The notes beneath the pieces are model-generated. The model did no database searches. It was not told the origin of the DNA and was given only the letters and a program-made list of their open reading frames with translations. The position numbers and the translations under genes were made by a program. A stretch of 35,189 bases of DNA, taken from the NCBI GenBank assembly GCA_017469935.1, contig JAFUFL010000040.1:1-35189 (forward strand). Direction: 5' to 3'. This document shows positions 1-35,189 of this stretch, piece by piece (position 1 is the stretch's first letter; every line of letters starts with the position of its first letter). This DNA is from Lachnospiraceae bacterium. GTDB taxonomy: Bacteria; Bacillota; Clostridia; Lachnospirales; Lachnospiraceae.

Positions 1-1
1 A

Positions 2-304
2 CTCGGCGCATTCCTCTGGATCGCTATGAACGGCAGCGCGGACCCGGCTACCACAGGCAGCAGCTATGAGATGTACGCGATCGCATCGGTCGTCCTGGGC
101 GGTATCGCTATGAGCGGCGGACGCGGCAAGATGCTGGGCGTTCTGTTCGGAGCCATGTCCTACACCATCGTCGACAAGATCATCGTCGCCCTGAAGATGG
201 ACTCCCTGATCAACAATGCTATCAAGGGTATCATCCTGATCCTGGTCATCCTCGTGCAGGTGGCGGGACCTCAGATCCGGGAGAAATTCAGAAAAGCGGC
301 GTAA
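2..304 (+). CDS. Sugar ABC transporter permease, C-terminal part (5' truncated by window edge)
   Basis: The reading frame is open from base 2 and gives about 100 residues ending REKFRKAA. It carries two hydrophobic stretches, an SVVLGGIAMSGGRGKMLG turn and a final membrane helix before a basic tail. This matches the C-terminus of the RbsC/MglC/XylH-type permeases (BPD_transp_2 family), which form the membrane channel of monosaccharide ABC importers. The segment with the conserved GG-SGG-G residues is the usual cytoplasmic loop before the last helices. The remaining transporter genes would lie to the left of the window. The substrate cannot be read from this fragment. The gene ends three bases before a palindromic repeat. 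Confidence 0.85.
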   Translation, partial: LGAFLWIAMNGSADPATTGSSYEMYAIASVVLGGIAMSGGRGKMLGVLFGAMSYTIVDKIIVALKMDSLINNAIKGIILILVILVQVAGPQIREKFRKAA

Positions 305-306
305 TT

Positions 307-365
307 GTGTCACGGGGACGTATCAACTGACACAAAATGTGTCAGTTGATACGTCCCCGTGTCAC
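307..365. repeat. Palindromic repeat, full two-arm copy (copy 1)
   Basis: Two 28-base arms (307-334 and 338-365) are reverse complements with one mismatch, around a loop of AAA. The core GGGGACGTATCAA-TGACAC recurs at 4246-4296, 6271-6300 and 17139-17209. It lies between the convergent permease and TetR-type genes. The right arm encodes the last residues (VTRGRIN) and the stop codon of the TetR-type gene. Its arrangement as single arms and head-to-head pairs resembles REP/BIME elements. The transcript would form a strong hairpin on either strand. Confidence 0.9.
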
Positions 366-977
366 ATCTTCCAGCGCATCCATCCCCCCGCAGACGAAGT
401 TGAGGATGATGCGCTGTACGCGCATCCAGTCCTCATCCTTCTTCCAGCCCAATGCTTTATTGACGGCAAAGGAACCGGACAGCATATAGGTGAAAAGCAT
501 ATCCGCTTCTTTCTCTGTCAATCCGTATTTCTTAAGTTCGGCAATCTGGTAGTCCTTCTCCTGTCTGTAGATCATGGTCAAAATATACTCCGACAGGGTG
601 GAATCCCTAAAAAGCACGTTGTACCTGGGATTGTCCGCGACGAGCTGGCAGATGGGAAGGAGCAGGATCTTGGACTCCATTTCCCTGAAGCCGTGGTCCG
701 TACTCAGATACCGCGCAAGCTCCCGCATCCCGTCAATAGATTTGGCGCTGCTGCGATCCGTGGCTTTGATCGCATCCTCCACCAGTTCTTCGATCACTTC
801 CGTCAGATTGTCATAATGTGTATAAAAAGTCGCGCGCCCAACCTGCGCCTGCCGGCACAGAGAACTTACTGTCACTTCATTAAAAGAAATCTGATGCAGC
901 AGTTCCAGCATCGCGTCCTTGATCACGCCGTGCGTATAAGCATAGCGGCGGTCATTTTTATTCAGTCCCTTTTTCAT
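342..977 (-). CDS. TetR/AcrR-family transcriptional regulator
   Basis: This 211-residue protein has an N-terminal helix-turn-helix of TetR type. Around residues 26-60 are FNEVTVSSLCRQAQVGRATFYTHY, where the recognition helix and the conserved TFY-HY are visible. The helical C-terminal half would bind a ligand and dimerise. I chose the ATG at 975-977 because GGGGG lies 6-7 bases upstream; a start 30 bases further upstream has no good ribosome binding site. The gene is divergent from the GH3 glycosidase, so it may control that gene, itself, or the adjacent sugar transporter (inference). The last seven codons and the TGA come from the palindromic repeat, so the native C-terminus was probably altered by an insertion. 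The ligand is unknown. Confidence 0.85.
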   Translation of the reverse strand: MKKGLNKNDRRYAYTHGVIKDAMLELLHQISFNEVTVSSLCRQAQVGRATFYTHYDNLTEVIEELVEDAIKATDRSSAKSIDGMRELARYLSTDHGFREMESKILLLPICQLVADNPRYNVLFRDSTLSEYILTMIYRQEKDYQIAELKKYGLTEKEADMLFTYMLSGSFAVNKALGWKKDEDWMRVQRIILNFVCGGMDALEDVTRGRIN

Positions 978-1026
978 TTTATCCCCCACAAGATAGATAG
1001 AAAACATCCTGACAAATCAAGACTTA

Positions 1027-1050
1027 TCGAACAGTTTTCGACAACCTGTC
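1027..1050. promoter_or_regulatory. Candidate operator: overlapping small inverted repeats between tetR and GH3
   Basis: TCGAACAGTTTTCGA (1027-1041) has 5-base inverted arms, and GACAACCTGTC (1040-1050) has 4-base arms overlapping it. They sit in the divergent intergenic region, 50-73 bases upstream of the TetR start, next to a TATGAT (1054-1059) that could be a -10 element for the GH3 gene. TetR proteins commonly bind such sites. The arms are short, so chance is possible. Confidence 0.3.
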
Positions 1051-1106
1051 TATTATGATAACACATTGTTCGGAAGTGTTCTTCAATTCAAGGAGCAATT
1101 TAATTA

Positions 1107-1118
1107 CTGTAATTACAG
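1107..1118. promoter_or_regulatory. Perfect 12-base palindrome upstream of GH3 gene
   Basis: CTGTAATTACAG is a perfect palindrome embedded in TAATTACTGTAATTACAG, about 90 bases upstream of the GH3 start codon. It is a plausible operator for the divergent TetR-type regulator or another repressor. No experiment or conserved copy supports it here. Confidence 0.35.
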
Positions 1119-1205
1119 CACCTTGATAACTCTGTACAAAATCAGCAAATTTGAAACAGAAAATCAAATGCATTAAATAACGGGAAAACGAAAGGGAGGT
1201 AACTA

Positions 1206-4058
1206 ATGATTTCTTTTGAAATGGAAGATCTGATCGGCGTACTGCAGGGATTAAAGCCCTATTTCATCGCCATCGGCGTACTGCTCATCGCCGCGATCAT
1301 CATTACGATCACCGTGGGCAAAAAAGAGAAGAAACTGAGATCTTTGATCCGCGCGCAGTCCTGGATCGCAGCGATCGCGGGCATCGCGATCGTCGTCAAC
1401 ATGATCTGCTTCGGTCCCATGAACACGCTGATCACTCTGGCGACCGGCAGCGGCCAGGTCACGGAGGCGACTACGGCAGAGGCTTCCGAAGCGGCGCTGA
1501 AGATTGCGGAAGAAGGCTTCGTTCTTCTGCAGAATGAAGAGAACCTGCTTCCTCTTACAGGCACAGACAAGCTGAACCTGTTCGGCTGGGCGTCGACAAA
1601 CCCTGTCTACGGAGGAGCCGGATCCGGCGGTATGAATGCGCTGTTCCCGGTCGTAAGCCTGATCGACGGTCTTAAAGGAGCAGGCTTCGAGGTCAATCAG
1701 GAGCTGATCGATTTCTACAAGGGTTACGCGGAAAACAGAGCGGCCGTTTCCATCACGGCGCAGAACTGGGATCTGCCGGAACCTCCGGCCGAAAACTATA
1801 CCGGCGACCTGATCAACAACGCGAAGGCTTATTCCGACACCGCCGTCATTGTCATCTCCAGAATGGCAGGCGAGGGCCACAACGACATTCCGCAGGACAT
1901 GTCACAGGCCTCTTATGTTCAGAATTCGAGCCAGTACAATGACTTCGAAGCGGGCGAGCACTATCTGCAGCTGTCAAAGTCCGAAGAGGATATGGTAAAG
2001 CTCGTGTGCGACAACTTCGACAAGGTAGTGGTTGTCTACAACGGCGCTTATGCTTTCGAGCTGGGCTTTGCCGAGGAGTACAAGCAGATCAAGTCCGTTA
2101 TCTGGGCACCCGGCCCCGGCAACGTCGGCTTTAAGGCCCTGGGCGAGATCATGCGCGGCCAGGTCAATCCTTCCGGCCACACCAACGACACCTTTGTTTA
2201 TGACATCACCAAGGCACCCTACTATAACAACGCGGAGAAGAGGGACTACGCAAACCTCCTCGACCTCACGGTTGAAGGTATGAACGCGGGCGTTCCCACC
2301 AATTATTCTCCTGCTTTCACCAACTACGTCGAGAACATTTACGTAGGCTATAAGTTCTATGAGACGGCTGCCGCAGAGGGCATCATCGACTATGACAAAA
2401 CAGTGCAGTTCCCCTTCGGTTACGGCCTTTCCTACACGACTTTCGAGCACAAGATGAGCGACCTGAAGGTAAACGGCACGCAGATCAGCTTCGATGTAAC
2501 CGTGACCAATACCGGCTCTGTGGCAGGAAAAGACGCTGTGGAGGTATATTTCAATCCGCCTTATACAAACGGCGGCATTGAGAAGGCCAGCGCCAACCTT
2601 GTTCGCTATGAAAAGACCGGCATGATCGAGCCCGGCCAGAGCGAGACTGTCACCATCACCTTCGACCAGGAAGACATGGCATCTTATGACGAAAAGGGTG
2701 CCGGCTGCTATGTTTTGGAAAAAGGCGATTATGTAATTTCTGTAAATGCGGATTCTCACACTGTCTATGACCAGAGGACTTTCACACTGGCTGACACGAT
2801 CACTTACAATGAGGGGAATCCCAGACAGAGCGACAAGATTGCGGCTGTCAACCAGCTGCAGGACGCGCAGGGCGACGTGGTATTCCTCTCCAGAGCGGAC
2901 AAATTCGCCAACTACGATGTGGCGACCGCCGCTCCCGCCGACCTGAACATGCCCGAGAGATATGTTGAGGGTTATCACCTCAATTCCAACTACGATCCCA
3001 TGGCTTATGTGGATCCGAACGCTGAGATGCCTGTCACAGGCAAGAGCGGTTCCCTGAAGATCACGGATGTCAGGGGCAAAGACTACGACGATCCGATCTG
3101 GGAGGACCTCCTCGATCAGCTGACCGTCGATGAGATGGCAAATATGATCGCGCTGTCCGGTTATCAGACTCCGGCGATCCCTTCCATCGGCAAAGTACAG
3201 AACGTCGACAGTGACGGCCCTGCCGCCATCAACAACAACTTTACCGGTGCCGGTTCCATCGGCTTCCCCATTGAAGTCGTGATCACATGCACCTGGAGCC
3301 ACGATCTGGCAACTGAGTGGGGCACCATGATGGGCAAAATGTCCAAGGAAATGAACTCCACAGGATGGTACGCGCCCGGCATGAACATGCATCGCAGCGC
3401 CTTTACCGCCAGAAACTACGAGTACTTCTCCGAAGACGGCGTACTCGCCGGATATATGGCAGCCGACGCTGTGGCGGGCGCCATGAGTGAAGGCGTCTAC
3501 TCCACGATCAAGCACTTTGCCATGTATGACTCCAACGGCAAGATGGTCTGTGCCTGGGCGACCGAGCAGTCCATGCGTGAGATTTACTTAAAGCCTTTCG
3601 AGATCGCGGTCAAGGTCGGCGGCGCCAACGCGGCCATGGAATCCTGGGCCTTTATCGGCAACAAGTGGGCCGGCGAGATCAGCGCGCTCAACAATACCAT
3701 CCTCAGAGATGAGTGGGGCTTCAGAGGCTTTATCGTCTCCGACTTCTTCCGCAACAACGGCCACGGCTTTATGAACGCGGATATGGCGCTGGCAAACGGC
3801 GTCGACGCCATGCTGTCCACCTTCGAGGGCGGTCCCAACCAGGTGACTGATAAGACGGCGGCTTCCAACGTGCAGTATATGCGAAAGGCGACGCACAACA
3901 TCCTCTACACCACGGCTAACAGCTGGGCTTATGACGAGGAGCACCTGCAGAGCGGCATGCCCGGCTGGAAAAAGACGGCCATTGCGATCGATGTAGTGCT
4001 CGCGGCTGCACTGATCGGACTTTCGGTGCTGGCTTTCAAAAAATATAAGAAGCAGTAA
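1206..4058 (+). CDS. Membrane-anchored GH3 family glycosidase with permuted domain order
   Basis: This 950-residue protein is a glycoside hydrolase family 3 enzyme, of beta-glucosidase or related exo-glycosidase type. Two hydrophobic segments (about 15-38 and 51-72) precede the GH3 C-terminal domain, marked by EEGFVLLQNEENLLPL near residue 103. A fibronectin-III-like domain (VTNTGSVAGKDAVEVYF, near 441) follows. The GH3 N-terminal catalytic domain then starts near 625. It shows FSEDGVLAG, IKHFA (K769-H770) and IVSDFF, where D846 is the expected nucleophile. A last hydrophobic helix lies at about 922-945, before a basic tail. The order C-domain, Fn3, N-domain is the reverse of most GH3 enzymes but is known from Ruminococcus albus and Butyrivibrio beta-glucosidases. 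AAGGGAGGT precedes the ATG. Substrate unknown. Confidence 0.88.
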   Translation: MISFEMEDLIGVLQGLKPYFIAIGVLLIAAIIITITVGKKEKKLRSLIRAQSWIAAIAGIAIVVNMICFGPMNTLITLATGSGQVTEATTAEASEAALKIAEEGFVLLQNEENLLPLTGTDKLNLFGWASTNPVYGGAGSGGMNALFPVVSLIDGLKGAGFEVNQELIDFYKGYAENRAAVSITAQNWDLPEPPAENYTGDLINNAKAYSDTAVIVISRMAGEGHNDIPQDMSQASYVQNSSQYNDFEAGEHYLQLSKSEEDMVKLVCDNFDKVVVVYNGAYAFELGFAEEYKQIKSVIWAPGPGNVGFKALGEIMRGQVNPSGHTNDTFVYDITKAPYYNNAEKRDYANLLDLTVEGMNAGVPTNYSPAFTNYVENIYVGYKFYETAAAEGIIDYDKTVQFPFGYGLSYTTFEHKMSDLKVNGTQISFDVTVTNTGSVAGKDAVEVYFNPPYTNGGIEKASANLVRYEKTGMIEPGQSETVTITFDQEDMASYDEKGAGCYVLEKGDYVISVNADSHTVYDQRTFTLADTITYNEGNPRQSDKIAAVNQLQDAQGDVVFLSRADKFANYDVATAAPADLNMPERYVEGYHLNSNYDPMAYVDPNAEMPVTGKSGSLKITDVRGKDYDDPIWEDLLDQLTVDEMANMIALSGYQTPAIPSIGKVQNVDSDGPAAINNNFTGAGSIGFPIEVVITCTWSHDLATEWGTMMGKMSKEMNSTGWYAPGMNMHRSAFTARNYEYFSEDGVLAGYMAADAVAGAMSEGVYSTIKHFAMYDSNGKMVCAWATEQSMREIYLKPFEIAVKVGGANAAMESWAFIGNKWAGEISALNNTILRDEWGFRGFIVSDFFRNNGHGFMNADMALANGVDAMLSTFEGGPNQVTDKTAASNVQYMRKATHNILYTTANSWAYDEEHLQSGMPGWKKTAIAIDVVLAAALIGLSVLAFKKYKKQ

Positions 4059-4097
4059 GCTTCGGAGAAATTCCATCGGAGTTTTCTGGGGACACTT

Positions 4098-4144
4098 AAG
4101 GGGTGCCGCACTAAGAATTATTCTTGGGGCGGTGCCCCTTTTTT
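4098..4144 (+). terminator. Intrinsic terminator after the GH3 gene
   Basis: A 20-base-pair imperfect stem (4098-4117 with 4121-4140, G-U pairs allowed) is closed by a TTA loop and followed by six T. Its apex, TAAGAAT-ATTCTT followed by GGGCGG, is nearly identical to the terminator at 6318-6363. Confidence 0.88.
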
Positions 4145-4245
4145 ATGGATAGGGATGGATGAGCCCGGGGAAAAGGTGTTGAATTCGCGGAGTTTCTGGG
4201 TAATCCGTCCTGCGCTCCGGAGGGGGGAACCGCTGCAAAACTCAC

Positions 4246-4296
4246 CAAAAATGTGTCACTTGATACGTCCCCGTGTCACACTACCCGTGTCACACT
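4246..4296. repeat. Palindromic repeat, single arm plus partial tandem piece (copy 2)
   Basis: This holds one arm of the repeat family (TGTGTCACTTGATACGTCCC and on to GTGTCACAC), then a short second piece, ACCCGTGTCACAC. The mnmA stop codon (TCA on the plus strand, 4290-4292) lies inside this second piece. The other arm is missing. The rest of the 4150-4245 stretch shows no gene. Confidence 0.85.
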
Positions 4297-5357
4297 ATGA
4301 CCCCTCCGCCGACCACAACATCTCCGTCGTAGAGGACGACAGACTGCCCGGGCGTGATGGCGCGCTGCGGCTCGTCAAAGACGACCTTGAGAAGGTCCTC
4401 CTCGGGCTGCGTGACGGTGCAGGGCTGCTCTTTGTGGCGATAGCGGATCTTGGCGCTGCAGCGCAGCGAACCGTCGATGCGATCCACGGTGATCAGGTTG
4501 ATCCTGCGGGCGTAAAGAGTCCGCTTCATCAGGTCATCGTTTGTGCCCAGCGTGACAGTATTGGTCTCCGGGTCGATCTTCGTGACATAGCAGCGGTGCG
4601 CCGCCGGAATGCCGAGCCCCCGGCGCTGGCCGAGCGTGTAGTGGATGATCCCCTTGTGGCGCCCGAGAACATTGCCCTGCGCATCGACGAAATCGCCGGC
4701 CGGGCACCCGACGCCGCTGAAACGCTCAATAAACCCTGCGTAGTCGCCGTCCGGAACGAAACAGATATCCTGGCTGTCGTGCTTCTGTGCATTTTTGAAC
4801 CCGCTCTCCCGGGCGATCTCTCTGGTCGCGGCCTTGTCCTGATCGCCGAGCGGAAACTGCACATGTGAGAGCTGCTCCTGCGTCAAAACATAGAGCACAT
4901 AACTCTGGTCCTTGGCCGGGTCCAGCGCCTTCAAAAGAAGGTAACGGCCCGTCTGAGGATCATATTTGGTCCGCGCATAGTGCCCGGTCACCAAAAGATC
5001 GCAGCCCAGTTCTTTCATCTTCTCAAAGAGATAGAAGAACTTGAGCCGGCGGTTGCACTCGATGCAGGGATTGGGCGTGCGCCCGTGCAGATATTCATCG
5101 ATAAAGGGCTCGATCACTTCCTGCGTGAAGAGATTCTCATAGTGGACGATATAGTAGGGAATGCCGATCTTCTCGGAGACGCTGCGCGCGTCCTGCGTGT
5201 TCTCGAGGGAACAGCAGGTGTCCAGAAGATCCTTTCCGATCACATCATTTTCATAAAGGCGCATCGTGCAGCCGATGCACTCATATCCGCGCGACGACAT
5301 GATCTGCGCCGCTACGCTGCTGTCGACGCCGCCGCTCATGGCGATTAGAGCTTTCAT
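4290..5357 (-). CDS. mnmA: tRNA-specific 2-thiouridylase MnmA
   Basis: This 355-residue enzyme makes the 2-thio group of U34 in tRNA-Lys, -Glu and -Gln in the cytoplasm, using sulfur relayed from a cysteine desulfurase. The PP-loop SGGVDSSV is at residues 8-15 for ATP binding. The two catalytic cysteines are visible as C101 (NPCIECN) and C199 (SQDICF). GQRRGLGI lies in the central domain and a beta-barrel domain ends the protein. Position 98 is Cys where E. coli MnmA has Asp99, and a CCS motif is at 48-50; both are common in clostridial forms as far as I recall. AAGGAAA lies 8 bases before the ATG. Length agrees with the family. The stop codon lies at the edge of a palindromic repeat. Confidence 0.96.
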   Translation of the reverse strand: MKALIAMSGGVDSSVAAQIMSSRGYECIGCTMRLYENDVIGKDLLDTCCSLENTQDARSVSEKIGIPYYIVHYENLFTQEVIEPFIDEYLHGRTPNPCIECNRRLKFFYLFEKMKELGCDLLVTGHYARTKYDPQTGRYLLLKALDPAKDQSYVLYVLTQEQLSHVQFPLGDQDKAATREIARESGFKNAQKHDSQDICFVPDGDYAGFIERFSGVGCPAGDFVDAQGNVLGRHKGIIHYTLGQRRGLGIPAAHRCYVTKIDPETNTVTLGTNDDLMKRTLYARRINLITVDRIDGSLRCSAKIRYRHKEQPCTVTQPEEDLLKVVFDEPQRAITPGQSVVLYDGDVVVGGGVIV

Positions 5358-5514
5358 TGATCAGATTTCCTTTTCTTTTAAGTTATCCTCGAGACACAAA
5401 TGCCCCCGGAGGTCATAATTTCAGAAACATGGTATCATGGAATAAGACATTTTGAGAACCTCGATCACGATATTTTTTAATGGTGATGGTGAACAAGTAT
5501 TATGGGGGATAATA

Positions 5515-6255
5515 ATGAAACTATTCATGACCAGCAGCCCTATGGGCGCATACAGAAGTAATGAGGCAACGACCTTCAAGGGGCTCAATCCGGCGAACGC
5601 GATGGTGGATGAATTGAAGGCGTACTGGAAGAAGGATTCCAAATGCCTTCTGATTTCGGCTTTTCCGGATGAATTTGAGATCAATGACCGGATGAGAGGA
5701 GATTTCGAGTGGATATTCAGGGAGACCGGACTGTCTGTGAAGTGTATGGACCTTTGCGACCGGCGCAGCGGAAGAAAAATTGTCTCCGGGCTTTCTAAGT
5801 ACGATATGGTGATTCTCGGGGGCGGGCATGTGCCGACGGAAAAGGCGTTTTTTGACGAGATCGGACTGCGGGAGGCCCTGCAGGGCTGGGACGGAATCGT
5901 GATGGGAATCAGCGCAGGCAGTATGAACTGCGCCGAACTGGTCTACGCGCAGCCCGAGATGCCGGGAGAAGCGGTGGATCCCTCTTACCAAAAGTTTATT
6001 CGGGGGCTGGGCCTTACGGATATCAATGTTTTGCCCCACTATCAGGCGGTGAAGGATGACTATGTCGACGGTCTGCGGCTCATGGAGGAGATCACTTATC
6101 CGGACAGTGCCGGCAGGGTTTTCTACGCCATTGTGGACGGAAATTACGTGCTGCAGACCGAGGAGCGGAAGGAGATCCGCGGGGAGGCCTATCGGATCGC
6201 GGACGGAAAGATTGAGAAGATTTGTAACGCGGGAGAAACGGTGAGTCTGGATTGA
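5515..6255 (+). CDS. Peptidase E-like serine peptidase (family S51)
   Basis: This 246-residue protein resembles Salmonella PepE, an alpha-aspartyl dipeptidase with a class I glutamine amidotransferase-like fold. The nucleophile elbow GISAGSMN puts the catalytic serine at S133; LGGGH at 101-105 forms the oxyanion region, and H175 in VLPHYQ is the likely catalytic histidine. The start at 5515 is preferred to an upstream in-frame ATG at 5452. It directly follows GGGGGAT, and homology begins with KLFMTSSP. It probably hydrolyses small acidic peptides in the cytoplasm; the real substrate is not known. It is divergent from mnmA across a 157-base spacer and is followed by a single-arm repeat and a terminator. 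Confidence 0.86.
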   Translation: MKLFMTSSPMGAYRSNEATTFKGLNPANAMVDELKAYWKKDSKCLLISAFPDEFEINDRMRGDFEWIFRETGLSVKCMDLCDRRSGRKIVSGLSKYDMVILGGGHVPTEKAFFDEIGLREALQGWDGIVMGISAGSMNCAELVYAQPEMPGEAVDPSYQKFIRGLGLTDINVLPHYQAVKDDYVDGLRLMEEITYPDSAGRVFYAIVDGNYVLQTEERKEIRGEAYRIADGKIEKICNAGETVSLD

Positions 6256-6270
6256 AAAATATACCTGGAG

Positions 6271-6300
6271 TGTGACACGGGGACGTATCAAGTGACACAT
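6271..6300. repeat. Palindromic repeat, single arm (copy 3)
   Basis: TGTGACACGGGGACGTATCA continues to AGTGACACAT, matching the left arm of the full element at 17139-17209. It begins 15 bases after the stop of the peptidase E gene and just before its terminator. No opposite arm follows. Confidence 0.88.
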
Positions 6301-6317
6301 TATGAGCTGTGACAGGA

Positions 6318-6363
6318 GGCTGCCACCCTAAGAATGATTCTTAGGGCGGCAGCCCTTTGTTTT
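6318..6363 (+). terminator. Intrinsic terminator after peptidase E gene
   Basis: GGCTGCC (6318-6324) pairs with GGCAGCC (6348-6354), with an inner CCTAAGAAT/ATTCTTAGG stem. CTTTGTTTTA follows. The sequence is closely related to the terminator at 4098-4144. Confidence 0.85.
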
Positions 6364-6471
6364 ATAAAATCGTCAAGTGGGCTCTGAGCCCACCGAATAA
6401 GGAAAAGAAAAATATAAACTATTATCAGAATGAGCGTAATCCACAAAATTGATAGCCTAAAGTAGGATAAA

Positions 6472-6488
6472 ATGGTATAATATACCAT
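6472..6488. promoter_or_regulatory. Candidate -10 region inside an inverted repeat
   Basis: ATGGTATAATATACCAT has 7-base arms around AAT and contains TATAAT (6476-6481). It lies about 40 bases upstream of the zinc-ribbon gene. A protein bound to this dyad would cover the -10 element. No convincing -35 sits at 17 bases; TTGATA at 6449-6454 would give a 21-base spacer. The region 6364-6526 shows no gene. Confidence 0.4.
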
Positions 6489-6526
6489 AAATCGGTTCCG
6501 TATAGAAGGGAGGGAGAGGTCACAGT

Positions 6527-8275
6527 ATGTATTGTGCAAAATGTGGTGCGCAAATTAGTGAGGCAGATCAATATTGCCCTAAATGCGGCAAGGAGAATAT
6601 CAATTATGTAAAACCTGCGGCAAAGCGTGCCGCCAGGGTATTTGATTCAAAAAAACAACCGATTAAGGAGCCTGAAAAAAACGCCGGGGAAGTAAATAAC
6701 GATTCCACGGAACAGACAATATCCAACAAGGCAAGGAAGAAATCCCTGGCCCTGCCGGCGGGCTGTATTGCTGCGGTGTTAGCGGTTGTTCTTTTCTTTG
6801 CCATTGGACGGGGGAAGCCATCGACCGCAGACAACAGCAGGATCAGCTATCCGCAAAATGAGTTGCAGGCGTTCGTGGGAGCAGAGGATGGTACGGTCTA
6901 TTTTGTCCATGGCACCGAGGTGAGATCTTTTGACGGAAAAGCCGTACAGGGAAAAGCAACGCCCGACAGATCAAAGTTCCTTGTCCGATATGAAGATGGG
7001 AAACTGAATATGTACGGTGATCCGGAAACAGAGCCGGTCTTAGTCAGCGATGACGTCGAAGCACTTTTATATGCGACAGATCGCGGCTGTTTTTATAGCG
7101 GTAAGGGCAATAAAGGGCTCTATTATTATGATTTTGAGTCAAAAGAGTGTATTAATACAGGGGTCGGAACCTCAGACTATATGTTTTCGAGTTCCAAAAC
7201 ATCCGTGATTGGCGTAGAAAAAGAGATGGTCCGAAGTTTTACGATTGGAGAGACTTCTGCAAAAGAATTATTTAATGAAGAGACGGCGGACAATGCCGAG
7301 AACATATGTTGTATTGCGGATGATGGATCCAATTTAATCTGGGCAACCAAGGAAGGAAACATTTTTAATGTCTATATGATGAAGAATAATGTTCCCGAGC
7401 GCATTGGAAAAATCAAGAATGCTGAAGAATACAGTTACATTTTCGGTCAGTTTTACAATGATGATAAATCATTTGTGGTCTATTCAAACGGAAGTGCGCA
7501 AATGATATTAGGGAATAACGGGGAGATCAAGGAGCTGACGCTTCCCTGTGTCAAAAGAGCCGGAGGATTCTGTAACACAAAGGGGGAATATCTCAGGTCC
7601 GATCAGGACTTTATTGAAGAACCTTATTTTATGACAGCAAAAACAAATTCCGCCAAGAACGGAACAATGTATCGTTTGCTTAAAGACGGAACGGTTAAAC
7701 CGGAAGTGGATGGTATAAACCTGGAAAGCAGCTGGTCAGGTACATCAGCTTATTATATCAGAGCCGGGATTATTTATTATCTTGACCAGAACAATGATCT
7801 CAGAAACAAGAAACTCGGAGAAGAAAATGAAAGCGTCCTTATGACAACAGATGTCAGGGCATTTGTAATTCCGGAAAACGGGAAATACGCATACATCATC
7901 AAATCAGGCGGTCTATACGCTATGGACCTGTCAGAAGGCAGTTTCTCACTTAATCCGATCTGGAACTCAATTGGTGAGGAAGACACGTTTTACGTGACGG
8001 ACAGGGATGACACGATCTACTTTATCACCGGGGTGACCGAGATAAAGGACTCATACCGCACGAAGGGAAAACTTTACAAATACACGATCGGCGGTGAGGC
8101 CGAACAGATTGCAGGCAATGTATTGGGACTCATTACTAACGGGCAGAAAAATTACAGTGCTGATCATCCGATTATAAAGCAGTATGTCTCTAATGAAAAA
8201 TACGATTATGTAGTTAATATTGGAACTTGTGTAGAAGGTGAATATAAGGAACTTGTTTCTAAAGTAAAAGATTAA
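6527..8275 (+). CDS. Zinc-ribbon single-pass membrane protein with large extracytoplasmic domain
   Basis: The 582 residues start with a zinc ribbon, with cysteines C3, C6, C17 and C20 in two CxxC knuckles. A charged linker and one membrane helix (about 74-94) follow. The remaining roughly 480 residues are predicted to be outside the cell. They show repeated short strands with patterns such as DGTVYFVHG, RGCFYSG, GIIYYLDQ and DDTIYFITG, suggesting a beta-propeller of DUF5050 or WD-like type. I do not recognise the family. The zinc ribbon would be cytoplasmic, so the protein could link outside sensing to an inside partner (inference). GGGAGGGAG precedes the start. The gene is 11 bases upstream of a second zinc-ribbon membrane protein and probably co-transcribed. 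Its AT-richer codon use differs from neighbours, hinting at a different history. Confidence 0.75.
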   Translation: MYCAKCGAQISEADQYCPKCGKENINYVKPAAKRAARVFDSKKQPIKEPEKNAGEVNNDSTEQTISNKARKKSLALPAGCIAAVLAVVLFFAIGRGKPSTADNSRISYPQNELQAFVGAEDGTVYFVHGTEVRSFDGKAVQGKATPDRSKFLVRYEDGKLNMYGDPETEPVLVSDDVEALLYATDRGCFYSGKGNKGLYYYDFESKECINTGVGTSDYMFSSSKTSVIGVEKEMVRSFTIGETSAKELFNEETADNAENICCIADDGSNLIWATKEGNIFNVYMMKNNVPERIGKIKNAEEYSYIFGQFYNDDKSFVVYSNGSAQMILGNNGEIKELTLPCVKRAGGFCNTKGEYLRSDQDFIEEPYFMTAKTNSAKNGTMYRLLKDGTVKPEVDGINLESSWSGTSAYYIRAGIIYYLDQNNDLRNKKLGEENESVLMTTDVRAFVIPENGKYAYIIKSGGLYAMDLSEGSFSLNPIWNSIGEEDTFYVTDRDDTIYFITGVTEIKDSYRTKGKLYKYTIGGEAEQIAGNVLGLITNGQKNYSADHPIIKQYVSNEKYDYVVNIGTCVEGEYKELVSKVKD

Positions 8276-8286
8276 AGGGGGATAAA

Positions 8287-9201
8287 ATGGAAGAACGTAA
8301 AGATTTAGCAGAAAACAAAGAGGCAGAAGAGGTAAGACAGTTGACGGACGAGCCTGAAGGTGCGAAAGAGCAAGTGATGCAGACTGAAGCGGCGGAATCG
8401 GCAGAAGAATCGTCTGAACCGGAGAAGATTTTCTGCGTAAAATGCGGGGCGGAAGTTGCACCCGGAAACGCATTCTGTCCAAAGTGCGGGCAGAAAGTAG
8501 GAGAAAAAATCGCAGAGGAGAAAGGGGAAAAGTCTCTTCTGTCATCAATCAATTCTACGGGGGCTGACGGAAAGAGCAAAGTGCCGATCATCGCCGGAAT
8601 TGCCGGCGCAATCGTAGCTTTGATCGTAATTATCTTTGTAGTGAGGGGACCGCAGCCCAAAGATGTGACTTTGAACAAAAAAGACATCTCTGTTAAAGCC
8701 GGAGAGACAGTTGTGCTTAGTTATACCATTAACCCCTCCGACACAAAAAATAAGGATGTGACATGGAGCAGTTCTAATGAGTCTATTGCCAAAGTAAGCG
8801 ATGGAACGGTCACGGGTGTCAATGAAGGGGACTGTTCCGTCACTGTCACGACCAAGAACGGGAAAACAGATACCTGCCAGATCACAGTCTTGCCGGCCGG
8901 ACCTGATTTACAGGCGATTTACAACGATTATTGTTCATCTTCCTTTGCCACCCTGGCGACTGACGGCTCCTATTTGAACATTGACACGAATCCTTCGGAT
9001 AAAGACGACTATAATGATTATGAGGCATATGTAGCGGTCACAAATATCAATGCAGCCTTAGGCCTGCCTGATTCCGTCATCAACAGGATGAATCAGACTC
9101 GTTCAATGGATGGCATTCAGACATATACTACGGATGACCTTGAGATCAGCTGGACATATCATCCGAACAGAGGACTTGAAGTCAGCTATACACTAAAATG
9201 A
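8287..9201 (+). CDS. Zinc-ribbon membrane protein with BIG2 (Ig-like) domain
   Basis: This 304-residue protein begins with an acidic region (1-48). A zinc ribbon with C50, C53, C64 and C67 follows, then one membrane helix (about 99-119) and a bacterial Ig-like group 2 domain at about 124-200. The BIG2 signature is clear: VTLNKKDISVKAGET, then VTWSSSNESIAKVSDGTVTG and a CSVTV strand. The last hundred residues, rich in Tyr and Asp, are unassigned. Topology should be zinc ribbon inside and BIG2 outside, parallel to the gene before it. The pair looks like a small operon that ends at the terminator at 9246. The function is unknown. BIG2 domains commonly bind surface carbohydrates or proteins, which is only a hint here. 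Confidence 0.8.
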   Translation: MEERKDLAENKEAEEVRQLTDEPEGAKEQVMQTEAAESAEESSEPEKIFCVKCGAEVAPGNAFCPKCGQKVGEKIAEEKGEKSLLSSINSTGADGKSKVPIIAGIAGAIVALIVIIFVVRGPQPKDVTLNKKDISVKAGETVVLSYTINPSDTKNKDVTWSSSNESIAKVSDGTVTGVNEGDCSVTVTTKNGKTDTCQITVLPAGPDLQAIYNDYCSSSFATLATDGSYLNIDTNPSDKDDYNDYEAYVAVTNINAALGLPDSVINRMNQTRSMDGIQTYTTDDLEISWTYHPNRGLEVSYTLK

Positions 9202-9245
9202 TCACCTTGTGACAGATTTTTGCAATTAGTAATTTGAGTAAACAA

Positions 9246-9278
9246 AGAGATCCCGGAAAAACTCCGGGATCTCTTTTT
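9246..9278 (+). terminator. Intrinsic terminator after the zinc-ribbon pair
   Basis: AGAGATCCCGGA and TCCGGGATCTCT form a 12-base-pair stem around a short A-rich loop and are followed by TTTTT. A second small hairpin (GCCGTT-CATAA-AACGGC, 9313-9329) lies further on. Confidence 0.92.
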
Positions 9279-9345
9279 CAGTTCGCTTGTGTATGATTTC
9301 CTTACCGGCACTGCCGTTCATAAAACGGCGGTGGATTTTTTGAGA

Positions 9346-9374
9346 TTGCAAGTATACACCCGTAGATGTATAAT
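9346..9374 (+). promoter_or_regulatory. Strong sigma-A-type promoter for the DUF3990/Xre pair
   Basis: TTGCAA (9346-9351) and a consensus TATAAT (9369-9374) are separated by exactly 17 bases. The start codon of the DUF3990 gene lies 36 bases further on. The spacer contains GTATAC. Antitoxin autoregulation at this site would be usual for a TA operon, but I see no clear operator. Confidence 0.75.
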
Positions 9375-9410
9375 AAGAACGAGGATCAAAGTTCTTTTCG
9401 GAGGTCAATG

Positions 9411-10085
9411 ATGAACAAAACAATATATCACGGCTCAGATCACATCATAAAGGCTCCGAAATATCACGGCGGCAAGCCGCACAACGACTACGGATATGGC
9501 TTCTACTGTACGGAGAGTGCGGAGATGGCCAAGGAGTGGGCCGTCTCGGAGGAGCATGACGGCTATGCGAACTGCTACCGGTTGGATATGGAAGGGCTGC
9601 GCATTCTGAATCTGAGCCGCGACTATTCCATCCTGACATGGCTCACCGTTCTCATTCAGAACCGGACCTTCAATCTGGACACGCCGCTGGCTGCGGGAGC
9701 CGCCCGATACCTTAAGGAAAACTTCAGTGTTGATACAACGGCTTATGATCTGATCATCGGCTATCGGGCGGACGACAGTTATTTTTCTTTTGCGCAGGAT
9801 TTTCTGGGCGGAGCGATTTCTTATCAGCAGCTGCGCAGAGCTATGTTTTTGGGAGAACTCGGCGAACAGATCGTGCTTGTCAGCCCGAAAGCTTTCTCGG
9901 CAATCACGTATCTTGATTGCGAGGAGGCGCTTCGAAGCGAATGGCTCATTAAGAAAAACGAGCGTGACAGACGGGCGCGGGCGGACTATTTACAATCCGA
10001 CAGGATGAGCTATCGCAGAGGGGAATTGTACGTAGTCACTATTTTGGACGAGGAAATCGGGCTGGATGACCCTCGCCTCCAGTGA
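9411..10085 (+). CDS. DUF3990 protein, likely ADP-ribosyltransferase-fold toxin
   Basis: This 224-residue protein opens with TIYHGSDHIIKAPKYHGGK and then DYGYGFYCTES, which match the N-terminus of DUF3990 (PF13151), a family placed with ADP-ribosyltransferase-like folds. The histidine of YHGS, the tyrosine of GFYCT and a glutamate in GELGEQIVLVS would fit an H-Y-E type NAD-binding triad (inference). GGAGG at 9400-9404 lies 6 bases before the second of two adjacent ATG codons (9408 and 9411), so I use 9411. The stop overlaps the start region of the Xre gene, and a strong promoter lies just upstream. This arrangement suggests a type II toxin-antitoxin unit whose toxin modifies a target using NAD. 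The target is unknown. Confidence 0.8.
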   Translation: MNKTIYHGSDHIIKAPKYHGGKPHNDYGYGFYCTESAEMAKEWAVSEEHDGYANCYRLDMEGLRILNLSRDYSILTWLTVLIQNRTFNLDTPLAAGAARYLKENFSVDTTAYDLIIGYRADDSYFSFAQDFLGGAISYQQLRRAMFLGELGEQIVLVSPKAFSAITYLDCEEALRSEWLIKKNERDRRARADYLQSDRMSYRRGELYVVTILDEEIGLDDPRLQ

Positions 10086-10114
10086 TGGACAATATTGAAT
10101 CAGGAGATCAACCT

Positions 10115-10753
10115 ATGCTTCATTCCTATGACGAACTATATGTCGCAAAAGCGCAGACGGCACTTGCCCAGATGCTGCGCTATGCGGTGGAAGACATGCA
10201 TCTTGAACTGAATGAATTCTGGGACAGATTTCTGATCTCCGGTGTCGCGGACCTCTTCGGAAAGGGCGACTACCGATTCCTTGTGGGGAAATCGGGGGTG
10301 GAGACCGCCTGGGAAGTCATGTGGAGAGTGACGGGAGAGTGGCCGAAGGAGCAGCCTTCGTTCAGCCTTGAGAAGAGTCCGACGTACTGGACCGGCTGGA
10401 TTTTGGCGTGGTATCAGTGGTACTCGGGGCAGAGCTTTCGGAGGATCAGCGAATTTCTGTCGCCGGAACAGGTGCGGGAGATGTATAATCCTTATCACGA
10501 AATGGATCCGATGCAGTTTGCGGACGCAGCGGATGCGATCAGGCGCCGGAAGGAGTCGATGACGCGGCTCAAGAAGTACCGGGAGCGTCTGGGGCTCAGT
10601 CAGTCCGAACTTGCGAAGGAGAGCGGCGTCTCGGTCAGGATGATCCAGAACTACGAACAGCGACAGAAGGACCTCTCCAAAGCGCAGACAAAAACACTTT
10701 GGCTTCTGGCCAGAGCGCTCAAGTGTTCCATGGAGGATTTGATGGAATACTGA
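10115..10753 (+). CDS. Xre-family antitoxin-like protein
   Basis: The C-terminal 60 residues hold a Cro/CI helix-turn-helix: YRERLGLSQSELAKESGV then SVRMIQNYEQ. The N-terminal half is different; it includes ISGVADLFGKGDYRFLVGKSG and resembles the DUF3791-like helical module often found with DUF3990 (from memory, unverified). I chose the ATG at 10115 because AGGAG lies 8 bases upstream. An alternative ATG at 10085 overlaps the DUF3990 stop and would add ten residues by translational coupling. The likely role is binding and neutralising the DUF3990 protein while repressing the shared promoter. The 212-residue length is longer than a plain Xre antitoxin because of the N-terminal domain. Confidence 0.78.
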   Translation: MLHSYDELYVAKAQTALAQMLRYAVEDMHLELNEFWDRFLISGVADLFGKGDYRFLVGKSGVETAWEVMWRVTGEWPKEQPSFSLEKSPTYWTGWILAWYQWYSGQSFRRISEFLSPEQVREMYNPYHEMDPMQFADAADAIRRRKESMTRLKKYRERLGLSQSELAKESGVSVRMIQNYEQRQKDLSKAQTKTLWLLARALKCSMEDLMEY

Positions 10754-10758
10754 TACGG

Positions 10759-10821
10759 AGAACCGATTATGACCAGAACAAGGTCAATGAGATGTTTGAC
10801 CTCGCGATCAAAGAGGGGTAA
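10759..10821 (+). pseudogene. Possible short coding remnant downstream of the TA pair
   Basis: Between the Xre gene and nagA (10754-10966) one frame reads RTDYDQNKVNEMFDLAIKEG and then stops at 10819-10821. The amphipathic pattern looks like the C-terminal end of a protein rather than random sequence, but it has no start codon or ribosome binding site. I cannot name a parent gene. The rest of the gap holds no clear promoter. Confidence 0.25.
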
Positions 10822-10966
10822 ACTGTTTTGACTTCGATTAATGAGGACCTGAAAAAATGACGGCAGCTCCCTGACGGGCCCTTGATCTGCGCAGCCGGAT
10901 ATACGATGTCAAGTGAGAGTCGCATTTGGATTTTCTATGAGAGGTTTTCTATAAGAGGAAACGGCA

Positions 10967-12127
10967 ATGATACTGCAGAGCAAAAGAGTATGGATTCTGA
11001 ATCAGTGGATGGAAGTACAGGTTGAATTCTCTGCCGAAACAGGGAAGATCACAGGGATTCTCCCATATGGGACAGAGCCGGCAGACCTGGACGTCGGCAA
11101 TCTGCGCGTAGTACCCGGATTTATTGATGTGCACACACACGGTGCCTATGGGTTTGATACCAATGACGCCGATGAGGAGGGACTCAAACACTGGCTCCAA
11201 AATATAGTCAGCGAGGGCGTGACCGGGATTCTCCCCACGACAATTACGCAGTCGGAGGAGGTGCTCACAAAAGCGCTGAAAAATGTGGCGAAAGTGGCGC
11301 GGGAACAGAAGGCGGACCGCACTGCAGTCCCGGGGGCCGAAATTCTGGGCATTCATTTTGAGGGCCCGTATCTGAGCCGCAAATTTAAGGGGGCGCAGCC
11401 GGAGGAATTCTGCGTCGCGCCGGACCTCGCGCAGTTCCGGAGATATCTGGCGGCTTCGGATGGACTGATCCGAATCGTCACGCTTGCCTGTGAGCAGGAT
11501 GAAGGATATCAGATGACAAAGTTCCTGAGTGAGAACGGCATTGTGGCGTCTCTGGGGCACTCGTCGGCCACTTTTGAACAGGCTGCGATGGCGTTTGCGA
11601 ACGGGGCGAGAAGCGTGACCCACGTCTACAACGGCATGGCGCCTTTCCACCACAGAAATCCCGGTATTCCCGGGGCAGCTTTTCGTTTCAAAGATGTGTT
11701 CGGGGAGATCATCTGCGACGGCCTTCATTCCGACTGGGCTTCGCTGTACACTTTTTTCACCTGCAAAGGCCCGGACTACGGTGTGATGGTCTCGGACGCG
11801 CTCAGGTTCAAGGGACTGCCGGTCGGGACGCAAATGCTGTTCGGCGGGAATCTCGTGGAACTCTGTGAAGACGGAAGCGCGCATCTGGCGGGTTCGGAAA
11901 CACTCGCCGGCTCTACGCTGCGGATCAATGAGGGACTCAGAAACCTGGTCGAGAAGGCAGGTGTCCCCTGGCAGACGGCGATCAATTCGTGTACTATAAA
12001 TCCGGCCCGCCTGATCGGTCTGGAGAGAAAGAAGGGGACTGTTCAGGCAGGGAAGGATGCCGATCTTGTGGTCTTAAGAGATGACTATACGGTGGAAATG
12101 ACAATTTGCAGAGGTGTGACAGAATGA
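10967..12127 (+). CDS. nagA: N-acetylglucosamine-6-phosphate deacetylase
   Basis: This 386-residue amidohydrolase removes acetate from GlcNAc-6-phosphate in the cytoplasm, the first committed step of amino-sugar recycling. The metal and active-site residues of the family are present: H56 and H58 in DVHTHG, E132 in HFEGPY, H198 in GHSSA, H219 in THVYNGM, H254 in DGLH and catalytic D277 in MVSDA. A C-terminal NPARLIGL...GKDADLVVL motif closes the barrel. AGAGGAAA precedes the ATG. The stop codon overlaps the start of yfhO (ATGA), so the two genes are translationally coupled. No nagB (glucosamine-6-phosphate deaminase) gene is in the window. Confidence 0.95.
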   Translation: MILQSKRVWILNQWMEVQVEFSAETGKITGILPYGTEPADLDVGNLRVVPGFIDVHTHGAYGFDTNDADEEGLKHWLQNIVSEGVTGILPTTITQSEEVLTKALKNVAKVAREQKADRTAVPGAEILGIHFEGPYLSRKFKGAQPEEFCVAPDLAQFRRYLAASDGLIRIVTLACEQDEGYQMTKFLSENGIVASLGHSSATFEQAAMAFANGARSVTHVYNGMAPFHHRNPGIPGAAFRFKDVFGEIICDGLHSDWASLYTFFTCKGPDYGVMVSDALRFKGLPVGTQMLFGGNLVELCEDGSAHLAGSETLAGSTLRINEGLRNLVEKAGVPWQTAINSCTINPARLIGLERKKGTVQAGKDADLVVLRDDYTVEMTICRGVTE

Positions 12128-14832
12128 CAGCTAACTTCAGGAAACGACTAAAAATATGCCTTAGCGCAATGGGCGCCGCATGGCTTGTGATGCTTCTTCT
12201 GATGAAATTTTACGGACTTGCGCCGCTTGGAAACGGTTCTTTTGCCGCGGCAGACTGCAAGATCCAGTATCTTGATTTTTTCAATTACTATAAGGATGTG
12301 CTGACGGGCAAAAACCGTATCGGCTATTCGCTCACAAAGGGGCTTGGCGGCAACGGCGTGGGACTGTTCAGCTACTATCTGGCGTCGCCGCTGAATCTTA
12401 TCATGTACTTTTTTGACGGCACGCAGGCCAATACCGTGATAGACATCCTGATCATTATCAAAACAGGGCTGGCCGCAGGGGCCTGCGCTTATTTTCTGCA
12501 GGCGCGGCTCTATGACCGCCTTTCCCCGTTTTTTACGATACTGCTGTCGACCGGCTACGGACTGATGCACTATTCTTTTGCGAACGCCAGCAATGTAATG
12601 TGGCTGGACGGCATGTTCCTGCTGCCGCTTATGATGCTCGGGACACATCTTGTCGTGCGAAGGAGGAGTCTCGCTCCTCTGGCGGTGCCCACGGCGCTGT
12701 CCATCTTTTCAAACTGGTATACGGGCGGCATCAACTGCCTCTTCTGCATCGTATGGCTCGCTTTTGAATTCTTTGCCGCTGAGCTGGACCCGGAATCCGG
12801 ACCGACGGTTCCGCAGTCCGACGTGATCGGAGCCGGACGCCGCGGATTCGTCGGAGTGCTCGAGCGCTTCCTGGGAGCCGTACTGCGCTACGGCGCCGCC
12901 ATGGTGCTTGGCATTGCCATCAGCGCGGTCCTTTTCCTGCCCACGATTTCAGCGCTGCAGCTCGGGCGGGGCGCCGAGTTCTATTTTGCATCCCATATGC
13001 AGAACGTGTTCAACGGCAACATGCTCAATACCATAACGCAGTACAGGATTGACGGAGCAAGCAGTAAATCCGCTGTTTCTCTCTACTGCGGCAGCCTTGC
13101 CGCGATCGGATCTATTTCATTTTTCCTCTCGGGCAGGGTTCGTCTCCGTCAAAAGATCATGGCAGCCGCAGTGTTTGCCTTCACCTTGCTGACTTACTAC
13201 TGGCAGCCTCTCTTTTTTGCCTTTTCGCTTTTCAAGAGAGTGGACAGCTACTTTTCCCGATACGGCTACATAGGATGCCTGGAGCTGGCATTTTTCGCGG
13301 CTCTGTACTTGCAGCACGTATTTCCGTCCCGGGCGGCGGCCGATGAGGAGAGGGCGCGCGGCGGAGAACTCGGAAAGAAGGAGTGCTTTCTGCCGCTTGT
13401 GAGCAGTGTCATCTTTTCGGTGCTCCTGTTCGCGGTCGGATTGACGGTGGGCAAGTTTTCGAAGCTGGACATAAAAGGGGCTGTGGAGACCTGCCTCTAT
13501 ATGCTGGTCGCGGGAGCCTGTACCACCTTCCTCCTTGTGCTGCGCGCTGCCGGTGAACAGGGCAGGCGCAGGCTGGCAGCCGGGGCGGCCGCCGCGGTTC
13601 TGACAGTGATTTCGCTGACAGAGCTTCTGCGGTCGGGCATCGAGGTGGTCCGCTATAACCGCCTCAGAGATGTAGAGAAATATTCCGCTTACGTCAGCGG
13701 GACCAGGGAGCAGGTCAAAACATTGAAAGAATATGACGGCGGACTCTATCGCATTTCGCAGATCGGATGGAGAGACCTGGACAAGGATACCTGGCACACC
13801 GCAAACTATAATGATGCGCTTGCCTATAATTACATGGGCGTCGGCGGGTATACTTCCAGTCCGGAGAACGACCAGATGTATTTCCTGGACAGGCTGGGCT
13901 ACAAGGAAGACAACTCGTGTATGAACATCGTCAACACCTCGTTTGTGGCGGCTGATTCGATGCTCGGTGTCCGCTATGTCTTTTCCGACACGGACATCCC
14001 GGGTATGCAAAAACTCGAGGAACTCGGGGTTCAGAACAATAGATCGACCTACTATAACCCCAATGCGCTTCCGCTCGCGTTTGTCTACAACGGCGGAAAG
14101 CTCCCGGACCACGAGTATCATGATCCTTTCAGCTATCTCGAAGAGATCTGGACGGCTCTTTCCGGTGAGACGGCCAATATTTTCATACCGCTTGAGACAG
14201 AAAAGACGACAGCCGGAAATACAATCACCTGGAACGTGAAGGTGCCGGACGGCCATTACGCGCTGTACGGAAACCTGCTGACGGAGGAGGAGATTCCTTC
14301 GACACTTCAGGTGGGATCAGAGCCGCCGGTCGGATATTCGCAGTGGCTCTCCCCGACAGTCTTCACTATTCCGCATAAAGAAGGCGAAAGCGCGGTGAAG
14401 GTTACCATTACCTGTGAAACGGAGTTCGTCGCGGACGATGAAGAGTTCTATGCGCTGGATCTGGACCGCCTGCAGGAACTCTCAGCGGGGATCAGTAAGG
14501 GGGCGGAAAAAGTCCGCGATCTTTCCGTGGAAAACGGGAAGATAAGCTGCAGCGTGACGGCGCAAAAGGGAGAGAAGCTGTTCATGATCATTCCGATGAC
14601 AATGGGATGGAACACATATGTCAACGGAGAGAGGACACCGGCCGAGGATTTCGCCTACTGCCTTACGGTAATCCCCCTGGAAGAAGGCGAAAACAGGATC
14701 GAGAGGGTTTACCGGGTTCCGAATCTGCGCAGGGGCATTGCCGCGACGGTCGCGGGCATTGTGCTTCTGGCGGCCTATGAGGTTGTAATAAACTTCAAGC
14801 GGCGCAGCGGCGCGCGCCCCGGATCTAACTGA
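12124..14832 (+). CDS. YfhO-family polytopic membrane protein (GT-C type)
   Basis: This 902-residue protein has a hydrophobic N-terminal half with roughly twelve or more membrane helices, and a soluble C-terminal part ending in one more helix and a basic tail. Family signatures include DCKIQYLDFF near residue 45, GLGGNGVGLFSYYLASPLN, and MWLDGMFLLPLMML. YfhO of Bacillus subtilis acts with CsbB to add GlcNAc to lipoteichoic acid on the outer face of the membrane, from a lipid-linked donor. The start overlaps the nagA stop as ATGA, with GAGGTG just upstream, which I prefer to an in-frame ATG at 12106. Coupling to nagA fits an amino-sugar theme, but no csbB-like glycosyltransferase lies nearby, so the acceptor is unknown. 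Confidence 0.87.
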   Translation: MTANFRKRLKICLSAMGAAWLVMLLLMKFYGLAPLGNGSFAAADCKIQYLDFFNYYKDVLTGKNRIGYSLTKGLGGNGVGLFSYYLASPLNLIMYFFDGTQANTVIDILIIIKTGLAAGACAYFLQARLYDRLSPFFTILLSTGYGLMHYSFANASNVMWLDGMFLLPLMMLGTHLVVRRRSLAPLAVPTALSIFSNWYTGGINCLFCIVWLAFEFFAAELDPESGPTVPQSDVIGAGRRGFVGVLERFLGAVLRYGAAMVLGIAISAVLFLPTISALQLGRGAEFYFASHMQNVFNGNMLNTITQYRIDGASSKSAVSLYCGSLAAIGSISFFLSGRVRLRQKIMAAAVFAFTLLTYYWQPLFFAFSLFKRVDSYFSRYGYIGCLELAFFAALYLQHVFPSRAAADEERARGGELGKKECFLPLVSSVIFSVLLFAVGLTVGKFSKLDIKGAVETCLYMLVAGACTTFLLVLRAAGEQGRRRLAAGAAAAVLTVISLTELLRSGIEVVRYNRLRDVEKYSAYVSGTREQVKTLKEYDGGLYRISQIGWRDLDKDTWHTANYNDALAYNYMGVGGYTSSPENDQMYFLDRLGYKEDNSCMNIVNTSFVAADSMLGVRYVFSDTDIPGMQKLEELGVQNNRSTYYNPNALPLAFVYNGGKLPDHEYHDPFSYLEEIWTALSGETANIFIPLETEKTTAGNTITWNVKVPDGHYALYGNLLTEEEIPSTLQVGSEPPVGYSQWLSPTVFTIPHKEGESAVKVTITCETEFVADDEEFYALDLDRLQELSAGISKGAEKVRDLSVENGKISCSVTAQKGEKLFMIIPMTMGWNTYVNGERTPAEDFAYCLTVIPLEEGENRIERVYRVPNLRRGIAATVAGIVLLAAYEVVINFKRRSGARPGSN

Positions 14833-14861
14833 TATTACTTAAGAAAAAGTGAGGAAATTTA

Positions 14862-15317
14862 ATGAGCGGCAACCGGGAAATAGACGAAATACTCACGGAA
14901 ATACAGGCGGACGAAAATGTCCAGAAAATGAAAGGCTTTATTCAGCACGGGAATGTCTCTACTTATGAACACTGCGAAAGCGTGGCGAAGCTGAGCTACA
15001 GCATAGACAAACGCCTGTCGCTCCACTCGGACCTGAAGGTCCTGCTGACAGGCGCCATGCTTCATGATTTTTATCTCTACGACTGGCATGAGGATGGTGA
15101 CGGATCGCATCGCCTCCACGGCTTTACGCACGCGAAGAGGGCGTGTGACAATGCAAAAGAGTGCTTTGCGATCGATGATGAAACCAGCCATGTCATCTAT
15201 TCTCATATGTGGCCTCTGAATCCGGAGAGGATTCCTCAGTCGAGGGAGGCCTGGATCGTCTGCCTCGCCGATAAATATGTTTCTCTCAAGGAATCCCTGT
15301 TCAGGAGGCATACCTGA
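14862..15317 (+). CDS. HD-domain phosphohydrolase
   Basis: The 151 residues form a compact HD domain. The metal ligands can be placed as H37 (YEHCESVA), H68-D69 (AMLHDFYLYDW) and D137 (CLADKYVSL). Extra histidines in HGFTHAKRA and YSHMW are typical of this subgroup. Such small HD proteins hydrolyse phosphate esters, often of nucleotides; the substrate cannot be read here. GAGGAAA lies before the ATG and the gap from yfhO is 29 bases. The next gene begins two bases after its stop, so it belongs to the same operon. Confidence 0.88.
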   Translation: MSGNREIDEILTEIQADENVQKMKGFIQHGNVSTYEHCESVAKLSYSIDKRLSLHSDLKVLLTGAMLHDFYLYDWHEDGDGSHRLHGFTHAKRACDNAKECFAIDDETSHVIYSHMWPLNPERIPQSREAWIVCLADKYVSLKESLFRRHT

Positions 15318-15319
15318 TA

Positions 15320-16096
15320 ATGGTGCTGAGCAGATATATTTGTCTATTTTTTATTTACAGCCTTATGGGCTGGATCTATGAGACACTATTTTGCACGATA
15401 AAGAGCGGGAAATGGGAAAACAGAGGCTTTCTGTACGGTCCCGCCTGCCCCATTTACGGAACCGGCGCGGTGGCGATTTCCACGGTCATGAAGGCGGCCG
15501 GCGGATATGGAATGATACTGAGTCCATGGCAGATTTTCCTGATCGCCGTGATCGGAAGCGCGGGACTGGAATATATTACTTCGTGGGGCCTGGAGAAGCT
15601 GTTTCACGCGGCCTGGTGGGATTACAGCGGACTGCCGCTGAATCTTCACGGCAGGATCAGTCTGTTTACCAGCCTTGGGTTTGGACTGGCGGGTCTTCTG
15701 GTCGTGTATGCGATAGCGCCGTTTACGGAAAATGCCGTGGGGCACATTGCTGCGATCGGGATCGAACTGCTTTCGTTCTGCTTTGTCTTTGTGTTCGCAG
15801 TCGATCTCACCCTTACGGTGACGGCTCTGTATCATTTTGACAAAATGGTAATACACATGGAAAACAGCTTTAACCAGAGCATGGAAAATATCGTGGACAG
15901 TACCGTGGAGAGGTCCACCCGGGTCAGGGACAGTATTGTTGAGAAGGGCCGCTTCGTAAACGACCAGGTCAATAACATGAACGGGCTCATGAAGAGCACG
16001 ATCCGCAGGATCAACATTTTCAGAGACCGGGATGAGCACAGGAAGACCGTGAAAAAACGGATATCTTACAAGGCTCAGGAATCTTGCGATCAATAG
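15320..16096 (+). CDS. CmpB-like membrane protein (putative ABC transporter type IV, PF06541)
   Basis: This 258-residue protein has about five membrane helices in its first 175 residues, then a hydrophilic, probably coiled-coil C-terminal tail. The start YICLFFIYSLMGWIYET and the GFLYGPACPIYGTGA motif are characteristic of the PF06541 family, often annotated as putative ABC-transporter type IV or CmpB. Other family motifs are GLEYITSWGLEKLF and WWDYSGLPLNLHGRI. The biochemical role of the family is not established. The gene follows the HD gene by two bases and ends the operon at a terminator. Its last codons, ...KAQESCDQ, show no repeat. Confidence 0.88.
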   Translation: MVLSRYICLFFIYSLMGWIYETLFCTIKSGKWENRGFLYGPACPIYGTGAVAISTVMKAAGGYGMILSPWQIFLIAVIGSAGLEYITSWGLEKLFHAAWWDYSGLPLNLHGRISLFTSLGFGLAGLLVVYAIAPFTENAVGHIAAIGIELLSFCFVFVFAVDLTLTVTALYHFDKMVIHMENSFNQSMENIVDSTVERSTRVRDSIVEKGRFVNDQVNNMNGLMKSTIRRINIFRDRDEHRKTVKKRISYKAQESCDQ

Positions 16097-16136
16097 AAAA
16101 AAGTCCGGAGAATCTGAGGGATGACCTGTGAAAAAT

Positions 16137-16170
16137 GGTCCGGCGAGCGAGCTCCCCGGACCTTATTTTT
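16137..16170 (+). terminator. Intrinsic terminator after the nagA-yfhO operon
   Basis: GGTCCGG (16137-16143) pairs with CCGGACC (16156-16162), followed by TTATTTTT. AAGTCCGGAG just upstream (16101-16110) could compete with the stem. Confidence 0.85.
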
Positions 16171-16251
16171 ATCTTTTTCCGGGGGCTGAATAATTACAAA
16201 ATTTACAACCCCAAATCCTTGAATCCGCATGGCACCCGGTACGGACTTTCG

Positions 16252-16314
16252 TATATATAAGTATGAATGAAAAAGCACCGAAGGAGTGCAGACAAATACA
16301 TACTTAAATATATA
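16252..16314. promoter_or_regulatory. Widely spaced inverted repeat upstream of the PepSY gene
   Basis: TATATATAAGTATG (16252-16265) is mirrored by CATACTTA (16299-16306), then AA and TATATA (16309-16314). The 33-base spacer holds GCACCGAAGGAGTGC, itself a small hairpin. It could be an operator or a leader structure. The interval 16171-16355 has no gene. A GGCGATGATCGCC dyad lies at 16319-16331. Confidence 0.4.
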
Positions 16315-16355
16315 AAGGGCGATGATCGCCGGAAAGGGAAAGAGGTACCGGAAAG

Positions 16356-17138
16356 ATGTTCAGGAGAGCGTTCGCATTATTTACAGCAGGCGTTATGATG
16401 GCAGGCGTGTTTGCAGCTGCAGGCAGCATGGGGGCAATGGCGGCAGAGAACACTTCGGAGGCGGCCGCGAAAGAGATCGCGCTTAAGGATGCGGGAGTTG
16501 CGGAAAAAGATGCCTCTTTTGACCGCATCAAGACGGGAACCGAGCAGGGCGTTTCCGTATACGAGATCGAGTTCCGGACGAAGGAAGCGGAATATGACTA
16601 TGACATTGCAATCGCCGACGGCGAGATCGTAAAGGAGAGCCGGGAGCTGATCTTCCCTTCCGCGAGCGGCAATCAGATCACGGAGTCGGAAGCAAAGAAG
16701 ATCGCGACAAAGGATGCGGGCGTCGAGGAGAAAGATGTGAAGTTCACCAAGTTCGGGAGCGACACAGAGGACGGGATCCCGGCCTACGAGATGGAGTTCG
16801 AGAACGAGACGGAGGAGTTCGATTATGACATCGCGAAGGCGGGCGGAATGATCCTGAAGGTATCCAGAACCGTCAAGATTCCCGCTTCGGTCGCACAGAA
16901 GCAGGCAAAGGCCGCTTCCGCGACCGGAAAGACAGGGCGTGAAGCTGCCATCGCGGCGGCACTCGACCACGCCGGCTTTTCTTCCGATGAGGTGTACGGC
17001 CTCAGGTGCGAAAAAGACTACGATGACGGAAGAGAGATCTACGAAGTCGAGTTCAAAAAAGACGGCTATGAGTACAACTACGATATCGACGCCAATAACT
17101 ACAGCGTCCTCGAGTGGGACCGGGATTACGACGATTGA
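16356..17138 (+). CDS. Secreted protein with three PepSY domains
   Basis: The 260 residues begin with a signal peptide (MFRRAFALFTAGVMMAGVFA up to about AMA-AE). Three PepSY-like repeats follow, at about residues 30-100, 107-175 and 190-260. Each has a helix with KEIALKDAG or KKIATKDAG and then an EYDYDIA strand pair. PepSY domains occur as inhibitors or chaperones of extracellular peptidases and in cell-surface proteins; no partner peptidase is next to it. The mature protein is strongly acidic and ends in DRDYDD. The gene stands alone after a terminator. Its stop codon abuts a perfect palindromic repeat. A close paralogue begins at 34670. The exact role is unknown. Confidence 0.88.
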   Translation: MFRRAFALFTAGVMMAGVFAAAGSMGAMAAENTSEAAAKEIALKDAGVAEKDASFDRIKTGTEQGVSVYEIEFRTKEAEYDYDIAIADGEIVKESRELIFPSASGNQITESEAKKIATKDAGVEEKDVKFTKFGSDTEDGIPAYEMEFENETEEFDYDIAKAGGMILKVSRTVKIPASVAQKQAKAASATGKTGREAAIAAALDHAGFSSDEVYGLRCEKDYDDGREIYEVEFKKDGYEYNYDIDANNYSVLEWDRDYDD

Positions 17139-17209
17139 TGTGACAGGGGGACGTATCAAGTGACACATTTTGGAACAAAATGTGTCACTTGATACGTCCC
17201 CCTGTCACA
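17139..17209. repeat. Palindromic repeat, perfect two-arm copy (copy 4)
   Basis: Two 34-base arms (17139-17172 and 17176-17209) are perfect reverse complements around GAA. The arms carry GGGGGACGTATCAAGTGACA, the family core. It fills the whole space between two convergent genes: it starts at the base after one stop codon and ends at the base before the other. The transcript hairpin would be very stable from either side, without a clear U tract. Confidence 0.95.
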
Positions 17210-18505
17210 TTATCCTTTCTTCTCCACGCGAACCCTTCCCTCATGGAGCCTCTCCGAGAAGAATTCCTTGACGGAACACCCGGCGCGGCCGGAGGACGCG
17301 CATGCGCAGGCGCATGCACAGCTCGAAGCGCATGCGCAGCTGGAAGCACAGGAAGAAGCGCAGGAAGAGCGGGGCCTGGAGCTGCCCGACCGGCGCGATC
17401 CGCTGCCGGACCGGTGAGAGCCTCCCGAACGGCGGACAGGGACGTTGATCACATTTACGTGAATGTAGGTGTTGGGACTGCTGCCATAGCGGTAGGTGCC
17501 CGCCCGGCTGTAGTTTTTGGGCTTTTCCAGATCTTTTTCTTCGACGATCTCCTTGCTCTTGATCATACTGCGGCCGCAGTAGGGGCACTCGTCCTTGCCT
17601 TCCACGCGCCCGGCGCCGCAGCTGGGGCAGGTCTCGTAGTACTCGATCTTGGTGCGAACGATCTTCTTTTCGGTGGCACCTGCGGAAGCGGTGCCAAAGC
17701 CGAGACCTTCGGCGACCCAGCGCACGAATCTCACGATCGCGTAGATGGGTATGCCGACGAAAATAATCAGCACGGCAAGTCCGCCGATGACCGCATACAG
17801 GTCGTCATCTTCTTCCTCGTAGCCCCCGCTTCCGGACGATCCGCCGCCTTCGGCCTGCCTGTCCGGAGAAAAGGCAAAGGCGTCATTGGGATAAGCCACT
17901 GTAATCGTGTAGCGCTCGCCTGCCGAGAGGGAAGCCTGGAAGACCAGATAGCCGTCTTCCTGCATGCAGTCCGGCTGCCAGGCGCCGGCCTTGTCCGCGT
18001 TCCAGCGGATGGTCAGATCCTTGACTTCGATCCCGTCGAACCAGGCCGGCGTATAGATGAATGCCGTCTCCCCTTCCGCGAAGCGGTCAATCTGGTACAT
18101 GTGATCCTGGACAAAGGAGTACTCGAAGCTTACCACCTCATCCGCATAGTATTTTCGGTCCAGATAGATGGCCAGCGTCGATCCCTTGTCCTCGATGCGG
18201 CTGATGTTGCTGCTCAGAGCCGTCACGTCGGAGTGGTTCTTGTTGGGAACTCCGATGTCCACCCAATCAAGGGGGCCGTAGGCCTGATCGTCCAGGACTC
18301 TCCAGTCAACGTGGTAGGTCATGAGCAGGGAAGCATCCTCCTGTACGTCAACGGTGATAATGAAGTGCTCGATCTCATCCGTGGGTCCGGCCGCCTTTAC
18401 AGTCATGGCAAAAGGCGTGGAAAGTCCCAGGACCAGTGCGAGCACGACCGCTGCGAGGAGCGATATTTTGGCAAAATAGTGCAGTCTTGATTCATTCGTT
18501 CTCAT
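17210..18505 (-). CDS. Membrane protein with zinc ribbon and Cys-Ala-Ser repeat tail; probable radical SAM target
   Basis: This 431-residue protein has a signal-like helix (about 14-36, then VKAAG), an extracytoplasmic beta-rich domain (40-245), a GGGSSGSGG linker with an acidic patch, one membrane helix (about 257-280), a zinc ribbon (CPSCG...CPYCG) and a Ser/Arg-rich region. The C-terminus has cysteines at 382, 386, 390, 392, 396, 398, 400, 402 and 410, spaced CASS or CA, then GRAGC and a charged tail SVKEFFSERLHEGRVRVEKK. The tail should be cytoplasmic. I chose the ATG at 18503-18505; GAGGAGG is 8 bases upstream and it overlaps the radical SAM stop. Domain identity is uncertain; the N-terminal part recalls DUF2207 or TIGR04222-type proteins. 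Function unknown. Confidence 0.82.
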   Translation of the reverse strand: MRTNESRLHYFAKISLLAAVVLALVLGLSTPFAMTVKAAGPTDEIEHFIITVDVQEDASLLMTYHVDWRVLDDQAYGPLDWVDIGVPNKNHSDVTALSSNISRIEDKGSTLAIYLDRKYYADEVVSFEYSFVQDHMYQIDRFAEGETAFIYTPAWFDGIEVKDLTIRWNADKAGAWQPDCMQEDGYLVFQASLSAGERYTITVAYPNDAFAFSPDRQAEGGGSSGSGGYEEEDDDLYAVIGGLAVLIIFVGIPIYAIVRFVRWVAEGLGFGTASAGATEKKIVRTKIEYYETCPSCGAGRVEGKDECPYCGRSMIKSKEIVEEKDLEKPKNYSRAGTYRYGSSPNTYIHVNVINVPVRRSGGSHRSGSGSRRSGSSRPRSSCASSCASSCACASSCACACACASSGRAGCSVKEFFSERLHEGRVRVEKKG

Positions 18506-19902
18506 CAGCAATACCTCCTCAGAGGGCATTCGCCCGTCATTTCGGCAGAGTAATCGCGCCGGGTCTTGCAAGTCGCGCTGTCCCAGATAACGTTCCAGTT
18601 GTCAGTGAGCATATTGCCCAGCGGCTTATCGTCGAGCCAGCTCTGGCAGGGCACCACATTGCCGCCGGGAGTGACGGCCATATTGGAGAGGCAGGCTCCG
18701 CAGGACGGAGAAGGGATATTCAGCTCTTCAAAGATCTTATCGTCCAGCCAGCCGGGGGAAGTGAAGGCAATCTCCATGCCGTGCTCATGGCAGTAGGAGA
18801 CTGCGCCGCGCAGAATTTTTTCTAGCTCTTCACTGCTCAGCTGCAGGGCCTCCGACTCGGGCTGCGCGGCCCCGCCCGTGGTGATCAGGCCCGAGCAGGT
18901 CACGTAGATGACGCCGAGCTCGTGCAGGAGCTTCAGGGTCTTCTCATAGTCCCGGTTGAGCGTGCACAGCGGCGTGTTGATGCTCACGGAAAGGCCGGCC
19001 TCCAGGGCATTTTTGATCCCTGCCAAAGTTTCGTCGTAGCGGGCGGCGCCGACCAGCCGGTTGTGGATCTCGGCGTCCGCCGAGTAGAAAGTGACCTGCA
19101 CGCTGTCCAGCTCCGCCTGGCGGAGCTTCTTGCAGTAGGCGGGAGTGAGACGGATCCCGTTCGTGTTAAGTCGGGAGATGAACCAGCGGGCGTGCTGAAT
19201 GAGATCGATCAGGTCCTCCCGCATTGTGGGCTCGCCTCCCGTGAAGGTCACCTGCGGGATGCCGGCGCTGCGGCAGGCATCCAGGATCCTTTTCCAGTCG
19301 GCGGTGGAGAGCTCTTCTTCGCCGGAAAGAGTCTGCCCGGCGGCATAGCAGTGCACACATTTCTGGTTGCAGTGCCAGCGGCCGCCCTTGGTCATGGCAC
19401 TGACCATCAGGTCCATGCGATGGGGCGCCTGCATGAGGGGCGCGTACTCGCCGATGCTCATGAAATATACATCCGTGGTCACTTCTTCGCGGTAAGCGAT
19501 CTGGCTGATCGTCGTGTAAATAGTCTGCAGATCGTTCGTGATCCGGTCGAGGGAATAGAGCGGGAGGATCTGCTTCACATTGCCGGCCGTGCGCTCCAGA
19601 ATGCTCTGGATATCCATCTCGCCGATTGCTCTTCCGTCGAAGCGGTTTGTCTCCCGGATGAGCTCTGCCAGCATGACGGCCCAGATGAAGTTAACCGGCA
19701 GTATGTCGGTCCCGTTGATGATGGCGACGCTGGGATTGAGAGTGTCCTCCTCGGGCTTTGGGGGAATCAGATGGATGCGGATGGCACCCGGACCGTCGGG
19801 ATTCAAAGTTGTATGCAGGACTTCACTGAATGCGAAATTCATGTAGGCCTTGAGATTTCGAGCTGTCTTTGTCCATCGGAAAAGAAAAGGAATCTTTGCC
19901 AT
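18505..19902 (-). CDS. Radical SAM/SPASM-like protein (putative peptide or protein maturase)
   Basis: This 465-residue protein has the radical SAM cluster motif C178-x3-C182-x2-C185 in WHCNQKCVHCY. GGEP is at 222-225, and SVSINTPL is a typical barrel strand. A Cys-rich C-terminal region has C401, C404, C419, C445, C459 and the terminal C465, suggesting SPASM-like auxiliary clusters with reduced spacing. The first 150 residues may hold a PqqD-like recognition domain (inference, weak). The start at 19900-19902 is supported by AAGGA just upstream, and homology-like sequence begins there. Its stop and the ATG of the Cys-rich-tail gene share one base (TGATG). Maturases of ribosomal peptides have this architecture. 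Substrate unproven, but the neighbour is the obvious candidate. Confidence 0.87.
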   Translation of the reverse strand: MAKIPFLFRWTKTARNLKAYMNFAFSEVLHTTLNPDGPGAIRIHLIPPKPEEDTLNPSVAIINGTDILPVNFIWAVMLAELIRETNRFDGRAIGEMDIQSILERTAGNVKQILPLYSLDRITNDLQTIYTTISQIAYREEVTTDVYFMSIGEYAPLMQAPHRMDLMVSAMTKGGRWHCNQKCVHCYAAGQTLSGEEELSTADWKRILDACRSAGIPQVTFTGGEPTMREDLIDLIQHARWFISRLNTNGIRLTPAYCKKLRQAELDSVQVTFYSADAEIHNRLVGAARYDETLAGIKNALEAGLSVSINTPLCTLNRDYEKTLKLLHELGVIYVTCSGLITTGGAAQPESEALQLSSEELEKILRGAVSYCHEHGMEIAFTSPGWLDDKIFEELNIPSPSCGACLSNMAVTPGGNVVPCQSWLDDKPLGNMLTDNWNVIWDSATCKTRRDYSAEMTGECPLRRYC

Positions 19903-19990
19903 TTTATCCTTTCTGCCCTGCAGGCCGGGCCGGCGCTGAACAGTAGAACGGTTACGGAATGGGCGGTCCGCTCTGCGAGCCTTGAATGTA

Positions 19991-21145
19991 TTACTTTTCG
20001 GCTGTCTCCGCCTCCATCTTCGCTTTGAGGGCCTTTGCGTACTGCGCGCCGTCAAGCGGGAGCGTCACTTTTCTTCCCTGCCAGGCGGACAGGTAGGCGC
20101 CGTTGATCATGGACAGTGTATCGGCGCTGTCGCGGCCGGGGGCGATCAGGGCCGTCCCCGAGGACAGGGCATCCGAGAAGTTCTGCAGCATGATCTGATA
20201 GGCTCTGTCGGGGTTTCCGAACTCATAGGTCTCTTCGGTCATGCTCAGCTCCTGGGTCGAAGTTACCTGTGCCGAGCGGGCATAATCCCGCAGGTCCTTG
20301 TGGAACCTTGTCAGCGTGACATTTGTGCCGTCGAGGAGGATTCTCCCTCGGGTTCCTATGACTTCGAGGCGCTCGGTCGGTACGCCTTCGCCGGTCGACA
20401 TGATAATCGTCCCGGTGACCTTGCCGGGATAGTCCATAACGATCGTCGACTCGTCATCCACATCGAAGTCGTTGTATTTCCCGAACGGGATGTCCGCGTA
20501 GAGCGAGAGCGGAAGTCCGAACAGATACTGCCACAGATCCATCAGATGATAGCCCTGGTTGATCAGAACGCCGCCGCCTTCGCCGGTCCAGCTGCTGCGC
20601 CAGTCGCTGGAGTGGTGGTAGAACCGCGTGCGGAAGGAGCCGGTGCTCTCGAGAAGGATGCGGCGGATCTCGCCTATGGCGTTCTCCGTTAGCAGGGACC
20701 TGACTTTGACATGCTGGGCGTAGGTCCGCTGGTGGCACATCATCGCGTAGATCTTTCCGGAGCGGGCGGCCGCCTCATTCATTGCCTCCGCGTCGGTGAA
20801 CAGGGCGCCGGCCGGCTTGTCGCACAGCACGTGCTTGCCCGCCTCAAAAGCTCGGATGGCCATGGCGGGGTGCTTTTTGTGCGGCGTCACGATGATCACG
20901 GCGTCAAAACATTGTGAATTTTCATACATCTCCTCTTCGGAGCGGAATATTTTGACCGATTCGGAAAGTCGGGAGGAGGCCCACTGCGCATTTTCGTCGC
21001 TCCTGCAGCACACGGCCGTCAGGGAAAGTCCGCTGATCTCGCCTCCATCCAGCATGAGAGCATACTTCTTACCCATGGCGCCGATCCCGATTATGGCGCA
21101 GCGCGCGGTTTTAGCGGCATAAGAGTTGGAATTGGATATAGTCAC
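19991..21145 (-). CDS. Gfo/Idh/MocA family NAD(P)-dependent oxidoreductase
   Basis: This 384-residue protein has an N-terminal Rossmann fold with GIGAMGK and an IIVTPHKKH segment. CDKPAG corresponds to the EKP motif, with its lysine needed for catalysis. The C-terminal half shows HHSSDWRSSWTGEGGGVL and NQGYHLMDLW, typical of the family's substrate-binding sheet. Members oxidise or reduce sugars and polyols. The start is a GTG at 21143-21145 with AAGGAGG five bases upstream; a TTG 21 bases before it would overlap the ribosome binding site. It is upstream of the radical SAM gene with an 88-base gap, same strand, so co-transcription is possible. Substrate unknown. Confidence 0.9.
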   Translation of the reverse strand: MTISNSNSYAAKTARCAIIGIGAMGKKYALMLDGGEISGLSLTAVCCRSDENAQWASSRLSESVKIFRSEEEMYENSQCFDAVIIVTPHKKHPAMAIRAFEAGKHVLCDKPAGALFTDAEAMNEAAARSGKIYAMMCHQRTYAQHVKVRSLLTENAIGEIRRILLESTGSFRTRFYHHSSDWRSSWTGEGGGVLINQGYHLMDLWQYLFGLPLSLYADIPFGKYNDFDVDDESTIVMDYPGKVTGTIIMSTGEGVPTERLEVIGTRGRILLDGTNVTLTRFHKDLRDYARSAQVTSTQELSMTEETYEFGNPDRAYQIMLQNFSDALSSGTALIAPGRDSADTLSMINGAYLSAWQGRKVTLPLDGAQYAKALKAKMEAETAEK

Positions 21146-21232
21146 GGGAACCTCCTTTTTGTACAATATGAGTTAACATAAATATCCTACTTAAATTACA
21201 ACATACCGTTTATTGAAAGGAAAGGTGTTTTA

Positions 21233-21953
21233 ATGAAGAATTTCACTTATTATGTGCCCACGAAGATTCATTTCGGCGAAGGGATGATCAGCCATCTTAG
21301 CGAGCTCTCGGAGGCGGCAGTGTCATCGATACAGCCAAGGCCATCGCCGCGGGAACGCTCTATGACGGCGATGTCTGGGACCTGATCGAGGACTCCTCGA
21401 AGATCAGGGCGGCCCTTCCGGTCTACACGGTTCTGACACTGGCGGCGACCGGATCGGAGATGAACAAAAACGCGGTGCTGTCGCCTTGGCGCAGCCCGAC
21501 AATTATGAGGCAAGGGCCAACCTCATGTGGGCGTCCACGCACGCGATCAGCGGCTTTACCAAGTTCGGCACGGACGTGGGCTGGAGCTGCCATCCCATGG
21601 AGCACGAACTCAGTGCTTATTATGATATCACACACGGCGTGGGCCTGGCTATTCTGACGCCCCGCTGGATGAAGCACATCCTCTCTCCCGAGACGGCCTG
21701 GAAATTCGGGCAGTACGGCAGGGAAGTCTGGGGACTGACCAGCGATGATGACCTGGCGGTCGGCGAGGCGGCCATCGAGAAGACGGCGGAGTTTTTCTAT
21801 GATGTGCTGGGGCTTCCCCGCACGCTGACCGAGGTGGGAATCGGCGAGGAAAAACTGGAGATCATGGCGGCAAACTGCGCCCCGAACCTCAGAGGAGCCT
21901 TTGTGCCGCTCTCCGAGAAAGACGTGCTGGACATTTTCCGTGCCTGCCTGTGA
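21233..21953 (+). pseudogene. Decayed iron-containing alcohol dehydrogenase (butanol dehydrogenase type)
   Basis: Three pieces of one protein lie in three frames. Piece 1 (from ATG 21233) is MKNFTYYVPTKIHFGEGMIS. Piece 2 (from about 21313) is GGSVIDTAKAIAAG then LTLAATGSEMNKNAVL. Piece 3 (from about 21486) includes ASTHAISGFTKFGTDVG and MEHELSAYYDITHGVGLA, running to the stop. An intact enzyme has about 390 residues; here the region between pieces 1 and 2 (about 70 residues) and between 2 and 3 (about 130, including the Asp and His metal ligands in the D-x3-H stretch) are missing. The late metal-binding histidines remain. It cannot give an active enzyme. The two gaps look like deletions with short GGAGGCGG- or CTTGGCGC-type borders (inference). 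The gene is divergent from the oxidoreductase gene. Confidence 0.88.
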
Positions 21954-22042
21954 CAAACGGCGGAGCCGGCGAGCCTCTGAGAACCGGAGATTCTCCGGGA
22001 GCGCGCCGTGACCTTAAGGCTCCGGTTAAACCGCAAAGACAG

Positions 22043-22071
22043 TTGATAAATCGCCCTGCAGAAAATAGAAT
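22043..22071 (+). promoter_or_regulatory. Promoter of the thioredoxin-like lipoprotein gene
   Basis: TTGATA (22043-22048) and TAGAAT (22066-22071) are separated by 17 bases and lie about 60 bases before the ATG. The preceding bases 21954-22042 hold a small CTCTGAGAACCGGAGATTCTCC-like fold but no gene. Confidence 0.65.
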
Positions 22072-22129
22072 ATGGGTGATGATATTTTGCCTCATATGGT
22101 GAAAAACAACTAAGGAGAGACGGATTAGT

Positions 22130-23302
22130 ATGAAAAGAAGAGCATTATCATGGCTGATGGGAGCTGCTCTTGTGCTCGCACTGTGTGCCTGCGGCGGGAA
22201 TTCCGAGAAGCTCAGTGCCGGCAGTACGGTGGAAGCTGCTTCGGAGGACGTCAGCGGCGCGTCCGATGCAGGGGCGCCGGCGGCGGAAACAGCCTCTGAA
22301 ACAGCAGATGGCGGCACAGCGGATCAAGTTGACGTCAGCGGCGGGGAAGCAGATACGGCGGCTTCCGAGGGGCAAAGCAAGGTCTACGCCGATATGGGCC
22401 TTACGCTGAACTATCCCGCGGAATTCGTAAACTGCAAAGGCTGTTTTCAACCGTATTCATACGGCGAAGTAAGCCGCGGGATCAATCTCATGCAGTTTAA
22501 CTACCTGGCCATGACGGAAGAAGAATATTGGGAACTGATCGGAAAAGAGAGCTTAACGGAGGAGGATAACAAGTTCCTCCAAACCAGGCTCGGCGCCCTT
22601 CAGACTGTGGTCACGATTAACAAGGGCCGCGGCAAGAAGGAGATCATAGAGAAACTCGAGGCCAGTGAAGACCTGCTGGAGAGACTTGTGGAGTTCGGCA
22701 AAGTACAGGATGTCACTTTCTACAGGATCGATGCCGATCGGGACTTGGACGCGTATGCCGCGGATGTGGGAGAAGAGTACGCGCAGGAGTACAAGAAGCT
22801 GCACGATTCTCTGATTGAGGTCCTTACGAAGGCAGAGCTCTCGGTGCCGGTAGTAGAGGGATCCGAGTATATAGGACGGAAAATCAGTTTCGAGACGACG
22901 GATGTGAACGGAACTTCCGTAAAGAGCGAGGACATATTCGCGCAGAATAAGGTCACGATGATCAATGTATGGGCGACCTGGTGCGGCCCCTGCAAATCCG
23001 AGCTGAAGGCACTGGGCGACATGCATCGCCGGTACGCGGAAAAGAAAGCCGCGGTAGTGGGACTGTGTGTTGATGCGGATGAAAGCGCGGAAGAGTGCAG
23101 GAACCTGATCGCCGAGAACGGAATTGATTATCTCAACCTTCTTCCGTTTGAAGGATATGAAGGAGTCATCCCGATTCCCTGCTATCCGGTTTCTTACTTC
23201 GTCGACAGCGAAGGGACGATCCTTGCACCGCCGGTAAAAGGTGCACCGAATGACATAAGGACCTATGAGGAAATAATTGATGAGCTTCTGGAAGCCGAGT
23301 GA
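22130..23302 (+). CDS. Thioredoxin-like (TlpA-type) lipoprotein
   Basis: The 390 residues start with a lipoprotein signal peptide whose LCAC lipobox puts the lipidated cysteine at C21. An Ala/Ser/Asp-rich linker follows, then an unassigned domain (about 85-240) and a C-terminal thioredoxin-fold domain. The redox motif is WCGPC with C285 and C288, in VTMINVWATWCGPCK. The cis-proline loop is likely IPCYPVSYF, and this form fits TlpA/ResA-like reductants or peroxiredoxin-like proteins that act outside the membrane. A ccdA-like electron donor is not in the window. AAGGAGA precedes the ATG. The middle region may bind or sense a partner. Confidence 0.88.
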   Translation: MKRRALSWLMGAALVLALCACGGNSEKLSAGSTVEAASEDVSGASDAGAPAAETASETADGGTADQVDVSGGEADTAASEGQSKVYADMGLTLNYPAEFVNCKGCFQPYSYGEVSRGINLMQFNYLAMTEEEYWELIGKESLTEEDNKFLQTRLGALQTVVTINKGRGKKEIIEKLEASEDLLERLVEFGKVQDVTFYRIDADRDLDAYAADVGEEYAQEYKKLHDSLIEVLTKAELSVPVVEGSEYIGRKISFETTDVNGTSVKSEDIFAQNKVTMINVWATWCGPCKSELKALGDMHRRYAEKKAAVVGLCVDADESAEECRNLIAENGIDYLNLLPFEGYEGVIPIPCYPVSYFVDSEGTILAPPVKGAPNDIRTYEEIIDELLEAE

Positions 23303-23402
23303 GCCCTGACTTTAGAACGGAAGGGGCAGCATCGGGATCAGCGAAGCGGCGAGGCGGCGCGCATTGCGGGCTTGCAGCCGCGGGGAGGAATGGGAGAAAA
23401 AA

Positions 23403-24764
23403 ATGGATAATGAAAAAGTTATCAGGGATGGAATGGAAGATTCGAAGGAGAGCACGTTCAATCCGGAAGAGCTGACTCCGGATCAGGCCCCGGAGCAGGA
23501 GACACCGGCAGCAGCGGCAAGCGCGGAGCCGCCTGTCTCGGGAGAGCCGCCCGTGAGCGTAAAGGAAAAGAAAACCTTCCTGCGCTCATGCGGAAGCTGG
23601 ACGGACATTATCCCGATCGCAGGGATGTTATCGGTCATTCTCACATTGTTCGGATCGCTCCTGAGCATTATCCTGGATGAATCGGTTGTCCCGGCGACAG
23701 AGATCGGAATGAGGCTGCTTGGCGATGCGGACAGCGTGGAGTTTTTGCTGGAATATTTTGAATTCTACGGAATCTGGATCGTATTCGTGATCGTTATCCT
23801 TCTCTTTAAGGATAACTGGCCGATGTGGAAAGCTTTTTTGTACAACCGCCACGGGAACAACCTGAAAGCGATCCTGGCAGGTATCCTGCTCGGTTTTGGC
23901 CTGAACGGAGCCTGTATCCTTATGTCTGTCTTCATGGGAGATATCAAGCTTTCCTTCAGCGGATTTGCTCCGGTTCCCTTTTTCGCCTTTCTGCTCTGCG
24001 TCCTGATTCAGTCCGGCGCGGAGGAGATCGTGGACAGGTGCTATTTGTACCAGAAGCTTCGCAGGCGCTACCGCTGGCCGATCATTGCAGTGCTCGTGAA
24101 TTCGCTGATCTTCATGTCTTTGCATATGGGCAATCCCGGTGTCACGAAGCTGGGCCTTCTTCAGGTTTTCCTGATCGGTGTCCTGTTCTCGCTGATCGTG
24201 TATTACTGGGACAGTCTCTGGACGGCGATCTGGGCCCACGCGGCCTGGAACTTCTCCCAGAGTATCGTGTTCGGCCTTCCCAACAGCGGCATCGTATCCA
24301 AGTATTCCGTCTTTAAGCTGGAAGCGGCCTCCGCGCGCGACGGCCTCTTCTACAACACGGGCTTCGGCGTGGAAGGAAGTCTTGGCGCGAACGTGATGAT
24401 CGGAGCGGTCATTGTGATCATCCTGATCTACGCACTTGTGACAAAGCGCGGAGAGAGGAAAGACCACTGGGAGCAGCTGGAGAAGCGCGACGCCGGAAAG
24501 AACCATATCTGGGAAGCAGTCGTTCTGACATTCATTATGATAGCTGTGATGGGTGCCTTCTTTATGGCAAACATCTGGCTTGACAATCATGCCGACGAGA
24601 TCCAGCAGATCATCGAAGAGCAGAGCAGCCAGCAGGATCAGGAAGGCCAGGAGGCAGTACCCGGACAGGAGACGACACCCGGCCAGGAAGCCGCGCCCGA
24701 ACAGGGCGAACAGCCCGTCCAGCCCGGCGGACAGAGCCAGGATCTGCAGCAGCAGAATACATGA
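23403..24764 (+). CDS. CPBP family intramembrane glutamic endopeptidase
   Basis: The 453 residues begin with an acidic, proline-rich cytoplasmic segment (1-60). About eight membrane helices follow, then a Gln/Pro/Gly-rich tail (about 410-453) outside or inside the cell. The CPBP/Abi motif set is complete: EExxxR as E207, E208 and R212 in AEEIVDRCYL; FxxxH with H241 in FMSLHMGN; and HxxxN as H279 and N283 in AHAAWN. The glutamates act with histidine in Rce1-like proteolysis. Bacterial members process peptides or give bacteriocin immunity. I chose the ATG at 23403, preceded by GGGAG, rather than an upstream ATG at 23364. No peptide gene is next to it, so the target is unknown. Confidence 0.9.
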   Translation: MDNEKVIRDGMEDSKESTFNPEELTPDQAPEQETPAAAASAEPPVSGEPPVSVKEKKTFLRSCGSWTDIIPIAGMLSVILTLFGSLLSIILDESVVPATEIGMRLLGDADSVEFLLEYFEFYGIWIVFVIVILLFKDNWPMWKAFLYNRHGNNLKAILAGILLGFGLNGACILMSVFMGDIKLSFSGFAPVPFFAFLLCVLIQSGAEEIVDRCYLYQKLRRRYRWPIIAVLVNSLIFMSLHMGNPGVTKLGLLQVFLIGVLFSLIVYYWDSLWTAIWAHAAWNFSQSIVFGLPNSGIVSKYSVFKLEAASARDGLFYNTGFGVEGSLGANVMIGAVIVIILIYALVTKRGERKDHWEQLEKRDAGKNHIWEAVVLTFIMIAVMGAFFMANIWLDNHADEIQQIIEEQSSQQDQEGQEAVPGQETTPGQEAAPEQGEQPVQPGGQSQDLQQQNT

Positions 24765-24790
24765 TGGAGGCCTTTGGCGATTGAGATTAA

Positions 24791-24818
24791 CGGGGTGCTG
24801 CGTTACTGCAGCACCCCG
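24791..24818. terminator. Perfect 11-base-pair hairpin between the CPBP and azlC genes
   Basis: CGGGGTGCTGC (24791-24801) pairs with GCAGCACCCCG (24808-24818) around GTTACT. It sits in the 79-base gap. No T run follows, so it may be a weak terminator, an attenuator or an mRNA stabiliser. Confidence 0.6.
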
Positions 24819-24843
24819 ATCACCGAATAAGAGGACATCTACA

Positions 24844-25530
24844 ATGAAAACGCAGACGATCCGACAGGCTTTCTATAAATCCATCCCTGTCATGGCGGGC
24901 TATATCGTATTGGGCACCGGCTTCGGAATCCTGATGAACAATGCCGGATACGGCGTCTTATGGACGGCGGCCATGAGCATTTTCATATACGCGGGGTCCA
25001 TGCAGTACGTCGGCGTCGGTCTTTTGACGGGCGGCGCCTCTGTGCTGACGACGATCATCACGACCATCATGGTGAATGCAAGGCATCTGTTTTACAGTAT
25101 TTCCATGGTCGAGCCCTACAAAAAGGCCGGAAAGTACAAGCCTTATATGATCTTTGCTCTCACGGATGAGACCTATTCTCTCCTCTGCGACGGGCAGGTG
25201 CCGGAGGGAACGGATCCGAACCTTTACAGGTTTCTCGTGTCTTTGTTTAATCACAGCTACTGGGTGACGGGCAGCGTTTTGGGGAGTCTTCTCGGCGCCG
25301 TGCTGCCATTTCCCACGACGGGGATCGAATTTTCCATGACCGCGCTGTTCATTGCTTCGTTCACGGAGCAGTGGCTGACGACAAAAGATCATATCCCCGC
25401 ACTCACGGGGCTGCTCTCGACGCTTCTGTGTCTTGTGCTGTTCGGACGGCAGAATTTCCTGATTCCGGCCATGCTGTGCATTACACTGGTGCTGACGATT
25501 CTGCGCAAGAGAGAGGAGGGGCAGGTATGA
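24844..25530 (+). CDS. azlC: AzlC family branched-chain amino acid exporter, large subunit
   Basis: This 228-residue polytopic protein starts with FYKSIPVMAGYIVLGTGFGI and has MNNAGYGVLWTAAMSIFIYAGSMQYVGVGLL, which are characteristic AzlC sequences. NARHLFYSISM and ALTDETYSLL are also conserved in the family. With AzlD it exports branched-chain amino acids or their analogues. AAGAGGA lies 10 bases upstream of the ATG at 24844; the longer frame that begins upstream has no support. The stop overlaps the azlD start as ATGA. Confidence 0.93.
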   Translation: MKTQTIRQAFYKSIPVMAGYIVLGTGFGILMNNAGYGVLWTAAMSIFIYAGSMQYVGVGLLTGGASVLTTIITTIMVNARHLFYSISMVEPYKKAGKYKPYMIFALTDETYSLLCDGQVPEGTDPNLYRFLVSLFNHSYWVTGSVLGSLLGAVLPFPTTGIEFSMTALFIASFTEQWLTTKDHIPALTGLLSTLLCLVLFGRQNFLIPAMLCITLVLTILRKREEGQV

Positions 25531-25850
25531 ATACAAATATCAGTGCCGCCATTCTCATTGCTGCCATGTCGATCACGACCATACTGCTCCGTTTTCTGCC
25601 GTTTCTTGTTTTCAAAAAAGAGACGCCGCCTTACATCGCCTATCTCGGGAAGGTACTTCCGCCCGCGATCATCGGCATGCTCGTGATCTACTGCCTGAAG
25701 GATATTACGCCTATGGCAAGTCCTTATGGCATTCCGGAGCTTATTGCGGCCGTTTGTGTCGTAATTCTGCAGGTGTGGAAGCGCAATTCGCTGATCAGTA
25801 TTTTGACCGGCACGGTGCTCTATATGATACTGGTCCAGATGGTGTTCTGA
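25527..25850 (+). CDS. azlD: AzlD family branched-chain amino acid exporter, small subunit
   Basis: The 107 residues form four membrane helices, with TTILLRFLPFLVF near the start and GKVLPPAIIGMLVIYCLKD in the middle, as in AzlD proteins. GAGAGGAGGGG lies upstream of the ATG, inside azlC. The 4-base ATGA overlap couples its translation to azlC, as expected for a 1:1 pair. Confidence 0.93.
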   Translation: MNTNISAAILIAAMSITTILLRFLPFLVFKKETPPYIAYLGKVLPPAIIGMLVIYCLKDITPMASPYGIPELIAAVCVVILQVWKRNSLISILTGTVLYMILVQMVF

Positions 25851-25871
25851 AAACTTTTTTACTATACTGAA

Positions 25872-26834
25872 ATGGCACGGGAAGGATGGTTCCGGAGAAT
25901 GAAAGATATTATGAGGTCGGCAAGCAAGGCGCTGGGAAGTACAGCGGCCGAGGCATTGAAGAAGATGGGGCCCGAATATATTTTTGCGGCGCGCGTGCGC
26001 AAGCTGTTCGGGGCAAACGATAAGATCCGGGATGAAGGCCTGACCGAGCCCGGGGATGTCGTCAAAGTGAAGGAGCTGGCTTATGGAAATGATCCCGAGC
26101 AGGTTCTTGACATTTACTATCCGTCGGGGACGGACAGGCCGATTCCGACAATTGTGAGTGTGCACGGGGGCGGTTATGTCTACGGAGACAAGGATCTGTA
26201 TCGGTTTTACTGCATGAGCCTTGCACAGAGAGGGTTTGCAGTCGTCAATTTTTCCTATCGTCTTGCGCCGAAATTCAGATTTCCGGCGCAGCTTGAAGAT
26301 GTCAATGCCGTTATGCGCTTTGCCTGCGAAAACGCGGAAAAATATTTCATAGACCGGCACAATATCTTTTTCGTCGGCGACTCGGCGGGGGCCCAGATGG
26401 CCAGCCAATACCTGGCGGCTGTGACGAACCCCGCCTATGCGGCGCTCCTGGGACTCGAGATTCCGGAATTTGAAATCAGGGCCTGTGCTCTCAACTGCGG
26501 ATTTTATATCCCCGACTCGCATCACGACAGAATGCTGATGAAGTGCTATCTGCAAGAGCCTTCGCAAGTGTATTCGGAGAAAATGGATGTGGTCTCGCAT
26601 ATCACTTCGGAGTTTCCGCCTTCCTTTGTCATGACATCGAACAAGGACTTTCTGAGGGAGAGAGCGAAGCCGTTTGTCGATGTTCTGACGGCCCGCGGCG
26701 TGGAAGCCGAGTATCATGATTACAGTCCCGAGGGCAAAGAGCTGGGCCATGTGTTTCACTGCAACATGAAGGAACCGTACGCGAAGATCTGCAACGACGA
26801 GGAGTGCGCCTTTTTTGCCGCGCATGCAAAATAG
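25872..26834 (+). CDS. Alpha/beta hydrolase (hormone-sensitive lipase-like, esterase)
   Basis: The 320-residue frame carries the HSL-family oxyanion motif HGGG (from H98 in SVHGGGYVYG) and the nucleophile GDSAG with S171. A likely aspartate lies in MTSNKDF and a histidine in LGHVFHC. A SYRLAPKFRFPAQLEDV motif is typical of bacterial esterases. The N-terminus is uncertain: the ATG at 25872 has little ribosome binding site, and ATG codons at 25899 and 25911 are alternatives. The catalytic domain begins near residue 65, so all starts are compatible. It would hydrolyse short acyl esters in the cytoplasm. It follows azlD by 21 bases and could be read through from it. Confidence 0.85.
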   Translation: MAREGWFRRMKDIMRSASKALGSTAAEALKKMGPEYIFAARVRKLFGANDKIRDEGLTEPGDVVKVKELAYGNDPEQVLDIYYPSGTDRPIPTIVSVHGGGYVYGDKDLYRFYCMSLAQRGFAVVNFSYRLAPKFRFPAQLEDVNAVMRFACENAEKYFIDRHNIFFVGDSAGAQMASQYLAAVTNPAYAALLGLEIPEFEIRACALNCGFYIPDSHHDRMLMKCYLQEPSQVYSEKMDVVSHITSEFPPSFVMTSNKDFLRERAKPFVDVLTARGVEAEYHDYSPEGKELGHVFHCNMKEPYAKICNDEECAFFAAHAK

Positions 26835-26869
26835 TGACAGAAAAAATCATATTTTTTTGAAAATCAGCA

Positions 26870-26898
26870 TTGGGTATTTGCGCAAAAAGTATTAGACT
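26870..26898 (+). promoter_or_regulatory. Candidate promoter of the aldolase gene
   Basis: TTGGGT (26870-26875) and TAGACT (26893-26898) are separated by 17 bases. Both match the consensus only partly. Transcription would start about 14 bases before the palindrome at 26912-26927. Confidence 0.4.
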
Positions 26899-26911
26899 AT
26901 AGGTAGTTCCT

Positions 26912-26927
26912 TGTTAACTAGTTAACA
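26912..26927. promoter_or_regulatory. Perfect 16-base palindrome upstream of the aldolase gene
   Basis: TGTTAACTAGTTAACA is a perfect palindrome just downstream of a candidate -10 region and 21 bases before the aldolase start codon. The position suits an operator that blocks transcription. The sequence contains two HpaI-like GTTAAC words; I know no regulator for it. Confidence 0.45.
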
Positions 26928-26948
26928 GATTTAAAAGGAGAAAAGAGT

Positions 26949-27917
26949 ATGGCATTAGTAACAACAACCGAAATGTTTAAGAAAGCTTATGATGGCGGAT
27001 ATGCAATCGGAGCTTTTAATGTAAACAACATGGAGATCGTCCAGGGTATCACAGAGGCAGCCGGTGAGCTTAACAGCCCTGTAATCCTTCAGGTTTCCAA
27101 AGGCGCCCGCGCTTATGCGAATCACACCTATCTGGTTAAGCTGGTAGAAGCAGCTGTGATCGAGAATCCCGATATCCCGATCGCCCTTCACCTTGACCAC
27201 GGCGACAGTTTTGAGCTTTGCAAGAGCTGCATCGACGGCGGCTTTACTTCTGTTATGATCGACGCTTCCTCTAAGTCTTTTGAGGACAACATCGCGCTGA
27301 CCAGGCAGGTCGTTGAGTACGCGCATGCACACGGCGTAGTCGTTGAGGCTGAGCTGGGAACACTTGAAGGCGTGGAAGACGAAGTTGTTGTAGAGGCAGG
27401 AAAAGCCAGCTATACCCGCCCTGAAGAGGTTGAGGAATTCGTTACCAGAACAGGCTGCGACTCCCTCGCGATCGCAATCGGAACTTCTCACGGCGCTTAC
27501 AAGTTCAGACCGGAGCAGTGCACACGCAATGCTGACGGCATCCTTGTTCCCCCGCCGCTGCGCTTCGATGTTCTTGAAGAAGTATCCAAGAGACTGCCCG
27601 GCTTCCCGATCGTCCTTCACGGTTCTTCTTCCGTTCCGCAGGAGTTCGTAAAGATGGTCAACACCTATGGCGGCAATATGCCCGATGCGATCGGCATTCC
27701 GGAGAACGAGCTGCGTCATGCGGCAGAGCTTTCCGTCTGCAAGATTAATATCGACTCCGATATCCGTCTGGCTATGACCGGCAATATCCGCAAGTACTTT
27801 GCAGAGCATCCGGATCACTTCGATCCCAGACAGTATCTCAAACCCGCAAGACAGGCTGTCAAGGACATGGTCGCGCACAAGATCGTCAACGTCCTCGGAT
27901 CCAACGGAAAAGCCTGA
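26949..27917 (+). CDS. fba: Class II fructose-bisphosphate aldolase
   Basis: This 322-residue zinc enzyme cleaves fructose 1,6-bisphosphate to dihydroxyacetone phosphate and glyceraldehyde 3-phosphate in glycolysis. Catalytic Asp83 and zinc ligand His84 are in HLDHGDS. EAELGTLEG, GTSHGAYKF and VLHGSSSVP supply further metal and phosphate ligands, and NIDSDIRLA the C-terminal phosphate-binding loop. The C-terminal LGSNGKA is close to other clostridial aldolases. AAAAGGAGAAAAG precedes the ATG. Codon use is markedly biased, as expected for a highly expressed gene. A terminator follows at 27990. Confidence 0.96.
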   Translation: MALVTTTEMFKKAYDGGYAIGAFNVNNMEIVQGITEAAGELNSPVILQVSKGARAYANHTYLVKLVEAAVIENPDIPIALHLDHGDSFELCKSCIDGGFTSVMIDASSKSFEDNIALTRQVVEYAHAHGVVVEAELGTLEGVEDEVVVEAGKASYTRPEEVEEFVTRTGCDSLAIAIGTSHGAYKFRPEQCTRNADGILVPPPLRFDVLEEVSKRLPGFPIVLHGSSSVPQEFVKMVNTYGGNMPDAIGIPENELRHAAELSVCKINIDSDIRLAMTGNIRKYFAEHPDHFDPRQYLKPARQAVKDMVAHKIVNVLGSNGKA

Positions 27918-27989
27918 GTCCGGCATAGAGACGCAGCGCCTGCGAAAGGATGACATGCGCCGAATCTTATGACATTGTGATTGAAAACA

Positions 27990-28036
27990 GAAGTCTTACC
28001 TGTGCTTTTCCGGCACAGGGAAGGCTTCTTGTTTTT
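27990..28036 (+). terminator. Intrinsic terminator after the aldolase gene
   Basis: GAAGTCTTACCTGTGC (27990-28005) pairs with GCACAGGGAAGGCTTC (28013-28028) at 14 of 16 positions, followed by TTGTTTTT. Confidence 0.92.
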
Positions 28037-28061
28037 GAATCTGCTGTGCAGGTGTTATAAT
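28035..28061 (+). promoter_or_regulatory. Extended -10 promoter for the small membrane protein gene
   Basis: TGTTATAAT (28053-28061) is a perfect extended -10. TTGAAT (28035-28040) lies upstream with a 15-base spacer, or TTTTGA (28033-28038) with 17. The extended -10 makes a weak -35 tolerable. Confidence 0.55.
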
Positions 28062-28114
28062 TATCGAAAAGAGTTCCATCGGTGAAAAAATCATGGAAAA
28101 GGGAGGCAGCAGCT

Positions 28115-28444
28115 GTGAAACTGTCAAAAGATACGGGAAGAAAAGAAAATCTTGCAGGGCTGGTAGTGTGGATCCTGTTTATTGTCTTATATTACTGCGC
28201 GATTTCTATGTTTTTGCGAGGATCCGTGATCCCGGACATAATGGGACAACCGTACAGCATACTGGAGAACCTGGGCACTATAGGGATTATCGTTGTAAGC
28301 GTGACCGCGGGGCTGTTGACGGCAAGGCCCCTGTTTCGCATATTTTTGAGGCTGAAAGCGTACCGCCCGCAGAAAGGCGACGGCTGGAAGGAATGGCGCG
28401 GCAGAAAAGAAAAGACTGCCGAAAGGAAAGAGGGCGGCAGCTGA
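28115..28444 (+). CDS. Small two-helix membrane protein
   Basis: This 109-residue protein has two membrane helices (LAGLVVWILFIVLYYCAI and GTIGIIVVSVTAGLLTA) and a very basic C-terminal tail rich in Lys, Arg and Glu. The start is chosen at the GTG 28115 because GGGAGG lies 8 bases upstream; a GTG at 28082 is an alternative with no ribosome binding site. I do not recognise a family. It lies 74 bases upstream of the large STAND-type gene, on the same strand, so an operon relationship is possible. Confidence 0.6.
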   Translation: MKLSKDTGRKENLAGLVVWILFIVLYYCAISMFLRGSVIPDIMGQPYSILENLGTIGIIVVSVTAGLLTARPLFRIFLRLKAYRPQKGDGWKEWRGRKEKTAERKEGGS

Positions 28445-28518
28445 AGAAGAGACAGATGCGGGAACTTCAAAGACAGTCTACGCTGTCACGGCGGTGAACA
28501 GTACAGGGAGCAGGTAAT

Positions 28519-31500
28519 ATGGGCAGGACGATCCGTATTTTTATCAGTTCAACGTTTAAGAGATTTGACAAGCTGCGAAACGACCTCATGGGGGAGGTAT
28601 TTCCGGAAATCAGGGAGCTCTGCGGAAAGAACGGTTTTTCCTTTCGCGTGGTTGACCTGCGGTGGGGAATTACGGACGATGAGGGGAGAAACCACCAGGT
28701 GGCGGATATTTGTTTTGAAGAAATCCGCAGGTGCCAGGAGTACTCGCCGTCCCCCAATTTCATTGTCCTGTCGGACGACTATTACGGGTGGATCCCGATT
28801 CCCGCTTCAATTTCTTCCTATTGCTGGGAAAAGATCAGCGCCCATCTGGAAAAGACGGATCCGGCCTCGCTTTCTTTTTTGAAAGGATGGTACCGGGAGG
28901 ATACAAATTCGCTTGAAGGGGTCTATATTTTGCAGGACGAGTATGCTCCTGCCGAAAACGGCGAAAAGCGGACGCTGGATCAAAGTACGGAGGAGCAGAT
29001 CGGTAATATTCTTTTCCCGGCGGCGCAGGCCGTATTTGCGGACGATTACGCCCTGCGCGTGGCCTTCGGAGGGTCCATGACTGAGCAGGAGATCAATCTG
29101 GGACTGTTCTCCCGGGAGGGAGCGGGCAGACATACGCTCGTAATGATCCGGGAGGCGGAGAAAGCGCCCGGCGAGGCGGACGGCCGGTCGGAATTTAACG
29201 CACATAATCTGAATGAGCGCCTCAAAAGGGTGACGGAAGAGGCAGGCAATCCCTGGATTTCGCTGGAAGACGGGAAATGTCTGGAGAAGGCGCGCAAGTT
29301 CCTGAAAAGAATCGTAGAAGAACAGATCAGGAAAGTGCAGGAGGCGGAAAAAGCAGAAACGCTTTTCAACAGAGAATGCAGGGAACTGAAGGAGGCACTG
29401 GAGGCAGATACCCGGACCTATATCGAGGTCGGGAACAGGATGACGCAGCTGCGGGAATTTTCCGAAAAAAATCGCGGCAGGGTGTCTCTTGTAAAAGGGA
29501 GGCAGGGAATCGGGAAATCCACTCTGCTCAAAGCATGTGTATGCCGGCTCCCGGAGCAGTTTATCGGCGTGTTTGCGGATCTGCAGGGGGAACGGGGGAG
29601 CGTGGATACGGCCCTCGGCTTTTTGCTGGAGACTTTGTATCAGCGCGGCATGTTGACAAAAATGACACCGAAAAATCCGGGAGAGAGCAGCGCAGGGTAC
29701 TTTGAGAGGCAGATGGAAGGACTGCGCGGAGGAACGCAGGTCACACTGGTCATAGACTGCGCGGAGCAGATCTATGATTTTCGGATGCAGGACGAGAGTC
29801 TCTTCTCCATGGAACTGCCGGAAGGGGTGTCGCTTCTGATCAGCTGTGTGGACGAAGGTGCGCTTTCCGCGACAGATCTTGCGTACAAGCCACCCGTTCT
29901 GGAAATAGAGGATATACAAAAGCCGGAAGGGCTTCCCATGCTTCTGGGAATGCTGCAGGGGTATGGGCGGACGCTGTCGGAAAGACAGCAGGAGGTGCTA
30001 AGGCGGGCACTGCCTGACAACGTGACGCCCCTTTATCTGCGCCTTCTTGCCGCGTCTCTCAGAAATGTGCGCGGTTATGAGGAGGACTTCCTCCTGCGGG
30101 AGGGAGGAGAGGACGGAGACAGAAGGCCTCCATCGGATGAAAAGAGCCGGTTTGAAAAAAAACTGCCGCAGGAGATCCGTCTTCTGCTCCGCGGATCTCT
30201 GGAAAAAGAGATGCGGACAAGCCTCCCCGGGCTGTACCGGCACATACTGGCCTGTGTCGCTTTGAGCGCACAGGGGCTCAAAGAGGAAGAATTGATTGAG
30301 ATCCTGCTCCGGAGAATGCCGGAGGGCAGCAGTCTCTACAATGAGATCTTAAAGAGCAGTCACTGGGAGATCCGGGACCTGCGCCATGTCATCAATGTCT
30401 ACTGGGCGCGAATGCACTTTCAGATGGAACACCTTTTGGGGATCTACCCGTCGAACGGGGACCTGCTGATCCGCTTCCGCCATGACATGATGCGGGAAGA
30501 GGCGCTGGAAGCTGCGGGAGAACGGATCGCCGAAGAATCTTCCGGTACGATCCGCGATTACTGGATGGAACAGAGTGTTTATATCAGTACGGAACCCACC
30601 GTTGTGAACCGCCGCCGCGCCGATGAGCTGATGCCCGCTCTTCGCCGCAGGAAGGAGAAAAAGGCAATCGGGGAACTGCTGGAGGACTGGTATTACCTGG
30701 ACGCAATGGTCCGCCTGGACCGGCATGCCGTACTGACCGGTTTCCTGGAAGAAGCGCGAAAAGAGGGGTACGCCGGACGAAACGGAGAGGCGCTTCTTGC
30801 TCTGCTGCAGAAATTCCGCATCCTTCTGACCGGATTTCCGGACAGTTTTCTGCCGCTGTGCGTGCAGCAGGGACTGGCCGGTCCGACGCTGCTGTCTGTG
30901 ACCGGCTCCAACGGGTATTTCCTTTACGGAGAGCCGGTTTATGTGGGAGACGGGCGAAGGAACAAGGAGGAGGGAAATTCCGGATTCTCCGGATTCGACA
31001 ATCGGCACCGGCAGGACAGTATATGGGAGAAAGATCCGGAACTCCAGATCCCCGGGAGCGGGAGTGCCCCGATGGCACTGCGCGGCGACGGGATCATGGC
31101 GGTCATGGACCGCGGCCAGATCCGCATCTATGACTGGAACCGCAGGCGCTACTCGGCCGCCAAAAGTCCGGCGCAGAAACAGAATTATGATTTCCTGTAC
31201 TGGGAGGGGGACACGCTGGTCCTCCGCAGAGCGAAGTCCAGGATACGGTATCATTATGAAAAGATGCAGAAAGGCAAAGCAGAAGAGCTTACAAAACTGC
31301 AGGAGGAATCCTGTCTGACCGTGATCGACCTTTTTGAGGAAAAGGAAGAAAAACGCAGAATGGCGGGAAGCCTGCAGGAAGAGGAGGCGGCCGGAAAGCG
31401 GACGAAACGGCAGATTTCTTATTACGGACGGGACGGCGTGTGCCGGCAGAGAATGCTGGAATATCCGCTTGACATCGAGATCGAATACTATATGCGCTTC

Positions 31501-32547
31501 GAGCAGGCGGCTGTGGTAAAGGACCGCGAGGAGATCGACTTTGTAAATCTCGACACGGGAACCGTGCGCGAGACAATGAAGCTCGCAAACGTGACGGGCG
31601 TTTTCTTTGCCGATGACGGAGAGAGCGTGCTCATTCGGACAAGAGCTGACAGCATCCTCCTGCATCGCATCGCGGACAGAGCGCCGCGCGCCTTGCCCAG
31701 ATGGACGCAGAGCGAAGAAGAGAACCGGAAATCCCTGCGCCGGTATACATTCCGGAAAGACTTTTCGCCTGCCGTCCTTTTCGCGCTGCGAAAAAAGAGG
31801 GATATACCGTGGCAGCCGGAAACGGACCCGGCAGAGGGCACTCCGTCTCCCACTCTGACATGCATGTCTGCGGAAGAGGAGTGGTTTGCGTGCTATTATC
31901 ACTTTAACAATATTTCAACGGTAAGGGTGTTTGATCTGAGCACGGGCGCAGAGATCCTGTCCTCGGAGACGGAGCCCGTGTACCGGAGGGATATGGAACG
32001 GCAGCCGTTCCGGGCAAAAGATCACGGAAGGAAACTTTGTCTTCGGTCCTGCGGCACCGTGCACGTCCTGGACCTGGACACCGGGACTCCGTCCTGGAGC
32101 AGAGAGCGGGGCCAAAAGGACCTGCCGATCGGAGAGACCGAGAGGAATATGATTGACGACTGCCGGCGGCACATGTGGCGGTGGATTCCGCACGGACAGG
32201 CCTATGAATCTCTGGAGGATATGACTAACAATACGTTTGATACGGCTGTCGGGAGAATGCTTTTCCGTATCTTGAGGGTCGTGCTCTTCCCTCTCACCCA
32301 TGCGCTTATGGCGGAGAAGTTCAACAATCCGGAGCAGGTCTATGCGCCGCAGATCGTGCGGACAGAGCGGAATATATGGCTGATCGATCCCATGTACCGA
32401 ACGGTCCATATCGCGGATCCGGGCGGGAAATGGCTCTGCCATACACAGGTGGAAGGCCCTTTTTCCGCGGCGGATGTATGCGGGGATACGCTGTATCTGA
32501 TGTCGGAAGATAAGAGCAGGATGCAGGTGCTGCATTTTCATTCATGA
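28519..32547 (+). CDS. DUF4062-STAND NTPase with C-terminal beta-propeller, possible antiphage or signalling protein
   Basis: The 1342 residues begin with a DUF4062 domain: IRIFISSTFKRFDKLRNDLM, FRVVDLRWGIT and then VLSDDYYGWIP. A P-loop NTPase follows, with Walker A GRQGIGKS at 327-334 and Walker B-like VTLVIDCAEQ (D413). A helical middle region (about 540-820) follows, and a C-terminal part (about 830-1340) with repeated FDLSTGAE, LDLDTGT and VNLDTGTV strand-turns suggesting a beta-propeller. This order of domains is found in eukaryotic NWD1/NWD2 and TEP1, and in bacterial STAND proteins linked to phage defence. DUF4062 is thought to have a TIR-like fold (from memory). GGGAGCAGG lies before the ATG. 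Long charged insertions make many domain borders approximate. Function is inference. Confidence 0.82.
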   Translation: MGRTIRIFISSTFKRFDKLRNDLMGEVFPEIRELCGKNGFSFRVVDLRWGITDDEGRNHQVADICFEEIRRCQEYSPSPNFIVLSDDYYGWIPIPASISSYCWEKISAHLEKTDPASLSFLKGWYREDTNSLEGVYILQDEYAPAENGEKRTLDQSTEEQIGNILFPAAQAVFADDYALRVAFGGSMTEQEINLGLFSREGAGRHTLVMIREAEKAPGEADGRSEFNAHNLNERLKRVTEEAGNPWISLEDGKCLEKARKFLKRIVEEQIRKVQEAEKAETLFNRECRELKEALEADTRTYIEVGNRMTQLREFSEKNRGRVSLVKGRQGIGKSTLLKACVCRLPEQFIGVFADLQGERGSVDTALGFLLETLYQRGMLTKMTPKNPGESSAGYFERQMEGLRGGTQVTLVIDCAEQIYDFRMQDESLFSMELPEGVSLLISCVDEGALSATDLAYKPPVLEIEDIQKPEGLPMLLGMLQGYGRTLSERQQEVLRRALPDNVTPLYLRLLAASLRNVRGYEEDFLLREGGEDGDRRPPSDEKSRFEKKLPQEIRLLLRGSLEKEMRTSLPGLYRHILACVALSAQGLKEEELIEILLRRMPEGSSLYNEILKSSHWEIRDLRHVINVYWARMHFQMEHLLGIYPSNGDLLIRFRHDMMREEALEAAGERIAEESSGTIRDYWMEQSVYISTEPTVVNRRRADELMPALRRRKEKKAIGELLEDWYYLDAMVRLDRHAVLTGFLEEARKEGYAGRNGEALLALLQKFRILLTGFPDSFLPLCVQQGLAGPTLLSVTGSNGYFLYGEPVYVGDGRRNKEEGNSGFSGFDNRHRQDSIWEKDPELQIPGSGSAPMALRGDGIMAVMDRGQIRIYDWNRRRYSAAKSPAQKQNYDFLYWEGDTLVLRRAKSRIRYHYEKMQKGKAEELTKLQEESCLTVIDLFEEKEEKRRMAGSLQEEEAAGKRTKRQISYYGRDGVCRQRMLEYPLDIEIEYYMRFEQAAVVKDREEIDFVNLDTGTVRETMKLANVTGVFFADDGESVLIRTRADSILLHRIADRAPRALPRWTQSEEENRKSLRRYTFRKDFSPAVLFALRKKRDIPWQPETDPAEGTPSPTLTCMSAEEEWFACYYHFNNISTVRVFDLSTGAEILSSETEPVYRRDMERQPFRAKDHGRKLCLRSCGTVHVLDLDTGTPSWSRERGQKDLPIGETERNMIDDCRRHMWRWIPHGQAYESLEDMTNNTFDTAVGRMLFRILRVVLFPLTHALMAEKFNNPEQVYAPQIVRTERNIWLIDPMYRTVHIADPGGKWLCHTQVEGPFSAADVCGDTLYLMSEDKSRMQVLHFHS

Positions 32548-32597
32548 GAGACCGCCGAAGAAAAAGACGCCGTTCTTAATGCAAGAGGACGTATATT

Positions 32598-32606
32598 TGT
32601 TATAAT
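32598..32606 (+). promoter_or_regulatory. Extended -10 promoter upstream of the 186-residue gene
   Basis: TGTTATAAT matches an extended -10 element perfectly, in the 169-base gap after the STAND gene; the -35 is weak. It implies a start near 32613 and a leader of about 100 bases before the ATG at 32717. No gene is visible in 32548-32716. Confidence 0.55.
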
Positions 32607-32716
32607 CATGAGTGAGAATTTTACTTAATGCGCGTGCGGGCGTAAAAGGAAGAGGCTGTCTTTCGGACAAGGAGCCCGCGGGGCGTGGGGAGACCATTAT
32701 AACCATGGAGGGAAAA

Positions 32717-33277
32717 ATGATCGATATAGCGATGGTGAACGATATTTTGGAAATGCCGATGACTGCGGAGGTGCTCAGGAGATATAAGTATATCTTCGGG
32801 ACGCTGTATAATACCGATGCATCGGACGATTACACATTCCAGACGGCTTTCTGTGATTTCTTCAGGCCGATTCTGGGCTTCTCGGAAGGGTTCCGGACAA
32901 AGTTTTTCAAATATCTTGAAGAGATGAAGAAGATGGATAGCATTTCATTCAGAGACGCGCTTGAAAGGCTGTACAGGATCGAGAATAAGTATGAGATGGC
33001 TGCCGCCAGCATTCTGATCAACTGTGTGAATCCCAGATATCCGGCATGGAATAAGATCATAGCCGAGGCCTATTTTGAAATGGACGAGCCGAGCCAGGAA
33101 GAGGCCTCTCTGGAGAAATGCAGCAAGCTGTATGAGGATTTCTCGGACAAGCTGTACGTCTTTATGAACTCGCCGGAAGGCGGCGCGCTGATAAAGGCAT
33201 TTGATCATAAATTCCCGAACGCGGAGATCTCGAATGTCAGTAAAGTGGCGATCATCTTATGGCAGGGGGAGATTTGA
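32717..33277 (+). CDS. Unknown 186-residue cytoplasmic protein
   Basis: I do not recognise a family with confidence. The sequence is helical and soluble, with YKYIFGTLYNTDASDD, FFRPILGFSEGFRTKFF, and NPRYPAWNKIIAEAYF near residue 120. Similar short proteins occur in clostridia as unannotated genes, as far as I recall. The ATG at 32717 is preferred: GGAGGG lies 4 bases upstream, and the longer frame starting at 32612 has a low-quality N-terminus. The gene has its own promoter and is followed by the ketopantoate reductase gene with a two-base gap. Co-transcription with that gene suggests no obvious shared role. Confidence 0.7.
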   Translation: MIDIAMVNDILEMPMTAEVLRRYKYIFGTLYNTDASDDYTFQTAFCDFFRPILGFSEGFRTKFFKYLEEMKKMDSISFRDALERLYRIENKYEMAAASILINCVNPRYPAWNKIIAEAYFEMDEPSQEEASLEKCSKLYEDFSDKLYVFMNSPEGGALIKAFDHKFPNAEISNVSKVAIILWQGEI

Positions 33278-33279
33278 TT

Positions 33280-34203
33280 ATGAAGATTACGGTGATCGGA
33301 CCGGGAGCCATGGGCCTTTTGTTCGGAGGAAAACTTGCCGCCTGCGCGGACGTATCTCTGATCGGCAGTAATACTAAGAACCTTGAGGAGATCAATGCAA
33401 AAGGGGTCACCATTAAGCGGGGAGACAGCGCCGTGACGAGAAAGGTCCCCGCGTATCGGGGCGGCAGCTGCAGCGAGCCGGCCGATGTTGTGATGCTCTT
33501 TACGAAAGCGTACCAGATCCGGGATGTACTGACGGAAAACCGCGCGCTGATCGGCCCGGACACGCTGCTCCTGACACTGCAGAACGGTGCGGGCCATGAC
33601 CGCGTGATGCGGGAGTTTGCCGATTCGGCACATGTACTGATCGGAACGACAAAGCAGGGAAGTTCAAGAGAGAGCGCTTCTGTCATTATTAACAGCGGAC
33701 TCGGGGAGACTGTCTTCGGCGGCACGGCGGGAGAGGGCGAACAGGGGCCTGACCCGGCCAGGCTGGAAGAGCTCCGTATGGTATTTGAGAATGCGGGTTT
33801 CCCCTGCACGGTAAGCGATAATATCCGGTTTGAAGTTTGGAACAAGCTGATGATCAATGCGTCGTCGAGTGTCCTTTCGGGAGTCCTGCAGGTGGCGCAG
33901 GGGTATGTGGCGGAAAATGAGAGCGCCTGGTCGGTCTGTCAGGACCTGATCCGCGAGATCTGTCTGGCAGCGGCGGGAGAAGGTGCGATCTTTGATCCCG
34001 AGGAGCAGATTCTGCGCGTGCGCGAGCATTTAAGAAATGCGCCGGGCGGCTTCACCAGCATCTATTCGGATCTGAAGAACGGCAGAAAGACGGAGGCGGA
34101 TTTCATCTGCGGCGCCGTAGTGCGCGCGGCACAGGACCAGGGGCTTCGCGTTCCGGTACAGGAGACGATCCTGCGGCTGGTGCATGCGATGGAAGAGAGA
34201 TAA
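33280..34203 (+). CDS. 2-dehydropantoate 2-reductase (ketopantoate reductase)
   Basis: This 307-residue enzyme of the ApbA/PanE family reduces ketopantoate to pantoate with NADPH in coenzyme A synthesis. The nucleotide-binding motif is IGPGAMG at residues 6-12. FTKAYQ and LQNGAGHDR are conserved, as are NKLMINA with the catalytic lysine and TSIYSDLKNGRKTEAD in the C-terminal half. GGGGGAGA lies before the ATG at 33280. Paralogues that reduce other 2-keto acids exist, so panE is not certain. A hairpin follows at 34243. Confidence 0.88.
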   Translation: MKITVIGPGAMGLLFGGKLAACADVSLIGSNTKNLEEINAKGVTIKRGDSAVTRKVPAYRGGSCSEPADVVMLFTKAYQIRDVLTENRALIGPDTLLLTLQNGAGHDRVMREFADSAHVLIGTTKQGSSRESASVIINSGLGETVFGGTAGEGEQGPDPARLEELRMVFENAGFPCTVSDNIRFEVWNKLMINASSSVLSGVLQVAQGYVAENESAWSVCQDLIREICLAAAGEGAIFDPEEQILRVREHLRNAPGGFTSIYSDLKNGRKTEADFICGAVVRAAQDQGLRVPVQETILRLVHAMEER

Positions 34204-34242
34204 GTCTTTACAGGGCGTGACGGAGTTCGCCGATGAAAAACG

Positions 34243-34285
34243 GGCTGATACACAGATTATCACAATGATAATTAGTGTGTCAGCC
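34243..34285 (+). terminator. Long hairpin after the ketopantoate reductase gene
   Basis: Bases 34243-34262 pair with 34266-34285 at 17 of 20 positions (plus one G-U) around CAA; GGCTGA/TCAGCC close the base. Only TTACAT follows, so termination strength is uncertain. Confidence 0.65.
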
Positions 34286-34287
34286 TT

Positions 34288-34506
34288 ACATACCTGAGTG
34301 CCGGATACAATAAAATTGAGGATATCAATCCTTTGACCAATTTGACGGAACTTGAAGTTGTCAATTTAAATGGAAATAACATACATGACATCAGTGTTTT
34401 GGCCCGCCTTTCAAAGTTATACTATCTTGAGATTGCGGACAATCCGATTGTCGATTATTCTCCCCTCGATGACCTTTCTGAAGAAGCCGAGGTGATACGG
34501 GACTAG
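34288..34506 (+). pseudogene. Leucine-rich repeat protein remnant
   Basis: The frame reads TYLSAGYNKIEDINPLTNLT, then ELEVVNLNGNNIHDISVLAR, then LSKLYYLEIADNPIVDYSPL, and stops at 34504-34506. These are about three SDS22/internalin-type repeats with regular LxxLxxLxLxxNxI spacing, the end of a larger surface or secreted protein. No start codon or ribosome binding site precedes it, and a stop lies in frame at 34273-34275. Base composition is AT-rich compared with the flanks, which suggests a foreign or decayed origin. The gap 34204-34669 holds this remnant and two hairpins only. Confidence 0.8.
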
Positions 34507-34542
34507 GACGATTGTGATTTCTGAGGTAAAAAACGCAAAGAG

Positions 34543-34563
34543 AAAATGTATCAAGTACATTTT
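34543..34563. terminator. Small A/T hairpin, possible terminator
   Basis: AAAATGTA (34543-34550) pairs with TACATTTT (34556-34563) around TCAAG, followed by ATATATATT. It could end transcription of the LRR remnant, or be a leader structure for the PepSY gene downstream. Weak stem. Confidence 0.4.
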
Positions 34564-34669
34564 ATATATATTTAATTAATTCTTTCGTAAATTGTTATCC
34601 ACAAATCGATCAATTTCATTTATACTTCGTAATGGAGCAAGATATTTGCGAATGGAAAGAGGTAGAGTT

Positions 34670-35189
34670 ATGAAATTGTCGAGAAGCATTACACTGACAG
34701 CAGCAGGATTGGCACTGGCGGGAACGATCGCCGCAGCACAGGCGGTCGGAACACTGGCGGCTGAGAGCACCACACAGGACCGCGCCCTGGAGATTGCACT
34801 TACCGATGCGGGGCTTACGGAAGAGGACGTGAGCATCGACGAGATCGATAAGGGCACGGAGCAGAATGCTTCTGTATATGAGATCGAGTTCCGCACAGAC
34901 ACGAAGGAATATGAGTATGATATCGCATTTGCCGACGGCGAGATCGTGAGTGTGGGTTGGGAGCTGATCGATCCTTCTGTGAGCGGCAAGCAGATCTCGC
35001 AGGCAAAGGCGAAGGGCATCGCGCTCGATTACGCCGGCGTCAAAGAGAATAAAGCGAACTTCACGAAGTCCAAGAGCGGAACCGAGAACGGAATCCCGGT
35101 CTATGAGTTCAAGTTTACGGATGATAAGGCCGAATATAAATTCGACATCGCCAAGGAAGGCGGAGAGATCCTGAATTATTCAAAGACGG
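34670..35189 (+). CDS. Secreted PepSY-domain protein (3' truncated by window edge)
   Basis: The frame starts at ATG 34670 and is open to the end of the window, giving 173 residues so far. MKLSRSITLTAAGLALAGTI is a signal peptide with a likely cut at TLA-AE. Two PepSY repeats are visible: ALEIALTDAGLTEEDVSID with EYEYDIAFADGEIV, then AKGIALDYAGVKENKANFT with EYKFDIAKEGGEIL. It is a clear paralogue of the protein at 16356-17138, sharing TEQ-SVYEIEFRT and NGIPVYE-type sequences. AAGAGGTAGAG precedes the start. The role is unknown; the two genes are about 18 kb apart. Confidence 0.9.
   Translation, partial: MKLSRSITLTAAGLALAGTIAAAQAVGTLAAESTTQDRALEIALTDAGLTEEDVSIDEIDKGTEQNASVYEIEFRTDTKEYEYDIAFADGEIVSVGWELIDPSVSGKQISQAKAKGIALDYAGVKENKANFTKSKSGTENGIPVYEFKFTDDKAEYKFDIAKEGGEILNYSKT

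Follow-up and report, generated by a model that had tools for sequence, protein, structure and literature searches.

Which molecule does a radical SAM enzyme act upon when its gene overlaps that of a membrane protein ending in nine cysteines? This question is raised by a stretch of 35,189 nucleotides from a Lachnospiraceae bacterium (contig JAFUFL010000040.1), referred to below as the window. Both genes are carried by its minus strand, that of a radical SAM/SPASM protein and putative maturase (18505..19902; 465 aa plus stop, codons 18508-19902; assigned by Pfam matches) preceding that of the Cys-tail membrane protein, the putative substrate (17210..18505; 431 aa plus stop, from the ORF translation). 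The TGATG overlap described in the initial annotation is indeed present: the enzyme stop TGA (18507-18505) and the ATG of the tail gene share the A at 18505, and a good ribosome-binding site for the tail gene, GAGGAGG, can be read within the enzyme gene (18514..18520, minus strand). Taking the in-frame ATG nearest the enzyme stop as the tail-gene start, the overlap measures 1 base in 38/73 and 4 bases in 20/73 of the complete relatives among the best 80 loci listed. An antisense ORF of 436 aa (17180-18490, plus strand), which also covers part of the tail gene, was set aside, since it is the minus-strand frame that is conserved. Neither NCBIfam nor Pfam offers a named family for the pair.

The enzyme is matched by Pfam Radical_SAM at 84.6 bits (cut-off 29.5) and by Pfam SPASM at 27.6 bits (cut-off 21.5), so that a SPASM domain is present by this measure. 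Its 465-aa ORF contains every cysteine that the initial annotation had attributed to it, namely the cluster motif C178-x3-C182-x2-C185 (19348..19371, minus strand), invariant in 13/13 aligned rows, and six further C-terminal cysteines (401, 404, 419, 445, 459 and 465), the last of which is the final residue, present in the window and not conserved among relatives. The SPASM/twitch region delimited by Pfam SPASM (residues 401-455; 18538..18702, minus strand) is marked by C401, C419 and C459, invariant in 17/17 rows. A seven-Cys SPASM motif serves two auxiliary clusters. Here this motif is incomplete, its CX2CX5CX3C part being absent from all 13 aligned enzyme rows of the window's type and complete in three of the four aligned rows of a second type described below. 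The predicted fold of the enzyme is nearest to the peptide maturases SkfB, SuiB and CteB. The first sequence match of the enzyme is the sactipeptide enzyme SkfB, and none of the 25 best listed NCBIfam models exceeded its cut-off (best 105.4 bits of 500). In the predicted structure, the N-terminal domain (residues 29-136; 19495..19818, minus strand) consists of strands followed by three helices and is RRE-like by fold comparison, the first aligned residue being model residue 29-42 for SuiB and 41 for SkfB. Pfam PqqD remained under its cut-off in all 11 enzymes scanned (best 16.5 of 23.4 bits), and these sub-cut-off matches were confined to distant relatives (best E 0.011). In one related enzyme gene (L077, 7521-9323, minus strand), an in-frame tandem repeat with units near VSGGRKEAREGLP lies within the N-terminal domain.

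The second gene encodes, as initially described, a 431-residue membrane protein, and its ORF includes two hydrophobic segments (11-29 and 239-257, counted from the ATG) and nine cysteines at its end. In the P0001 numbering used hereafter (ATG-based numbering plus 1), the protein is composed, in this order, of an N-terminal hydrophobic segment, a beta domain, a membrane helix, a zinc-ribbon-like part, a Ser/Gly/Arg linker and the nine-Cys tail. The outer beta domain (P0001 44-207; 17888..18379, minus strand) is a predicted structure block with a pLDDT of 80-96 and a distant DUF2207 relative according to hhalign; Foldseek likenesses to an M1 aminopeptidase or to an OST1 domain were weak and were discarded. 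The membrane helix (P0001 236-267; 17708..17803, minus strand), located by predicted structure and hydrophobicity, is followed by the zinc-ribbon-like part CPSCG...CPYCG (17543..17662, minus strand), which TackOD1 matches at E 0.00079 but under its cut-off (19.5 of 32 bits). This part is present in 8 of the 13 aligned tail-protein rows and missing from the other five, which are shorter tail proteins (L011-L015); it can therefore be regarded as an optional insert. Further shorter proteins (L215-L222, frames of 311-390 residues) also keep the tail. Behind a variable linker of low complexity, the cysteine tail CASSCASSCACASSCACACACASSGRAGCSVKEF (17261..17362, minus strand), defined by translation and conservation, carries its cysteines at P0001 383, 387, 391, 393, 397, 399, 401, 403 and 411 and is predicted to be disordered (pLDDT about 30). 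The mean number of K/R residues is 3.05 after the second membrane segment versus 0.82 before it (73 relatives from the best 80 loci listed), with more after it in 60 of these 73, equal numbers in 9 and fewer in 4. This charge pattern fits a cytoplasmic tail, as does the zinc-ribbon-like part; this is the side of the membrane that the initial annotation had proposed.

The association of the two genes was followed through the family, with the enzyme profile searched in 150 genomes, the window's own included, and the tail searched in 397. The enzyme was detected at E <= 1e-30 in 13/150 genomes and the tail protein in exactly those 13, the two genes adjoining on one strand with the enzyme first in 13/13. 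Among the 397 genomes, 33 matched the whole-protein profile, in the form of 27 complete tail proteins, one tail-less homologue (G082) and five partial matches; the strong matches of a tail-only profile, 27 in number (E <= 4.4e-11), fell on precisely these complete tail proteins. In the co-occurrence check called for at the outset, the enzyme adjoins 27/27 of these tails, just its end being on the contig for one of them (L212). The opposite pattern, in which homologues of the tail protein are commonly found away from any such enzyme, was looked for in the same 397 genomes and was not seen. The single homologue without a tail (1/28), in G082, ends soon after the membrane helix; no enzyme match was obtained for it in the 150-genome profile search and none within 14 kb around the gene. 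It is followed by a 235-residue ORF with a C-x6-C-x2-C stretch, dissimilar to the enzyme, which we take to resemble DUF5131 proteins. The pairing of enzyme and tail is not due to chance. Two weak tail-profile matches (G069, E 0.004; G748:C19, E 0.0096) were read as chance. Three of the five partial matches were read, G061 and G094 being left out: G073 and G770 (L225, L224) correspond to the zinc-ribbon stretch alone, with no tail and no enzyme, and G789 (L283) is a 539-residue protein that lacks a Cys end and has no relative of the enzyme close by.

The surroundings of the pair were compared in 46 loci, our own choice from those fetched, using a simple gene caller that sometimes took antisense ORFs; the pair itself was called in 39 and 37 of the 46, an artefact of the caller and not an absence. 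No third gene family common to more than 8/46 loci was found near the pair. An ABC-transporter-like ORF with a zinc ribbon is located near it in 8/46 loci (L150, 9271-11343, minus strand, and relatives in seven others), and may be an exporter or merely belong to a common gene family.

A closer view of the tail is provided by the best 80 loci from a scan of an 84,980-species collection, 73 of them with a full tail protein, six with its first part before the contig end and one unreadable (L107, 361 bases left). Most are, by title, assemblies of Lachnospiraceae from rumen and gut, with Lachnospiraceae bacterium UBA4260 (98%) the nearest among the matches listed; another of the hits lies in a cultured relative, Sarcina sp. 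DSM 11001 (L094). Since these 80 loci are the most similar ones, they are uninformative on the behaviour of the enzyme further out. All 73 complete relatives among them (73/73) share one tail core, CxCxCxC-xx-GRAGC-xx-K; spelled out as C-[A/T]-C-A-C-A-C-A-[SS/GG]-G-R-A-G-C-[S/T]-x-K-[D/E]-[F/L], it shows five Cys, the R, the G and the K to be identical throughout. The Cys codons vary under this constant core (TGC 211, TGT 154), and each tail holds 7 to 11 Cys from a point 60 residues ahead of RAGC onwards. The conservation of the tail exceeds chance, the four alternating Cys and the GRAGC Cys remaining constant despite codon changes.

Cysteine tails beside such enzymes are also found outside this group. 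The enzyme profile matched 92/398 phylum genomes at E <= 1e-30, and the loci were read for the best 30 of these 92, the window among them. Related enzymes adjoin three other types of Cys-tail protein, with the gene order reversed in the third and fourth. The second type is represented by ten loci (L037-L046), with eight full tails, one cut at the contig end and one masked and unread; its tail reads GC[A/H/Y]CVSCACACVSCACACACAGGxGAGC, and in the 3/3 loci read further LemA is next door and a TPM domain is fused or adjacent, neighbours that point to envelope upkeep. In the third type the tail gene comes before the enzyme in 4/4 loci and the tail ends in SCACACACACA-xx-GGCT. The same order is seen in 3/3 loci of the fourth type, which shows CHSA repeats ending in SGGAR and was assembled from L060, one of the best 30, and from G432 and G245, lower rows picked for frames resembling L060. 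No single recognition sequence is common to the four types after the repeats. The remaining 14 loci of the best 30 had no Cys-tail neighbour; a small antisense ORF in one locus (L057; 7 Cys in 30) was not regarded as a tail. The 29 enzyme rows of the four tail types (L043, whose tail is unread, included) separate from the 14 others with 100/100 support in a tree of all 43, for which the root is the midpoint only.

The outer domains of the first and second types are clearly related (E 1e-43), and Pfam DUF2207 (PF09972) stays below its cut-off for the tail proteins (12.9 and 15 bits versus 24.4); hhalign nevertheless relates DUF2207 to the first type at 96.1% (E 3.7e-9), to the third at 97.1% and to the fourth at 94.8% (84 columns), versus 0.3% for an unrelated control profile. 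As a control, 149 phylum genomes were searched, 24 of which contain DUF2207 over its cut-off, with 28 matches. The C-terminal end was readable in 27/28, one frame being broken or misassembled; in 27/27 it is rich in Gly and Ser, and its last 60 residues contain 0 or 1 Cys. No enzyme relative was detected at E <= 1e-3 by tblastn with the 43 enzyme rows in the stretches around the 28 genes, mostly 4 to 6 kb per side and shorter at contig ends. DUF2207 genes with Gly/Ser ends thus have no enzyme relative nearby, and the enzyme therefore tracks the Cys tail and not the outer domain. The DUF2207/TPM/LemA envelope proteins resemble the tail protein in their outer beta domain, membrane helix, cytoplasmic part and low-complexity end, but differ from it in that DUF2207 ends are nearly free of Cys.

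The known maturases SkfB, CteB and SuiB share with this system the radical SAM barrel, the SPASM/twitch region and a gene beside that of a Cys-rich partner, and by fold SkfB and SuiB also align with its N-terminal domain, which is putatively RRE-like. Their partner is a short leader-core peptide, whereas here it is a 431-residue membrane protein with its Cys at the end; the short precursor with an N-terminal leader that defines sactipeptides and ranthipeptides is lacking, the partner having an outer domain and a membrane helix. Since a maturase-like enzyme lies beside a membrane protein with a Cys-Ala repeat, its target is probably the tail of the whole protein rather than a free peptide, and there is strong genetic support for this tail as the likely partner of the enzyme. 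In the earlier claim that the tail is the substrate, it is the partnership that is supported, by the 27/27 adjoining tails and the maturase-like fold; the modification itself and its chemistry are putative. We infer, as a fairly probable reading, that the pair is a two-gene modification unit in which the enzyme, likely by forming thioethers, acts on the Cys in a cytoplasmic tail retained by the membrane protein. The RRE-like domain would recognise and bind the adjoining membrane protein, the cytoplasmic CA repeat would enter the active site, and SAM-derived radicals would act on the tail Cys. The Cys sulfur would then be joined to a backbone or side-chain carbon, our best guess being a thioether ladder along CACACACA. 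In one sactipeptide, ruminococcin C, the acceptor can be Ala. The Lys and the aromatic residue kept after GRAGC might be part of the recognition or might be acceptors. Neither cut off nor exported, the tail would, at a guess, persist in the cytoplasm as an end of the protein that is stiffened or binds metal. This reading is weakened by the incomplete SPASM motif of the subfamily, by PqqD scores under the cut-off, by the predicted disorder of the tail and by the differing sequences after the repeats in the four types. More tentatively, and with confidence falling somewhat short of even, the four types, which occur across several families of the phylum, could form one class of membrane proteins in which a Cys repeat is cross-linked in place by a dedicated RRE-like radical SAM enzyme, giving a permanent rigid or metal-holding tail with no leader removal, export or release.

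Other explanations can be weighed against this modification of a retained tail. The tail could remain unmodified and serve as a metal or iron-sulfur binding arm, on which the enzyme docks or from which it draws electrons while acting elsewhere. CxC repeats occur in metallothioneins, the CxC steps of the tail could bind metal or be oxidised, and the zinc-ribbon-like part stands beside it in 8/13 proteins. This arrangement is nonetheless unlikely, as the closest folds of the enzyme are peptide maturases, the tail is indispensable where the zinc ribbon is dispensable, no third gene that could be the true target is common to more than 8/46 loci, and the enzyme gene lies on the opposite side of the tail gene in two of the other types. 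A different radical SAM chemistry on the tail, such as a carbon-carbon bond, epimerisation, conversion of Cys to formylglycine or thiol oxidation, is possible if doubtful; the Cys and Ala repeats, the core Cys that are never lost and SkfB as first sequence match argue instead for thioethers.

Cleavage after modification might also free the tail as a peptide, the rest of the protein being the membrane-bound leader of a RiPP. A tail at the protein end, preceded by a variable low-complexity linker, would suit such a release, and the ABC-transporter-like ORF makes export possible at the 8/46 loci where it occurs. With no third gene family, and hence no peptidase or exporter, common to more than 8/46 loci, and with the tail on the predicted cytoplasmic side, this outcome appears very improbable. 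Least credible of all, to the point of being nearly dismissed, is a pair of chance neighbours kept by common descent with a tail that is an artefact of GC-rich repeats: the DNA is indeed repetitive, with an antisense ORF that is long, but the Cys stay constant across codon changes, the tail-less homologue is without the enzyme, four tail types occur in both gene orders, and tail and enzyme are observed to co-occur.

The pair was not found in the open-licence PMC literature, which is no proof of its absence in print. One article proposes certain subsets of the TIGR04222 membrane proteins, with tails rich in Cys, as MNIO substrates; these proteins have several membrane segments, the authors assign the tail to the periplasm, and the association with MNIO is loose, 490/1372 genomes being without MNIO (PMC12452194). 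In both systems a RiPP-type enzyme is the neighbour of a membrane protein whose C-terminal tail is rich in Cys and of low complexity, so that these tails beside MNIO are the closest precedent, in a different enzyme class, for the idea of a membrane-protein Cys tail serving as substrate; the partner there is MNIO and here a radical SAM enzyme, and 0/27 tails are without the enzyme here as opposed to the loose link reported there (PMC12452194). The TIGR04222 model had no match at E up to 1 in the 13 tail-protein rows. TIGR04117, the NCBIfam "Cys-Xaa-Xaa-Xaa repeat radical SAM target protein", is by name a Cys-repeat target and similar in its repeat to the CHSA repeat of the fourth type, but it is a 98-position model whose best match here reached 11.8 bits (L071; cut-off 50), and it did not match the tail protein of the window, P0001. 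In three loci (L070-L072), a radical SAM gene adjoins that of a DUF2207-like membrane protein whose C-terminal CHSA repeats place 9 or 10 Cys at intervals of four residues, tails that may link the TIGR04117 peptides to membrane proteins. If the proposed modification is true, radical SAM peptide chemistry reaches from small secreted products to ordinary membrane-protein structure, and a chemically testable handle is gained on the poorly understood DUF2207/TPM/LemA envelope proteins. Since the system consists of two genes and occurs in many Lachnospiraceae assemblies from rumen and gut, co-expression offers a direct test.

The window contains several other features. A 35-base perfect inverted repeat with a 3-base loop (17138-17210) separates the tail gene from a convergent PepSY protein gene. 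Half-sites akin to it were found with 1-3 mismatches at four more places in the window, including 307-365, 4253-4279 and 6272-6298, for an expectation of 0. This palindrome looks like a dispersed REP-like element and may besides act as a terminator. A glycoside hydrolase family 3 protein (1206-4058, plus strand) shows a swapped order, the Pfam C-terminal domain being ahead of the N-terminal one. Finally, a protein of 1342 residues bearing a DUF4062 domain at its N-terminus (28519-32547, plus strand) is possibly, as a guess, a large NTPase of the defence type.
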